From contig JAGPYM010000011.1 of assembly GCA_020736575.1 (NCBI GenBank), forward strand, positions 248,001 through 312,000: a DNA stretch of 64,000 bases. Direction: 5' to 3'. The notes beneath the pieces are model-generated. The model saw nothing but the letters and a program-made list of their open reading frames with translations. It was not told the origin of the DNA and ran no database searches. This DNA comes from Thelonectria olida (lineage: Eukaryota > Ascomycota > Sordariomycetes > Hypocreales > Nectriaceae). Positions 1-64,000 of this stretch are shown here, piece after piece (the stretch's first letter is position 1; every line of letters begins with the position of its first letter). A program made the translations under genes and the position numbers.

Positions 1-482
1 CCAGTAGGACTTGCAGATGCTCGTCATCATGATGGCAAAGACATACAAGACGGCAGCAGGACGGATGAGCTACCATGGGTTTCTCATTAGCTTCAGTCGT
101 GACATGCACGAACGGGGTTGGAAGGAGAACTGCATACCCATGCGCCGAATCGATCAAATAAAGGCCCTCCAACGGCACCGGTTGCAAAGATGAGAAACGC
201 CTGGACGGAGCCTATCCACGCAATGTCGTCGGCGCTCCGTTCGGGCATCTGGTTGAACATGTAGTAGGCTTGGAAGATGCCAAAGACGTTTGTGTAGCCG
301 AGGGTGCAGAAGAAGGCACCGGCGGCACCGGCGGCGACGAGCCATGCTCTGAGACCTCCATCAGGGAAGTCGACCTGGTCTTGAGGCTCGTCTTTTTGGC
401 CTTCACTGCTATCGTGAAGGGCATGGTCGTTGGGACGAGCCTCGAGGTCGTGAGCCTTTTCGGTTTCTGAGGATGATGACAT
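1..482 (-). CDS. MFS monocarboxylate-type transporter, 5' part only
   Basis: N-terminal part of a major facilitator transporter of the fungal monocarboxylate porter (MCT/MCH-like) type; the rest lies beyond position 1. The start is the ATG at 482-480. A hydrophilic, acidic N-terminus of about 35 residues is followed by an FPDGGLRAW entry motif and a first membrane segment ending in a TNVFGIFQAYY stretch, both usual in this family. A second segment carries WIGSVQAFLIF and GPLFDRFGAW. An intron at 70-137 (donor GTATGC, acceptor GTAG) joins the frame to LIRPAAVLYVFAIMMTS, continuing to the window edge. These proteins sit in the plasma membrane and move monocarboxylates or related small acids; the substrate cannot be read here. 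It diverges from a Zn2Cys6 regulator gene, which suggests local co-regulation (inference). Confidence 0.85.
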
Positions 483-1125
483 GGCGGGCTAATTGAGAAG
501 TGGCTTGATTGCTATGGGTGCCGGATTGATGCCAACTGAAGCGTACCGGTCATGGTGAATCCGTATCCTCTTTGACGAGGACATGACTCTTATATCGAGT
601 CTTCATTGGGGGTGAGTCTCGAGTCTGCTGTCGGCATTTCCGTATCCATCCATTTCAATTTCGGCATTATGCAGCCCTATGCTTAACCACATGGGACGGT
701 AGTCTTGAATGGTTTGGAAAGAATGAAGGATGATTTACCCCGAAAGCCCCTTCACGGTTTGGACTCGTGCCAAAGCTGCCGTCGTGTAAGTGAAGCCCAC
801 GCATGTCGGTGAATTGCAGCTAGCTGGCCAATCAGAGGCTACACTGCAGCCGGTGATTTGAATTCACCGGCCCGAGCGATGGACCGAAGCATCGTCGCCG
901 ACTCCTTCGTTCGCTCTTTAGGCAATTGATTGATACGACGGTTACGGCGTCGGCATTTAACAAACAGAAAACGCATTGCCCGTTCGCTGAATTTCCTCCT
1001 GTCCCTCTCTCGTGATCGTTTTGCTGCGGCGTTTCTCATGTTGTGCGCGAGTTGTGGTTGAATGCCCGAGACTCCTCCCTCCCTCCCACATCACCACGAC
1101 ATCGTCCCACACGCCACAGCCATCC
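483..1125. promoter_or_regulatory. Divergent promoter region, transporter / Zn2Cys6 regulator
   Basis: About 640 bp separate the two divergent start codons. I see no further gene. The segment must hold both promoters and contains the inverted repeat listed separately at 849-871. An in-frame open stretch reaches upstream of the regulator start at 1126 but contains no ATG. Confidence 0.6.
849..871. promoter_or_regulatory. Inverted repeat with CGG/CCG half-sites
   Basis: GCCGGTGA at 849-856 and its exact reverse complement TCACCGGC at 864-871 flank a 7-base spacer. The repeat contains CGG-N13-CCG, the kind of opposed triplet pair bound by Zn(II)2Cys6 dimers. It lies 255 bp before the regulator ATG and about 370 bp before the transporter ATG. 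A role as an operator for the neighbouring regulator is inference. Confidence 0.45.
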
Positions 1126-3671
1126 ATGTCTCCTCGTCCGTCCCCACCCTTGCAGCTCAACCATCCGAGCTGGCTGCTCGATGACACGGAGCTTCAAGAC
1201 CAGGGCCAAGACGGGGGCCAAGAAGACCCGGCGGCCGATACCTCAGACGTGGTGCTCGAGTCGGAGCCGTCGTCTTCGGGGCCGGTGGAACACGCTCCCC
1301 AACTAACACAGCAACTGGCCACTCCAAGAGAGAAGAAACGCCGTCGTCCTGCGCTGTCATGCGAGCAGTGCCGTCGTCGCAAAATCCGCTGCGACCGCGG
1401 CCTCCCCTGCATCAACTGCATCAAGTCCAAGATCTCGCCCTGTACATATGCACCAACTCACATCCCTGCATCCAGGATAAAGAAGGGTGCCTTCACTCAT
1501 AGCCATGGTCATGATGCTGCCGCTTCACAGTCGTCCATAGTTCCAGCACGGTCTGCCCCCGTGTTTGAAAACTCGAGGAAAGACACCTCGTCAGACATCA
1601 TCCCTCCTCCAAAGGCTCACGTATCAAGTGTGCCCAGCTCTACGGTCGGCTCGACGTCCGAGGCGTCCACTGTTGATGCCCTCGCCGCAAGGGTTCGAGA
1701 GCTTGAGCAGAAACTTGCAGACTCTTTTCATATTGGACCGAAGCCAAATGATAAACTCATAGAGGAAAATCATCACGAGGACGAGGGCAACGCCCCCATG
1801 AAAGGGACCATCTCCAAGACTCGCTTCTTCGGTCAGAGTCACTGGATGAACGGCGCCGACATGGTAACATCTCACCCTACACGACCTACAAATCTTGATT
1901 CTGACACTTCTCCTAGTTCCCAAACATCCTCGGTGTGCTCAGACAAGCCGAGGCCAAAAAGATTGGCCCGCACTTCATCTTTATCAAGTGCAAGGCTCTC
2001 GCCCGCACCATCAAGGAGAACCGCCTCAAGCCTCTCTCCTCCGCCACCCTTGGCCAGAGAATACCCATGAGAGGCCTTGCTGATCAGCTAGTCGATGCAT
2101 ATTTCCGCACCTTTGAAGGCGCCATCCGCATCCTCCACGTCCCAACCTTTCGTGCCGAGTATGAGAGGTACTGGCAAAATCCTGGCGCTGCCAGCACGGT
2201 ATTCGTCATGCAGATGCAGTTGTGTATGGCGTTGGGAGCAACTGTTCACGATGACCTCTTCACACTCCGGTCCGACGCCATGCAATGGGTTCATGAGGCC
2301 CAGCTCTGGCTCCTCCTCCCTCCCGAGAAGAGCAGAATGACCATTGCAGGAGTCCAGATCATGTGCATGATCGCCATTGCAAAGGCTACTTGCGCCGTTG
2401 GCCAGGACCTGACCTGGGTTACCACTGGCGCGCTCATCCGTCAGGCCATGTACATGGGCCTCCACCGCGACCCGAAGCACCTGGCCGACATGTCTGTGTA
2501 TCGCGCCGAGATGCGTCGTCGCCTGTGGGCTACCATTCTCGAACTGAACCTCCAGTCTGCCTACGACGCTGGTGGCCCGCCACTCATCTCAGCCAAGCAC
2601 CACGACACTCGACTCCCTGCGAACCTCAACGACGACCAGCTCACCGATGAGTCCGATGCCACAAAAGCCCCGATTAGCAATCCCGATGCCCTCACCGATG
2701 TGTCTGTTCAGCTAGCGTTGCTCAAGTCGTACCCGATTCGACACACCATCATCAAACACGTCAACGAGTTTAGATCTAAGGATTCATATCCCGAGACTCT
2801 GCGTCTCAACTCTGAACTCACAAAGGCATGTCGCACGTTGACTGAGACACTGGCTGCCCTCACCTACGCCCAGAAACATATTTCCCGCACCATCATCACC
2901 CAGTTCCACTGCGGTCTCACCCAGCTCTTCATCTACCGGTGCTTCATCTCCCTCCACCAGCCCATGTTGAGACGCGCAGCCGAGGATCCAACCGTCTACT
3001 ACTCCCGCAAGGTCTCGCTCGACTCCTCCCTCAAGGTGGCCCAGATCTGTAATCTCTCCCACCCACGATACCCCTCTGCGCCGCCGGGGGATCTGGATCC
3101 CGTCATCGCGTTTGATCGTCTCATCACCAACGCTTCAGGCCTCTTCCGTGTGGTGCCCGTCCAGATCCTCTTCTCGATCGGCATGGAGCTCATCAAGAAG
3201 AAAGAAGAGGAACGCGACTCGCTCGGCGGCATGCCTTCCATGGGCAGTCGCGAGTTGCGGACAGTGATGGAGGCATCCATACTCTGGTCGGAGCGGCGCC
3301 TCCGATCCGGTGAAACCAACATCAAGGGCTACTGCTTCCTCATGGCATGCTTGACACTGGCCGACGGCATCGATCAACGTCTTACCCAAGATCAAATCGA
3401 CCAAAAAGTCATTGACACGGGCGAGCAGGCGAGTCTCAAGAGCTGGGAGCTGCTTAAGGAGGTGGCCGACCGTGAAGGCGTGAGGATCAACGAGGAAGAC
3501 GGATCGCCGGCGTCGGTGGAGGAGCCCGTCGAGACGATGGAGGGCATCATGGAGATGCCTTTTGATTGGATGGGGGACTTTAATTGGGATGGGATGAGTG
3601 ACTGGTCTTGGGGAAGACAAGTGCCTCGGGCGTTTGCGGATTTGGATCCCACGACTATGTCGCAGATATAA
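1126..3671 (+). CDS. Zn(II)2Cys6 transcription factor with fungal_trans domain
   Basis: Two exons (1126-1863 and 1917-3671; intron 1864-1916, GTAACA...CCTAG) encode about 830 residues. The start is the first in-frame ATG. The binuclear zinc cluster has cysteines 79, 82, 89, 95, 98 and 106 (CX2CX6CX5CX2CX7C) preceded by a basic KKRRR run. A short leucine-rich helix (ALAARVRELEQKL) around residues 185-205 fits the usual dimerisation coiled coil. The second exon carries the fungal_trans middle homology region (VDAYFRTFEGAIRILHVPTF). The C-terminus is acidic and Trp/Met-rich (FDWMGDFNWDGM), like an activation segment. It acts in the nucleus; the target pathway is not readable. The divergent transporter is the obvious candidate target (inference). 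Confidence 0.9.
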
Positions 3672-4056
3672 GACGAACGATGATATGGAAATAGAGGATA
3701 GATCTGAGGAGGAGGAGGTAATGATGGGCTGGGAGCATCTGATGAGTACATGACGGTAAAAGTCCTCTCAGTGTTTACACAACACAACTCAATTCCTAAG
3801 CAAGATAATGAAAACTGCACTATCACCCACCAGCAAACATGGCTTATTCATGTCTATACTTCACTCGACTTACTTCGGTCTATCGCGAACTAGGTCGATC
3901 CTAGCTTCCAGGGGTGACTATGTGGCTTGTAGGTGGGGCCGGTGGTCATGACTCAATAACTCTCCCATTACAACAATCGTTTGCACTCCTGTACGAGTGC
4001 AATTTATCGTCGTATTCGTAGCATAATCTCGTCGATATACCATTGCGAATAAAGCT
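3672..4056. other. Intergenic region between two regulator genes
   Basis: This 385-bp gap holds the 3' untranslated region of the first regulator and the promoter of the second. The only distinct structure I see is the inverted repeat at 3981-4002. Confidence 0.5.
3981..4002. promoter_or_regulatory. Inverted repeat upstream of the second regulator
   Basis: TTGCACTC (3981-3988) and GAGTGCAA (3995-4002) are exact reverse complements around the spacer CTGTAC. The repeat ends 54 bases before the ATG at 4057. It could be a protein-binding dyad or, if transcribed, a small stem-loop in the leader. Function is inference. Confidence 0.35.
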
Positions 4057-5787
4057 ATGAACGCAAAGCAAGGCTGCTGGACCTGCAAACGTAGGAACCC
4101 ATCCCAACCCCTTTCCACCTGTTGCCCCTCCTCCCCTCCCTCCCTACCCTGGTGTAAATACATACCAGCTGACACTCTCCCAGAACGTAAAATCCGCTGT
4201 GACAAGGCTCTCCCTCATTGCGACAACTGTCTGCGCACGAACAGAGAGTGTCAAGGATACGGCATCCGTCTCGTATGGCCCGATAGTCCCGATGGCCGAC
4301 GATCCAAGGCCGATGTCTTTGCCGCGAGCTCGTCGGATGATGAGAGGCAGCTCACATCTTGGAACGGCCATGTCCAGTTCCTTAACTTTACGTTGGGAGA
4401 CTTGAGAAATCGGAAACTGTTTCGACCGGCAGCGAGAAAATGTCTCTCCAGCCCGCAGCCGGCCTTGACTCTACACCCCGTCGTGGGCCAAGATGCGCTG
4501 CTCCTGAGTTACTGTACACCTCCCCCTTCTTATACCCGCCTACGCTTTACACGAGGACATATGCAATCTGACAAGCAACCGCCACAGACGAAAGCAACAT
4601 CGCAACCATGATCTCAACCACCAACGCCCAAAACGGCTTCCGCAACGACCTCCTCCCCATGGCCCTCGCCACACCCCCAGACCCGGCCGCCTCGGCCCTG
4701 TGCAACGCCATGCTCGCCGTCGCCGCGCACCACACCCTCGGCTCCGCCGCCGCGCTGCCGTACAAGGCCCGGGCCGTCAGCCACCTGTCCCGCGCGCTCG
4801 GAGCAGGCTCGGAGGAGGCCACGGAGATCCAGATGGCGGCGTCCATGATGCTCTGCGTGTACAGCGTGCGTCTGCCCACTCGCAGGAAGAAGAATGACAT
4901 GGCTAAATTAGACGCAGGTGTTTGACGAGGCCGAGGGGAACTGGAACGTCCACCTCGACGGCACGAAGCGCATGTTCCGGCGGAAGAAGCGCGTCGACTC
5001 CGAGTTTGTGCTCACGTGGTTCTTGTACCATGAAGTCTTGGGGTGTTTTACGCGGCCGTCGAGGCTACAAGACGATGAGACGGATATGCTGAGCTACGTG
5101 GAGGCATCCATCCAGGATCCTACTCTCGTCAGCTCTCCCCGTCACATATTCCCTTTGAGTAGTTACTAACCCGGCATCTAGATCATCGGATCCCTCGGCT
5201 GCTCCCTAGAAACAATATCCATCATCCACAAGATCAACAAGATGCGCCTTCACCACTCCACCCCCAAAACCGCTACTCCTACCACAACCGCACTCACCCA
5301 CCCCTCCCCAAAAGCCTCCAAGCAACGCCTCCTCCTCGAAACCCAACTCGCCAACCTCACGCAGATCCTCCCGCCCCTCGAAAGACACAACCACCTCCGC
5401 ACCCTCGCCATCGCAGAGCTCTACCGCCTGGCCGCCATCCTGTACCTCCAGCGCATCTGCCCCAGCACACCTGACGACGCCCCCCGGCGAGCCCTGTACC
5501 TCAAGAAAGCCTTTGAGCTGTTCAGCTTGCTGCAAGTGGCGACGAGCCCGTGGCCCGTGTTTGTCGTGGCGTGCGAGAGCGCGCCGTCGGACGAGGACCG
5601 GATGGCCATCTTGGGAGTGCTGGACCGCATGGATGAAGTGCGAGGGATCGGCAACGTGCGCGTCATGAGGGGACTTGTCGAGTCGTTTTGGAAGCAGTTT
5701 GATCTTGGACAAGTGGCCGAAGGGGCTTGGGCGAGTTGGTGGGATGATGATGGGGATGCTGCGGTTGCTGAGCCGTGGTTTATATGA
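4057..5787 (+). CDS. Zn(II)2Cys6 transcription factor, fungal_trans_2 type
   Basis: Five exons (4057-4090, 4184-4513, 4588-4865, 4918-5127, 5182-5787) give 485 residues; all junction phases agree. The zinc cluster lies at the extreme N-terminus with cysteines 7, 10, 17, 24, 27 and 34 (CX2CX6CX6CX2CX6C), interrupted by an intron after CWTCK as is common in this subfamily. The segment LLSYYESNIATMIST, produced only by splicing out 4514-4587, and the following ALATP...HH stretch match the fungal_trans_2 (DUF3468-type) middle region. The intron at 5128-5181 has a GTCAGC donor, weaker than the others, but a clear ACTAAC branch point. Nuclear regulator with unknown targets. It is unrelated in sequence to the preceding regulator, so this is not a tandem duplicate. 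Confidence 0.88.
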
Positions 5788-6137
5788 GGTGTGTAGTGTA
5801 ATGAACCCGTGAACCTGCTGGCTTTGGGGAACGGGTATAAAGATATCTTCTAATTAATGTTTTTTTTTTTGTCGGGGAACCTTCTATTCTAAAGTGACAA
5901 GCTAAAAACCTAATACTATTACTCCTAACCTCATTTTTAGCCTCACCCCTAGAAGGGAAGAGAGAGCAAAGCGCGACATTTCGGCTGCGATAAACAAATT
6001 GCCCATCAGCTGGCTAAAGAATAAGGTCGTGCGGAAGTAGATGTCGCCAGCTTAGGAAGGAGTGGACTTAAATGCTATATATAGGGTGGTGCCAGGCTTT
6101 TAAACCGTTATAGTACCAATGTCGCCTATTATGATCA
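5788..6137. other. Convergent 3' intergenic region
   Basis: About 350 bp between converging genes, with a T tract near 5861-5871. I see no gene or clear terminator beyond ordinary AT-rich 3' sequence. Confidence 0.5.
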
Positions 6138-7793
6138 TTACTCTTGCTGATCATCAGAATCATCATCTTCTTCTTCCCCATCCCTTCTCTTCCTAAAACG
6201 TCCTGGTCGAGGGTTGGCGTTTTTGGCCAGCAGGTTCCTAGTAACGTCCAACTTCCAGATCGACGGCCCAAGATCCGTCTCCGACCGTCGATTCGCCTCG
6301 ACCCACGTCCGCATCTGACCACGCACTTCCTTGTTGCTAGTAAGAGTTACTATCTTGGCTGCCCACCCGTAGACAAAAATGGACAGCTTGGCACTCTTGA
6401 AACCGCTGCATTCGACTACATCCAAGGCCATTTCGGGCAATACGCCTTTCGACACGGCTTCCTCGATGGAGGGTTTGTCCCAAGGTTCGGGAGCAATGTC
6501 AAGAGGAAGCTGCACGTCCTCGGGTAGAGGGTGAATGGATAGTTGCTGGAAACGTTCCCGAATGGCCTCTTTCGACATGCTTTGGTCGTCGGGGAGTAAT
6601 AATGCCCCCCTTTCACGCTCTGTCTCCGTACCCACCGCCTCAAGCACCCTGTGGAAGTGGTCTGCGGCTTCCATTGTGCAGATGAGCTTCCTTCCGGCCA
6701 GTAAGGGATACAACTTCGCAGCCATTATACCTCCCGGCTGAAGATTCTCCTGTTCAATCTGCGAGCGTGTCGACTGAGCTTGCCAAGGCTGGGGTTGCAG
6801 ACTCGCGTGTGTCAAATCTGAGATCATGTCGATGAGGATTGTATGATCTAGGTTAAGCGTTTGAGTAAGGTGCTCGAGCTCACCGCCGACCAAGTTGGCC
6901 AAGGCAGTCTGCAGGGGTGGAGGTGGTGTGGACATGAAAACGCCGTCTTGATACTCGATCGTGACCTGAACTAAAGGGTCCAAGTGCTTCAGTTGGTCGA
7001 TAAAGATGTCCAGCTCATCGTTTCCATGACAGAGATTGGACAACACAAGCCTAATCCTTGGGAAATGATACTCATGTCGATTCAGCTTGGCCGCTGCAAC
7101 CAGTCGTTTAGCAAACTTGGCCAAGGGCACGTCATCCCACTCATCCTCATCAACTCGGTCACCCAGTTCGTGATCACCCCAGGCCCAGCCGCAATCGCCC
7201 AGTTCACGAGCCAGGCGGTCTCGATGAACGGCCTTGACAGCGAGCCACTCTCTTCCCAAGTCGACAACATCCACTTCCACACGTCCCTGTTCTTTGAGGA
7301 GCCGGTGGGCCGTTTGCTTATCGCGGCCCGAAATGTCGCGCTTTATCATCTCTTCCCTTCTACCGTTGCGCGATGATCCTTGAAAGTTTTTGTTGACGCT
7401 GACCAACCCACAACATCGCTTGAGTCGATCCCATTGCGCGACAGAGCGACTCACGACATTAACACTAGCCTCTAATCGTCGGTTGTGTTGTTTCAGGGTT
7501 TCTTCGGGGCGGATGGCATCTTCGGTTGCAATTCTGGCGATGAGGTCGACCGTGTCTTTCTCACGCTGCAGAACGCGGAGAAAGGTGGGCAAGCCGGTAG
7601 ACTGAAGAGGCGAGGCCTTCGTCTTTACCCGATCTGCGAGGGCCGTGACTTCTTGTATGCAAACATGGGCGAGATGTGAGTTTTCTTGAGCTGACTGAAG
7701 CATCCGAGGTTGAAGGCTGGATGGGTCGTCGTCGGGGTCTGGTGTGTTAATTGTCGTCATTGTAGTCGAGGAAGTGCTGAAATTATGGGGCAA
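6138..7793 (-). CDS. DUF1308 (UPF0415/C7orf25-like) protein
   Basis: An intronless 551-residue frame. The C-terminal half resembles the DUF1308 domain of animal C7orf25-type proteins. Matching segments are KLICTMEAADHFHRVL, the following GTETERERGALLL, and KLSIFVYGWAAKIVTLTSN, which keep the order and spacing remembered for the family. The last about 35 residues are charged and end in an acidic run. An ATG at residue 12 is an alternative start. The biochemical role of the family is not established; a PIN-like nuclease fold has been suggested, and I cannot verify catalytic residues. It diverges from the ASA1 gene. Confidence 0.8.
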   Translation of the reverse strand: MPHNFSTSSTTMTTINTPDPDDDPSSLQPRMLQSAQENSHLAHVCIQEVTALADRVKTKASPLQSTGLPTFLRVLQREKDTVDLIARIATEDAIRPEETLKQHNRRLEASVNVVSRSVAQWDRLKRCCGLVSVNKNFQGSSRNGRREEMIKRDISGRDKQTAHRLLKEQGRVEVDVVDLGREWLAVKAVHRDRLARELGDCGWAWGDHELGDRVDEDEWDDVPLAKFAKRLVAAAKLNRHEYHFPRIRLVLSNLCHGNDELDIFIDQLKHLDPLVQVTIEYQDGVFMSTPPPPLQTALANLVGGELEHLTQTLNLDHTILIDMISDLTHASLQPQPWQAQSTRSQIEQENLQPGGIMAAKLYPLLAGRKLICTMEAADHFHRVLEAVGTETERERGALLLPDDQSMSKEAIRERFQQLSIHPLPEDVQLPLDIAPEPWDKPSIEEAVSKGVLPEMALDVVECSGFKSAKLSIFVYGWAAKIVTLTSNKEVRGQMRTWVEANRRSETDLGPSIWKLDVTRNLLAKNANPRPGRFRKRRDGEEEDDDSDDQQE

Positions 7794-8982
7794 AACTGTG
7801 TTTTCTTGCTCTTGTGTATACCAGAAACTCGCACTTGATAGTAGACAGCTTATTCAATCGTCGTTGAGGAAGCCCAGGACGAGTCAACTCCCAGCAGTCC
7901 TTTGAGGGGTTTTAACTTGGCCAGGAAACAAGGACGTTGAATCTGGCCAAGTCTGGAATGTTCCTCGCTTATCAACGACTGACCCGGAACTCTTGCAAGT
8001 GCATTCGTTTGATCAGGCTGACGACGAGAGAACTAGGCACACTGTTCAAACTTTTCGTCTGTAGTGAGTGATACGTGTTCGGTCACGCGATCTGCCTTGC
8101 TGCAACTTGACAACTCAGCCCTCTTGCTGTCGGCGGAAGGGCGTGTAAAAGGCGCCCAATTCTCAAAGTGACAGTGAAATGCCAACTTTTGCCGAATAGC
8201 GCTGCTTGCTGATTTATTTCAATGTGGGCAATTTTGGCCCTGATGATGAAGAAGCCAAGTTTGCACAGTGCACAGCCAGCCAGTTTGCACGCCCCCATAC
8301 TGTAGCTCTGGTCCTTCCCTTTAACCAACTTGCACCGTCGACCGAACCTTTCTGTTGACCTCTCCTCGGTAGGTACGGGTCGGTAGGTACATTGCTATAA
8401 AAAGGCCTTTTAAATTTATTCAGCCTGGAAGTTATGAGCTCAGTACCTACCTTATTGCTTTTACTGCCTGAGTTTTCTCAGTGGCTCTTAGGCAGTCCTC
8501 TAAAAGCTACATACAGTGCCAACCCACAGGTTGAGACTTGGACTTCACGGTAGCGCATCCTTCTTCAGTAATCTTGTACTATATATAGGCGATTCCTTGT
8601 GATTTTATTTCGGATTTATTAAAACTTCCTTTTCTCGACTCTTTTGTAAAGTCAGAACAGAAGTCAACCTGTTCAACTTGGGTTGTCGTTGACGCTAATC
8701 GAGATTAGTCATCCTCCATCTGAAGGCTTCCACCGCAAAGGAATACTTCGTATAGCAAGCAGCCTTCAACGAAACAACCGTTCATGTTGTCTTCAAACCA
8801 GTCTGCCCGAATAACCCTCGGAACATCGAACAATCCAAAGGGGAAAAGCACCACCTTTTGTATTACAAGGAGTGAAAGTATGATCTTGCCGCAAAGACGG
8901 CTCTTGTTTTCCCCCATCCAGCCCTGATTCCTAAAAATTGGTAGGTCCCTACCTAAACAACGGGCCCATCATCACCATCAAA
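7794..8982. promoter_or_regulatory. Divergent promoter region with GTAGGTA repeats
   Basis: About 1.2 kb between divergent starts. It contains several short GGTAGGTAC / GTACCTACC copies (around 8370-8395, 8445 and 8938), a motif scattered through other gaps of this window. I found no supported gene or RNA. Confidence 0.5.
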
Positions 8983-10443
8983 ATGTCCGACTCCGTGCCA
9001 TCACCAAAGTCCATTCTCCGTGGCCACAAAGCACAAGTTCATTCCGCAACATTCATCAGAGACAACAGTCGCCTGCTTACAGGCGATGCCGACGGATATG
9101 TCGTCCTCTGGGACTTGACTATCATGAGGCCCCAGGCTGTTTGGCGCGCCCACGAAAATGCCATCCTAGGAGTGCGAGGTTGGGGAAACGACAAGATCAT
9201 AACGTGAGTACACGCATAAATGGCCGTCTTCACTCAGCATTGACCCGGCTTTGCATAGTCATGGACGTGACAACAAACTGATTGTCTGGAAGCTCGGCCA
9301 AGAAGATGAGGCCAGTCTCAGCAAGGTCCTACCGGTTGAACATGTTCCAGAACCGCGTGCTCAGCCATGGATTCTGCACCTCCTCGAGGTGAATACAATG
9401 AACTTTTGTGCCTTTTCCGCTTGCTCCAGCAGTCCCGAGGTCATGGACAACGCATCCAAAATCCTCATTGCAGTGCCCAACACGCTCCAATCCGAAGCTG
9501 TACGAATCATACCCCTGAGATATTCTTCTCAAAGCTAAACATTTCAAAGATCGACATATACTCGCTCCCTGACCAAAATCGCATACACACTATTAGACCA
9601 GGGACAAAAAACGGCATGGCCATGTGTCTTTCCCTCCTTCACTACAAAGATGCGCTGACGCTCATCGCTACATTCGAGAATGGCTACGCATCAGTTCACC
9701 GGCTTGACCCAGATAGTAACTGGATTACCACATATCGCTCCCAAGCTCACTCGCAACCGATTCTATCGCTAGATGTCGACCCCGAGCGCCGTTTCTTTCT
9801 CACATCCTCGGCAGATTCTCTCATCGCCAAACACCCCATTCCCACCGATCGTCAAGAGATCATCTCGGTGCCAGCAAGCAACGCAAGGGTTGTTGAGATT
9901 GAAGAAGATGAGGAAGATCCGCCAAAACCACAATCGCTCTTATCAGCGGCACTGAAATCTTCATCTACTTCAAGCCGCCCAGCCACGTCACCGGCGTTGC
10001 AGGAGTGGAAGGACCCCCTGAAAGTGATCAATACCAAACATTCTGGCCAGCAAAGTCTCAGGATACGGTCTGACGGCCGGATTTTTGCCACAGCGGGCTG
10101 GGATTCCAAAGTAAGGGTATACTCGGCCAAGACCATGAAGGAGCTTGCGGTGCTCAAGTGGCATCAGGTCGGATGCTATGCCGTAGCATTCTCAGACCTC
10201 ACCGCCTCAAGCGCCCTCTCTGAATCCGAATCCGAACCCCATCCGACCCAGACCCAGGATACTACTCCCTCAGATCCTTCCCAGTCGTCTGAGCGTCCAC
10301 AAGCGGTTATATCCGGAGACGCCAGAACATTGGTCAAGACGACGACAAGTGTCAAGGATCGGCGTATCGCTCAGGCAAAATCGACTCACTGGTTAGCGGC
10401 GGGTGCCAAGGATGGAAAGATCAGCTTATGGGACATCTACTGA
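8983..10443 (+). CDS. ASA1: ASTRA-associated WD40 protein Asa1
   Basis: Three exons (8983-9203, 9259-9499, 9550-10443) give 451 residues. The start is the ATG in AAAATGTCC. WD40 repeats are visible throughout: the N-terminal [13 protein letters not shown]...[15 protein letters not shown] repeat, [12 protein letters not shown], and the C-terminal [21 protein letters not shown] and [13 protein letters not shown]. Excising intron 9500-9549 joins LQSEA to [11 protein letters not shown], which restores the blade. A Ser/Thr/Pro-rich insertion lies between the last two repeats. Asa1 is a subunit of the ASTRA complex, which works with Tel2-Tti1-Tti2 in the maturation of PIKK kinases. The stop directly after WDIY agrees with a repeat that closes the propeller. 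Confidence 0.88.
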
Positions 10444-10932
10444 GTTTTCATGTCCACCCTCGTGTCCACGAGAGCATGATAAGCCCTTAATTCGTAATGC
10501 TGACGCGGGGAACCCAAGTATTGTGCGTGAGAAAGGGAAATTGACGGCATTGATATGACTCGGTCCGGATCCCCGCAGATCCGCAACGAGTGACATCCAT
10601 CGATCTCATCTGTCAGTGGAGGGTGGAAGACCTTGGGCAATTTGACAGCCAAGTTGGTGTGTGGCGCGCGCCAAAGAAACAAGCACCAAAGGCTGAATCA
10701 GCTTCTTATTCATGGAAGTTTATTTTCTTCGGCTCCGAATGTTAGAAATGAGTCAAGCTTGTGTTTGGAGCCTTGGGGAATGAGGTCAGCCAGACCTTGA
10801 TACGACCCGTTTCCATACGAACACCCCCAGCACAATACTTGGTTTACATGCATCGTATAGTACAGAGATTCGTCAAATACCACTATTTCTCCGTGTATTA
10901 GCCTTCATTCTTGGATGACTTCTAAAACAAAC
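10444..10932. other. Convergent 3' intergenic region
   Basis: About 490 bp between converging genes. If the alternative splice described for the next gene is used, its last exon would extend down to about 10,870. Nothing else is recognised. Confidence 0.45.
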
Positions 10933-11784
10933 TTACCCTCTCAAAGCCCTCAACTCGGGATTCCGGCTACTCAGAATTCGCATTGCTGCCATGCTATCAG
11001 CCTCATTTCTCAAAATAGACTCTCATCTCGAGTCATGGGTAAACCATCAAGTAACGTTCAGTAGGTACTCACCATCATCCCACGTATTCCCTCGATAGTT
11101 CCCCTGCGCCAGCTCATACCACACCCTTAACATCCACGCCGCCACAAGAGCATCCCGCGTCTCCGTCTCCATCTCCGCCGTCACCACCAAGCTCATCAGC
11201 TCGTTGGTCTCGACCTCGCGCGCCAGCAACCTCCCCTCGCCATCGCTCCACTCGAACCCCACGCCGCGATCCCGCGACGGCGCCGCAGAGAACACCACAT
11301 CCGGCTGCTCCTCCAACCGCCGGTCCCGGCCCCGCACCGCCCGGTGCACGCGGTACCTCTTCCGCTTGGCGTTGCCCAGGCTCGAGAACAGGCCGCGCGC
11401 GGGGTGGAAGGGCTTGATGCCGAGGCAGCACAGGGCGCGGCGCGAGGCGGTTTCGGCGTGGAAGTCGAAGGCGGGGAACTCGGCCTTTGTGGGATGCTTG
11501 AGGTCGAAGAGGTGGCGCTTGCGCGTGTGCACCTGGGTCGCGCCGTCTGCGACGACGTGGTCGAGACGCTGGAGCGAGACGCTGCGGTCTGTAGCAGAAA
11601 GAAAGCCGATGGAGTGGGAGAACTCGTACAGCGGCGGTGCGGAAGGGTCTGACGAATGGATGAAGCGGCCGGCTACGTGCAGGGTGGCTGGGCCGAGGAT
11701 GTGATGCTGTTGGATGGGGTCTGTCTTGGTCTGGGTGACGCTATCGTAGGACGGCAATCCTTCTGCCTCTGGTATAGCCTCCAT
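10933..11784 (-). CDS. Conserved fungal protein of unknown function
   Basis: The start is taken as the ATG at 11784 (MEAIPEAEGLPSYDSV); an upstream in-frame ATG at 11892 would add 36 unlikely residues. Exon 1 is 11073-11784. A GTGAGT donor follows WDD, and an acceptor at 10986 joins it to AMRILSSRNPELRALRG and a stop at 10933, giving 254 residues. Without splicing the frame stops after GEYLLNVT. The pattern (PPLYEFSHSIGFL..., R.RHLFDLKHP, ETRDALVAAWMLRVWYE) recalls a widespread uncharacterised fungal family, possibly with a tubby/LURP-like fold; the function is unknown. A second GTAAGT donor overlaps the proposed stop, so another short exon is possible. The gene is solid; its last few residues are uncertain. 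Confidence 0.7.
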
Positions 11785-12218
11785 GTGGGCCGTTTGTGAA
11801 TTGTGAGAGAGGTATGTTGGCGGAGAGGTGAAAATGCCAATAGTAGGAGATGAGAGAATTGAAGATGGAGGGTGTTGTGAAGTCTGTAACACGGTTTGTT
11901 GGAGAATATATATGACGTCGGAAGAATCTTGTTGGTTCGCAGCCTCCCTTTTGTTGGAGAGCTTGCGCAGAACAACAAGGCCGCCAAGTTAATGGGAAGC
12001 TTCGCCACCAATTGGCAACTTCCAATACTAGAAACTTACCCAGAACATATCATGATTTTGGTTGCGATGAGGATAAACGGTGTCTTTTATGACAAGATCA
12101 AATATGACCAGATTCATTCTCTCAATTTACATGGTCTACATATTCTCATCAAATACAGCCCTACGCCAAAGCGCCCCCTCTCCAATGCAAGCCCTCACGA
12201 ATAAAACCAAAATGTACC
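11785..12218. promoter_or_regulatory. Promoter region of the unknown gene
   Basis: About 430 bp between two minus-strand genes, holding the 3' end of the aldehyde dehydrogenase transcript and the promoter of the downstream gene. No recognisable motif stands out. Confidence 0.4.
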
Positions 12219-13906
12219 TCAAATACGCGTTCCCAAGTTCACGTGGATGGCCTTGACGTTGCTGTAAGCCTCCAATCCCGCCTCGCCCAGTTCTCTTCCG
12301 ATGCCGCTCTGCTTGACGCCGCCAAAGGGCACACCCGGCTCGCAGTCCTGGCTGCTATTGATCCAGACCATGCCAGCTTGGATTTCCGAAGCGACGCGGT
12401 GCGCGCGCTCAATGTCCTTGGTGAAAATAGCAGCGCCGAGGCCGTATGCCGAGTCGTTGGCGAGGCTAAGGGCGTCCTGTTCGGAACTAAAGCGGGTGAT
12501 AACCACGACGGGGCCGAAAATCTCCTCACGAAAGATGCGCATCGTGTCCTTGACCTCACCAAAGACGGTGGGCTCGACGAAGAAGCCCTTGCCGTTGACG
12601 TCCTTGGGCTTGCCGCCAGTGAGCAGTTTCGCGCCCTCAGCCTGTCCGATCTCGACATACTCGAGAATCTTATCGTACTGCAGCTTGGAAACCTGAGGGC
12701 CTTGGTACGTGTCTTCAGCCCACTGGTCACCGACCTTGCTGACCGTGGCCGTCGTCTCGAGGAAGCGGGCAACAAATTCATCGTAGACCTTGTCTTCGAC
12801 GAGAATTCGCGAGGTGGCTGTGCAGATTTGGCCCTGGTTGGACATGATGCCCATGTGAGACCAGCGAGCAGCCTGGTCAAGGTCGCTGTCAGCAAAGACC
12901 AAAAGAGGAGACTTGCCTCCAGTCTCCAGGGTAATGTTCTTGAGTGTTGGCGCCGCCATTTTCATAATCTGAGCTCCGGTAGCCGTCGAACCAGTGAATG
13001 CTATCTTGTCCACAAGAGCGTGTTCAACCAAAGCCGAGCCCGCCTCGCGTCCGTAGCCATTAATAACGTTGAATACACCAGGTGGGAAACCAACGTCTTT
13101 GACAGCAGCCGCCAGAAGCAAGATGCTCAGAGGCGTCTGTTCGGCAGCCTTGAGGACGATAGTATTTCCACACGCAAGAGCAGGTCCAATCTTCCAGCTG
13201 GCCATGGATAGGGGGAAGTTCCAGGGGATAATTTGTCCAACGACGCCAATAGGCTGGCGAATCGTATAAGCGAGCTTCTGGGGGTTTGTTGTCATGGTCT
13301 GACCATGGGTCTTGTCGGCCCAACCGGCATAGTACCGGATGACGTTGATAACCTCGGGGAGATCGAGGTTGAGGGCGTCAGCATAGGTCTTGCCTATTCG
13401 GAAAGCGTCAGTACTCGGCTCAGCTATGGGGGGGCTTAACGAAAAATATACCGTTGTCCCAAGCCTCAGATGTAGCAAATATGTTCTTTTGCTGCTCAAT
13501 GTGGTCGGCAAGCTTATACATCAAATGTCCTCGCTGTGCAGCGGTCATCTGCTTCCATTCAGGGCTGGTGAGAGCAGTGTGAGCCGCGCGAACAGCCCTG
13601 TCGACATCAGACGCATCGGCAGCTTGGACTGTGGCGATTTCTCGTTCGGTGCTGCCAGGCATCAGCTTGAGTACCTGATGGTTGGGATATTGGCGTATGC
13701 ATAGTCACTCACGCTGGATCGATGGAGGCGATAGTTTGGCCAGAGGATGACGAGACAAACTCGTTGTTAATGAACAGACCGGTAGGCTGGAGGTACTTGA
13801 CGCCATTGGGCGCTTCAAGCTTTACTGAGTTGGCCATTTTGAAAGCTGGCCGTTTGGGAACGAGGTTTCGACAAAGTGCCAACGTTGGACGAAACAGGGT
13901 CGACAT
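12219..13906 (-). CDS. NAD(P)+ aldehyde dehydrogenase
   Basis: Three exons (13713-13906, 13452-13651, 12219-13393) encode 522 residues, the usual length for class 1/2 aldehyde dehydrogenase with a leader. Visible features are IIPWNFP with the conserved Asn190, the cofactor lysine in TIVLKAAEQTP (Lys213), GSTATG, the general base in LETGGKSP (Glu288) and the catalytic thiol in GQICTATSR (Cys322). The C-terminal PFGGVKQSGIGRELGEAGLEAYSNVKAIH is standard. The enzyme oxidises aldehydes such as acetaldehyde to acids. The first 23 residues are rich in Arg/Lys and lack acidic residues, like a mitochondrial presequence. A second in-frame ATG at 13837 (MANSVKL) would give a cytosolic form. Confidence 0.95.
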
Positions 13907-16900
13907 GACGAGGGGAAAGCAGAACTACGGGCAGGGCGCAAAGAGGATTAAATAGAGGCGGGATACGGGACCAAAAACAGTATGATCCAAGCTCCTTATT
14001 CTGGGAATAAATCTATTAGTCAATGGGGGGAGTTGTGTGAGGAACTGATCGATCTTCCAGTCGTTGAGGTGATGAAGTTGATACTTTGGCCGCCGGCGGC
14101 TCAAAGGCGGGTTGGCGGGGAAGCTCGGTGTGGAGGAGCCGAACGTGGGTGAGGAAGGAGACACCGAGAGCAGGAGACACCGAAGACCAGACAACAATCA
14201 ACATGGAACATACAAATCTGCGAGGGAGCAACAAAGTCAGGTAGAAGTATGGCAAGGCAGTTGAAAGTCGACGGTTAATCGTCTTGATTTTTATCTCTGT
14301 TGGCATTTTATTGAAAGTACAGCAACCCTTTGTTGATGTAGGTGGTCGATGACCTACAACTTGAGGCTCAGCGAATGCTTCTTTGTAGGTTCTTTGCTTG
14401 TCAAACCCACCTAGCATCACCTGGATATTAAAAGACATTGGCATCTGTAGTGCAACCTAAGAATGATGGGTCGAACATATAACCTGAGAAGAGACAGACA
14501 TTTTAACAGGTCGGGGGTTCACTGCCTATATTAGCATGTCAACTTGGTGGTCTCCCTTCCACTTCCCCACGATGCAACAAACTCCGATAGAGCCCGGCGA
14601 AACGTCAAGGATCACGCCAAATTTATCACTCAACTCGCCCCATCTCTGATAATCCCGCCGACGAGCGGTATTCGCAGAACATTTCATGGCCGGCGGCCCG
14701 ACTATGCCCCGATTGGTCAGTTCTTAGCATCAAGAAGGAGACCTGAAGTAGAAGACCCAGACGGGACCGGATGAGACTGGTCGAGGAGATTTCGGGTTGA
14801 GCATTAGCTAGAATCGTAGGCTAGAGGAGAGTACACGAGGAATACGAAACATGAGTAAGAACTACGGATAGGAAAGAGAGAGAAAAAAGGCAAAACGAAA
14901 ATGGGTTTGGGACGAAGCACAGCCGATCGTTTGTATGACCGACCAGCTTCGCATTTTCCCTTTTCGTGTGAGACGGAAAGAGCGAAATAAACGAGTTGAA
15001 CGAGTCAGATAAGATGTGGCTGTGTGTTCGGGAATGGACGGAGTGGACGGGAGTGGACGGGAGTGGTGGTGTGTGTCTGTCGGCCATGTGGCGAAGCAGG
15101 GAGTGGCTGACTGAATCGAATCTGCCCCAGGCATCAGGATAACGGCGGGGGAACCGTTGGGCCTTTGCCAGACCCTCCTCTCTCGACCGCCTCCAACAGT
15201 TCAACGGTTCACAACGCATCAACGTCAACGCCCACGTTGGCAAACCATAATTAACGTCTTTCCTTCTATCGAAGCGAACCCTCAATCTTACATACATACG
15301 AATACTCACACGTCTTGCCCCATTCGGCCGCCATTTCATCATGACGCGCTTTAGCGCCCAAGCCATGGACAACGCAGCCAACCATCAACCGCAATGAGGC
15401 CTTCGACTCGGACTTCGGGCCATCAGTCAGGGTCTTGCAGCGGAAGAGGCGTCGTTGGCACATGTTTCTTGGTCAGCACCAACCCGTCCAAAATCGGCTC
15501 ACCCAAACTCCACAGCGATTCTCCGCACACCGCATTCACAACTTCGTCCGTGGCGGACTTTGAACATTCCCGACACCCCGCCGCCTATTGACTAACATGC
15601 TTCTGCGGATTCAGGCAATTCTTGTTATGCTCCTCAGGCGACCTTTGCCGAGATCTGCATCCCTCCCCAAGATCTGCGGCTACTGGATCCCCGTCGTCCC
15701 AGAACCATGCCATTGGCTTTTCTGGCGGTCTAGACTCTCATCAGCCCTGAGAGAGGAGTAAATTGGCTGGTTCTGCATTTGCCATTCTTGGCTTGTCAAC
15801 GACAACTGTAACCTGTTATTGACTAGGTTTTCTCACGCACCAACGTTGCGAGACGAGACAAACGTGCACGCCTACTTCCCAGCTAATGTCTCAAATCAAT
15901 TCATTGGCACCGTTATCCGAGGGGTGGTCACTGTCACCTTAAGTCCGGGGCCTCCGAATGCTATCGGATCGTGACGCACGCTTGCTGATCTGGCGGCTCA
16001 CCACCGTATCTCCAGCTATCTCCATGGTGGCTTCATCTATTTTCCGCAGCTCTGCAGATGGATCAATTTTCCTCCATCGTTCTTTGTTCGCTCGCGAATC
16101 TTTCCGGCCGGATGAGTCATGTCCGCAACAGGTCGGAACAATCAGATTTGCGAACTGGCTCGGTTTGAGAGACACAACACCTCAAACCCCCCACATGGAA
16201 TGAATGAGGAGCACAATGATGATAGACGTTGTTATGCCAAGGCGTTATGCTCGTTCAACCGCCAGAGATCAGAGACATGGATGGCCTCACTCCCGCAGAG
16301 TCAATGTGCCAAGAGGCAACCAGGCAGTGTGAGCCATCTGACCGAAACTCACTTTCCCAACTCATCTGATATCGCACGTTGCAATCAAAGGTTCCTTGCG
16401 GAGGATGATGATGATGCACCCCTCCACACCGTCATCAGCATCATCATAGCGTTTAGTCGTATCGTGACAGGGAGGGAGTCCAACTCTGAGTTTTTCTTCG
16501 TCATTTGGTCCGTGACGGCGGACCAAGCGACCGGGTATTCGTCCAGTAGCGTCAAGCCACCACGCTTTTCCCTTGAGTCGATCCATCCCGTCACCTCCCA
16601 CGAGGATGGCTCATCCAATGTCCGCAGGTAGTCAGAAGCTTGTTGCAAAAGGGGGTCTGTAGGAGCCCAAGGAGGGGGTCAGCGCTGCGGACTATGCTTA
16701 CGAGATAGTGCGTAGCCTTATGGAGTTTCTGCTACGAATACGTTCCCTTGGGCCTTTGAGACATGGGCAAACCTGTCGCCTGCGGACCTGTGCCAATTTG
16801 GTGGAGTCCGGGATTTGACTCCTTGTCCTTGCTCCGCTCCCTCTAGCGTTATGGCCCATGCAAGTCCCTACACATTCTTTCACTTCACGTATCGAAACGT

Positions 16901-17208
16901 GCGGATTTTGTGTTATGTGGCCGGCTAAGTCCCCGAGCACAGTCAGATTGGCTGGCATCAGCCAGATTGGCACAAATTTCACAATCGAGTTTGTACTTTA
17001 TAAGATCCCCTTCATCGCCATGGTCCCCCTTGGTGTTTTGTTAGTCAGATCACACAGCAACTACAAAGCCTCTTTTCAATAAAAGGCCCCTGGACGCCAC
17101 CTCGAAGCATCTGTCTTATCGTTCAGACTAAGATCAAGCTTATTTCACTTCGAACCTTAAGCCAGTCCTGGTCCTGACTTCGGACATTCCTAACGGCAAG
17201 CCACAACC
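13907..17208. other. 3.3 kb intergenic region between divergent genes
   Basis: Holds the promoters of the aldehyde dehydrogenase and of the MFS exporter. I see a perfect 12-base GC palindrome at 14089-14100 and three tandem copies of GAGTGGACGG around 15039-15067. A possible AT-rich core (CAATAAAAGG) lies near 17078, about 130 bp before the exporter start. Short open frames here lack support from codon pattern or recognisable motifs. Confidence 0.45.
14089..14100. promoter_or_regulatory. GC palindrome upstream of aldehyde dehydrogenase
   Basis: GCCGCCGGCGGC is a perfect 12-base palindrome 183 bp upstream of the aldehyde dehydrogenase ATG. It contains overlapping CCG and CGG triplets and could be read by a zinc-cluster protein. 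This is inference from the symmetry alone. Confidence 0.3.
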
Positions 17209-19092
17209 ATGAGTGAAAAGCCATCAACTCTCGATATCCCCAAGGGGACGGAACGACCCGTGTCGACAGCCTCAACCCTCCGAGGCGAAGATGCCACGAT
17301 TGAGAAGAAGGAAGACGGCGGCCTGACTGATGGCGGCGAGACTCTCGATGGAACCCTCGAGTCTCAGGATGAAGTCGACCTCTCCGAATACCCTTCGGGT
17401 ATGAAGATGGCCTTCATCGTCATCGCCCTCGTTCTCAGTATCTTCCTTGTTGCTCTCGATATGGTATGTTCTCAACTCTCCCCTTCGTGCCAACGCGCGG
17501 CCATGCTAATCCATCTCCTCTACACAGACTATTGTTGCTACCGCCATCCCCAAGATTACCGACGAGTTCAAGGGTCTCGACAAGGTCGGCTGGTACGGTG
17601 CTGCCTTCTTCATGACTGTCGGAGCTTTCCAATCAACCTGTACGTTGTCGAAACATTCCCTTTCCCGAAGACCTTAGTAACTAACCCACATCCCAGGGGG
17701 CAAAATCTACAAGTACTTCCCGCTCAAGATCTCCTTTTTGATCGCCATCTTGATCTTCGAGGTCGGCTCCACCCTTTGCGGCGCGGCCCCGAACGCAGAA
17801 GCTCTTATTACCGGTCGTGCTATTGCTGGCGTCGGCGCTGCTGGTATTGCTGCTGGTTCTTACACTATTATTGCCTTTTCTGCTCCTCCTAAGAAGCGTC
17901 CTGCCTTTACTGGTATCATCGGTGCCTCTTACGGAGTTGCCAGTGTCATCGGTCCTCTTCTGGGCGGTGCTTTCACCGACCATGTTTCGTGGCGATGGTG
18001 CTTCTACATCAACCTCCCCATCGGAGGTGTCTCTGCCTTCATCATCTTCATGTTCTTCCAGGCCCCTGCCAGCGCTGTTCCTGAGGAGGCTCCTCTCTTT
18101 GAGAAGTTCCTGCAGATGGATCCTCTCGGCATCGTCCTCGTCATGGGCGCCACTGTCTCCTACATTCTCGGTGTTCAGTACGGTGGACAGGCCGACCCCT
18201 GGGACTCGTCCAAGGTCATCGGTCTCCTGGTTGGCTTCGTCCTCATCACTATTGCTTGGATTCTGGCCCAGTATTTCCAGGGTGAGCGCGGCATGATCCC
18301 CCGACACATCATCAGGATGCGAACCGTCTCCGTCATGAGCGCCTTTGCCTTCATCTTTGCCGGCTCCTTCTTCGTCGCCATTTACTATCTGCCCATCTAC
18401 TTCCAGTCCATCCACAACACCAGCCCTACGCAGAGTGGTGTGCGAAACCTGCCCATGATCATCGCCGTCACCATTGCCACCATTGTCAGCGGTGGCCTCG
18501 TTACTGCTACCGGATACTACCAGCCCCTGCTCATCGGCGGATCCGCCATTGCCTGCATCGGCGCCGGTCTTCTCTACATGCTCGAGGTCGACACTTCCAC
18601 CGGCAAGTGGATCGGTTACCAGATTGTTGCTGGTTTCGGTTGGGGAGCTGCGTTTCAGATTCCCATGATTGCAGTCCAGGGTTCCGTCGAGCCCAAGGAT
18701 CTTGCCTCTGCCACCGGTGTTCTGCTCTGTAAGTACCCCACTCTCCCATGTCCCATTTTGAACTCAAGCTAACAATCCATTCAGTCTTCCAGGGTATCGG
18801 AGGTGCCTTCCTCGTTTCCGGCGCTCAGGCCGCCTTCATCAACCAGATGATGTCCAAGGTCCTGCACAATGCTCCCGACATCAGCAAGGGCACGCTGATC
18901 CTCACTGGTGCCACCGAGATCCGCAACGCCTTCACCAAGGCACAGCAGCCCATTGTCATTGACGGCTACATGTGGGGTATCAAGGTGACCTTTGCCATCG
19001 CCATCGCTGCCACTGGTTTCACCACGCTGGTTGGCCTCCTAACCCGCTGGAAGAAGCTCAACCAGGCCAACATCTCTGGCGGCATGGCCTAA
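17209..19092 (+). CDS. MFS exporter, DHA2-like 14-helix drug:H+ antiporter
   Basis: Four exons (17209-17463, 17528-17639, 17697-18728, 18785-19092) encode 568 residues. A hydrophilic N-terminus of about 65 residues precedes the first helix ([19 protein letters not shown]), which the first intron joins to [14 protein letters not shown]. Family signatures include [25 protein letters not shown], the [12 protein letters not shown] segment and an antiporter-type motif C ([16 protein letters not shown]) followed by [14 protein letters not shown]. Length and helix pattern fit the 14-spanner drug:H+ antiporters such as fungal toxin-efflux pumps. It is probably in the plasma membrane or vacuole; the substrate is unknown. 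No biosynthetic cluster genes surround it, so a general efflux role is more likely than a cluster-specific one. Confidence 0.93.
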
Positions 19093-20053
19093 AGAGGGGA
19101 AGGTTCAAGGTTAAAAAAAGTCGTGCACGAGTGTACATGGTCATAATAGAATGGAGCATCATTTCTTGGAACTGGGTTCCATGATATGGATTGATAATAA
19201 GGGGCATCAAACGAAGGGTATATATAGATTGGGTGCATGAGCAGGCGTTGGTGGCAATAATTCGAACGGAAGATAAATCTCCTCTAGGCTACATAATTTT
19301 CTATCTAATAGATATTACGATACTTTGTGAATATTTGAATTTATTTAACAGTTTGCGACTTGTTACTGTTTTCTTATAAGGTTCTCGTCCATGCTAATAG
19401 AGTCTAGACTTGACATACTAAAGATGTTCATAATCAAGACGGAATTAATAATAATTGTGAGAACCCAGGTGAAAGTGATCTTATTTCTACATAGTACTTA
19501 ATTAGGTTGAATTGGTGATTGTGGTCAAACGGAACATGTCCGTCTGTCAGTGGTGAGAAATAGACTCTGGTGCGAGAGATGCAATAAGTTCACCCAAGAC
19601 TCAAGACCACACCACGACAAGCCTTAAACATACAGAGAAAAGTCCCATAAAGCTATTTAGAGAAACTGTTCTACCCTCACTTAAAACACTGTATGATGGA
19701 TTTTACATTGGTTCTGCTCAGTAAGGTATGCATAGCAAAAACCACGGTTAAATCTATCCAAGGTGTAGGGTAGCAATTTCTTTCTTATCTTATCAGATAA
19801 AGCACATGCAACCCCTCCACTAAAAACTGTCCCTCTCTCGGCCCTCCACCGGCATTTCCACTCCCCTCATTCAATCAACCCCATGCTCCCATCGTCCCCA
19901 AAACTGCACCGCAGAAACCATCACGAAGAGAAATTCGCGCCCTTTGCGCCAATTGGGCTCAATGCTTCTTAAATAGCTCCTCTCTTCCCCCTAAAACTTA
20001 TTTTCCTCCTTCTTTTTTTCCCCCTCTCTTCTTGCTTCCCTCGTTCAGCCACA
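19093..20053. promoter_or_regulatory. Intergenic region with pantothenate synthetase promoter
   Basis: About 960 bp, AT-rich in its first half and strongly pyrimidine-rich just before the ATG at 20054 (C/T tracts at 19985-20045), which is common at fungal transcription starts. No gene recognised. Confidence 0.5.
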
Positions 20054-21214
20054 ATGCCGCTCCCCGTCCTCCTCCGTAACAACCTCCGGCCTCGCTCCGG
20101 CCCCGTCTCCGTCTCCGTCTCGACACCCGGCCTCCTCCTCCGCACCATGGCCTCAGCCTGCTCCTCCTCCTCCTCGGCGGCACACACCCTCCCCAAGTCC
20201 TCCATCCGTGTCCTCCGCACCGTCGACGCCGTCCGCCGCTGGCGCCAACCCCACGTCGTCAACCACCGCTCCGTCGGCCTCGTGCCCACCATGGGCGCCC
20301 TGCACGAGGGCCACCTGTCGCTGATCCGCACCGCCGCTCGCGAAAACCACCACGTCGTCGTCAGCGTCTACGTCAACCCCGCTCAGTTCGGCATCAAGGA
20401 GGACCTGGCCTCGTACCCCAAGACCTGGGACCAGGACGCCCAGGCCCTCGCCAAGCTCGACCGCGAGCTCGCCGACGACGGCGCCAACTTGGGTCGCATA
20501 TCCGCAGTCTTCGCCCCGACGACCGACGAGATATACCCCTCGGGCTTCCCCGGCCAGGAAGTCGACAGCAAGGGCAGCTTCGTCACCATCACGCCCGTCG
20601 GCGAAGTCCTCGAGGGCGCAAGCCGCCCAACCTTCTTCCGCGGCGTGGCGACGGTGTGCATGAAGCTCTTCAACATCGTGCAGCCGGAGCGCGTCTACTT
20701 TGGCCAAAAGGACGTTCAGCAAACCGTCGTCATCCGCCGCATGGTGAAAGACTTCATCATGCCTACGAAGGTGGTCGTCGGCCCGACGTCGCGCGAACCG
20801 GATGGTCTCGCCCTTAGCTCCCGGAACGTATACCTCGGCCCGCGCCGCCGCGCCGTTGCTATTGTGCTGCCGAGCGCGCTTCGCACGGCCGAGGCAGTGT
20901 ATCTGACGGGCGGCCTGCGCGACCGGGCGAGCATCCTCGGCGCAGCGAACAACTTTTTCGCTGCCGTGGCTGCCGTGCAAGCCGATCTGCCGCCGCAGCA
21001 GCGCGTATCGTTCGAGCTCGATTACTTCTCGCTCTCAGACCCCGAGACGATGCAGGAGGTGGACGAAGTCGATCCCGCGCGCGGCGCTGTGCTGAGCGGA
21101 GCGATCAAGATGCTGCCAGTCACGGTGCCGCGTGAAGGGGAAGACCTGGGGCACAGTGGTGGTCCTGCTGTGCGATTGATAGACAACATTATTCTCAAAC
21201 CACAGAAGGCTTAA
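20054..21214 (+). CDS. PAN6: Pantoate-beta-alanine ligase (pantothenate synthetase)
   Basis: An intronless frame of 386 residues. It condenses pantoate and beta-alanine with ATP to give pantothenate, the precursor of coenzyme A. Diagnostic motifs are PTMGALHEGHLSLI (residues 78-91, nucleotide-binding HxGH), VYVNPAQFG, the pantoate-contact TFFRGVATV, YFGQKDVQQ and SREPDGLALSSRNVYL. The protein is longer than bacterial PanC because of an N-terminal extension of about 48 residues and a segment (GQEVDSKGSFVTI) in the middle. The first 31 residues contain Arg and hydroxyl residues but no acid, like a mitochondrial leader; an ATG at 20147 (residue 32) offers a shorter form. The third codon position is almost always G or C, more extreme than in the neighbours. 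Confidence 0.95.
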   Translation: MPLPVLLRNNLRPRSGPVSVSVSTPGLLLRTMASACSSSSSAAHTLPKSSIRVLRTVDAVRRWRQPHVVNHRSVGLVPTMGALHEGHLSLIRTAARENHHVVVSVYVNPAQFGIKEDLASYPKTWDQDAQALAKLDRELADDGANLGRISAVFAPTTDEIYPSGFPGQEVDSKGSFVTITPVGEVLEGASRPTFFRGVATVCMKLFNIVQPERVYFGQKDVQQTVVIRRMVKDFIMPTKVVVGPTSREPDGLALSSRNVYLGPRRRAVAIVLPSALRTAEAVYLTGGLRDRASILGAANNFFAAVAAVQADLPPQQRVSFELDYFSLSDPETMQEVDEVDPARGAVLSGAIKMLPVTVPREGEDLGHSGGPAVRLIDNIILKPQKA

Positions 21215-21530
21215 CGAGGCTTAAGATGTTTGGAAAGGTGTAAAAAAGAAACTAATACCCCAGAAGGCGTAGATTTTGCTGGATGATGATATCGCAAATC
21301 GAAAAGGATGAAAAAAGAGGAAGGATGGGTTTGGGCACAATAGAATTCGTGTATATTGGGAAACTAAAGAACATGTACGTATGACATATATATGTATGGT
21401 GTAGTGTAACAAGACTAGAGTCCTATTTGACCTGGCTCGTAGCACGAATCGTGTAAGAAGAAAGGAAATCGCTGGAAAAGTGCATATAATCTGTACACGT
21501 TCCAAGCCCCTCTTCACCACTGCGGCTCTC
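21215..21530. other. Convergent 3' intergenic region
   Basis: About 315 bp between the converging ends of the pantothenate synthetase and acyltransferase genes. AT-rich with ATATAT runs near 21387; no gene. Confidence 0.5.
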
Positions 21531-24169
21531 CTAGAGATGTGCTCGACCTCCCATCTGTTCCCTCTTCCTCTTGGCCTCCCTGACGCTCCTTAACAAAGCC
21601 TCCCTCTCTTCATTGCTTAAACGGCTGGGGACCTTGCCTTTCCCGCTTCGTTCCGCCTCAAGAGTGTCCTCGAAGAGCTTGTGACCCAGCTCGTCTGTCA
21701 GCCAAAGCACTCGACTGCTCACGGTAGCACCATCGCGACGGTTCTTGCCTTCACGGCGAGACTGGGCGATTTTCTCCGTAAAGTCCCAAACCTTTCCTTC
21801 GGCCAGCAGCGCGCCAGTCTGCGGGTCACGCGACGGCCGCCACGATGGGTCAAGATGAATCCGGGGAGGAACTTTGGGGTCCTTGGACTTGACCACGTGG
21901 ATGAGCTGATCTTGCTCAAAGCGAAGATACGAGTTCTTGAGTGTTTCCTTGTTGACCGCCTCGAAATATGAGAGGTCACCCTGATGATAGAGCGTTTTAC
22001 CGAGCTAGGTGAGGCACCTTTGTTAGCTTGATCGTCACTGGTTCGTCAATAACGTCTTTACGTACCAGTTGGGCACCGTTGTGAGCCTTGGCCTGCTCGA
22101 TCCAAATCTCTCCGTTTAGTCCTGATGGGGGCGTCAATCCCATGAGTGACACCGCTGCCAACCAAGCCGCCTCAATGAATGGCCAGATGAGGAAACAGTA
22201 AAAGTCGTAATTCTCTCGGCCTGCCTTTCTTTCCACATCTGATAGTCCAATCGTGGTGATTTTACCATTACCATCACGATCTAGACGGACCACGTTGTCT
22301 GCCTCCAGCCCATGTAACGTCTTGTCGAGGTTGACATCAAGTCCTTCGCTTGAGAAGATGAATTCTCCACGGAAGAGTGATGATAAGAATAGAACCTGAT
22401 CCTTGAGTTGCCCGAACTCGATGTCTTGCATGTGTGGCGCGCCCCCTTGTTTCACTTTGGTATACATGGCGGCGCTAACAAGAGCCTCGTAAATGAATAG
22501 ATGGATCGTCATGTTGCGGTAAAAGGAGAGCTGGAATCGGTCGACGGCATAGTACGTAGGTTCCGCTAGACCTTCGATTACCCCAACCAAGTCCTTACCA
22601 AGAACCTCAAGACCTCGATCGATGATCTCGGAGAGGGGCGCATTCCCAAAATGAGCAACTCGGCCACCTTTGGCACGCACGCGTTCCGTGAGCCAAGAGA
22701 CACGTCGACTTAGCTCTTCCTTGCCCACGCCACGGCCGCGTAGTGTCAGGAGAACTGTGCCAATGAGTGCAGTGGGCATCACGACAGACACATCGTTGAT
22801 GTCACTCAACACCTTGTATCCCAAGGTTCGCAGAATCTTCTCACGAAGAGCTCGTATCTCTGGCCGATGGTGTTCTGTGTCTAGTCCGACAGGGACATTG
22901 GGTAGCTTCGATAGTTGCTCATCAATGAATCCTCTCAGACTCCAGGGTTCATGGAAGCGAACGTCGACTCGCCCTAGCCGGAGTGATAGGACAGAAGACC
23001 CACCAGTTAGAAAGTCGGCGAGGTTTTCCTTCTTCTTTGGCATACCTAGAAGCTCTGTAACGTATCCCTCGGTTTCGATGACCTTGTCATATTGTGTGCT
23101 GACAGGACAGATGATGGCATCATCAACTCGACCCGATAATATGCTATCGAGCACGAAACTCAGAATACCAAACTTTGGCGGAAGAAGCTTGCCTGTGCGA
23201 GAGCGACCGCCTTCGATGAAACATTCAAAGTTGTAGCCCTCCTGTAATAGGGTGTCAATGTACGACTGGACGAGCGTTGTGTATAGGACATCATCCCCGA
23301 AAGCCCTTCGAATCCACATTGCGCCTGCATGCTGAAGAAAACTGCCCAGGACAGGAATGTTCAAGTTGTCTCCGGCGACAACAATCGGTAACGTGAGGCC
23401 CAAACGGTAGCAAATGAGTTGCAAGGAGACATAATCGACGTGCGATCTGTGACTGGGTAAGAATATGATGCTTTGCTTCTTCTTAGCTGCGACCTCAGCC
23501 ACTTTACGCAGCCTCAGAACCTCCTCACTGGAGACGTGAATACCCTGGTGGTACGCCCGTGTCAACAATTGAGTGACAAAGTAGTACGCGCCACGGATAA
23601 AGGCCTTGCTCTCCAGCTTGCAGATCATATCGTCAGTCATCTTTTCTGCCAACTCTTGAAGCCCTTCTTCGATCGCATTGTGGCGTTGCGTCCTCTTGGC
23701 GATATAATCTTTGCTGTCTCGAGGCAGTGAACCCTCCCTCTCCTCAATTGCGACGCGATGGTCAGCGAGCTGGGTTATGCGCTGCTGGAGTAGTGGCGCG
23801 GAGAGGACCATTGCTTTGATGTTTTCTGAGTATCCCGGGTAGAAGACGGGTTGGCCAATGACATGGTCGTAGGCTCGCCATCCTTGGCCAGAGACATAGA
23901 GAGACACCTCGCGGAGGAACCTAGAATTAGTTGTCTTGTCAGCGCACATACTACAAGACGGCAATTGGGGGGAGACATTACTGGAGAGGTTCGGCGCGAA
24001 AGGAAGCAAACTTATCCATCAAGGCCTCCTCCCTGCCCTCAACATCCTTGATGGGAGACTCCACATAGCCGCTGGGCTGTAAAGTGACCTCGTCGCCTAG
24101 AATCTGGAGGTCAGGAGCCGTGCGGCTTGACGACGGGTCAGTGGCAACGCCTTTATTCGTTGACGACAT
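21531..24169 (-). CDS. PlsB-type glycerol-phosphate / DHAP acyltransferase
   Basis: Three exons (23982-24169, 22066-23920, 21531-22004) encode 838 residues. The acyltransferase core shows block I LPSHRSHVDY (HX4D, His220/Asp225), a following NIPVLGSFLQHAGAMWIRR, block III FIEGGRSRTGK (residues 297-307) and block IV ICPVSTQYDKV. This is the PlsB/GNPAT family that acylates the sn-1 position of glycerol-3-phosphate or dihydroxyacetone phosphate, the first step of glycerolipid or ether-lipid synthesis. Splicing out 22005-22065 is needed to reach the last exon; read-through would end in an unrelated VRKDVIDEP tail. The true C-terminus is GGRAHL, whose final AHL fits the PTS1 pattern [SAC][KRH][LM]. 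Animal GNPAT is peroxisomal, so a peroxisomal DHAP acyltransferase is plausible (inference). Confidence 0.9.
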
Positions 24170-24662
24170 GACGGATTATGGCCGCGTCGAGCTGATAGGT
24201 CAAGGTGGAGTCTGCTTCTCGAGTCGCCGACGGACAATGGGTCGATGGTCAGGCGCTTGGTTCCTCGTCAGCGATACCATGACAGGGAGCGCATGGCAGA
24301 GAAGAGAGTCAGGAGATATCACAAGTTGTCGGGTCGGGAGTTACAAGGAAATGACATGGATGATGGAGTTGAGATGCGGAGGGTGGGGCAATATTTGTTA
24401 TGCCGAGCTGCGGCAGGTGCGCCTGGGCAACTGGGTCATCCACTCTCCTTCCTCGTTAATTGCGCTGGCCAACCGACATGTGAAGCTGTGCGCTGGGGAG
24501 CTCGGACCACGTGTCACTTTCTGGGGTAAACCAAATTTCATGAAAAAGGCATGCAAGTCTCCACCCAAGAAAAGAACTCGACTCAACTTCCACCGTTAAG
24601 TCGTCGAGTTGGACGTCACATCACGACGTTCTCCCTTTGCTCCCTCTGTGACTGACTTCGCC
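24170..24662. promoter_or_regulatory. Divergent promoter, acyltransferase / POP4
   Basis: About 490 bp between divergent start codons. Open frames in this segment are not supported by any recognisable protein. Confidence 0.5.
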
Positions 24663-25355
24663 ATGTCTGCCGCGGCCCAAAAGACGACCCAAAACCTCTT
24701 GGCCAGGGCCCATTCTCCCGACAGTGTTAACCGCATCTACTCGGAAAAAATCCAACATCGCCCATTCGTCCTACGCCCAACCTCGCCCCCGCCAGCGACT
24801 CAGAATGCCCGAGCCATTCGAAGAAAAGCTCGCCAGGAGAAGAAGGCCAAGCAGAAACAACGACCGAAGCCCCTCTCTGCGCGCGAGCGCCGTCAACTCG
24901 ACCTCTACACAATTCGGAAAGAGGACCAAAAATATGACATCTACCATCCTTTGAACCAGCTCTGGCTGGGTTATGTCCGCGAACTACTAGGCAATGATGT
25001 ACACTCGGGTGGACCAAATGCCGCGGCGAAATTGGCAAGCGCAGAGTTCCATGGCGCCGCTGTTGAGATCGTGAGGAGCCGCTGTCCTAGCCGAGTTGGC
25101 CTCAAAGGTATTGTGGTACGAGATCGAAAGTTCGTTGTTGAAGTCATCACCCAGAAGCGGGGTCTCAAGGTAGTGCCCAAAGAGGGCACCGTTTTTCGAG
25201 TCGAGGTACCCGTTGAGACCAAATCCGAGATTGACGCGAAGGGGAGCGAGCGCGACAGAAAGTTCGCGTTTGATGTGTTGGGCGATCAGATGATGTTGAG
25301 AGCGACAGACCGTGCCAACAGGAAGTTCAAGCCACACTTTCTCGCAAGTCTCTGA
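24663..25355 (+). CDS. POP4: Ribonuclease P/MRP subunit Pop4 (Rpp29)
   Basis: An intronless 230-residue protein starting at the ATG in GCCATGTCTGCC. A basic N-terminal region (AIRRKARQEKKAKQKQRPKPLSARERRQL as seen around residues 50-80) precedes the Rpp29/Pop4 domain. That domain shows YHPLNQLWLGYVRELL, the Sm-like strands AEFHGAAVEIVRSRCPSRVGLKGIVVRD, KFVVEVITQKRGLKVVPKEGTVFRVEV and a closing FDVLGDQMMLRATDRANRKFKPH. Pop4 is a core protein of nuclear RNase P and RNase MRP, needed for tRNA 5' maturation and rRNA processing. Length fits the family. Confidence 0.93.
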   Translation: MSAAAQKTTQNLLARAHSPDSVNRIYSEKIQHRPFVLRPTSPPPATQNARAIRRKARQEKKAKQKQRPKPLSARERRQLDLYTIRKEDQKYDIYHPLNQLWLGYVRELLGNDVHSGGPNAAAKLASAEFHGAAVEIVRSRCPSRVGLKGIVVRDRKFVVEVITQKRGLKVVPKEGTVFRVEVPVETKSEIDAKGSERDRKFAFDVLGDQMMLRATDRANRKFKPHFLASL

Positions 25356-25719
25356 ATGTGTTGGAACTATGCCGACAAAGTCGACCGTACACAGGAAGAA
25401 TATGGTTTCTGGGTGCTAAGGGGGCTTCCCGCAAGCATATCGCTTTTCAAGTTCTGACTGCATCAGAGCAGATGCCTAACTCTAGGAGGACTGCGTGGCC
25501 GGACTTTCGACCTAGCAAACAAACGGAACCAACAAGGTAGGTATGAGGTCACGCACCAGCTTGCCTTTGGGAATATCCGGAGCAGAACATATGTGGAAAA
25601 CACTACTTATTCCTGTTTCCCCCGCGGACATGACCATGAACCGCCACCCCTCTTCGTATCACCCAAGAAACTGTCTGCCATTAAATATGTTGTCTGAGAA
25701 AACGGCACAGACTAGCAAA
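25356..25719. promoter_or_regulatory. Gap between POP4 and small membrane-protein gene
   Basis: About 360 bp. An in-frame ATG at 25687 could extend the following gene by 11 residues. Nothing else recognised. Confidence 0.4.
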
Positions 25720-26392
25720 ATGGCCCCTGCCATTCATGACGATGAACACCAGAGGCTCCTAACCGATGTTACTCATGATGATGAGCATGAGAGACTCTCC
25801 AGGCTTCTCCCTGGCCGCCGCAGGGAAATGATCACCATTGTTCCCTTGTTGTTGGTTTGGCCTTGTGCACACATAACGCTCCGGATTGGAGGAGTCTGGT
25901 TATCTTGTGTTTCTGGGATACTTAACTGTCTATGGGTACGTATCACTTCGCAATTTAAACCGTCAAAGGAGACTGACATGTTAGCTTATAGGCTTTCTTT
26001 ACTTTTGGGTTATTTGCGTCCATTCCGGTGGACAACAACTCTTTATTGAAGGCGAATATCCAGGCGTGGAGCCTTGGTTTCAGTTATTTCTCGGGACTGA
26101 TCATCAATATCACCTTTATCGACATTAGTTCGACTCTGTGCGGTCCGAGCAACAAGGACGCGCCGCAATGCGTATGGATGGGAACACAAGGATATATGAT
26201 TGTTGTTCTTCTGGCAGTGGTGGGGGTTGCATTTCAGACGTAAGTTCTGAGACTGTGCAACCTATAAGATCTAGTTCAACGAAGCTGACAGTGAATAATA
26301 GGCTGAAATGGTTCCGAATCGCTCTCAAGATTGACCTTATGTGGAGAGAAACAGAGAGAGAGAAACGGAAACAGGTTAGCGAGAGTGTATAG
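25720..26392 (+). CDS. Unrecognised small membrane protein
   Basis: A three-exon model (25720-25935, 25992-26239, 26302-26392) yields 184 residues with consistent phases. Both introns have good signals (GTACGT...TTATAG and GTAAGT with a CTGAC branch site). The N-terminus is hydrophilic with a tandem repeat, DDEHQRLLTD and DDEHERLSRL, followed by RRR. Hydrophobic segments follow at about residues 30-48, 50-80 and 85-105, and again at VVLLAVVGVAF near residue 145, before a basic amphipathic tail (LKWFRIALKIDLMWRETEREKRK). This suggests a four-helix membrane protein with both ends in the cytoplasm. I do not recognise the family. The first exon between RRREM and the first intron is less convincing and may hide another intron. 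Confidence 0.55.
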
Positions 26393-28123
26393 GAACACAA
26401 GATCATTGTTGGACTTGGGGGATAGAAACCCGAGACATCGCGCTTGTGGAAACCCTGTGGTGTAAAGTAGTATGCTACTTTGCATTTCTTGTTAGCTTGA
26501 TCGTATCAAAGTCATTTTTAGAATAGTGACTACCTACGAACACCTTTCCTTGACTACCTATGTACCTACCTTACGTACTTGACAAGATACTTACCTACAG
26601 AGTTGATTATTAGGTTGGAGGCAGCTATGAGGAAACGTGTCTATAGGTAGTTTATTATTTGCTGTTTGTTGAAAAAGTGCAACTGTGGCCAATAAACTTC
26701 CGTTGTTCGTGGAACCCGTCGGGAACATGCTTCTCCTCTCGCCATTTTCTCGCCTTGAGGCGTCGCGCCACCTGCAGGCGAAAGGGGACGCTCCTTGGCA
26801 CGTGATGAGGATGTACGGTACCTCAGTTAAATGCAGGGGTAAATGAATAGTATCTATTCGTGGTAATTACGAGATATTCGTACTACGGAGTGTTCGGACA
26901 GTCTGGGGAATGAAATGTCTGAACCAATCCAACCACTACCAACCGCGAGAGTTCCAGCCATACCCAGGAATTCGGCAAGACATAGTTAGGATGAAACAGA
27001 TTGTGCCTGCCTCAAACGGGCTGGTAAGTTTTGCGCACAAACATCCCCCCCGATAGAGGAAGCAGTCAAGCAAACCATGCCCCATCTCCATTAGGTTCAG
27101 CCCTCACGAACATTAAATTACCCATGTCCATCAAGGGGATTTATGAAGCAAAATCCCGGCAAAAGCCCGGCATCAGCCAATTTTGGCCTAGCTGCCCGGC
27201 ACATGACAGATCGCTGGCCACTAAGCGGGCGTCGGAGCCACTGCCCTCCTCTGGAATACACGGGCCAGTCGCTGTTCCCCAGTGGAATGAATGACGCTTT
27301 AGTGACCATGGCCACTAAAAACGAGGCCCGATGGCGCTTAGGCCACTGGGCGATGGCCACCGAGGGGAATCAAGGACATCAAGAACCAACCATCGACCAT
27401 CCCGCCCCCTGCTGCGCGGGGACTTCTAATCGTCAGGTACATTATCTGGCGCCAAAGATGTGCGGCGGTAAAGGTACCCTAAGATCACGAGGTACATAGG
27501 CGGCTGAGAGGCGCAAGTACCATCGGTCTCCATGGCACCTTCGAGTTCAGCCCAGGCAGTCCAATGGAAGCAGAGACGAAAGACTCCAATTTTCCATTTG
27601 CCCAAATCCCTTTGATTTTTTCCACCTCAGGTCTAAAGCCACCACAAACGAACAACATCGAAACATCATCACGCCCCAAAACAGCTTTTCCTCACGCTCC
27701 TCGTCTGAGTCTCGTCAACAAAGACTCACACTATTCGATACAACGAACGTCCTCGCGCTTCAGCCCGATCGTTACATCATTAGCAACCAATACCCTTACA
27801 CGTCGATCTGCACTTTGCATCGTCGAAAAAAAAAAAAGTAACCCTACGCACGATCCGCCCCATTCTGTACTGTGCTTTTGTGTCTCCGGGTTCCCGCAAC
27901 TTCGAGTTCGTTCCCCGTTCCCTCACCTTGTCCTCGCGAGAACGAAAAGCCAACCGCAGAAAACCTAGACAGACACAAGTTCAGACAACCTGTATCCATA
28001 CGCCTTCGATTGACTACGCATCATCCTGTTCTTTTGCGACTCGACGATACGTGCAACCTACCCCCGCGTATCCAAAATCATAACAACGCCGACAACCGTT
28101 ACTTTCAAGAGCGATCGCCTGTC
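26393..28123. promoter_or_regulatory. Intergenic region and long leader of the GYF gene
   Basis: About 1.7 kb. The first part has TACCTAC repeats (26525-26600). The part nearest the GYF gene is C/T-rich with an A12 run at about 27827-27838, consistent with a long 5' untranslated region. Several short frames lie here but none is supported. Confidence 0.45.
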
Positions 28124-31100
28124 ATGTCGTCCAATCTTCCTTCGAGCTTTGCCTCGGCTGCCGCAGGCCAAAACACCAATCGTGATGCCAAGGGTGGGAG
28201 AGCTGATGGCAGGGGAGCTGCAAGCGGAGAATGGTGAGTGCCTGCCCCTACCTATCTCTCATGTCGTGTGTCGTCTGTTACGTCCGCTGCTGCCATGTTC
28301 CCTACCCGCGTCTCGTGTTGCCCTTGCGCGGGTTTCAGTGTGCGAGGTGTGTTCTGTGCTGCCTCTGGGCGAGCTTTGGTGACGCTGGTATCTGCCCCCT
28401 CCAAGCCAGTTTACCGCCAAACGCCGTACCTGATGACCCTTTGTGCGTGGGTTCAAGGTTTTGATAGCGCTGTCATACCCTCGGCCACCGGACTTGCTAG
28501 GGTTCCGTTTCAACTGTTCTGCTGTTTCGCGCTGCATTTGGCCACAACAATAACTAACTTTCCCCTCCCACAGGGTGAGACGAGATGGACGTTCGATTAA
28601 CGGTACTCTCACCTTTCGCCGATCCTCCACGACTCCTCTGGGACATCCTTCCTCACAGCCTCCCGCCTCGATGGACAACATCCTCCAACCTCCTGCCAGC
28701 ATCGACAGCTCCATCGTACCTCTGGCGACGCAAGAACGGGGCTCCTCACGCTACACAAGGGAGGAACTCCTCGCAATTTCCCGCCTACAAAAAGGCAATG
28801 ACAACGTTTCTCGATTGTTCAGTCATGGTTGGAACCCTGCTCAGGTGAATGGGCATGCTGCGAGAGGCTGGGGGAAGACAAACGACAACCACATCCCACA
28901 GGAACCAGGTGCTTGTTGGGACCAGACTGGAGATTCGACGCCAATGGGATTGCAGCAATTCACCATGGAGGAAAAAGAAGTACGTCGAGTACCACCCGAT
29001 CTGCTGCAAGAGGACACTGCTGATAGTTTCCAGGCCTTTACCACAGAGATTAACTCGCCCCTCAAACCCCCCACCCAAAACAAGGAGGGCCACCCAGGCG
29101 GTGCGAACGGTCGAAAGGCATCTTTGTCTCAGGGAGTTAATAATTCCTTTGGCGTGAGCTCACCCTCCTCTGCTACTAGGCCCGGTACTCGTCGCCGCGA
29201 GACGGTTGACTCGAATCCCTTTAGCAGCAGCTCCATGGCTTCGCCTACTGCTGGCCGCTTTCCAAGAGATGACCCCTCCTATTGGTTTCCCCGGAAGAAC
29301 ACAGACCTCAAGGAGAACGACCCGGACGATTCGGATGGCGAACAACCATCCCGTGATTCGGGTGGAAAGTTGCCACCATTTGGTAACTTGATGCGGTCCA
29401 ACACGGGGGGGATCGGAAACATGGGATCGATTTGGCCACCCTCTAACCCCACCACGCCTATCGCAGGAGGATTTGGCAATTTTGCCATGCCTTCATCTGC
29501 GATTGGTGAGAAGCGTGGTGCAGGCGGTGCTGGGGGAAGCCGCTTGGCCCATTTGATGCCCAAGGAAGGCTCAGACATCAAACCCGGAGAAAGCGCCAAT
29601 CCTCTGAACCAGCAGTCTTGGAGATCGCGCCCTCGTACCGACACGGATCCCTTTGGCGTCGACGAAGGGCTTTCTGGTAGTGCAGTCCTCGGTGGAGCAC
29701 AGGATGACTCGAGTGCACCTCAACAGGGTGGTCGACCTGGTGTGATGGGTACTCCAGTCAAGGGTTCAACGGGTGATTTTGGAATGTCTGGACTTAATTT
29801 GGGTGCCGATGACAACGGTCCTGTTAGCCCATCCGAAACGAATCCATACCGAAGCCCACCAGCCGAGCGCCACGAGCAGGATGACGATGCCGGCGGTGGT
29901 GAGGGGCCCCACGGCGCGAATCTTCATGACCCGCCGTCCAACTTTGGATCCATCTCTCGTGGCTTTGGCGGTGTTCCTTTCGACGCGGGTGATCGTAGCC
30001 AGACATCCAGTGTTGGGGCTAAAGGATACCCATCCCTGAACACTTCGGGATGGCCTGCTCCTGGGGGGCCTCCGATCGGAACTCCGGATCGTGAGCGACC
30101 CAACCTTGGAAACGCATTTGGCAACTCTCTCTTTAGCCCGATGGGTGACCTTCAATCTCCTGGAATGTCCAACCTCAACAATGTCTTTGGTCCTGCTAGT
30201 GCCGGTGGCGGAATGGGAACTGGCAGCATCAGCCGTACGAGCAGACTCGGCGCGCTGTTTCCTGCTGCTATGCAGGCCCAGATGCAGGCCCATGGAGAAC
30301 ATGACAACAACCTCTCTGACTCTCTGCCGGATCTTCGACAGTCCAACCCTCTGGGCGCCATTGGTCGCGGCAACTTCGCAATTCCCCCCCGTGATACCGA
30401 GAGCCCGATACGAGCTGGCCGTGCCATGTTTGAGGACATACTCGCTGCTAGCGCCACTGGACAAACTCATAATGTCTTTAGCACTGCCGAGCCTGGTCAT
30501 GCTGGCACCGCAGCCACGGCTCCTCAGTCTTTTACTCCCGTTGGCGGAAGTCTGCCCTTTGGCGGCAGTCAAACCGGCACCGAGCCTCCGTCCGCCCAAG
30601 TTCGTCAGATGGTAATGCCAGATCGCATGCGATGGGTCTACTTGGACCCCCAGGGACAAGTGCAGGGTCCTTTCACGGGACTCGAGATGAACGATTGGTA
30701 CAAGGCGAACTTTTTCTCCCCTGATCTTAGAGTCAAGAAGGTTGAGGATCCTGAGTTTGAGCCTCTCGGTCAGCTCATACGACGTATAGGGAACTCGCGT
30801 GAACCATTCCTGGTGCCCCAGATTGGCGTTGCCCATGGCCCACCACCTGCTCAGGCAGGTCCCTTCTCCCAGACAAGTTCTGGTATCATTCCTCCTCTTA
30901 GTGGGATGTTCCCGAGTTTTGGCCGCACTTTGACAGCGGAGGAGCAGAACAATCTCGAGAGACGTAAGCAGGAAGAGCAGTTTCTCATGGTTCAGCAACG
31001 CGAATATATGATGCGAACACATCCCATCAGAATGCCGGTTCCATCTCTTCAACACCATTCGAGCGCCCACAGCCTACAAAGCCAGCCTAGCTTTGGCAGT

Positions 31101-32952
31101 ATCACCTCGCCCAACCCAATCGGTATGTCTCATCAGCAACAGCCGATTGGCGCCATCCCTGCATCTGGGGGCTTCTTTGACGGAGTCCCGGGAGCTCAAG
31201 GGTCGACTGGACCTAGTTCGGGAAACGGTGATGGTTTTCGGGACGAGGACCTAGCCAACCTTTCCCCAGCTGAACGCCAGATACTTGCCAACCTTCAGGG
31301 AAGCGCCCCAGGTTCCGGCGTCCCACAGCCCATTGGCGCCCCTGCTACCGATGTCAACCTCCGAACCGGTCTTCCCCAGACTGAGGAGCTTCAGCAAGAT
31401 GAGGAAGGATTCAAGGACCGTCTTCAGGAGTTTGAAGGTTTGCGGGCTGAGCATGAGGCTCAGCAGGATGCCCAGGATGTGGTATCTGATGAGGTCGAGT
31501 CCAATGAGTCTGACGAGTCCGACGAACCTGCTCCTGCCCCTGAGCGTATTGAAGAAGCCGTCGAGGAGCTCTCGCCTCTCACTGGGAGGGCTGCTAAGGC
31601 TGCCAAGCGCAAGGCTGCCGTGGAGGCTCTCTCTCTTACCCAACAGGTCCAGAATGCTCAAGCAGCCGCCGCAGCAGCAGCACTTCAGATCGCTGAACCC
31701 GACATGCCTATGCCATTCCCCCCTCCTCCTTCTACGGGAACTCCTCTCCCCGCACCAACTGCCCAGCGGGCTCGTTCCAACCTCCCTGATCAGTATAACC
31801 GATCGCAGACAGGAACCCCCGATACTGTATCATCGCAACCACCCCCCCTTGCTCCTTGGGCTAAAGGTCCCGATGCTGAGGGACACAAGGGCCCCAGTCT
31901 AAAGGAGATTCAGGAAGCTGAAGCTCGTAAGGCTGCCAAGGCTGAAGAGGCCGCTGCCACCCTACGAAAGGCTGTCCTTGAGCAGGAAGCCGCTGCAATT
32001 AGAGAGCGTGAGAAGGCTGCCGCCGCCGCCAGCCTACCTGCTACAAGCACCTGGGCTCATGGATCCCCAGCCCCTGCCGGCAGCCCTTGGGCGAAGCCTG
32101 GGCCTTCCAAGGGACCTACACCTACTGCGTCTGCGTCGTCTAGCAAGACCAAGACTCTGGCCGAAATCCAGCGTGAGGAAGAGTACCGTAAGCAGAAGGC
32201 CAAGGATGCGATTGCCCAGTCTGGTGGTGCCCCTCCAGGTATCTCCAAGAGTTATGCGAACCTGGCCAGCAAGTCCGGCCAGCCCGCTTTCACCAATGCC
32301 GCGTCGGCTGCTGCTAATGCGGCTGCGGCTGTCGCCGGACCTCCCGGAGCCGGTTGGTCTACCGTCGGCGCCGGAGGAAAGGTCAAGACTCCGACGGGCC
32401 CATCGGTTCAGGGCCGATCCGTTAGCGCTGCCAACATCAAGCCTGTGACTTCGCCCATCAAGTCTGTGGCCAAGCCTGCAACTGCTGGCACTAACGGCAA
32501 GGCGGATGCCATGGAAGAGTTCGATAAGTGGGTTCATCGGGAGCTTTCCCGTGGCATTACTGGCGTTAATGACAGTGAGTTCTCCTTCCGACTGGATGGA
32601 TGCGTGTCGAATACTTTGTACTGACCAATCTTTAGTTGCCACCTTCCAAGCCACTCTCGATGTCCTCCCTCTGGACTCTGGCTTGATCGCTGACGCTGTC
32701 TACGCAAACTCGACGACCATGGACGGCCGACACTTTGCCGAAGAGTTCATTCGCCGAAAGCAACAAGCTGCGCGCGGTATCATCGAAAAGCAGCCCACCG
32801 CCGCTGAGGCTAAGCTCGGCGGTTCGACCGGTGGTTGGAGCGAAGTTGCCAAGAAGAGCGGTACCAGCAGCACTCAGGCCCGCGAGAGCGATGCCAGCAT
32901 TCTGGCCGCCGGCTTCAAGGTCGTCCCGAGCCGCAAGAAGGGCAAGAAATAG
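28124..32952 (+). CDS. GYF-domain protein (Smy2/GIGYF-like)
   Basis: Three exons (28124-28233, 28574-32574, 32636-32952) encode about 1,475 residues. The first 37 codons are separated by an unusually long 340-bp intron; splicing gives GEWVRRDGRS in frame. The GYF domain lies near residues 718-785: RWVYLDPQGQVQGPF, GLEMNDWYKANFFSPDLRVKK and FEPLGQLIRRIGN, with the GPF-x4-M-x2-WY signature that binds proline-rich PPGL ligands. The rest is low-complexity, Gly/Ser/Pro-rich before the domain and Ala/Glu-rich helical after it. A conserved C-terminal end (FKVVPSRKKGKK) and the ATFQATLDVLPLDSGLI segment in the last exons are typical of the fungal proteins. Relatives act in translational repression, mRNA decay and ER-Golgi transport; the exact role here is not shown. 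Confidence 0.92.
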
Positions 32953-33516
32953 AACCTCTATGGCGGCGTGTTGGGGGAGCGCCGTGCGTGATATGTTAGT
33001 TCTGATTTTGTCCACCAAAAGTCTGTTCTTGGCCTGCCTGTCTTGTCAAAGGCCGGTTCCCTTTGGTGTATCATGCCAGAATGGGACGTGGCCTGGTATT
33101 GTTTTGGCCAGTAAGAGAAGTTAGTCTTTGTGGTTTTAGTGTATCACGATCGAATGTGTTTGATGCGTTATGCACGATGATGATGTACGAAAAGGACGTT
33201 TGGCAAGAGGATGGATGTTTTGGGCAGCGATGTATTAGCACTCAATAGCGCTTACGAAGTAGGATCAATGTCTCAAAGAGCGTTTGTGCTACGATTAACT
33301 CCGTCATCTTGAAGTGAATGGTTCGCAGATTGTGAAGATGCAAGTCGTGAGTGGCGAGATATGGGGGATCCCAATCGATGATGGGTTACACGTTGTCTCA
33401 ACCGACGCAACAATATTGAACCCACAAACTCGTTCAATCATTCCATCTTGCTTTTGTCTATAACCAAAGTCCACATGTCTCATCCACTAATACCCAAGTC
33501 GAGTTCGTCTGTCTGT
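32953..33516. other. Convergent 3' intergenic region
   Basis: About 560 bp between converging genes; no gene or structured element recognised. Confidence 0.5.
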
Positions 33517-36500
33517 TCAAGACGAAATCTTCAAATTCTCCATCAACCCTTCCAACACAACCCAGCCTTCACTGCCCTCCCAGCTCTCCCTCGCCTTGCC
33601 CATGACGCTCCTCACGGCGCTGCGAGCCTTGCCCTTCCACTTGGGCCCGATGGTATCAACGTCCGGGCCCCACGTCTCCAGCACCGAGACCAGCGCGTCC
33701 GTCCGCTCGACAACGACGGCGAACGCGTCTGCGTCACTCGTCCAATCGGTCGTCTCGCCTGCCGCTGCGCCAGGGAGAAGTCCGCTGCCCGAGGAGCCGA
33801 CAGCTGCGCGCCAGGCTCGCTCGGCAGCTTCGATGGCACCGAAGTAGTCGCAACGCCAGCCACGGAGACGCGATACAAGCGCCCACAGCTCAGAGCGGTT
33901 GGTGATCAGCGGGAGAATCTCCTCTTCGAAGAGACGCGTGACGAGGCGTTCTGGTGAGCCGCGAGGGGGCTCGTAGATGCCCTCGCTGGGCTGCTTCTCC
34001 TTGGCGAGGACGACATCCTGCAGCAGGGCGGTGAGGACGTCGATGTCGAGAGCGTCCTCGGTCTTGCGGATGCGGATGATGTTCTTGAGGGCGAGCACCA
34101 TGTCTCCGACGGGAGGAGGACGGATGCGAGAGGCCAGAGTGACGACGTTGTCCCAGATACGCCAATTGTCGTGGGCGATGGAGGCGCCCTTTTTGTATGC
34201 AGCTAGGGACTGGGTGAGTAGCTTGGAGGGATCTCGACGAGCATCCTTCTCCTTGACGGGCAGGGAATCATCCTCATCATCGTCAACAGGTTTAGTAACA
34301 TCCTGTTCCTTCTCCTCCTTTTCCTGCTTGCTCACCACCTCGACGTACAAACTCCAAAGCGCACTGCCCAAGTTACTCCACGTCCTCGCATCTTCTCCTC
34401 CAGCAGTGTCAGACGCACATCCGATGGCCCGATTAAAAGCCTCGGCAGCGTCCTCGAACTGCGCCAGGCGTAGGTTGATATCACCAAGCCGACTCCACAT
34501 GTCAGGGCTCAGGCGGTTCACTCGCGTGGCCTTTTGGTAGGCGTCGCGGGCCTTTTCCCAGTCCTTGGCCATGGTATAATGTTCAGCGAGGGACTTTTGC
34601 GCGCGGGAATACCGGTGCTTGGAAATCTCCCATGCTCGCTCGTAGTGCGCGGGTTCCTTCTCGATGTCGCCCAGGATGCACCACAAACGGGGCGCGTTGA
34701 GAGGAGCGGGTTCGCGCTCGGGGCCGGAGAAATCTGCTCCCTTGAGATGCATGGCGTCCTCGGCGCCGATACCTTCGTCGTCAGCGTCCACAGACGCATC
34801 GGTCTGTCCAGTGCGTTGGAACAACCGCCATCGGATGATGCCCTTAGCCTTTGCCTCGCCACCGCTGCCGCGACCATCTTCGTCGTCGGCAGCCGCGCTG
34901 CTGGCAAGGCACAGGGCGACTTCGGCCCACAGACGCAGACGCTTGAAGATCTCTAGGGCTGAGGCCAGAGAGCCGACACCAGCCCAGGCATATGCGAGTT
35001 CGGACTCGAGGTGCCACTGGGGAGGAGACGAGAGGGCGTGAATGTACTGAAGACGGATATGAGCCGGGGCCGACTCGGAGGCTTTGGGTGCGGGAAGGAA
35101 AGTGGTAGGCTTGCTGGGTTCCGAGGCCGGTGTCTGGTCAGGGGCTGTGACTTGAATGACTGGCGCGTCGTCATCTCCATTGGCATCCTCGGTCTTGGCC
35201 TTCTCTACTTGGGCTTCCGCTGTTGTATCGTTTAGAATCTGGTCCGCTACCGCCTGCATCTGCAGCACACCACGCTCGACGGTTCTGCTCCGGTGGAGCT
35301 CAATCCGAGAACGGACGAGAAGGGCCTGGCTGTATATTTGCCAGTTGGTCGACTTATCCGAGACAACGCGAGTAGCAAACGGAAGAATTTCCTCCGATGT
35401 GAGCGCATCGAGAGGCGAGAAGGCATCCTTCAGTGTTGCCTCAGTCAAGAGGATGATTTGGTCGATGGGAGACAGTTGAGGCTGATTGTCAGGTGAGAGG
35501 TCAGCCAGAGCAGCAGGAAGACCCGTTTTGGGATCCTCGGTCTCGTCCTGGTCTTTGGTGAAACTGATCTCTTCGAGAAGGGTATCATTATTCAGTGGTA
35601 GAGCCTCTGGCCTAGCCCCTTGGTCCTCATCTGCTTCGTCGGCGGAATTGTCGACGCCACTCCTAGCCAAGACGACCAGTTGACTGATGTTCTTTTCCTG
35701 AAACTTTGTTCTCTTTCCCAAAGCACCAGAAAGGGCGTAAACCAGACCGCTGATCTGAGTAGCCTCTTTCAGAGCCTCCTTTGTCTTGTCATCTCGACCA
35801 AGCAGGATGTAATTGTTAGCAACCTCGACGAGGAACTGTGCCTTTTCGTCTTGGCTCCACGCGTCGTCCTCAGCCGTCGACCAAACCTCTTCGCTGAGAA
35901 TGCGTGAGCGAACAAGCTCGATTTCGTCGAGGATCTTGGTGGCCAGCGAAGGGACGTCGCTCCACTGGGTGCTGCGGGTGAAGTTGGAGCCGGGACCGAG
36001 ACTCGGCTGGGTCAGGAGCTTGTAGTGCCAGACGCTGACGCGAAGGCGCACCCAAGCCAGGCTATACTTGAGGTTTCCATCATCAGAGGGGATCTCAACA
36101 ACATCGGACTCGATGTTGCTCAAGACGTCGACGAGGATGAATCTGGCGAGGGCAAAGAGTTCAATGTGAGGGATGTAGGCGTACGGCGAAACACCGTCGA
36201 CCTCGAGTCTGTGAAGACATGCCTTGCGAAGACCATCGAGGTTTGAGGCTGATAATTCCGGTTGAGCATCAGCCCAGGCCTTGGTGAAACGAGCGTTGAG
36301 GGCATCGGCATCAGCAAGTATAGGGCCGGTGACGTTAACCTGGAGGAAGGCGTTGAAGGCTGCGAGACCGACGGCAAGACTGGTCGCAGGATCCGACTTG
36401 ACGCGCGAAACAACCTCCTCAGAGGCCGGTACGCCCAACGCAAAAGCGTCTATCAAGTCCTCGGCCACGGAGTCCCGGACCAGGGTCGGGGCCGGAGCCG

Positions 36501-36621
36501 GGGCCGGAGCATGGGTGGTGGAGGCGACGGCGGACGCCGGGACCGAAGGTCCGAGAGAGAGGAGGATGGAGGCGTATTGCCCAGTGCGCAGGGCAGTGCC
36601 GCACCCCTCGGGAGTGGACAT
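33517..36621 (-). CDS. TPR protein, TTC27/Emw1 family
   Basis: An intronless frame of 1,034 residues starting at the ATG at 36621 (MSTPEGCGTAL); an upstream in-frame ATG at 36705 adds 28 doubtful residues. Tetratricopeptide repeats are clear in the second half: HYERAWEISKHRYSRAQKSLAEHYTMA..., WEKARDAYQKATRVNRLSPDMWSRLGDINLRL, FEDAAEAFNRAIGC, and TWSNLGSALWSLY. The segment AHDNWRIWDNVVTLA is typical of TTC27 and yeast Emw1. The family is essential; animal TTC27 has been linked to assembly of the U5 snRNP protein EFTUD2, and Emw1 to cell-wall integrity. Acidic and KE-rich loops interrupt the repeats. Expected cytoplasmic or nuclear. Confidence 0.85.
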   Translation of the reverse strand: MSTPEGCGTALRTGQYASILLSLGPSVPASAVASTTHAPAPAPAPTLVRDSVAEDLIDAFALGVPASEEVVSRVKSDPATSLAVGLAAFNAFLQVNVTGPILADADALNARFTKAWADAQPELSASNLDGLRKACLHRLEVDGVSPYAYIPHIELFALARFILVDVLSNIESDVVEIPSDDGNLKYSLAWVRLRVSVWHYKLLTQPSLGPGSNFTRSTQWSDVPSLATKILDEIELVRSRILSEEVWSTAEDDAWSQDEKAQFLVEVANNYILLGRDDKTKEALKEATQISGLVYALSGALGKRTKFQEKNISQLVVLARSGVDNSADEADEDQGARPEALPLNNDTLLEEISFTKDQDETEDPKTGLPAALADLSPDNQPQLSPIDQIILLTEATLKDAFSPLDALTSEEILPFATRVVSDKSTNWQIYSQALLVRSRIELHRSRTVERGVLQMQAVADQILNDTTAEAQVEKAKTEDANGDDDAPVIQVTAPDQTPASEPSKPTTFLPAPKASESAPAHIRLQYIHALSSPPQWHLESELAYAWAGVGSLASALEIFKRLRLWAEVALCLASSAAADDEDGRGSGGEAKAKGIIRWRLFQRTGQTDASVDADDEGIGAEDAMHLKGADFSGPEREPAPLNAPRLWCILGDIEKEPAHYERAWEISKHRYSRAQKSLAEHYTMAKDWEKARDAYQKATRVNRLSPDMWSRLGDINLRLAQFEDAAEAFNRAIGCASDTAGGEDARTWSNLGSALWSLYVEVVSKQEKEEKEQDVTKPVDDDEDDSLPVKEKDARRDPSKLLTQSLAAYKKGASIAHDNWRIWDNVVTLASRIRPPPVGDMVLALKNIIRIRKTEDALDIDVLTALLQDVVLAKEKQPSEGIYEPPRGSPERLVTRLFEEEILPLITNRSELWALVSRLRGWRCDYFGAIEAAERAWRAAVGSSGSGLLPGAAAGETTDWTSDADAFAVVVERTDALVSVLETWGPDVDTIGPKWKGKARSAVRSVMGKARESWEGSEGWVVLEGLMENLKISS

Positions 36622-39600
36622 GATTGAGTTGTGCCTTCTTGGAAGTTGCGAAAGGCTATCTGCGTGTGTCTCTGAGTGTATCCCCTTCGTTGCCCCGGTG
36701 AACACGGATACTTTGTGCGACGACGTCTCTAGGCGCGTATACTTTGTACGAATAATGTATTGTGTGATAGGGTAATGCGCGAGTTGTAGTGTCGGTACGT
36801 AATGAATGCTTGATTATTGCGTTTCTTTTGTGTGCGCGGCCTTTGGTTTGTGTGTGGGTAGAATTTTCACGGCCGTCTCCGCTCCGTCGCAAAGTCGACT
36901 CACCGGCCGGAGTGAAGAAAGTAGCTCGGCCGATGCGTCACCAAAATAATGCGCACACACAACATCAGCAGCAGCGGAGCAACGTGAGTCCTGATGTCTA
37001 CTTTGTATCGTCTTTTTTTGTTCTAAATGTCTTCTGCGTGTGTGAGAGACTGGACGTCAACTTGTTGATGGGGCTACCCTACCTCTATTCAGACCCAGAA
37101 AATCACGTAATAACGCCTACCTGGTGGTAAACACACAGATCTTGCATCATGACCCTTTTTCTCAGATCCGGTTCCATCGTCGCTTCGTTGGCCCGTTCAC
37201 CGTCCCGTCCCCTGGCGATGTCGTCTAAAACTGAGCATCGTGGAACCCGTGGGACCGCCAAGTTTGCGTTTCGGGACGGTTCTGAGGAGGCAAAGACGGA
37301 TGGGAATAAATTGCTTGCGGGGGAGGTGAGGCAAGGCTGCGTCGATATTCCTCCCCATCCTTCTTTTCTGTCCTTGGCCGCAGTCATCACCGAGTCATTC
37401 ATCGCTGTTGCGTCTTGAATGTCATTCGACAAAATAACATTGGATGCCACTTCTAGGTTTCGAGCCTTGATGATTATAACTCGAGAACAGGCAGGAACGA
37501 ACAATGAGAGGCAACACATAAAAGTACTTTGTACAACGCCGGAGCATGGGAACTGATACTCGGATTTAATCGAGGAGGTCCAACTTCAGCTCACTAGTGG
37601 TTCTAATGACATCCTAATAACAGGACCTCATCTTGCCTCCCGAGACTCTCTTTCACAAGCACAAGGACAAATCCACCCTCCAAAGGTTTCGATCAGTCCT
37701 TTCTCTCACATCCACCTCCTCGCCGCCATATCTTGTGGATCCTCTCAAATATCTCCCTGACCCATCAGTTCAGTCAAATCGCCTGATGGGCACTACTGTC
37801 GTAACAGGGTACGCGCACAATTTCTTGCCCATGTACCAAGTCTCGCAGCATTGACAAGGCTCCCCTCCACGACCCTCACGTGTCCAACTTCCACTCTTTG
37901 CTTCTCACCACCACGCTTATCCCCGGTTCATTCAACAATCCCTCTGATTCCCAAAAGCCTAGACCATCATCGACTTCAATAGATTGCCCGACGGCCCACG
38001 GACAGGGTTTTGCCTCTCAGCCCAACTCTCTGCTCATGTTTGTGCCGCCATACGACCTAGGTCATCTTACAGGCAAGAAAGTGGAGGTTGTTGTCCGAAG
38101 TAGACAGTACAAAGCTCGAAATTAGCCCCAACGTTAGCGGAAACGGGCTACGGGTCTCTCGAGAACCATCTCAAACGTACCAATGGGGCTACGGGACGGT
38201 TTCGGGGACACAGTTTTGTGACAAATGCCAACGTCCTGGACTGTTTGGCTGTGAGTTAGCTCGTCACCAGCCCGTCTGTTATTTGATCACCATTCGCAAC
38301 CATGGGGCAGCATTGCGGACTGTGGTTCTCGTATTTGTTCTCATTTTTGCCTGCCCTCGTATCTTTGTCGAATGAATCTCGCTCTCTTTCTCAGTCTATG
38401 CGGGCCAAGTTGTCGACTTTGAGTTAGCAACATGGGCCACAACTGGGCCAACAAACCTGCCATGTCCTCTTTGGCTTTGTCATGCTTATTCGTACTGCGT
38501 ATTCGCAGTAGCCTCTCTGTGTTGCAGGTAATACTCCATATGCCTCAATCTGGGTCGCAGGCTGCAGAATCTGACTTGGTCTCGCCCAGGTCCATCATGC
38601 AATGGTTGTCCAAGGATCTGGAAACTTGCTGTTGGACATCATCTTGCATTCAATTCAGCAGTGGATGGATCGATTGTGCCAACTTGTAGCCCTCTGCCGT
38701 CCAGCTGGGATCGGATTGCCTAAATCGGGCGTACCGTAGCAATGGGTCACGTCAGGTCCTGGCGAGCCGGAGGTAACATTCGACGTGAAATTACTGATCG
38801 CTTCATCACGTCCGTGGACCTAGTTTCGCCGCAGTCAGGCACGTGAGGCCAGACCATGTGCTCATACTCATACCGGCAGTGGTTGTAACTGGAACATCGA
38901 CTTTTGAACCGACTGACCTCGTTGACGCCTCTTGGCTGCCGGGTTCCGCCAGTCATGAACTGGCGGCGAGGCCGTAATCGACGGGACAGGGTGTCAAGGT
39001 GTGCCACACTCCCAACGTGGTTGCTGCAACGGGACGGGGATTAATGCCAAGACAAGGATGGATTGGATTGGACCCTGAGAACTTCGAGCCCCACGAAGGG
39101 AGAGAAAAATCCGTCTAGTGGGGCCCCGTCTTGAATCCTGGCCACGGACTACTCCTCAGTCTCAGACGGATTATTGGATGCCTGGCCGGTGACACGGGCG
39201 AAAGCGAGCCCTGAGCTGACTGACTAATTTGCAGATTCGGGATGGGTCGACAAAAGACGAAACGATTTGGAATGGTGTCCACTAAACGGGCAAGGGCGGG
39301 GAGGCGGGCAGCCGGGCAAGGATGCGGCTCGTCCTGTGCTGAACTGTTGTTGGAGGAGAGAAGCTGAGAAGCTCACACTCAGCCAGCGCAGCACGGCTTC
39401 AGACCAACGAGCGGCTTCAAGCCGTTAGTTCAACAGGCGCGGGAGACGCTATTCCGGAACATGGGCAGAGGGATATCTCGCACGTGAGCGGTGAGCCTCC
39501 CGGAAGCGCTCATATGTCTCGGCCAGCCCTGCCGTATCGCGGTGTGTAACTCGAAGTTGCCGGGGAGTTGGAGTTGATAATCGGAGATAGTGTCCCTTAC

Positions 39601-42600
39601 TTGCCGTTGGCCGAGAATTAAAGTTGACGACAAACCACTATCTGGGACTTTGTTATGTATTATCACTAGCGAGGGGTTAGGACTGACGACGGGTTGACGT
39701 TCGATACCATACCGGACTACTCCGCAGGGATCAGCGCCGTGGCGAAACATCATCTACACCCAACCCGTTGATGTTTTGACTTTGGAATGTCGCCTGTGAG
39801 CTTGCTTTTTCCGGGCAATCCCTAACTCCTTATGCCCCGGAATGGAGGAGACAACTGACGGGTAACCAACTATTGAATCCATTGACCCCAGATTCGCCCA
39901 CAGAATACTGTAAGCAACCCCCACACGACCGGGAACAAGGTGGCGGGTGGCGGGTGGCCTTGATGCTGACCCCCTCTACTCAACGTCAAGTCTGCACATC
40001 TCCGTGGCTAGCGTAGGAAAGCATATCGAGGACTCTACGGAACACTGCCAATTCCTTAAAACACACTGTGTAATAGAGGCAACAATGAGATAGCTACTTT
40101 GTACTTCTCAGTAGACATCGGGTGAAGTGTCGGATATAGATTGTGGCGTGGTTGGCGCTCCAATCGAAGTTTTGTAATTGTCGGGGAGTCCGTAACTAAG
40201 ATGCATGATTGCGGGGGGATCGACGAAGCCACTGGCTATCGCGGTTCGCGATTGGTAACAATTTTGATATTGAAAGGGATGATTGTTGGTGACTTTGCAG
40301 ATTGATGCACCCTAATGCGTGATGAATGTGACTGATGACCTCGAGACAAGCATCACGTTGCATGAGCTGACGTGCCCTAGTTCCTCTCGGGCGCGCAGGT
40401 CTGACATTCGCCCGAGGCGTTCTGGAACCACATCCTCAGCCGAGCTTGTTGCATTCATCCTTCGATAACACGTAGATGATCGAACAAGGAAGTTCCTAAG
40501 AGAATCTGACCGTCGAGATAGAGTGAAGTCGACGTGATTGGCGCCAGAGCCTGGTTAGACGGGAATTGTGTGGCTTTGCCGATCACGTGAGCGGTAGTTC
40601 CTCCGCAAAAGCTCAAAGGGTGACCTTGAGATGCTATAGAAATAGGTAGAGTGACATGTATCTGGAGGGCTTCGATGAGGACTTTCCCAGAATGGCGTAG
40701 CGTCTTCGAAATGGCGCGCAGAGACTGGGTGGTCGCTGGGTGAGTGGGTCTCGCTCTTGCTGACAAGATGGGCGAACGTATCGTCCATCGCCGGCAGGTA
40801 CCATTTGAGATTGCCCCGAACCATGTCAAGTTTGAGGAAATAGACTCAATCTCGAACAACGACGAGGCTTGAACGGACATTGACAGGCAATAGAACTATC
40901 CGGGGTGAAAGCGAGATGACTGATTGGCCAGGGACGTAAGGAAGTGAGGCTGGGGAAGAGGATTGCAATCCGGTTGGTTCAAACTCCCGAAAGATAGAGA
41001 AGATAGCATAAGATTTCCTCGTTGAGCGGCGGAAGGACATCAGATTCAATGCCAGGACCGGGGTAAAGTTTATTTGTTTGCTAGTAAACGGCCGAGATTC
41101 GGATTCTCGCAGTTGAAAGTCTCGCCATGTTTGCATTACGTGTCTGTTATTGTTTTGGTTGTGTTGTGGCTTCCGTCGAGTTGTTATGATCAAACTTACT
41201 ATACCCGTCTTCTTAGCTATGTGGTGATCGTTCAGGGCAAGGAACACGCGACACTGGTTGGCGGCTTCCGTTGGTACTGACAAGCTTAAACCGCAGCGCT
41301 GGGACTGCCTACCGATCAACCTAACCCAAGCTGAACACTTGAATAATGGAGAGATACCCGAATCACCTCGTAATCTTTTACGTATTGAATGTATCCATGA
41401 TTGAATCCTGGTTGACGCTGTTCAACACAGCAACAAAATGTTCCGCTTCCCCTAGCTCACGTAGTGGTTGTCTCCCCCGGCTAGCGGCAGCATGTGCCTG
41501 CAACTGCAACGAATCGGGCAGGTGTGAAGAATGCTCGATAATGACGTCACATCACTGCCGAGTTCTTCTCTCCCGTCCCAACGAACCAAACAACGGTCAT
41601 GTTTTCGGCCTCCATTCAGCCAACGAACGCCCCCAAACAAACCCTTGCGAACTGAGCATGGATGGGGCCACTAAGCTGAACGACGAAGACTTCATCCATG
41701 CGAGAGAGGTCTTTGTCCGGGGGATCTGGTTGGTCTACGCCTATGGGTCCACAAGAGTGGGGGAGCAGGGTGCAAGGCTCCGAGATGCTGTAGCCCCGAC
41801 GCTTGGAGGTTATTTCGTACCCAATACCTGACCCTCTTCTCAGGTTACGGCGGCTGTTTGCTAAGCAGATGAGGGGGAAGAGGCAACTCTCGGGGAACAT
41901 CCAGCACTGAGCACTCTTCAGAAGAACCCCATCCATAGGGGATCTCGGCCACTCTCCAGGGGACTCCACAGGGCATTTTCAGCACATGCCAGAGCGGAGA
42001 GTATTGGATGGGTACTTCAGGTTTCCCCTCTCCCCTCCGCCGCTTGGCTTGGCCCCTCAATCTTACTCAGCCTTCCAGTAGTGGAGGATACTACTACGTC
42101 ATGAGGGTTTCGTTGAGGCTCACGAGAAGTTAAGATACAGGTCAATTATTCTTGACGAAAACTATCATCTAAAAGATTGTGTGCCACTGGCCTGTGGCGA
42201 GTCCCGAATCTCTCTGTTGCCTCCTGCAAGGCCCAGGGATTGCCATCGCTCACGAGCTCCCTCACGCAAAACCCCAACAGTTATTCGCAAGGGCCTTTAT
42301 CGCCAGCCAACCACCAGCGAGCAAATGGGCCTAGCAGGGACAGAGGCGACGGAGAGAAAGATGCCAAGAAGAAGAGGGAGACAAAAGAGAGAGGAGACCA
42401 GGGATCCGCCCCTCTTCCATAGTATGCCGCCTCCATCTAAGCAAGCAAGGGTCAGCCTCCATGGCGACCATGTCTCTCCATGGGGGCCTCCGTCTCATCC
42501 CCCATAGCGATCATGGATCATGAACGCTCCGGCCACTGTCACAAGTGGTGGGTAGAGAGGACATTGGGCGCTGTATTGCGGCGCGAGGTCCTAGTTACTT

Positions 42601-44129
42601 CGTACGGCTCGTCTCATCACGTTAGCAGCCCACGTTGAGCCAAGCGTTGTGACAGGACGAGGCGTTGTCGGGTTGAATCTCTTTGTCAGATGTATTGAGG
42701 AATTGGCTAATGAGAAGTGAAGAAGTCAGCCTGAGCGGATTGGGCTGGGTGAAGTGAGTCGAGTTGATTCAAGCCGAGTTTGTTAGCACAACCTGAAGTT
42801 GATCGGAGGCGAGAACTAGACAGACAAAACTGCACAAAGGTTATTAATCAGAGCCAAACTGAGAGAAGAAATAATTAGAGACAATCCGGAGAAACCTATT
42901 GCATTTTAGAGTTGACAGAAGTGCATGCGATAGACTCCAAGTTGTCCGTCCTGGAGAACGTTGTCTCAACTCGCTTCTTCTCCGCACATCCCAATTCTCG
43001 GTTTGTATTCCCAATTCACCCCAGAGCACAAAAGTTTTCTCTCCCCTGCCGCTCTCCCAATAATGATCCATGTCCTCGGAGCCGTAGTACAAGACAGTTG
43101 AGAGACACGCAGGTGAGCCCCGTATCTCACACATCTCGCCCATGGGTCCCTCATCCCATTACCACCCCTCCATTGCGTCCCTGAGGTGGTGGTCGGGCGA
43201 GGGCAACGCACAACCATAAGACAGGAAATGCAATAATGTCGACGGTACAAAGCGATGGGGTAAGGCTACATCCATCCTTTGCACGAGTCGCTGTGAATGG
43301 GTTCGTTTCCATGCTCCCGGCAACCTCCAACATGGCAGTGGACCTCAGCCGGCGAGCCTTCCAGGTCCAAGTAGGTACCTGAGGAGGTATGGGGTACTTT
43401 GTGGCAAGGTCACATCCGCTAGCGTCTTCGCCGCTGTGGGTACTTGTGCTGCACGTAACCTCAAACATTGGAATGACGAGAGTGGAGGAAGGAACTGCGA
43501 GAGAGTCCCCACTCCCTCTTTCCCATCCTACCCCCGCTAGCTCGGTGCTGGCCGCCCAGGTCTTCCCTAGTGCGATGCGGGCTCGCCAGGCTTGCTCCAA
43601 AAGCGCCTTCCTCCAAGGACTGGCAGTAATTGCGATGAATGTACCTGCCCATGTCGCCTCCAGATGATCAGGCAAATGTCAAGCAAGGCGGCGCAAGACA
43701 GGGTAAGGTAAGGTGTGTGTGTTCGAGAAGGAGCCTGCAGGGTACTCTTGCAGATTCGGGAAAGTGTACCCATGGGAGAGGGTACGTAGTTAAGTTCGAC
43801 CCTTCCACTCTATTTGGCCCAGTACTTAATATTCTCAACGTCGCCCTTTCACTCGCGATTTTTGTTTCCTCTCCTGCTTCCAACCACCTCCTCTTCCGCC
43901 CTCTTCCTCCCTCTTCCTCTTTTTTTTGCTCTTCTTCCAACTCAGCCATATCCTGCTTGCTTCATTGTACGCAGGGTCCAGCTTAATTGGATCGATCTTG
44001 ACCGTTTTGCTGGTTAAACTTCCCGCTCCCTCCCACCGTCATCTCGACCTGCATATTACCGGTCGCAAATACACCAAAGGCAGTCGCCAATACCTACAAC
44101 TCATCTGATAGCCAGGGCAGTCCGACAAG
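36622..44129. other. 7.5 kb region without a supported gene
   Basis: The largest gap in the window. It holds the TTC27 promoter at its left end and the permease promoter and leader at its right end. Frames of 90-175 codons occur on both strands but show no recognisable motif, no consistent splice extension and no codon pattern like the neighbouring genes. A repeated TACTTTGTAC motif is present (listed separately). Possible leader-intron signals precede the permease (GTACGT near 43781, acceptor near 43976). Candidate contents are an upstream regulatory region, non-coding RNA or decayed sequence. Confidence 0.4.
36709..40104 (+). repeat. Dispersed TACTTTGTAC motif
   Basis: Exact TACTTTGTAC occurs at 36740-36749, 37525-37534 and 40095-40104, with near copies at 36709 (TACTTTGTGC) and 36999 (TACTTTGTAT). 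A further exact copy lies at 32612-32621 inside the second GYF-gene intron, and a looser one near 43391. All are in the same orientation. A given 10-mer is expected well under once in 64 kb, so this is enriched. Its nature is unknown. Confidence 0.5.
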
Positions 44130-45881
44130 ATGGGTTCCGACGAGGAGAAGGCGCCCAAGTTCGATAGCGCCATCAGCCCCGATATCGTGGGCGATGCCGA
44201 CAATGTGGATGGTCTCCAGCGTCGCCTCGATAACAGACAGATCCAGTTGGTCGCCATTGGTGGCTCCATCGGTACAGCTCTCTTTGTCAGTATCGGTGGT
44301 GGTCTCGCCAAGGGAGGCCCTGCCAGTTTGTTCCTTGCCTACACGATCTACTCTTGTATCCTCGCTCTCGTCAACAATGGTGTCGCCGAGATGAACACCC
44401 ACATGCCCGTCTCGGGTGGCTTCATCCGTCTCGCTGGCCACTGGGTTGACGATGCTCTCGGTTTCGCTGCTGGTTGGAACTTCTTCTTCTACGAAGCTAT
44501 CCTGATTCCCTTCGAGATCACAGCTCTGAACCTGGTCCTCTCGTACTGGAACGAGAAGGTCACAGACCCAGGCCCAACAGCTGGCATTTGCGCCGCCGTC
44601 ATTATTTGCTACGCGTAAGTACCTGAGCCATAGGAACAGAGTCCGCCTCGTGGGATTTGCTCCTTTTCCTCCCGTAAAGTTGTCGCATGCTAAACTCGTC
44701 CGTGTGATTGTAGTCTCCTCAATGTTTTGGCTGTCCGCGCCTACGGTGAGGCCGAATTCTGGCTCTCTGGAGGCAAGGTCATCTTGATCTTGATCCTTTT
44801 CTGCTTCACCTTCATCACCATGGTTGGCGGCAACCCCCAAAAGGACCCCTACGGCTTCCGCCATTGGAAGAACCCCCCGGGTGCTTTCGCTGAATGGCAT
44901 ACAACTGGCGACCTCGGTCGATTCGAGGGTTTCCTGGCTTGCATGTGGTCCGCTGTTTTCTGTGTCGTCGGACCCGAGTACATTTCCATGGTTGCTGCCG
45001 AGGCCAAGCGCCCCAGCATCTTCATCAAGTCGGCTTTCAAGACTGTCTACTACCGATTCTGCTTCTTCTTCATTGTCGGCGCCCTCGCCGTCGGTATTGT
45101 CGTTCCTTGGGATGACCCAGTCCTTACTGCCATCTATCGTGAGGGCACCCAGGCTGGCGGCACCGCTGCTGCTTCGCCCTACGTCATTGCCATGTCCAAC
45201 ATGAAGATTAAGGTGCTCCCGCACATCGTCAACGCACTGATGCTCACTTCCATCTTCTCGGCTGGTAACACTTACACCTACTGTGCTACCCGATCTCTCT
45301 ACTCGCTGGCTCTCGAGGGTCGTGCTCCCAGTTTCCTGCGAAAGACCACCAAGGCTGGTGTTCCCATCTACAGCTTCTGCGTCGTCATGCTGTTCCCCTT
45401 GTTGTCGTTCCTCCAGCTCAGCAACAGCTCCGCCAAGGTGCTTACTTGGCTCATCAACATTATGACTGGTGGCGGTTTGATCAACTACCTCATCATGGGC
45501 ATCACCTTCTTCAACTATTATCTCGCTACCCAAGCGCAGGGCTTTGACCGCACCAAGCTGCCATACTTTGGATATTTTCAGCCTTGGGGCTCGATCATTG
45601 CCTTCGTCTTTCAGTTCATCATGGTCATCTTTTACGGTTACAGTTCCTTTACCCCCTGGAGTGTCGAGACCTTCTTCACCAACTACACCATGCAAATCGT
45701 TACTCCATGTCTCTTCATTGGCTGGAAGCTGATTAAGCGCACGCGATGGGTGCGTCCTCATGAGGTCGACCTGGTCTGGGAGCGCCCAAGCATTGACGCC
45801 TACGAGAACACGTTCCCCAACCCTCCTGTGGGTTTCTGGACTGAGATGGCACAACTAGTGGGCCTGTGCAGAAATAAGTAG
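44130..45881 (+). CDS. Amino-acid permease (AAT/YAT family)
   Basis: Two exons (44130-44614, 44714-45881) encode 550 residues, the normal size of fungal amino-acid permeases. The N-terminus (LQRRLDNRQIQLVAIGGSIGTALFVSIGGGL) carries the family entry signature, followed by GGFIRLAGHWVDDALGFAAGWNFFFYEA, GGEF-region equivalents, FSAGNTYTYCATRSLYSLALEGRAP and a C-terminal cytoplasmic tail after VRPHEVDLVWERP. Twelve hydrophobic segments are visible. These proton symporters take up amino acids at the plasma membrane; the specificity (broad, GABA or proline) is not decided by sequence. In such permeases transcription responds to nitrogen quality through GATA factors (family knowledge), which the long upstream region could serve. 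Confidence 0.93.
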
Positions 45882-46940
45882 AAGGACAATAAGTGCGTTA
45901 GGAGGAGGTAAACCATGTTTTCGGTTTACGTACATGATGTTATTTACAATTACATGTCTGAGGCTATTTGATGGACTTATACCCAATATACGAAGACGGT
46001 GCTTCTTGACATTAATCACCTTCCTTATCACTTGATTGCCGCTTTTTTTTGCTGTGTGAGAGTGTCTTGGTGGTCGCGTCGCGTGGTTCTTTGTTCCTCG
46101 AGTATCAGTATGTCTAGACAGCTCCCAGGCTGAGTTGAGCTCTTTTCTCGGATCGTCAACAGCTGCTAACTAGCTCAACGACGGTCCCTTGCATAGCTGC
46201 GGGCATCAAAATCAGACCCAGGTTCATTGTGTAGCGCTACGGCCTTCGCCGAACAATGTTGCAGGGAGAGAGATAGCTTTCGGTTCCCCGGGAACTGATA
46301 AGAAACGAAACACACCACGTCCGGGGGTGCACATGCGCAGCACATCACACCAGCAAGGGGCGTGGTTCTCATGACAGCACTCGATCCAGGCTAGCCCAAT
46401 CGCGCTCCCGGAGAAGCGGTTTTGCCATGCATTCGAGTGGTGAAGCTACGGGACAAGTTCGACCGTCCTTGAAGCCCGCGTCCCGCGCAGCCGCGGTGGT
46501 GGGGCGGAGGATGGGATGATCGGCGACGCGAGGGCGAGGGGCTTGGCTTCTGCCTGGGAAGATGTGCAGATGGGCGTGTCAAGGTGTCTTGATAAGGGAG
46601 GTGCTGCGATCGGAGGATGGCGGGGTTTACAGTGTGTGGGTGGAGTGCATACAGGTTGAGGCTTTTGGGTGAAGTGCTGTAGAGTACATAGTATAGTGTA
46701 CATGCTTTGGCGCCAAGACGAATGTCGTAGTGTTCTGGAAGGATCGGTGAGGATGGAAGGTTTTGAGGGTGTTGAGGTGGTGAGGATGAACCCTGGAGGG
46801 CGGAGGTAGACGGGGTGGGGCCGACGGGAGTGAGGTCGGCAGTGGGGCCGGACTGATAGAGACTCGGCATTACTTCAATTAATAGACCTATCTTGATGCT
46901 TCATCCATCTTCATATTAGTCAATTATTTCAAGCACTAGA
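45882..46940. other. Convergent intergenic region, permease / NLR
   Basis: About 1.06 kb between converging genes. One Pro/Ser-rich 159-codon frame on the minus strand (46391-46870) has no recognisable domain and is not called. Otherwise empty. Confidence 0.45.
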
Positions 46941-49900
46941 TCAATCTACATCCTTGGAGCCTTTCGCCAGTTGATAGTCGTAAACAGAAGAGTGAAAGTC
47001 TCGCTCGCCCTGCAGATACCTGGCTGCGGCATCCCTCTCCCTCTGGCTGCGCGTGCTGCCCTTGAACACCATTTGTCCCCAAGCATCCCTCTCATCGCCA
47101 TCCACGTTTGCTATATCCAAAACCAGACTAACAATCTTTGGTTTTCTAGTTATATACCCTCTCAGAGTGGTGTCATTGTCCGTGACTACCGCGTTGCCCG
47201 TGTCGAGGAGGAGCTTGACAATAGCTTCTCGACCATTCACGCACGCCAAAGACAGCGATGTGTTGCTCCCATTAGCCTTACGGTTAACGTCCACCATACC
47301 GGTTTTCAAAAGAAACTCAACCGCGTTTTCACTTGCGTTCTGCACCGCAGCATAAAGCGGTGTCCTGCCATAAATATCCGCGTAATCGATCGTGGCTTCG
47401 CTTGTGTTGAGAAGCGTCTCTAGGGCATCAACTCTATCCATTTCGGCGGCATATGAGACAGCTGTGCGGCCCTTAACGTCTATAGCATCTATTTCCAATC
47501 TTCCAGTTTCCAAGAGAAGTTTCACCATGTCACAATGACCATTCTCGGCGGCCCAGGAGAGTGCTGTTCGGTCATCATGGTCGGATGAATTCACGTTCAC
47601 TCCCCTTGTGTCCAATAGCAGCTCTACCATGGGCACATGTCCATTGCCCGCGGCCCATGAGAATGGTGTGCGGCCTCTGTAATCCGGCCTGTCCACAGCA
47701 GCATTTCCTCTTCTCAGGAGCAGCATTGCCATGGGCACGTTCCCGCCCCTGACAGCCCATAAGAAGGGGGTGCACTTTTCGTAGTCTGCGGCATTGATGT
47801 CGGCTTTGCCCGTGGTCAGAAGAAGATTAACCATGTCCTCGGTGCCGGTCTCAACGGCCCTGGAAAGAGGCGTTCTGCCAGTGTTGTCTATGACATCGAC
47901 GCTTGCTCTGCCCGTACTGAGAAGACGCCTGACTATGTCAACATGCCCCTCGACCGTGGCCCGCAGCAGAGGCGTATACTGATAGCTATCCCGCACATTG
48001 ATGTCCACCGAACACGTATCGAGGATCTCTTGCAGAATAGAATGGTTTCCCTTTCTAGCCGCCCAGGAGATGAGAGAATAATTATTAATATCCATGGCGC
48101 GGATGTCTGCCTGGCCAGTATCCAAAAGGAGCTGAACTATCGCGTCGTGTTCATGGTGAGCGGCCCGAAGAAGAGGAGTGCGACCAAATTCGTCTCTCAC
48201 GTTGATATTTGTGTGGCCACCCTTCAGGATCAACTTGATCAACATCTGATGGCCCTCCTCAGAGGCAGATAACAGCAGCTTTTCTTCAATCTTGTCTTCC
48301 GAGGACTTCGGGGTTCGCTTCTTCCGCAACAGCCGTATCACCTCCTCTTCTCCGTTCCAGACAGCATAGAGCAATGGCGTGGCCCCCATCGCGTCTTCTA
48401 TATCGACCCGGGCCCCTGCCTTGACGAGCTGTTTGATGATGGGCACGTTTCCGGCCCAGATGGCATGGATTAAGGGCGTTCGGCCGTCCTGATCCTCCAA
48501 ATTTACGTTGGCGCCTGATTTAAACGTGCGAGGGATGAACCTTAGGCCGACTTCTTTGCCTTTAAGCAAAACCTTGACAACATTGTCGAAACCGTTTCCT
48601 GCGGCCCAGGACAGTGCGGTCCTTGAGTAGGTTTTGTCTTGCGAGTCAAGTTCAGTGTCCCTCATCTTGAGCAGGTGCTTCACAATGACTTCAAGCCCAA
48701 AGTAGGACGCAGTCATCAGACTTGTAAAGATCAGAGGGAATGGGGTATTTGTGTGCGAGCACTCCCAATAAATTCTGAACCACTTCCAATGGCAGCCGGA
48801 AGTGTCGTCGCAAATTCTCAATATTGATTTCATCATTGACTTTTGGGTACCAGGGTGTAATTCGCGGAAGTGGTCGGCCCAGTGGTTGGCGGAGTATTCG
48901 ATAAAGACATGGTCTCTAATATACTTGGAGATATGTTGGGTCTCCCTAAAGAAGGTCGTCTCCAAGTCCTGGAGAAGAAGGTACCAGACGCATACCTTGG
49001 TAATGGCCAGATGTGATTCGTGAGGGTGTATGGACCATTTCCATCTCAGCTCACTAGTACTATGAGAAACGGACTTGGGAACCAAGAATTCCTTGACTGT
49101 CTGGTGGAGCAAGAATATTTTTGAGTCGATTATGGTGACCAAACCACAGATATCTCGTATCTTACCTCGAAAACGAGCCTCAGAATCAAGATCGAGGTCA
49201 TCGTAGCATCGGTGCTCCTCATCAAGAGTTAGTGCTAGAATCATCTCCTCTAAAGTGAGGGGGCGCCGTGCGGCGATGATGAGATGGAGCACCTTAGTCG
49301 CCTTTTGAGGGTCGCAGGTCTTGGATAGAATTTGGTCATAGGCTTCGTTGATTGTTTGAGGAAGCTGGGAAGTGATCTGGCGTATCTTCTTCTTGTCAAT
49401 ATCGAGGGCACGCTCGATCAAATCCAATGTAAGGTGCACCCATAGGTATGTCCGATTTGGGACCCGGCGAAGCTGTTGAAGCAGACTGTCCTCCTCGGCA
49501 CTTTTGAGGTTCTGTAGGGCCTTGATAGTCTTGACTCTCTCTCGTATAACGAGGTCAATTTCTCTGACGATCTTCTTCATCTCAACATCGCTTTCCCCAC
49601 TCAAGTGAATGACTGGTAAGTTGAGGGCGTCGAGGGGCTGGAATCCAAGGCCAATCTCTCGGTACGGTCGACTTGTGACGAGGAACTTCAGCTTGCTGCT
49701 CCTATTGGTGGTTCCGTACAATTCGCACAAGGCCTTGGAGAGCTGATTTCTCCCATTAACTTCACACTCGTCAACGGCATCGAGAAGACAGATGATTTCA
49801 TGATTGGCGTTGTCCTCGGCGACTTTGACGAGAGTCTCCCACAGCTCAACAAATGAGCTGGCGATGCGTTGCCCGCTGATGTCAAACTGGTGAAGAAGTT

Positions 49901-50516
49901 CATCAGAAAGAAGTGTGCCCTTCTGCTTGAACAGCTGGTGCAAGAGACAACAGAGGGCTTTGACAATGTTCCTCTGATCTTCAAAGTCGTCTTTGAAGAA
50001 GAAGTAACAGACCGTGCTAGTCTCTGTGCTCCTAAGGACAGAATCGACGAGGTGTTTCGTGAGAACCGACTTGCCGCAGCCTGGATCGGCCGATACCCAG
50101 AGGATCTTGGATGAGGCTTCTTCGCCTTGCCAGGTACGGAAAAGGTCGTGTGATACGAACCACTCACAGGTTCCGAGGACTGGGGCTGGATTTCGATCTT
50201 TACGATCGCGGTATAGGGAAGTATCTAGAAGCCTGAGGGTCTGATTCTCCCTTTCTTTTCGAGACTGGCCTGCTTCTTTTGCGCGAATACCACGGTCAGC
50301 ACGAATTTGCAAATTAAAGACTGGGGACGTACCCGATATAATAGCATTGGGGGAGCTGTGAATTACATTCACATTTCCATATACGGTGGCTCCGGGTAGC
50401 TGGACTCCATCTCCGGTGGAAATATTTTGCGTACCCCCATGAGCGTTGAATTGGTTCCCGGTGCGGTGGCCGCGGGGGGAAGAAGCGCTATGTGCATCTC
50501 TCCCGCGATGATCCAT
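46941..50516 (-). CDS. NACHT-ankyrin NLR with N-terminal prion-like motif
   Basis: An intronless frame. The start is taken at 50516 (MDHRGRDAHS), giving 1,191 residues and putting the motif at the N-terminus as in relatives; in-frame ATGs further up reach 50654. Residues 17-52 hold a Gly/Asn/Gln-rich motif (NQFNAHGGTQNI...GATVYGNVNV) that matches the C-terminus of the neighbouring hydrolase. The NACHT domain follows, with Walker A ADPGCGKSVLTK (Lys149, Ser150) and Walker B IICLLDAVDECE (Asp246-Glu250), then VTSRPYREI and the closing FLLHQTVKEFL. From about residue 600 to 1135 there are some 15 ankyrin repeats of about 34 residues. Fungal NLRs of this build are nonself or damage sensors that trigger regulated cell death. 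Ligand recognition by the ankyrins, oligomerisation by NACHT and amyloid templating by the motif is the family model, not shown here. Confidence 0.9.
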   Translation of the reverse strand: MDHRGRDAHSASSPRGHRTGNQFNAHGGTQNISTGDGVQLPGATVYGNVNVIHSSPNAIISGTSPVFNLQIRADRGIRAKEAGQSRKERENQTLRLLDTSLYRDRKDRNPAPVLGTCEWFVSHDLFRTWQGEEASSKILWVSADPGCGKSVLTKHLVDSVLRSTETSTVCYFFFKDDFEDQRNIVKALCCLLHQLFKQKGTLLSDELLHQFDISGQRIASSFVELWETLVKVAEDNANHEIICLLDAVDECEVNGRNQLSKALCELYGTTNRSSKLKFLVTSRPYREIGLGFQPLDALNLPVIHLSGESDVEMKKIVREIDLVIRERVKTIKALQNLKSAEEDSLLQQLRRVPNRTYLWVHLTLDLIERALDIDKKKIRQITSQLPQTINEAYDQILSKTCDPQKATKVLHLIIAARRPLTLEEMILALTLDEEHRCYDDLDLDSEARFRGKIRDICGLVTIIDSKIFLLHQTVKEFLVPKSVSHSTSELRWKWSIHPHESHLAITKVCVWYLLLQDLETTFFRETQHISKYIRDHVFIEYSANHWADHFRELHPGTQKSMMKSILRICDDTSGCHWKWFRIYWECSHTNTPFPLIFTSLMTASYFGLEVIVKHLLKMRDTELDSQDKTYSRTALSWAAGNGFDNVVKVLLKGKEVGLRFIPRTFKSGANVNLEDQDGRTPLIHAIWAGNVPIIKQLVKAGARVDIEDAMGATPLLYAVWNGEEEVIRLLRKKRTPKSSEDKIEEKLLLSASEEGHQMLIKLILKGGHTNINVRDEFGRTPLLRAAHHEHDAIVQLLLDTGQADIRAMDINNYSLISWAARKGNHSILQEILDTCSVDINVRDSYQYTPLLRATVEGHVDIVRRLLSTGRASVDVIDNTGRTPLSRAVETGTEDMVNLLLTTGKADINAADYEKCTPFLWAVRGGNVPMAMLLLRRGNAAVDRPDYRGRTPFSWAAGNGHVPMVELLLDTRGVNVNSSDHDDRTALSWAAENGHCDMVKLLLETGRLEIDAIDVKGRTAVSYAAEMDRVDALETLLNTSEATIDYADIYGRTPLYAAVQNASENAVEFLLKTGMVDVNRKANGSNTSLSLACVNGREAIVKLLLDTGNAVVTDNDTTLRGYITRKPKIVSLVLDIANVDGDERDAWGQMVFKGSTRSQRERDAAARYLQGERDFHSSVYDYQLAKGSKDVD
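50361..50468 (-). other. Sigma-type amyloid-signalling motif, NLR copy
   Basis: The segment encodes residues 17-52 of the NLR. Core pattern: QF-N-x(2)-GGTQNI-x(2)-G-x-G-x-Q-x(2)-GAT-x(2)-GN-x-N. Over the 25 residues starting at GGTQNI, 15 are identical to the hydrolase copy with no gap. It is low in charge, without predicted helix, and sits ahead of the NACHT domain, where fungal prion-forming motifs are found. Confidence 0.8.
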
Positions 50517-50994
50517 GTGGTGTGCAATCGTGTTGACCCGACTGACGAAGTGATGCTTCCTCACCACGGCCGGAATAGCCGCAAGACATGGCAAATGCGG
50601 GAACAGGCAGCTGACCCGATTGCCTCGTTCTCTTTCAGCCGTAATCGCAGCCAATGATGATCAAGTTTTAGCGCCCAGGGCCCCCGAGTGACGGCGGAGG
50701 TCAGCGAAGTGGGCGTGCGGCTGAAGATGGCGCATGGTAGGACGAGCAGTGAAGTGTAATGCAGGTATTCGCAAGGCAGTGTTTTGGGAAAAGAAGTCTG
50801 AAGAGCGTTGACGTGAAGAGATGATGCTGGAACAAAGTTCGTGCAGTCCAATTGATGCCCCTCACATGGCATGTCGCTCCTTCCACCAAACTGGGCGAGC
50901 GGTACCTGCCTGGATGCGATGGAGGGAACACGATACGATATTAAACCTAGGTACTTGCAGCTTTTAAAATCGTAATGCCTCAGGAAATACTTGG
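50517..50994 (-). promoter_or_regulatory. NLR promoter region
   Basis: About 480 bp between the hydrolase stop and the NLR start on the same strand. Part may be translated if an upstream ATG (50654) is used. No shared motif with the hydrolase promoter was found by eye. Confidence 0.4.
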
Positions 50995-52287
50995 CTAACT
51001 ACTGCCAAAATTGAGGTTCCCCGTAATGGTAGCACCAGCGAATTGCGGACCATTGCCCATGGTGATGTTCTGAGTCCCCCCAGTTGCATTGTTAGTAAAC
51101 TGCTGAGCCTGACCGGAGTTGTAGAAGTTGGCGCTGCCAGAATGCTGGCGTGGACGAGACGAATTTGTTATCGAAACCTCGTCGATTTCATGGCGAGCGG
51201 GCTTTGTCTGTGTGTCGAGTCGCTCATCACCGCTGCAACTGTTATTGGCCTTTTCGTCTTCCATTTCGACCTCTTTTTTTCCCACTGACCGTCTTGGTTG
51301 GCTTGCAGTCGCCACATTGTCGAGCTCCGCCTCCCATCTCATCAGCTCACCAAGTAATCTCTTAAACCCATTGTCGTCTTGCGAGGAAAACTTGACCATA
51401 CTCCTATGGTCTGCATGAATGCTGAAAGAGCTGTACCCGTCAAAAGTCGCCGATTCCTTGGGCACAATCTTGAATCCAGACATGGCCAACTCTTCAAAGA
51501 AACAAGTGATTGCCAGATTCCGGCCAGATTCTCGCAGCTCCCTCACCATGGACAGAAAACTCGCCTGAATCCACTCTAGACACTGATCGCTCGTATCCAG
51601 CACGTCTAGGAGCGATCTGTTCATCGATTTGAAGGGGCTAATGGCACGAGCAGGTACCTTGGCCCAACCAGCTGCCCAGGAACCCCCGTGGGGAGTTCCC
51701 ATAAAGGCGATGCCTTTTGTGCATTTGAACATGTTTTGGAGATGCGTCTCGGGATTGTTTCGCGATGTAATCAGGGCGGCCTTGCAGACAAGACCGCCGA
51801 GACTGTGCGCGACGAAGATAATCGGACGAGACGCCGCACCGCTGGACAATCTCTCGGTGGTGACATCGTTCAGCAAGTTGTTGGCGTGGTCAATCAGCCG
51901 GTTTGACGATGCCGGTTTCCTCACCACGTACGCGTCGTAGCCGTAAGTGAGAATGCGGGCTCTTGGAAGCTTGGGCGGGATGAGGGCCTTGGGCCAAGGC
52001 GTAGAGAGTCCCTTTGGGGTCCATGTTTTGTTCCGGTTGCCAGACAGGCCGTGGATGAAGCAAATATCGACTGTGGCGTCTTCGCAAGTATACCAGACTT
52101 GGACGCCATCGGGGAAGAAGGTGTCTGGTTCTTGAAGCTCGCCATGTGACGTCGGCGGGGTAGAAACGGAGATTGAAACTTCCTGCTTCTTCCTGCGGCT
52201 CGAAAGGTCTTTAAAGATTCTCATTTTGAGGAGGATTGTCTCAGGAAGTTCCGAGGGAGAACCACCCAAAGACTCTCTCATAGCCAC
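50995..52287 (-). CDS. SesB-like alpha/beta hydrolase with C-terminal prion-like motif
   Basis: An intronless 430-residue protein starting at 52287 (MAMRESL). Residues 60-320 form a serine esterase/lipase-type alpha/beta hydrolase of the DUF676/PGAP1-like kind: DICFIHGLSGNRNKTW (oxyanion loop, 75-90), the nucleophile elbow VAHSLGGLV (Ser162), GIAFMGTPHGGSWA and SIHADHRSM with the probable catalytic His294. A charged, disordered linker (residues 325-385) leads to the C-terminal motif at 387-428 (QQFTNNATGGTQNI...GATITGNLNFG). This is the layout of SesB-type effectors, where the motif lets an activated NLR recruit and switch on the enzyme. Substrate is probably a lipid or ester (inference). It lies 478 bp upstream of the NLR on the same strand. 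Confidence 0.9.
   Translation of the reverse strand: MAMRESLGGSPSELPETILLKMRIFKDLSSRRKKQEVSISVSTPPTSHGELQEPDTFFPDGVQVWYTCEDATVDICFIHGLSGNRNKTWTPKGLSTPWPKALIPPKLPRARILTYGYDAYVVRKPASSNRLIDHANNLLNDVTTERLSSGAASRPIIFVAHSLGGLVCKAALITSRNNPETHLQNMFKCTKGIAFMGTPHGGSWAAGWAKVPARAISPFKSMNRSLLDVLDTSDQCLEWIQASFLSMVRELRESGRNLAITCFFEELAMSGFKIVPKESATFDGYSSFSIHADHRSMVKFSSQDDNGFKRLLGELMRWEAELDNVATASQPRRSVGKKEVEMEDEKANNSCSGDERLDTQTKPARHEIDEVSITNSSRPRQHSGSANFYNSGQAQQFTNNATGGTQNITMGNGPQFAGATITGNLNFGSS
51004..51129 (-). other. Sigma-type amyloid-signalling motif, effector copy
   Basis: The segment encodes residues 387-428 of the hydrolase. It is Gly/Asn/Gln/Thr-rich, almost uncharged, and has repeated aromatic-containing NF/QF steps (NFYN, QQFT, PQFA, LNFG) as expected for stacked beta-arches. 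It matches the NLR copy without gaps across the core. It ends two residues before the stop. Confidence 0.8.
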
Positions 52288-52598
52288 CCAACCAGCCCTC
52301 CCATCTTCTCCACTGGGCGAACTGCGGGCGGCCTATTTAGGCGTCCAAGAGAGTGATCACATGAGCCGCAAGAGCTCAGCCTACACACGGCATTCGATCG
52401 GATCAAATAAGCTTTACTCTCTACAAGTATGTACTCATCAATGAATATAGGGTATGAACATCCTGTCCTTGCTTGCACGTCCCGAGTCTCCGCTCATCCA
52501 CCCATATCAATGTCCTGCTCTCTAGTAGCTCAGGCTGCTATTGCTACTCAGTGAGATTTTGGCGGCCGTCCTTCAACAACAGGCGGGCATCCGTCCTT
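52288..52598. promoter_or_regulatory. Hydrolase promoter / tRNA upstream region
   Basis: About 310 bp between the hydrolase start and a divergently placed tRNA gene. It must hold the Pol II promoter of the hydrolase. No motif recognised. Confidence 0.45.
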
Positions 52599-52697
52599 GG
52601 TACTATGGCCGAGTTGGTTATGGCGCCAGGTTAAGGTCAACCTTAACAACCATTCCTGGTGGAGCAATCCTCTTGGGTTCGAATCCCAATGGTATCA
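52599..52697 (+). tRNA. tRNA-Leu(AAG) with 17-nt intron
   Basis: A complete cloverleaf can be drawn. The acceptor stem is GGTACTA with TGGTATC and discriminator A at 52697. A GCC/GGC-type D arm with GGTTATGG loop follows. The anticodon stem is CCAGG/CCTGG with loop TTAAGG-T, then a long leucine-type variable arm and the T arm TTGGG-TTCGAAT-CCCAA. The anticodon AAG is at 52633-52635 (reads CUU and, with inosine, CUC). The intron at 52637-52653, one base after the anticodon, contains CCTTAA, which pairs with the anticodon-loop TTAAGG as usual for pre-tRNA introns. Internal A and B boxes are present. Confidence 0.93.
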
Positions 52698-52701
52698 TTT
52701 C

Positions 52702-52718
52702 TTTTTGACTCTTTTTTT
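52702..52718 (+). terminator. RNA polymerase III terminator of tRNA-Leu
   Basis: T5 at 52702-52706, backed up by T7 at 52712-52718, begins four bases after the tRNA 3' end. This is the normal Pol III stop signal. Confidence 0.85.
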
Positions 52719-53744
52719 GCATTTGTTTCTCTTCTTTATTTTTACATTTCGACGCCGTGGTGTCGTGGTTCTGTTTCGCAGAGATTTAGAGAGTTTCGGT
52801 CCGGATGTGAACCGCGGTACGTACTGCGTGCAACCAGTGAATATGGCCCGTGCATGTGCGCCAGCGCATTGCAGCCATGGGGAAAACACAGACCGAAGAG
52901 CGGTTTCAATTACAATCGAAACAGGTCGCCAAAAATAGGAGAATGGAACTCTGGTCGATCGAGGCGGGTATTTTGAGTCCTTGCTCTGGAGTTGGGGGCG
53001 TCTTCCGGGCTGTGACAGGCTCAATACGCCATGCAAATAAATCTCCACAACCTAGCTTCTCTCTGTTGGGTTCGCTGTCAGAGATGAAGCTCTATCAAAT
53101 AATTTCTATGTGTTTGTCAGCCCAAAGTCCCAAACTCGGGCTGGATTTTGCCAGAAAGAGCGCCAAAGGGGTTTACCCTGTACTTATGCACAAGCTTCCA
53201 TCCTGAATGGTTTTTGTTTTCAGTCATCGAAGACCACAGAGTATGCCTGATGGGAATGGATCTGATGGGTGTCTTGGTATGGTTGTCATATCTTTCATAT
53301 TTACTACCAATAACTCCTCGGAAGCAATACAGAACATTGAGCAAGTTCACTATCACTTGGCAACCCCAAAGACGACATATGTAAACGCGGAACAGAGAAT
53401 GGTCCTCTATCTTGAGTCGGTTAATGCACACGCATCGGAGCAAGATTGATCTTAATCAAAGTCTATTTTGGCTCTATCTATTGCAGCCTCCAAATTCCAC
53501 CCGAAGCCAAAGAGTTTTAGCACATCTAGGATCCTCCAATCCTAAACACATCCTAGCCCCTAATTCTCCAGGTGGCAGTCTAACAGAGCGGCCCAAATCT
53601 ACCGGGAGCCCCTAGGTGTGCTGTCCATCCATTACTAAAAGACGCACCCTGAACTTTTTTGATCAAACGCAGACAAAGGAAACATGGTATGAGGTCATAA
53701 GAAGAAGTGGTTGTCGTTAACGTAGTCGTGTGAGAATGAGCCGC
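52719..53744. other. Intergenic region, tRNA to eEF3 3' end
   Basis: About 1 kb. Short frames on both strands lack any recognised domain. It includes the 3' untranslated region of the eEF3 gene. Nothing else seen. Confidence 0.45.
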
Positions 53745-56700
53745 TTAGAAGTCGTCCTCATCGCTGAAAACCTCTTCACCACGCTTGCGGCGGGCCATAC
53801 GCTCTGTGAAATGGTTAGCTTCTGCTTTGTGTCATCTGTCGAATGGTTTGACTTACCCTTCTTCTTCTTACGGGCCTCGGAAGAGGTGAGCTTCTTCGCC
53901 TTCTTGGTGGAAACAATCTTGTTACCCATGGCGTCGAACTTGTCCTCCTCACCATCGTCGTCCTGCTTGAGACGAGGACCAGCACCCTGGCCCTGGACCC
54001 AGTTGTGGCCGGAAGGAGTCATCTTGCCGTCCATGACAGCCCAGACCTCCTCAGTCAAGTCCTTGGTGAACTCAGCAGAGTGGGTAATGATGATGACACC
54101 ACCCTCGAACTTCTTCAGAGCCTTGGAGAGGGCACCGAGAGAGTCACGGTCGAGATAGTTGGTGGGCTCGTCAAGAACGATCAAGTGAGGTCGCTGCCAT
54201 GAGCAGGCGGCAAGGACAGTCTTGACACGCTGACCACCGGACAGACCACGCATGCGGGAGTGAGAGACAAGCTCGGCATCGAGACCGAAGTTGGCGGCGT
54301 GAGCCTCAATCTCCTTTCGGACCAGAGGACGGAACTGACCAGAGGCGAGAGCCTCCTTCATATCAACATCGGCAACCATCTTCTGGTGAGAGGCCAGAAG
54401 CTCGTTACGGGGCAACCAGGCGTTGTCGGCAGTCATCATGGGGACCCAGCGCTCGTTCTTCATGCCAATGTTCTCACCCAGAGCGAACGAGCACTCGTAC
54501 TCGTAGCTGTTCTTGAACTTTCTTCGGCTGTGGATGCCAATGACACGACGGGGAGTGCCCTCAACCTTGAAGACCTTGTCCATGGCCTTCTCATCGGCCT
54601 CGGTGATGATCTTGTTGGCACGGTCCATGGTCTCACGATCCTCACCAGTCTGGAATCGCCACTGGATGTACTCGGAAGGAGTCTTGTCCAAGTGGTTATC
54701 GATGTGGGCGAAAGCGTGCTGCTTGATGTAGGCGATACGGATGTTCTCGTGCTGGTAAATCTCACCACCAGTGGGGATGAGCTCACCGCAGAGGACGTTG
54801 ATCAGAGTGGACTTGCCAGCACCGTTGGGACCAATGACGGCAATACGGGAACCGAGAGAGCACTGGAAGCTGATGTCGGTAACCTGGGGCTTGGAGGTAC
54901 CGGGGTACTGGAAGGACATCTTGGTGGCACGCAGGATTGCCTTGGCCTTGGTCTTGACACCCTCGAGGAAACCGGGCTCGGGGAAAGAGAACTCCATCTC
55001 GGAGGCACCGAGCTCGTAGTAGGACTTGGCAGAGGGAACACGCTGGACAAAGGCAGCCAGGTTACCACGGTAGCGCTTAAGCTTGAAGCGCTCGTAGTGA
55101 ACAATGTGCTGGCAGACATTGTCGAGGAAGCCAGAGTCGTGAGAGACGATGATGGAAGTGCAAGGAGAGTTGATCAGGTACTCTTCGAGCCACTTGACGT
55201 TCTTCACATCCAAATGGTTGGTAGGCTCATCGAGCAACAGGATATCGGGTGCCTCGAAGACGGCACGGCACAGGGCCAGCTTCATCTTCCAACCACCGGA
55301 AAGGGCGGTGATCTCACCCTGAACCATCTGCTCAGTGAAACCGAAGTCGATAAGCTGCTTCTCGACATCAGGCTTGGTAGCACCAACGCCAGCCTCGGTA
55401 AGCTTCTTCATGGTCCAGTCAATGGTAGTCATCTCAGTATCAGCGGCATCAAGGTCGTGCTCGACGAAGACAGTCTTGACCTCGCTCTGCTTGGGGAAAC
55501 CCTCAACCTGCTCGTTGTTGATGGCACGCATGAGGGTGGACTTGCCGGAACCGTTGGGACCGCAAAGACCGTAGCGCTGACCACGCTTGAGACGGAGGTG
55601 AGTCTGGTTGAGCAGAATCTTGGCACCGTAGGCAAGAGAGAAGGTACAGTTGCAAAGATCCTCACCCTCCTCATCGTCCTCCTCGGCCTCAGCGGCGACA
55701 GCGTCGGCGGGAAGGGCGGTCCTGCGGAAAGCCTCGACAATGGCCTCGGAGTTGTCGATTCCAGTGATAACGGCGACGTAGGGCTTGAGGTTCTCAACCC
55801 AGATGCTGACCTCAGTCTCCTTCTCGTCGATGAGCTCACCGGCAATGGCGGCGATGTACTCAGCAACGGGGCCCATCTTCTCAAGGTAGTTACCGAACTT
55901 GGGCTTGATGGCGGCCTCGACCTTGGGGAGGAGGACGTTGAGAGCACTGTCGTTCTTGGGCTCGGGGATGACACCGTTCTTGATGTCACCGACACGGGTG
56001 AGGGTGTCAAGAGCCTGCTTGGTCTTCTCACGAGCCTCGGGGTCAGCCAAGTTCTCGTAGTTCTTCGTGAGACCTGGCATCATCTTGGGCAAGAAAGGAG
56101 CAACGATGTTGGGGTCGTCGACGAGCTTGCACATGTTGTCGACAATGACGGCAGCCTTTCGCTTGATACCAGTCTCACGGTCAGCGAGACCACGGTCAAG
56201 AAGAGGAACCATGAGAGCAAGGGTGGGCTCCTGGACCTCAGTGACGAAAGTGGTGGCACCGAGCAAGTGAACAGTCTCGGCGACGTTCTCGGGCTTGGCA
56301 ATACACTTGATAAGCTCAGGAATGAAGCGCTCGATATCCTTGTTGACAATCAGACCACAGAGCTTCTCCATGGTCTTGTAGGCACGCTCCTTGACCTCCT
56401 TCTTGGTATCCCACATGGAGTCGGAGATGACGGGAATCAAGTCGGGAACACGGAAGGCGAGCTGAGCAGGAGTGGTCTGGATGAGAGTCTCGATGAAGTC
56501 GAGAGCAGCCATCTTTTCAGGCCACTTCTGGGCGTTGCGGATAGACTCCATGATGTGAGGAAGAGCAGCCTTGACGGCGTTGGCGTTGATGGCGCCAGCA
56601 ATGGCAAGGACGGCAGAGTTGGCGGCATTCTTGACAGCGGTGATCTTGTCACCAACGGCGTTGAGGACGTTGGGGAGGAGAACAACCAGGTAGGGCTCGA

Positions 56701-57488
56701 CAGTGGCGGAGACCTCGGAGTGAGAGGCAATGGCCTGAACAGCGATGGCGGCACGCTCACGGGCGAGAGCGTCCTTCTTGTTGGCGAGCTGCTTCTGGAG
56801 ACCCTCAATGACCCTGTGAGACCACTTGTTAGCATTTCAGTTTGCCACTAAAGTTTTTTTGTGGGTGCCCAATAGCAGTGGAAACGAGTTTAGTGTCAAC
56901 TGCCCAGCGGAAAAAAAAAAAAAAACTGCCTGCGGGGCAAAGTTTTTTGCTGAGCAGTGAGGGGGAGGGGTAAAAAAAAAGTGCGTGGGAGGAGGGTGGC
57001 CAACGACTCGCTCGGCTCGGCAGCATGGTATCCCACGCACCCACGCCAGCAAGCACAGGGCATGCTGCTGAGTTTGCTAGGCTCCATCGTTGGGCTGCAG
57101 CCGGGCCAAAAGCCGAAGCAGTGAAGTGACAGGGTGTGATCGGGTGTGCGAGAGTTCGAAGCATGTGAAGCCTGTGCAGTCAGATCGCTTGGCCATGGCC
57201 ATGGCTGAATCTCGCTCCAAGCATCTGAGGGAAACAGGGTTTGCTAAGAGATGAGAGGCTAAGACGGAGGCAAACCAGAGCAAAGCAACCACGACAGACA
57301 AGACACACTGTCGACTGAGGGCGTCATAATACTTACTTGGTAGGGACAGCCTGGTCCTCAATGCGGCCGTTGATGAAGGAGGCGAGCTCGTTGGAGCTCT
57401 CCTTGATCTCCTCCGACTCCTTGGAGACGGTGAGCTTCTTGAAGAGCTCGTCCAGCACCTTGATGCTCTCGGCGTTCTCGGTAGGCAT
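53745..57488 (-). CDS. YEF3: Translation elongation factor 3 (eEF3)
   Basis: Three exons (57337-57488, 53857-56813, 53745-53803) encode 1,055 residues, the normal eEF3 length. This fungus-type ABC-F ATPase drives E-site tRNA release on the ribosome. An N-terminal HEAT-repeat half is followed by two ABC cassettes. The first has Walker [10 protein letters not shown] (about 469-477), signature LSGGW and DEPTNHLD. The second has GPNGAGKST (about 712-720), a chromodomain-like insertion ([15 protein letters not shown]), LSGGQR and DEPTNYLD. The 53-bp last intron restores the basic-acidic C-terminus [20 protein letters not shown]. The first intron, 523 bp, is the longest in the window. Codon use is strongly biased, as in highly expressed genes. 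Confidence 0.97.
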
Positions 57489-60400
57489 CTTGGCGGATGT
57501 TTGTGTAGTTTTTTATTTTTTGAAGGGGTATAAAGGAGGAAGAAGGGAGGGAGATCGGTCGAAGAAGAAATCCACAAGAAAATCGATGGAGGGGTCGACT
57601 CTTAGCGGAGGGGGCGGGGTTCGTTCGGTGGAGGAGGGTCCTAAGAACAAACAAACGCGCGAGCGTTGTAAGAGATTGGTCCGTCTGGAGGAGGACGACC
57701 GTAAGAAGGGGAGAATAGGGGAGGGAGGATGAAGAAAGGAAGAAAAAAAGAGAAGTGTGAGCGAGAGAGATCTGGGAGAGTTTTATTCTGTGCTTCGCCT
57801 TCTCGGAGAAAGTCCACAACTTTTTTTTTTTTTTACTGGGGGCGCCGAGAGCACCTTCAAGACCGGCGTTCAGCCACAGTGCGTATTGACAGTGCCGGCT
57901 TTCTGCCAACACCCCCAGCTTGAAAACCACAGCCAAAAAATTTCTCTTTTCTTCCATTGACCCCTCCATGGACTTGGACCCACCCCCTCCAACCCCTCCA
58001 AAATCCACCCCTCCTTCCTCGTCACTGGCAGCACTGGGCAAAGTTGTCAACCAGCCTGGTCCAGCCCCCATGTCCATGTCCCTTGCTCCTTCCATTGGGC
58101 ATTGAGAAGAGTCCCTTTTGCCGCCCTGCAATCTGATGCATTATTCCGCACTGTACAGTGACGCCTGCACGGCAACCACGACTCAGGCTTATCGTGTTTA
58201 TCAGCACTTTGGCTAGGCCTGAAGGAGACGGTGGGAGTGCGTTGATCAGGGCGGTGAAGGCTTCTTCTGGGATACGACCTTTCGCGGCTAGATCCATGCA
58301 CAAATACTGCAATTCATGCCTCAGCTTGGGCCAAGCAGCACGATGATGCATTCTGGACTGGGTTTCTGGCGGTTGCTGGGTTGTCTCGGGGGTCTTGGGT
58401 GTTCTGGGACTCGCGGGACTTGAGGCGATTCAGGCGAACCATGCCCTGCCTGGGGCCATACAGCCGTGACAGGGGAGCGAGATCCATCCTACATCCAGCC
58501 ATGCAATAGAGGATTCCAGGCCTCTTGTTGGGCCAGATCCCTTGCTTTTTTTTTTTTTTCACTCTTCCCTGGCTTTGTCGTTACGGTCGCACAATAATTT
58601 GCTTGTGTTTTTTTCCTTTCTTTGTCGTCTTGCAGCTGAAGACTGTCAACATCCTCCATTACTCCGCAAGAAGGCTCCCAAAGAGTAATTTCATGCGGAT
58701 ATTCTCGGGTGGCATCTGACCATCAGAGAAGCTTTCTGTACAGAAACTCCGTCGTTCCCTCCACCTTGTTTGAGCTGGAGATATCCACTTCCCGCCTGTC
58801 TCCAGGACGACCTTTTCCTGAACCCTATCATACCTATCTGGATAAGGAGCATAAAGATAGAGGAGCCCTATGTCTCTATAGGTACGGATACTATATTGGG
58901 AGACGAGGCAGCCAAGCCAAAGGTACGCTTTTGTCATTCAGGCGTGTCAAAGGGTTTATGAAACATTGCATAATCACAGCCTTGGGTAGGTAGAATCTAT
59001 ATCCTGGTTCAACTGCCTGCCAACTCAGCATGAAGCCTCCGTCATTATTGTAAACCACCTTGCTCATGATAGATGCGCTGTGGGCAACAAGACTCCAACG
59101 TTACAAAGAACAGCTCATCAACAAAACAACACAACAACACAATAGCAGCGCTTATCAGCCTTTGTGCATATGAGCACCGATCACCGAGGCGCACGCGGAT
59201 CCTGTCCTCCAATTCTAAGCCTTGTATCCGTACATATGTGCAGCTGACAGTGCGTCCGTTTCGGCTCGGATATCCCTCAGCCTTGGTTGGTTGCTTCTCA
59301 GGTGCGTTGCTGGGTTCCCTGGCCCTGGCGTCTGAAATTTTTCTCGCCGGCGGTTCGCATAAAGGTAGGGATGCCTGAGGCTTTTTATCTATGGCCTGCC
59401 TGATCTGACGGACCGATCTCAAAAGGCATCGAATCTGGGTCGCCTGGACCTTTTCACACCCGCTGCATAAAATCCGGCCCCTTCCACCCTCAACAAAACG
59501 ACGAACATTCCGGAACAAGACCGACCGGACTTTCTCAGTACAGTACAGTATCTCCTAGCACATGTCTCTACTTACTGTGTGAATATCATCTCTCAATTGC
59601 CAGGAGCCCGATTCATGGCCCGAATCCTTGCTTCCCAAAGGTGTGTGGAACCCTTGGGTTTCTTCTGGTCCTTTGCAGTTTTTTCTGCCATTCCCAATCA
59701 GTCGCTACGCCACGTTGGCACGGCACTTCTATTTTAGTGGCGGCTCACCCTGTCACTCAGAATGAGAGGTCTACGAATACGGATGATCCTGGAACAGAGC
59801 GCTCTGAATGGAAGAACTGGACATTGCACTCCTGGACACTGGCCGTCAATTGGGTCTCGACGGCTGTGGTTCTGGAAAGGGCGTGTCTTGAATCCCGAGA
59901 GAGCTGACGCATGATCACCTCTCCCCTGAGATACACGATTGGGGGACTGGATTGACAAAACCACTAAATGCTATCATGAGAACCCCGTCTTGTTCCGGCC
60001 ATGCCTGCTAATTACCCTTATCATGCTGATATCAAAGGGAGGCTGAGCTCCCGTCAGCCCGGACACATCTCAGCATGAATAGGAGCACGAGTACCGCAGA
60101 TGCTGACACTCCTCTCACACGTCATGCTCCCCGAGCTGCTGCTCCTTGTCGACTTGGACCGTGGGTTTTCCATTTCGCGGGGCCCCAGGATCCCCAGAAC
60201 CCCCCCGGACACTCACCGACAGTTGGAAGTCCCACCGGAATCAATCCCAGCTGTAATCAATGTTCCTCATCTAGCGCCTGGGTCAAGCAGCTAACTCAGG
60301 TGCCGAATTGAGATTGTTGAGAGAATGGTTCTGTGTTGGTTGATTCAAGGGTTCGGTCTGTAAGCTCCACCCTTTTCTCACGCGTACTATGTAGTAAGCA

Positions 60401-61359
60401 TGGCCTTGAAGTTGTCGCCATAAGTCGCACACCGAAACACGTCTCCAAGTTTGCTTGTCGTACCCAGCCATTGAAGGCATCTGCACCCTCACTCATTAGA
60501 ATGCCTGGACGTCTCAATTAGCTGACCTGCTTCTGGCTTCTGGCTCAAAGTCCTCCAAGATCGCGATCTCATTGTGAAGCTAATTCACATTGAACTTGTT
60601 TTTCACTTCTTCTAGACCCTCTCATTTGTCATTCTATGAGTAGCACCTTCCTCTAGCAACGGTAATCAGCTATCAGGTGAAGACGGTGGCGATGATGATG
60701 ATATCTCATCTCAATCACAAAGCTGTGTCATGATTAGAGACAACAGTTGGGCTATACCAACTTTTGGTGAGCTTCCTGAAATTCTGATTCAATATTCCGA
60801 GTAGAAATTGACCACATTTGCTTTATTATGTGAAGGACGTTATTTGCATGTGGTGTTGGATGGATTGTGTGAGCTGGTTGCCGTCAATGCGAACTGACTG
60901 ATAAGATAAGAAGAGCTGAAGTGGGGCCACATCGAACATCTGAAAAGACACGCGGGGCAGATGCAGCTACCTCGATCGAACAATGGATGTATGTCATCGA
61001 CTTCTCACAGACACTTTTTAATATCTCAACTTTCACTCGACTTGGTTCTCATTAACTCCATGACTACCGCAATTGTAACATCAATATCAGAGAAACAAAC
61101 GATATCCTCCCGGACGGTTGGACTCGACTACTGCTGGGTGTTTGCTGCTTCAACTGTTTGAAAGCAGGCTTGGCGACACATTAACATCGGAGCAGAGCAT
61201 CATTCTCCCTTATTAATATATTCTCTTTCTTCTTCCCTCTACTCGCGAGTAGACCCGGAGCTTCATTGCAGGCCTCGTCCCAATCCTCATCGCCTTCTGA
61301 ACCAGGACCAACCTCGAACCAAACGAGGACGAGTGACGATACCTTCTCAAGGCCCCAAA
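57489..61359. other. 3.9 kb gene-poor region between eEF3 and macrodomain gene
   Basis: The left end is the eEF3 promoter and leader: purine/pyrimidine-biased, with a T16 tract around 57821-57836. The right end carries a possible AT-rich core, TTAATATATT, near 61212 followed by a C/T tract. Frames up to 157 codons (for example 59045-59518, minus) show no domain or supporting splice structure. No RNA gene recognised. Confidence 0.45.
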
Positions 61360-62041
61360 ATGGCGAGACCTCTTAACCAAATCCCCATCCTCCCCGAGCT
61401 GTACGAGAGCTCCGTCCTCAAGGCCACCTCAGCCGCCTTGTTCCCCGCCGATCCAGCCATCAACCGCCGCATCGGCTTCTTCCGCGGTGACATCACGCGC
61501 CTCAAGCTCGACGCCATCGTCAACGCGGCCAACTCGTCTCTCCTCGGCGGCGGCGGCGTCGACGGGGCCATCCACCGCGCCGCAGGCCGAGAGCTCGTCG
61601 CCGAGTGCGCGAAGATCGATGGCGGTTGTCCCACCGGCGAAGCCCGTATCACAAAGGGATATAAGCTGCCCTCCAAGCATGTCATCCACACCGTCGGTCC
61701 CAAGTACCACTACGACCTGGAGCCGGAGGAGCTGCTGCGCAGTTGCTATGAGAACAGTCTCGAGCTGGCTGTGAATTCGCAGGTTGCGACGCTCGCATTC
61801 CCGGGTATTAGCACTGGCATCTACGGATACCCATCGCCTGGTGCGGCCGAGGTGGCTTGCGAGACGGTGCGCAAGTTTCTGGAGGGGAGTGATGGCTCGA
61901 AGATTATGCGAGTGGTGTTTGTCACGTTTGAGCAGAAAGATGTTGACGCATACAAGACGGCCATCCCGTAAGTGAAGCCCAGCTGTGTGTTCTTTGGTCA
62001 CTTGTTAACTTCGCGATAGGAAATACTTTCCTCCTGAGTAA
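61360..62041 (+). CDS. MacroD-type macrodomain ADP-ribose hydrolase
   Basis: Two exons (61360-61967 and 62020-62041) encode 209 residues; the start is the first in-frame ATG (MARPLNQIP). The macrodomain fills most of the protein: RRIGFFRGDITRLKLDAIVNAAN, the MacroD signature LLGGGGVDGAIHRAAG (residues 61-76), CPTGEARITKGYKLPSKHVIHTVGP, and the phosphate-loop LAFPGISTGIYGYP. This subclass hydrolyses O-acetyl-ADP-ribose and removes mono-ADP-ribose from acidic residues. The last exon is tiny, coding only the end of a proline codon plus KYFPPE, but it has a clean GTAAGT donor, a GTTAAC branch region and GATAG acceptor, and the KYFPPE ending is plausible for the family. Confidence 0.93.
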
Positions 62042-63112
62042 ATGTTGAATATCTGGTGAGGCAAAAAGGAAACCGACATCAGCTCTGGTCCATGACATGC
62101 GATATGAGGTGCACCAGAGAGGGAGGCTGTCATTTGTGGGCTACTGCGGGCCACTAGCATAACTTGGCAGTTGATGTACTAGGGTATTGAATCAAGGACG
62201 AGAAGTTTAAGTGTATTGACCCAAGCTACCACATTACCACGTCCCTCCCGGCCCAGTCTCGCCCATGTTCTCAACGACATGCGAGTAGAGGCCAACAAAG
62301 GCGAATACGGAGTATTCTCAAAGAATACCAAGATCTCATCTTGTCCAGCATGAAGGCCAAGGCTGTCGACAAACACATGCATGGCATGAAGACTTCGAAG
62401 ACGGCTCAACGTAGGACTTGCATGGCCAAGAACCGCACCCACGCATGTGATGGTATCCCCCACCCCGAACTCTGCAGGCTACCATGTATTTGATCCAATG
62501 AATCGGTTCTTGTTGGCAATTTTCGCTTATCCCGTCAAACCCATGTCGATATATCTCCCTCATCTGCCGCGCCAAGCGTCAAACCAATACCAAGACCCTT
62601 CTCCAGCCAAGCGAGCACATTTACGCATATGAACAAGCATACGAAAACTATGCATTAAACACCTACCTAGCCAATGAACCGGTTCTCGATCCCACGATAC
62701 CAATCGCCTGGTTTCCCCCGAATCAAACCACTTAACTAAGGAAAAAGTGGGTGGGAGCCCAAAGCCGAAACTTGCTCAATCGTGCGCTTCTGGGGCACCT
62801 CGCGAAACTGGATAGAAAAGCACCAATGAAGATGCTTCTAATTATCAGTTGTGGCTTGATGCACGAAATAGAACGGGTTCGAGGCCAGAATGGGCGTTCA
62901 AGACCAGGTCTGAAAAGTGGCATCGTGAGGGTTCGACATCTGGGCATATAAGTCAACTAGACGAATACTTGCGCACAAGGCCAAGGGGGGGTTTGGGGTA
63001 TAAATGCCAGGGCACGGGACCATGAAGAGTTGAACAGATCCCGAGCAGCTCTTCTTCAGAGACTGCCGAAGACTTCCTCTACACGTTGCTGTCTCCTCTG
63101 CCACCAGAAACA
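62042..63112. promoter_or_regulatory. Intergenic region and ferric reductase promoter
   Basis: About 1.07 kb. It contains GAATACGGAGTATTC at about 62304-62318, an imperfect dyad, and no supported gene. The last 150 bp hold a TATAAA-like sequence (GGTATAAATG near 62998) about 110 bp before the reductase ATG. Confidence 0.45.
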
Positions 63113-64000
63113 ATGCGGCTCGACAACTCCCTCCTCCTCGCTGCTCTGGCAGCAACCCTCTCCTTAGCCCACAACACCAACGGCCGTCCCGGCCACGGCC
63201 TCATCGGCTACGGCATCACCATGTACGACCCCCCGTGCGCATACGCCTGCAAGTCCTCCGTCCCCACCGTCCTCGACTGTCCTGACGCCGACCACGACAT
63301 GGCCGGCCACGATATGGGCGGCATGGACATGTCGGAGCCCTCGCCCGAGTGCCTCGCCACGAACCCACCATACCTGCGCTCTCTAGCATGGTGCATTCAC
63401 TCCCACTGCCCCCAAGACACCAAAGTACACAAGCTCGAGAAGTGGTGGGTTTTGAACGTCGCGGGCCGGCAGACGGTGCAGCCCGAGCCGAACGTCACGT
63501 ACCAGGAGGCGTTGGAACAGGTCAAGACTGCGCCGACTGAGGTTCTGGCGGATGGAGACGTGTTGAACCGTACTGTCAAGGTGGATGATGGAACCTACTT
63601 GGCCAATTACAACATTAATATTGTGTTTGAAGCCGTGGAGACGAATCATGAGAAGTATGGGTAAGTTGTCATGACACCATAAACCGCTTACACCCCCAGT
63701 AGAGAAAACATCATGACTAACAACCACCACCTCTACCCAGCCTCGTCCTATTCATATCCGGCGGCCTCATCCCAATGTTCCTCTCCCTCCTCCGTCTCCT
63801 CCCCATCCCAGCCCGCATCACCTCCCTCGTCAACGCCCACATCATCGACCCTCCCCTCTTCGGCTCCAAACACGCCTCTCCCATCCTCAACCTCGCCAAC
63901 GTTCCCACCCGCGGCCAAGCCCTCTTCCTCCTCTACATCGTGGCCATCAACATCATCCTCTCCGCCGTCGGCTACTCCATCGCAGACCCCAACACGTGGT
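63113..64000 (+). CDS. Ferric reductase-like transmembrane protein, 5' part
   Basis: Exon 1 is 63113-63660; an 80-bp intron (63661-63740) joins HEKYG to LVLFISGGLIPMF, and the second exon runs off the window. The first 19 residues form a signal peptide (LLLAALAATLSLAH). The extracellular segment has paired cysteines (42, 46, 56, 80 and the CIHSHC pair) and a Met/His-rich stretch, HDMAGHDMGGMDM, at residues 61-73. NVTY and NRT are possible glycosylation sites. The following PTRGQALFLLYIVAINIILSA is the typical entry to the heme-binding ferric reductase domain. Such enzymes reduce ferric or cupric chelates at the cell surface before uptake. The heme, FAD and NADPH parts lie outside the window. 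Confidence 0.85.

Follow-up and report, generated by a model that had tools for sequence, protein, structure and literature searches.

Organization of the locus

The window analyzed here is a stretch of 64,000 nucleotides on contig C13 (1,198,821 bases) of the 52.5-Mb genome of Thelonectria olida, a member of the family Nectriaceae. Two neighboring genes on the minus strand lie head to tail, the first encoding a SesB-type α/β hydrolase and the second a NACHT-ankyrin NLR. An earlier note on this DNA had described the two as same-strand neighbors sharing one motif, placed at the C-terminus of the hydrolase and at the N-terminus of the NLR, and the open reading frames (ORFs) and coordinates on which that description relied were confirmed. 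The features of the locus are as follows.

50995..52224, minus strand: SesB-type α/β hydrolase gene (effector), starting at the ATG of the deposited protein P0001
50995-52287, minus strand: mechanical ORF of the hydrolase, 430 aa, beginning at GTG
46941..50516, minus strand: NACHT-ankyrin NLR gene (receptor), starting at the first ATG
46941-50654, minus strand: mechanical ORF of the NLR, 1237 aa, beginning at TTG
51004..51129, minus strand: C-terminal sigma motif of the hydrolase, ORF residues 387-428 (C13:299004-299132 in the genome scan)
50367..50462, minus strand: N-terminal sigma motif of the NLR, ORF residues 65-96 (C13:298367-298462 in the genome scan)
50275..50335 (limits approximate), minus strand: inferred intron region of the NLR, a 57-nt GT-AG intron between sigma and NACHT, from comparison with P0121
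50517..50994, no strand: intergenic stretch from the hydrolase stop to the NLR ATG, 478 bp

The effector gene adjoins the STAND gene with these 478 bp between them. In the window, a search for a third effector, which covered the sigma and SesA families, gave no further sigma hit (E ≤ 10) and no SesA hit (E ≤ 1). ARAGORN found no genes, and Rfam reported one tRNA.

The SesB-type hydrolase

The hydrolase matches the deposited T. olida protein B0T10DRAFT_48441. It scores above the cut-off for Pfam DUF676 (21.8 bits, cut-off 20.3) and shares 51% identity across 90% with the SesB encoded at the original sigma locus (Q6PX79, P0059), and by these matches it is a SesB relative with a predicted α/β hydrolase domain, as had been proposed. 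H140-S141, H270, and H273 (P0001 numbering) are invariant in 25 aligned hydrolases, with S141 positioned within AHSLGG; the catalytic serine and histidine are thus predicted to be retained, with H270 and H273 as candidates for the histidine. The deposited model P0001 also omits a 57-nt stretch upstream of sigma, an intron predicted by that model only. A search of PDB sequences with the hydrolase returned one weak match, EDS1 (E 0.2), and NCBIfam assigned it no family.

The NACHT-ankyrin receptor

The NLR matches Pfam NPHP3_N (136.8 bits) and Ank_2 (286.1 bits), a NACHT-like NTPase followed by ankyrin repeats, which bears out its earlier description as a NACHT-ankyrin receptor; with the NACHT model PF05729 it scores 20.7 bits, below the cut-off of 26.7. 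The P-loop, DPGCGKSVL, is unchanged across nine aligned sigma NLRs. No Pfam domain was found on the N-terminal side of the sigma motif at E ≤ 0.1, and the NLR is predicted to be a STAND protein that lacks an effector domain of its own. The nine NCBIfam families that it matched were all well below their cut-offs and driven by the repeats.

The protein P0121, which comes from a 5291-base contig, agrees with the window NLR at every residue compared (1188 of 1188) and lacks 19 residues just after sigma. The corresponding 57 nt can be read as GT...AG and are in frame and free of stops. The initial Met of P0121 corresponds to a Val codon, GTG, in the window, as is expected from a prokaryote-type gene caller. 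Taken together, this Met and the missing residues suggest that the 57 nt are probably missing from the source contig and that this contig is probably derived from a transcript, so that it probably represents spliced NLR mRNA with a 57-nt intron removed just behind sigma. A 5′ intron that had gone unnoticed has been reported for het-eN of Nectria as well (PMC3321046).

A shared sigma motif at opposite termini

A core of 25 residues aligns without gaps between the hydrolase (ORF residues 403-427) and the NLR (ORF residues 73-97), with 15 of the 25 identical, which reproduces the count given in the earlier note. The best local score between the two terminal regions is 90, as against a mean of 28.0 (SD 5.3) and a maximum of 60 for shuffles of the termini that preserve composition (n = 5000), none of which reached 90. 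With the motif regions removed, the top match between the two proteins scores 44.

The curated Pfam model NACHT_sigma (PF17106, cut-off 27.6 bits) matches the NLR at 43.2 bits, placing a sigma motif at its N-terminus. The C-terminal motif of the hydrolase is matched more narrowly: the ORF scores 26.9 bits, slightly below the cut-off, its tail scores 30.5 bits, above the cut-off, in a frame-wise scan of the genome, and a PF17106 match is precomputed for the deposited hydrolase P0001. That scan of 52.5 Mb gave 15 places at E ≤ 10, nine of them above the cut-off, and the hydrolase and NLR of the window account for two of the nine. The units GxGxQF and GGTQN, by which Daskalov et al. 2012 defined sigma (PMC3321046), are visible by eye in both copies. 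In the SesB copy, the alignment shows two residues inserted into the first unit. Two other classes of amyloid motif were considered and rejected for this locus. The PP class (Pfam Ses_B, PF17046) has two weak matches in the genome, none above the cut-off and none on C13, and the HET-s/HRAM class (PF11558) has 14, six of them above the cut-off and none on C13. The comparison with amyloid-motif models that the earlier note had called for comes out in favor of sigma, the class it had named. A search of PDB sequences with the sigma tail returned two matches (best E 1.3).

The last ten-residue block of the motif differs from that of most relatives in the same way in both partners. Phe occupies position 4 in 58 of the 61 SesB tails and 10 of the 11 NLRs, but the SesB of the window has Ile there and its NLR has Val. 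Both partners also carry Asn at position 7 (3 of 61 tails, 1 of 11 NLRs) and at position 9 (3 of 61 and 4 of 11). These positions were picked post hoc, once the alignment had been viewed, and the sample consists of the 61 of 118 SesB tails with a readable final sigma block (P0001 included, 57 dropped) and 11 hand-picked NLRs. The loss of Phe from both window motifs could make the amyloid fold weaker.

Relatives and conserved adjacency

Among the 120 best of the 908 proteins found with the hydrolase, 72 carry PF17106 among the matches listed (counted by hand), including SesB Q6PX79. The NLR search gave at least 15 proteins with PF17106 among the 120 matches listed, including proteins from Fusarium and Cladorrhinum, and a profile search brought in three further PF17106 NLRs (P0244, P0246, and P0263). 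The same pair occurs under consecutive locus tags in three Fusarium species (FDECE_9789/9790, NW762_013723/013722, and ACHAPJ_009031/009030; protein labels P0018/P0124, P0034/P0136, and P0045/P0210), the contigs of the partners being equal in size. The Monosporascus proteins DL764_008237 and DL764_008235 are two tags apart, and DL764_008235 has no PF17106 match. Six Fusarium proteins (P0125, P0126, P0127, P0140, P0143, and P0246) carry a SesB domain followed by this NLR in one predicted chain. A nearly identical NLR is also recorded in F. fujikuroi without the SesB part (P0142), which makes merged gene models more likely than true fusions; in either case, the single chains point to head-to-tail adjacency of the two genes.

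Other sigma-like cassettes and relics in the genome

Two further groups of genes in the T. olida genome have the composition of a sigma-like cassette. On C81 (46.4-52.1 kb), a NACHT-ANK NLR has beside it two SesA genes whose tails carry the sigma motif (37.3 and 38.0 bits). The motif of the NLR itself is found in a separate 5′ frame at 17.5 bits, below the cut-off; a splice model for this NLR with a defined list of donor words had no solution. Its ankyrin array comprises 16.6 copies of a 102-bp unit, an array of a kind that the window NLR lacks. On C100 (2.529-2.535 Mb), two SesA genes with divergent tails (17.6 and 14.3 bits, below the cut-off) adjoin an NB-ARC-TPR NLR. A stretch resembling these tails, which the Pfam scan overlooked, lies on a candidate 5′ exon; removal of a 62-nt GTAAGT...TAG intron joins this exon to the NB-ARC frame. 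Against the two SesA tails, this stretch scores 58 and 69, values reached by none of 5000 shuffles in each case (maxima 49 and 55), and we read it as a candidate sigma variant.

Fragments of SesA tails are found as relics at four places on C81 and C82 (L036, L037, L038, and L040), which have stretches 0.5 to 5.7 kb long in common (92.6 to 99.6% identical), and an isolated sigma tail on C95 is also a relic. None of the genome matches to the hydrolase domain outside the window adjoins another sigma place of the PF17106 scan. Neither three sigma-like cassettes in one genome nor a sigma variant without the aromatic residue was met in the portions of the sigma literature at hand, which were gathered by searches aimed at neither point.

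Pairing of the motifs

The earlier note had proposed co-variation of the two motifs as a check, and the outcome is divided: a cassette-wise pattern is observed within the genome, in addition to the rare substitutions shared by the window partners, and no significant one across species. For the pairing tests within the genome and across species loci and for the comparison of SesA tails, the motif segments were cut by hand. When the three NLR motifs were assigned to the three cassettes of T. olida, the true assignment scored best of the six possible (255, next 181), and each NLR motif, compared with the effectors of all the intact cassettes in the genome, gave its top scores with those of its own. 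The SesA tails group by cassette, at 0.52 and 0.42 within cassettes and 0.22 to 0.28 between them. The SesA domains show no such grouping, with 0.29 for C81_SesA1/C100_SesA1, 0.20 for C81_SesA1/C81_SesA2, and 0.10 for the C100 pair.

Across six SesB-NLR loci of different species, two of them taken from fused gene models (P0143 and P0126), 115 of 720 pairings scored at least as high as the true one (the true one counted), which is not significant, and after thinning the figure was 4 of 24. P0125 and P0250 were left out of this test, as their NLR motifs seem to be clipped by the gene models. The NLR of Fusarium decemcellulare scores higher with the SesB tails of other species than with its own. 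The similarity tables of SesB and NLR from these loci correlate at 0.95, which is what shared phylogeny alone gives. The window SesB places its own NLR first among 14 NLRs hand-picked from the NLR searches. Conversely, the window NLR places its own SesB 30th, tied with three others, among 118 tails (those under length 470 among the 120 proteins listed of 908), and it scores 95 with a relic SesA tail of the same genome, above the 90 with its own SesB. From the null result across species, this rank, and the relic score, the window pair is not demonstrably exclusive.

These results bear on how far the neighbors depend on one another. Amyloid templating might operate at the locus with the NLR also driving SesA effectors encoded in other cassettes and with the SesB also answering other sigma NLRs. 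We regard such a promiscuous arrangement as rather unlikely, though it merits serious attention: the three observations just named all speak for it, and one NLR governing two effectors has been described for the Nectria s locus (PMC5485727), but the preference of all three NLR motifs for their own effectors among the intact cassettes, the first rank that the SesB gives its own NLR, and the rare substitutions common to both window motifs argue against it. The opposite extreme may be offered tentatively, with somewhat better prospects. The genome would then hold at least three insulated sigma channels (SesB with NACHT-ANK in the window, two SesA with NACHT-ANK on C81, and two SesA with NB-ARC-TPR on C100), in each of which the effector tails and the receptor motif would have drifted jointly away from the others, and the shared loss of the aromatic residue in the window pair may help to block cross-seeding.

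A model for the cassette

We consider it likely that the locus is a two-gene amyloid-signaling cassette of the sigma class. In the proposed mechanism, the ankyrin end of the NLR would sense a ligand, the NACHT domain would then oligomerize, and the clustered N-terminal sigma motifs would fold into an amyloid seed. By analogy with relatives, this seed is predicted to serve as the template from which the C-terminal sigma tail of the hydrolase takes up the same fold, and the activated enzyme, which probably acts on lipid, may bring about cell death or growth arrest; the ligand, substrate, and outcome are those suggested by the protein families. Amyloid formation by the pair is likewise expected from its relatives. 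A peptide from the Nectria SesB tail, the letters of which correspond to P0059 349-385, aggregates and binds Congo red (PMC8086366), a sigma-like peptide from Coleophoma did not aggregate (PMC8086366), and fibril formation by a het-eN peptide is mentioned as an unpublished result (PMC3321046).

The assignment is favored by the motif shared beyond chance between adjacent genes, which also supports the proposed pairing of effector and receptor, by the Pfam sigma matches on both proteins, and by the 51% identity to SesB. It is further favored by the adjacency in three Fusarium species together with the six single-chain predictions, by the invariant P-loop and H140-S141/H270/H273 residues and the probable spliced transcript, and by the aggregation of the Nectria SesB peptide and the cassette-wise pairing within the genome. 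Weighing against it are the null result across species, the 30th rank and the relic score, as well as the hydrolase ORF score just below the PF17106 cut-off, the loss of Phe, and the failure of the Coleophoma peptide to aggregate.

The shared sequence might instead serve for docking or as a linker, or the two genes might be heading to loss, with no templating in either case. The near-invariant Phe is gone from both motifs, the first unit of the SesB motif carries its two-residue insertion, and sigma relics occur elsewhere in the genome, yet both frames are open, the catalytic and P-loop residues are retained, the NLR has a probable transcript, and the two motifs have changed in parallel rather than randomly, which together leave this explanation improbable. 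Chance resemblance of two low-complexity termini, for which the shortness and G/N/Q/T-rich composition of the motif might speak, is ruled out for practical purposes by the shuffles, the matches to the curated sigma model, and the adjacency retained in Fusarium.

Relation to known systems

The sigma-class cassette proposed here has a close counterpart in the s locus of Nectria haematococca (sesA/sesB/het-eN, the sigma infectious element), which is reported to have the same SesB-type hydrolase with a C-terminal sigma motif and likewise a NACHT-ankyrin STAND protein with an N-terminal one, encoded by adjacent genes with a 5′ intron in the receptor (PMC3321046). Unlike that locus, the T. olida window has no SesA match, and its sigma variant lacks the usual Phe. 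In the Fusarium pairs, genes for both of these protein types have consecutive locus tags; the motifs are of the NNTG and QF-LG/FG types, with identities of 50-53% for SesB and 51-56% for the NLR region. In Chaetomium globosum, HELLP/SBP/PNT1 likewise places a putative lipase under NLR control via an amyloid motif, but with a PP (RHIM-like) motif and two effectors (PMC5485727). The het-S/nwd2 system of Podospora anserina is analogous in that an adjacent NLR templates an effector in trans, and differs in its HET-s motif, pore-forming HeLo effector, and WD repeats (PMC3321046, PMC4344463).

The suggestion that an ankyrin-sensor form of the two-gene system might be undescribed did not hold. HET-eN, the founding sigma receptor, is reported with ankyrin repeats (PMC3321046), and Dyrka et al. 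2014 named NACHT-ANK and NB-ARC-TPR among STAND proteins with prion-like motifs (PMC4986451), so the architecture is already described; loci without sesA or sesB are also in print (PMC3321046). Thelonectria is not mentioned in the portions of the sigma literature covered by our non-exhaustive survey, PMC8086366 included.

One more member of a described family changes little by itself. What is added here is a predicted sigma system in another species, a probable spliced NLR transcript, and two further sigma-like cassettes in the same genome. Three such cassettes, two of which share an NLR type, provide a natural experiment with matched and mismatched motif pairs for the question of how amyloid signals stay insulated within one cytoplasm, to which the window pair contributes a sigma variant that lacks the usual aromatic residue. 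The two NACHT-ankyrin receptors also differ at their ankyrin ends, the diverged repeats of the window NLR, which has no high-identity array (best self-identity over 99 residues, 45%), contrasting with the high-identity array of the C81 receptor (78%).

NLR repertoire and sigma-like loci of the T. olida genome

Across the whole T. olida genome (G000), HET-s-type motifs returned 14 matches, 6 of them above the cut-off, and NPHP3_N returned at least 151: the NLR repertoire is large. Loci on contigs C81 and C100 include the following:

L035 (G000:C81:42500-52400), 7930-9637: ankyrin array of a NACHT-ankyrin NLR
L042 (G000:C100:2525000-2534900), 4408-9634: a pair of SesA genes beside one for an NB-ARC-TPR NLR

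The L035 array is composed of 16.6 near-identical units of 102 bp, and its NLR adjoins two SesA-sigma genes and an element bearing a reverse transcriptase. A divergent sigma-like stretch (RGDQ type), common to both SesA genes and the NLR in L042, either falls below the Pfam sigma cut-off or is not matched by that model. Additionally, a SesA-tail fragment with the canonical sigma motif is found in duplicated segments on contigs C81 and C82 (L036, L037, L038 and L040), the duplicated stretches being 0.5-5.7 kb long and 92.6-99.6% identical.

SesB and a sigma NLR are predicted as one chain in the Fusarium proteins P0125, P0126, P0127, P0140, P0143 and P0246, in some of which the NLR motif is absent or cut. 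These chains are probably merged gene models, while real fusions are possible.

Surroundings of the window pair

A tRNA gene (52599-52697, +; Rfam tRNA, 44.2 bits) is positioned immediately upstream of the hydrolase gene, although ARAGORN did not detect it there. Judged by eye from the reading frames, 53717-56551 (-) looks like a putative translation elongation factor 3 gene and 44727-45881 (+) resembles a putative amino-acid permease gene.
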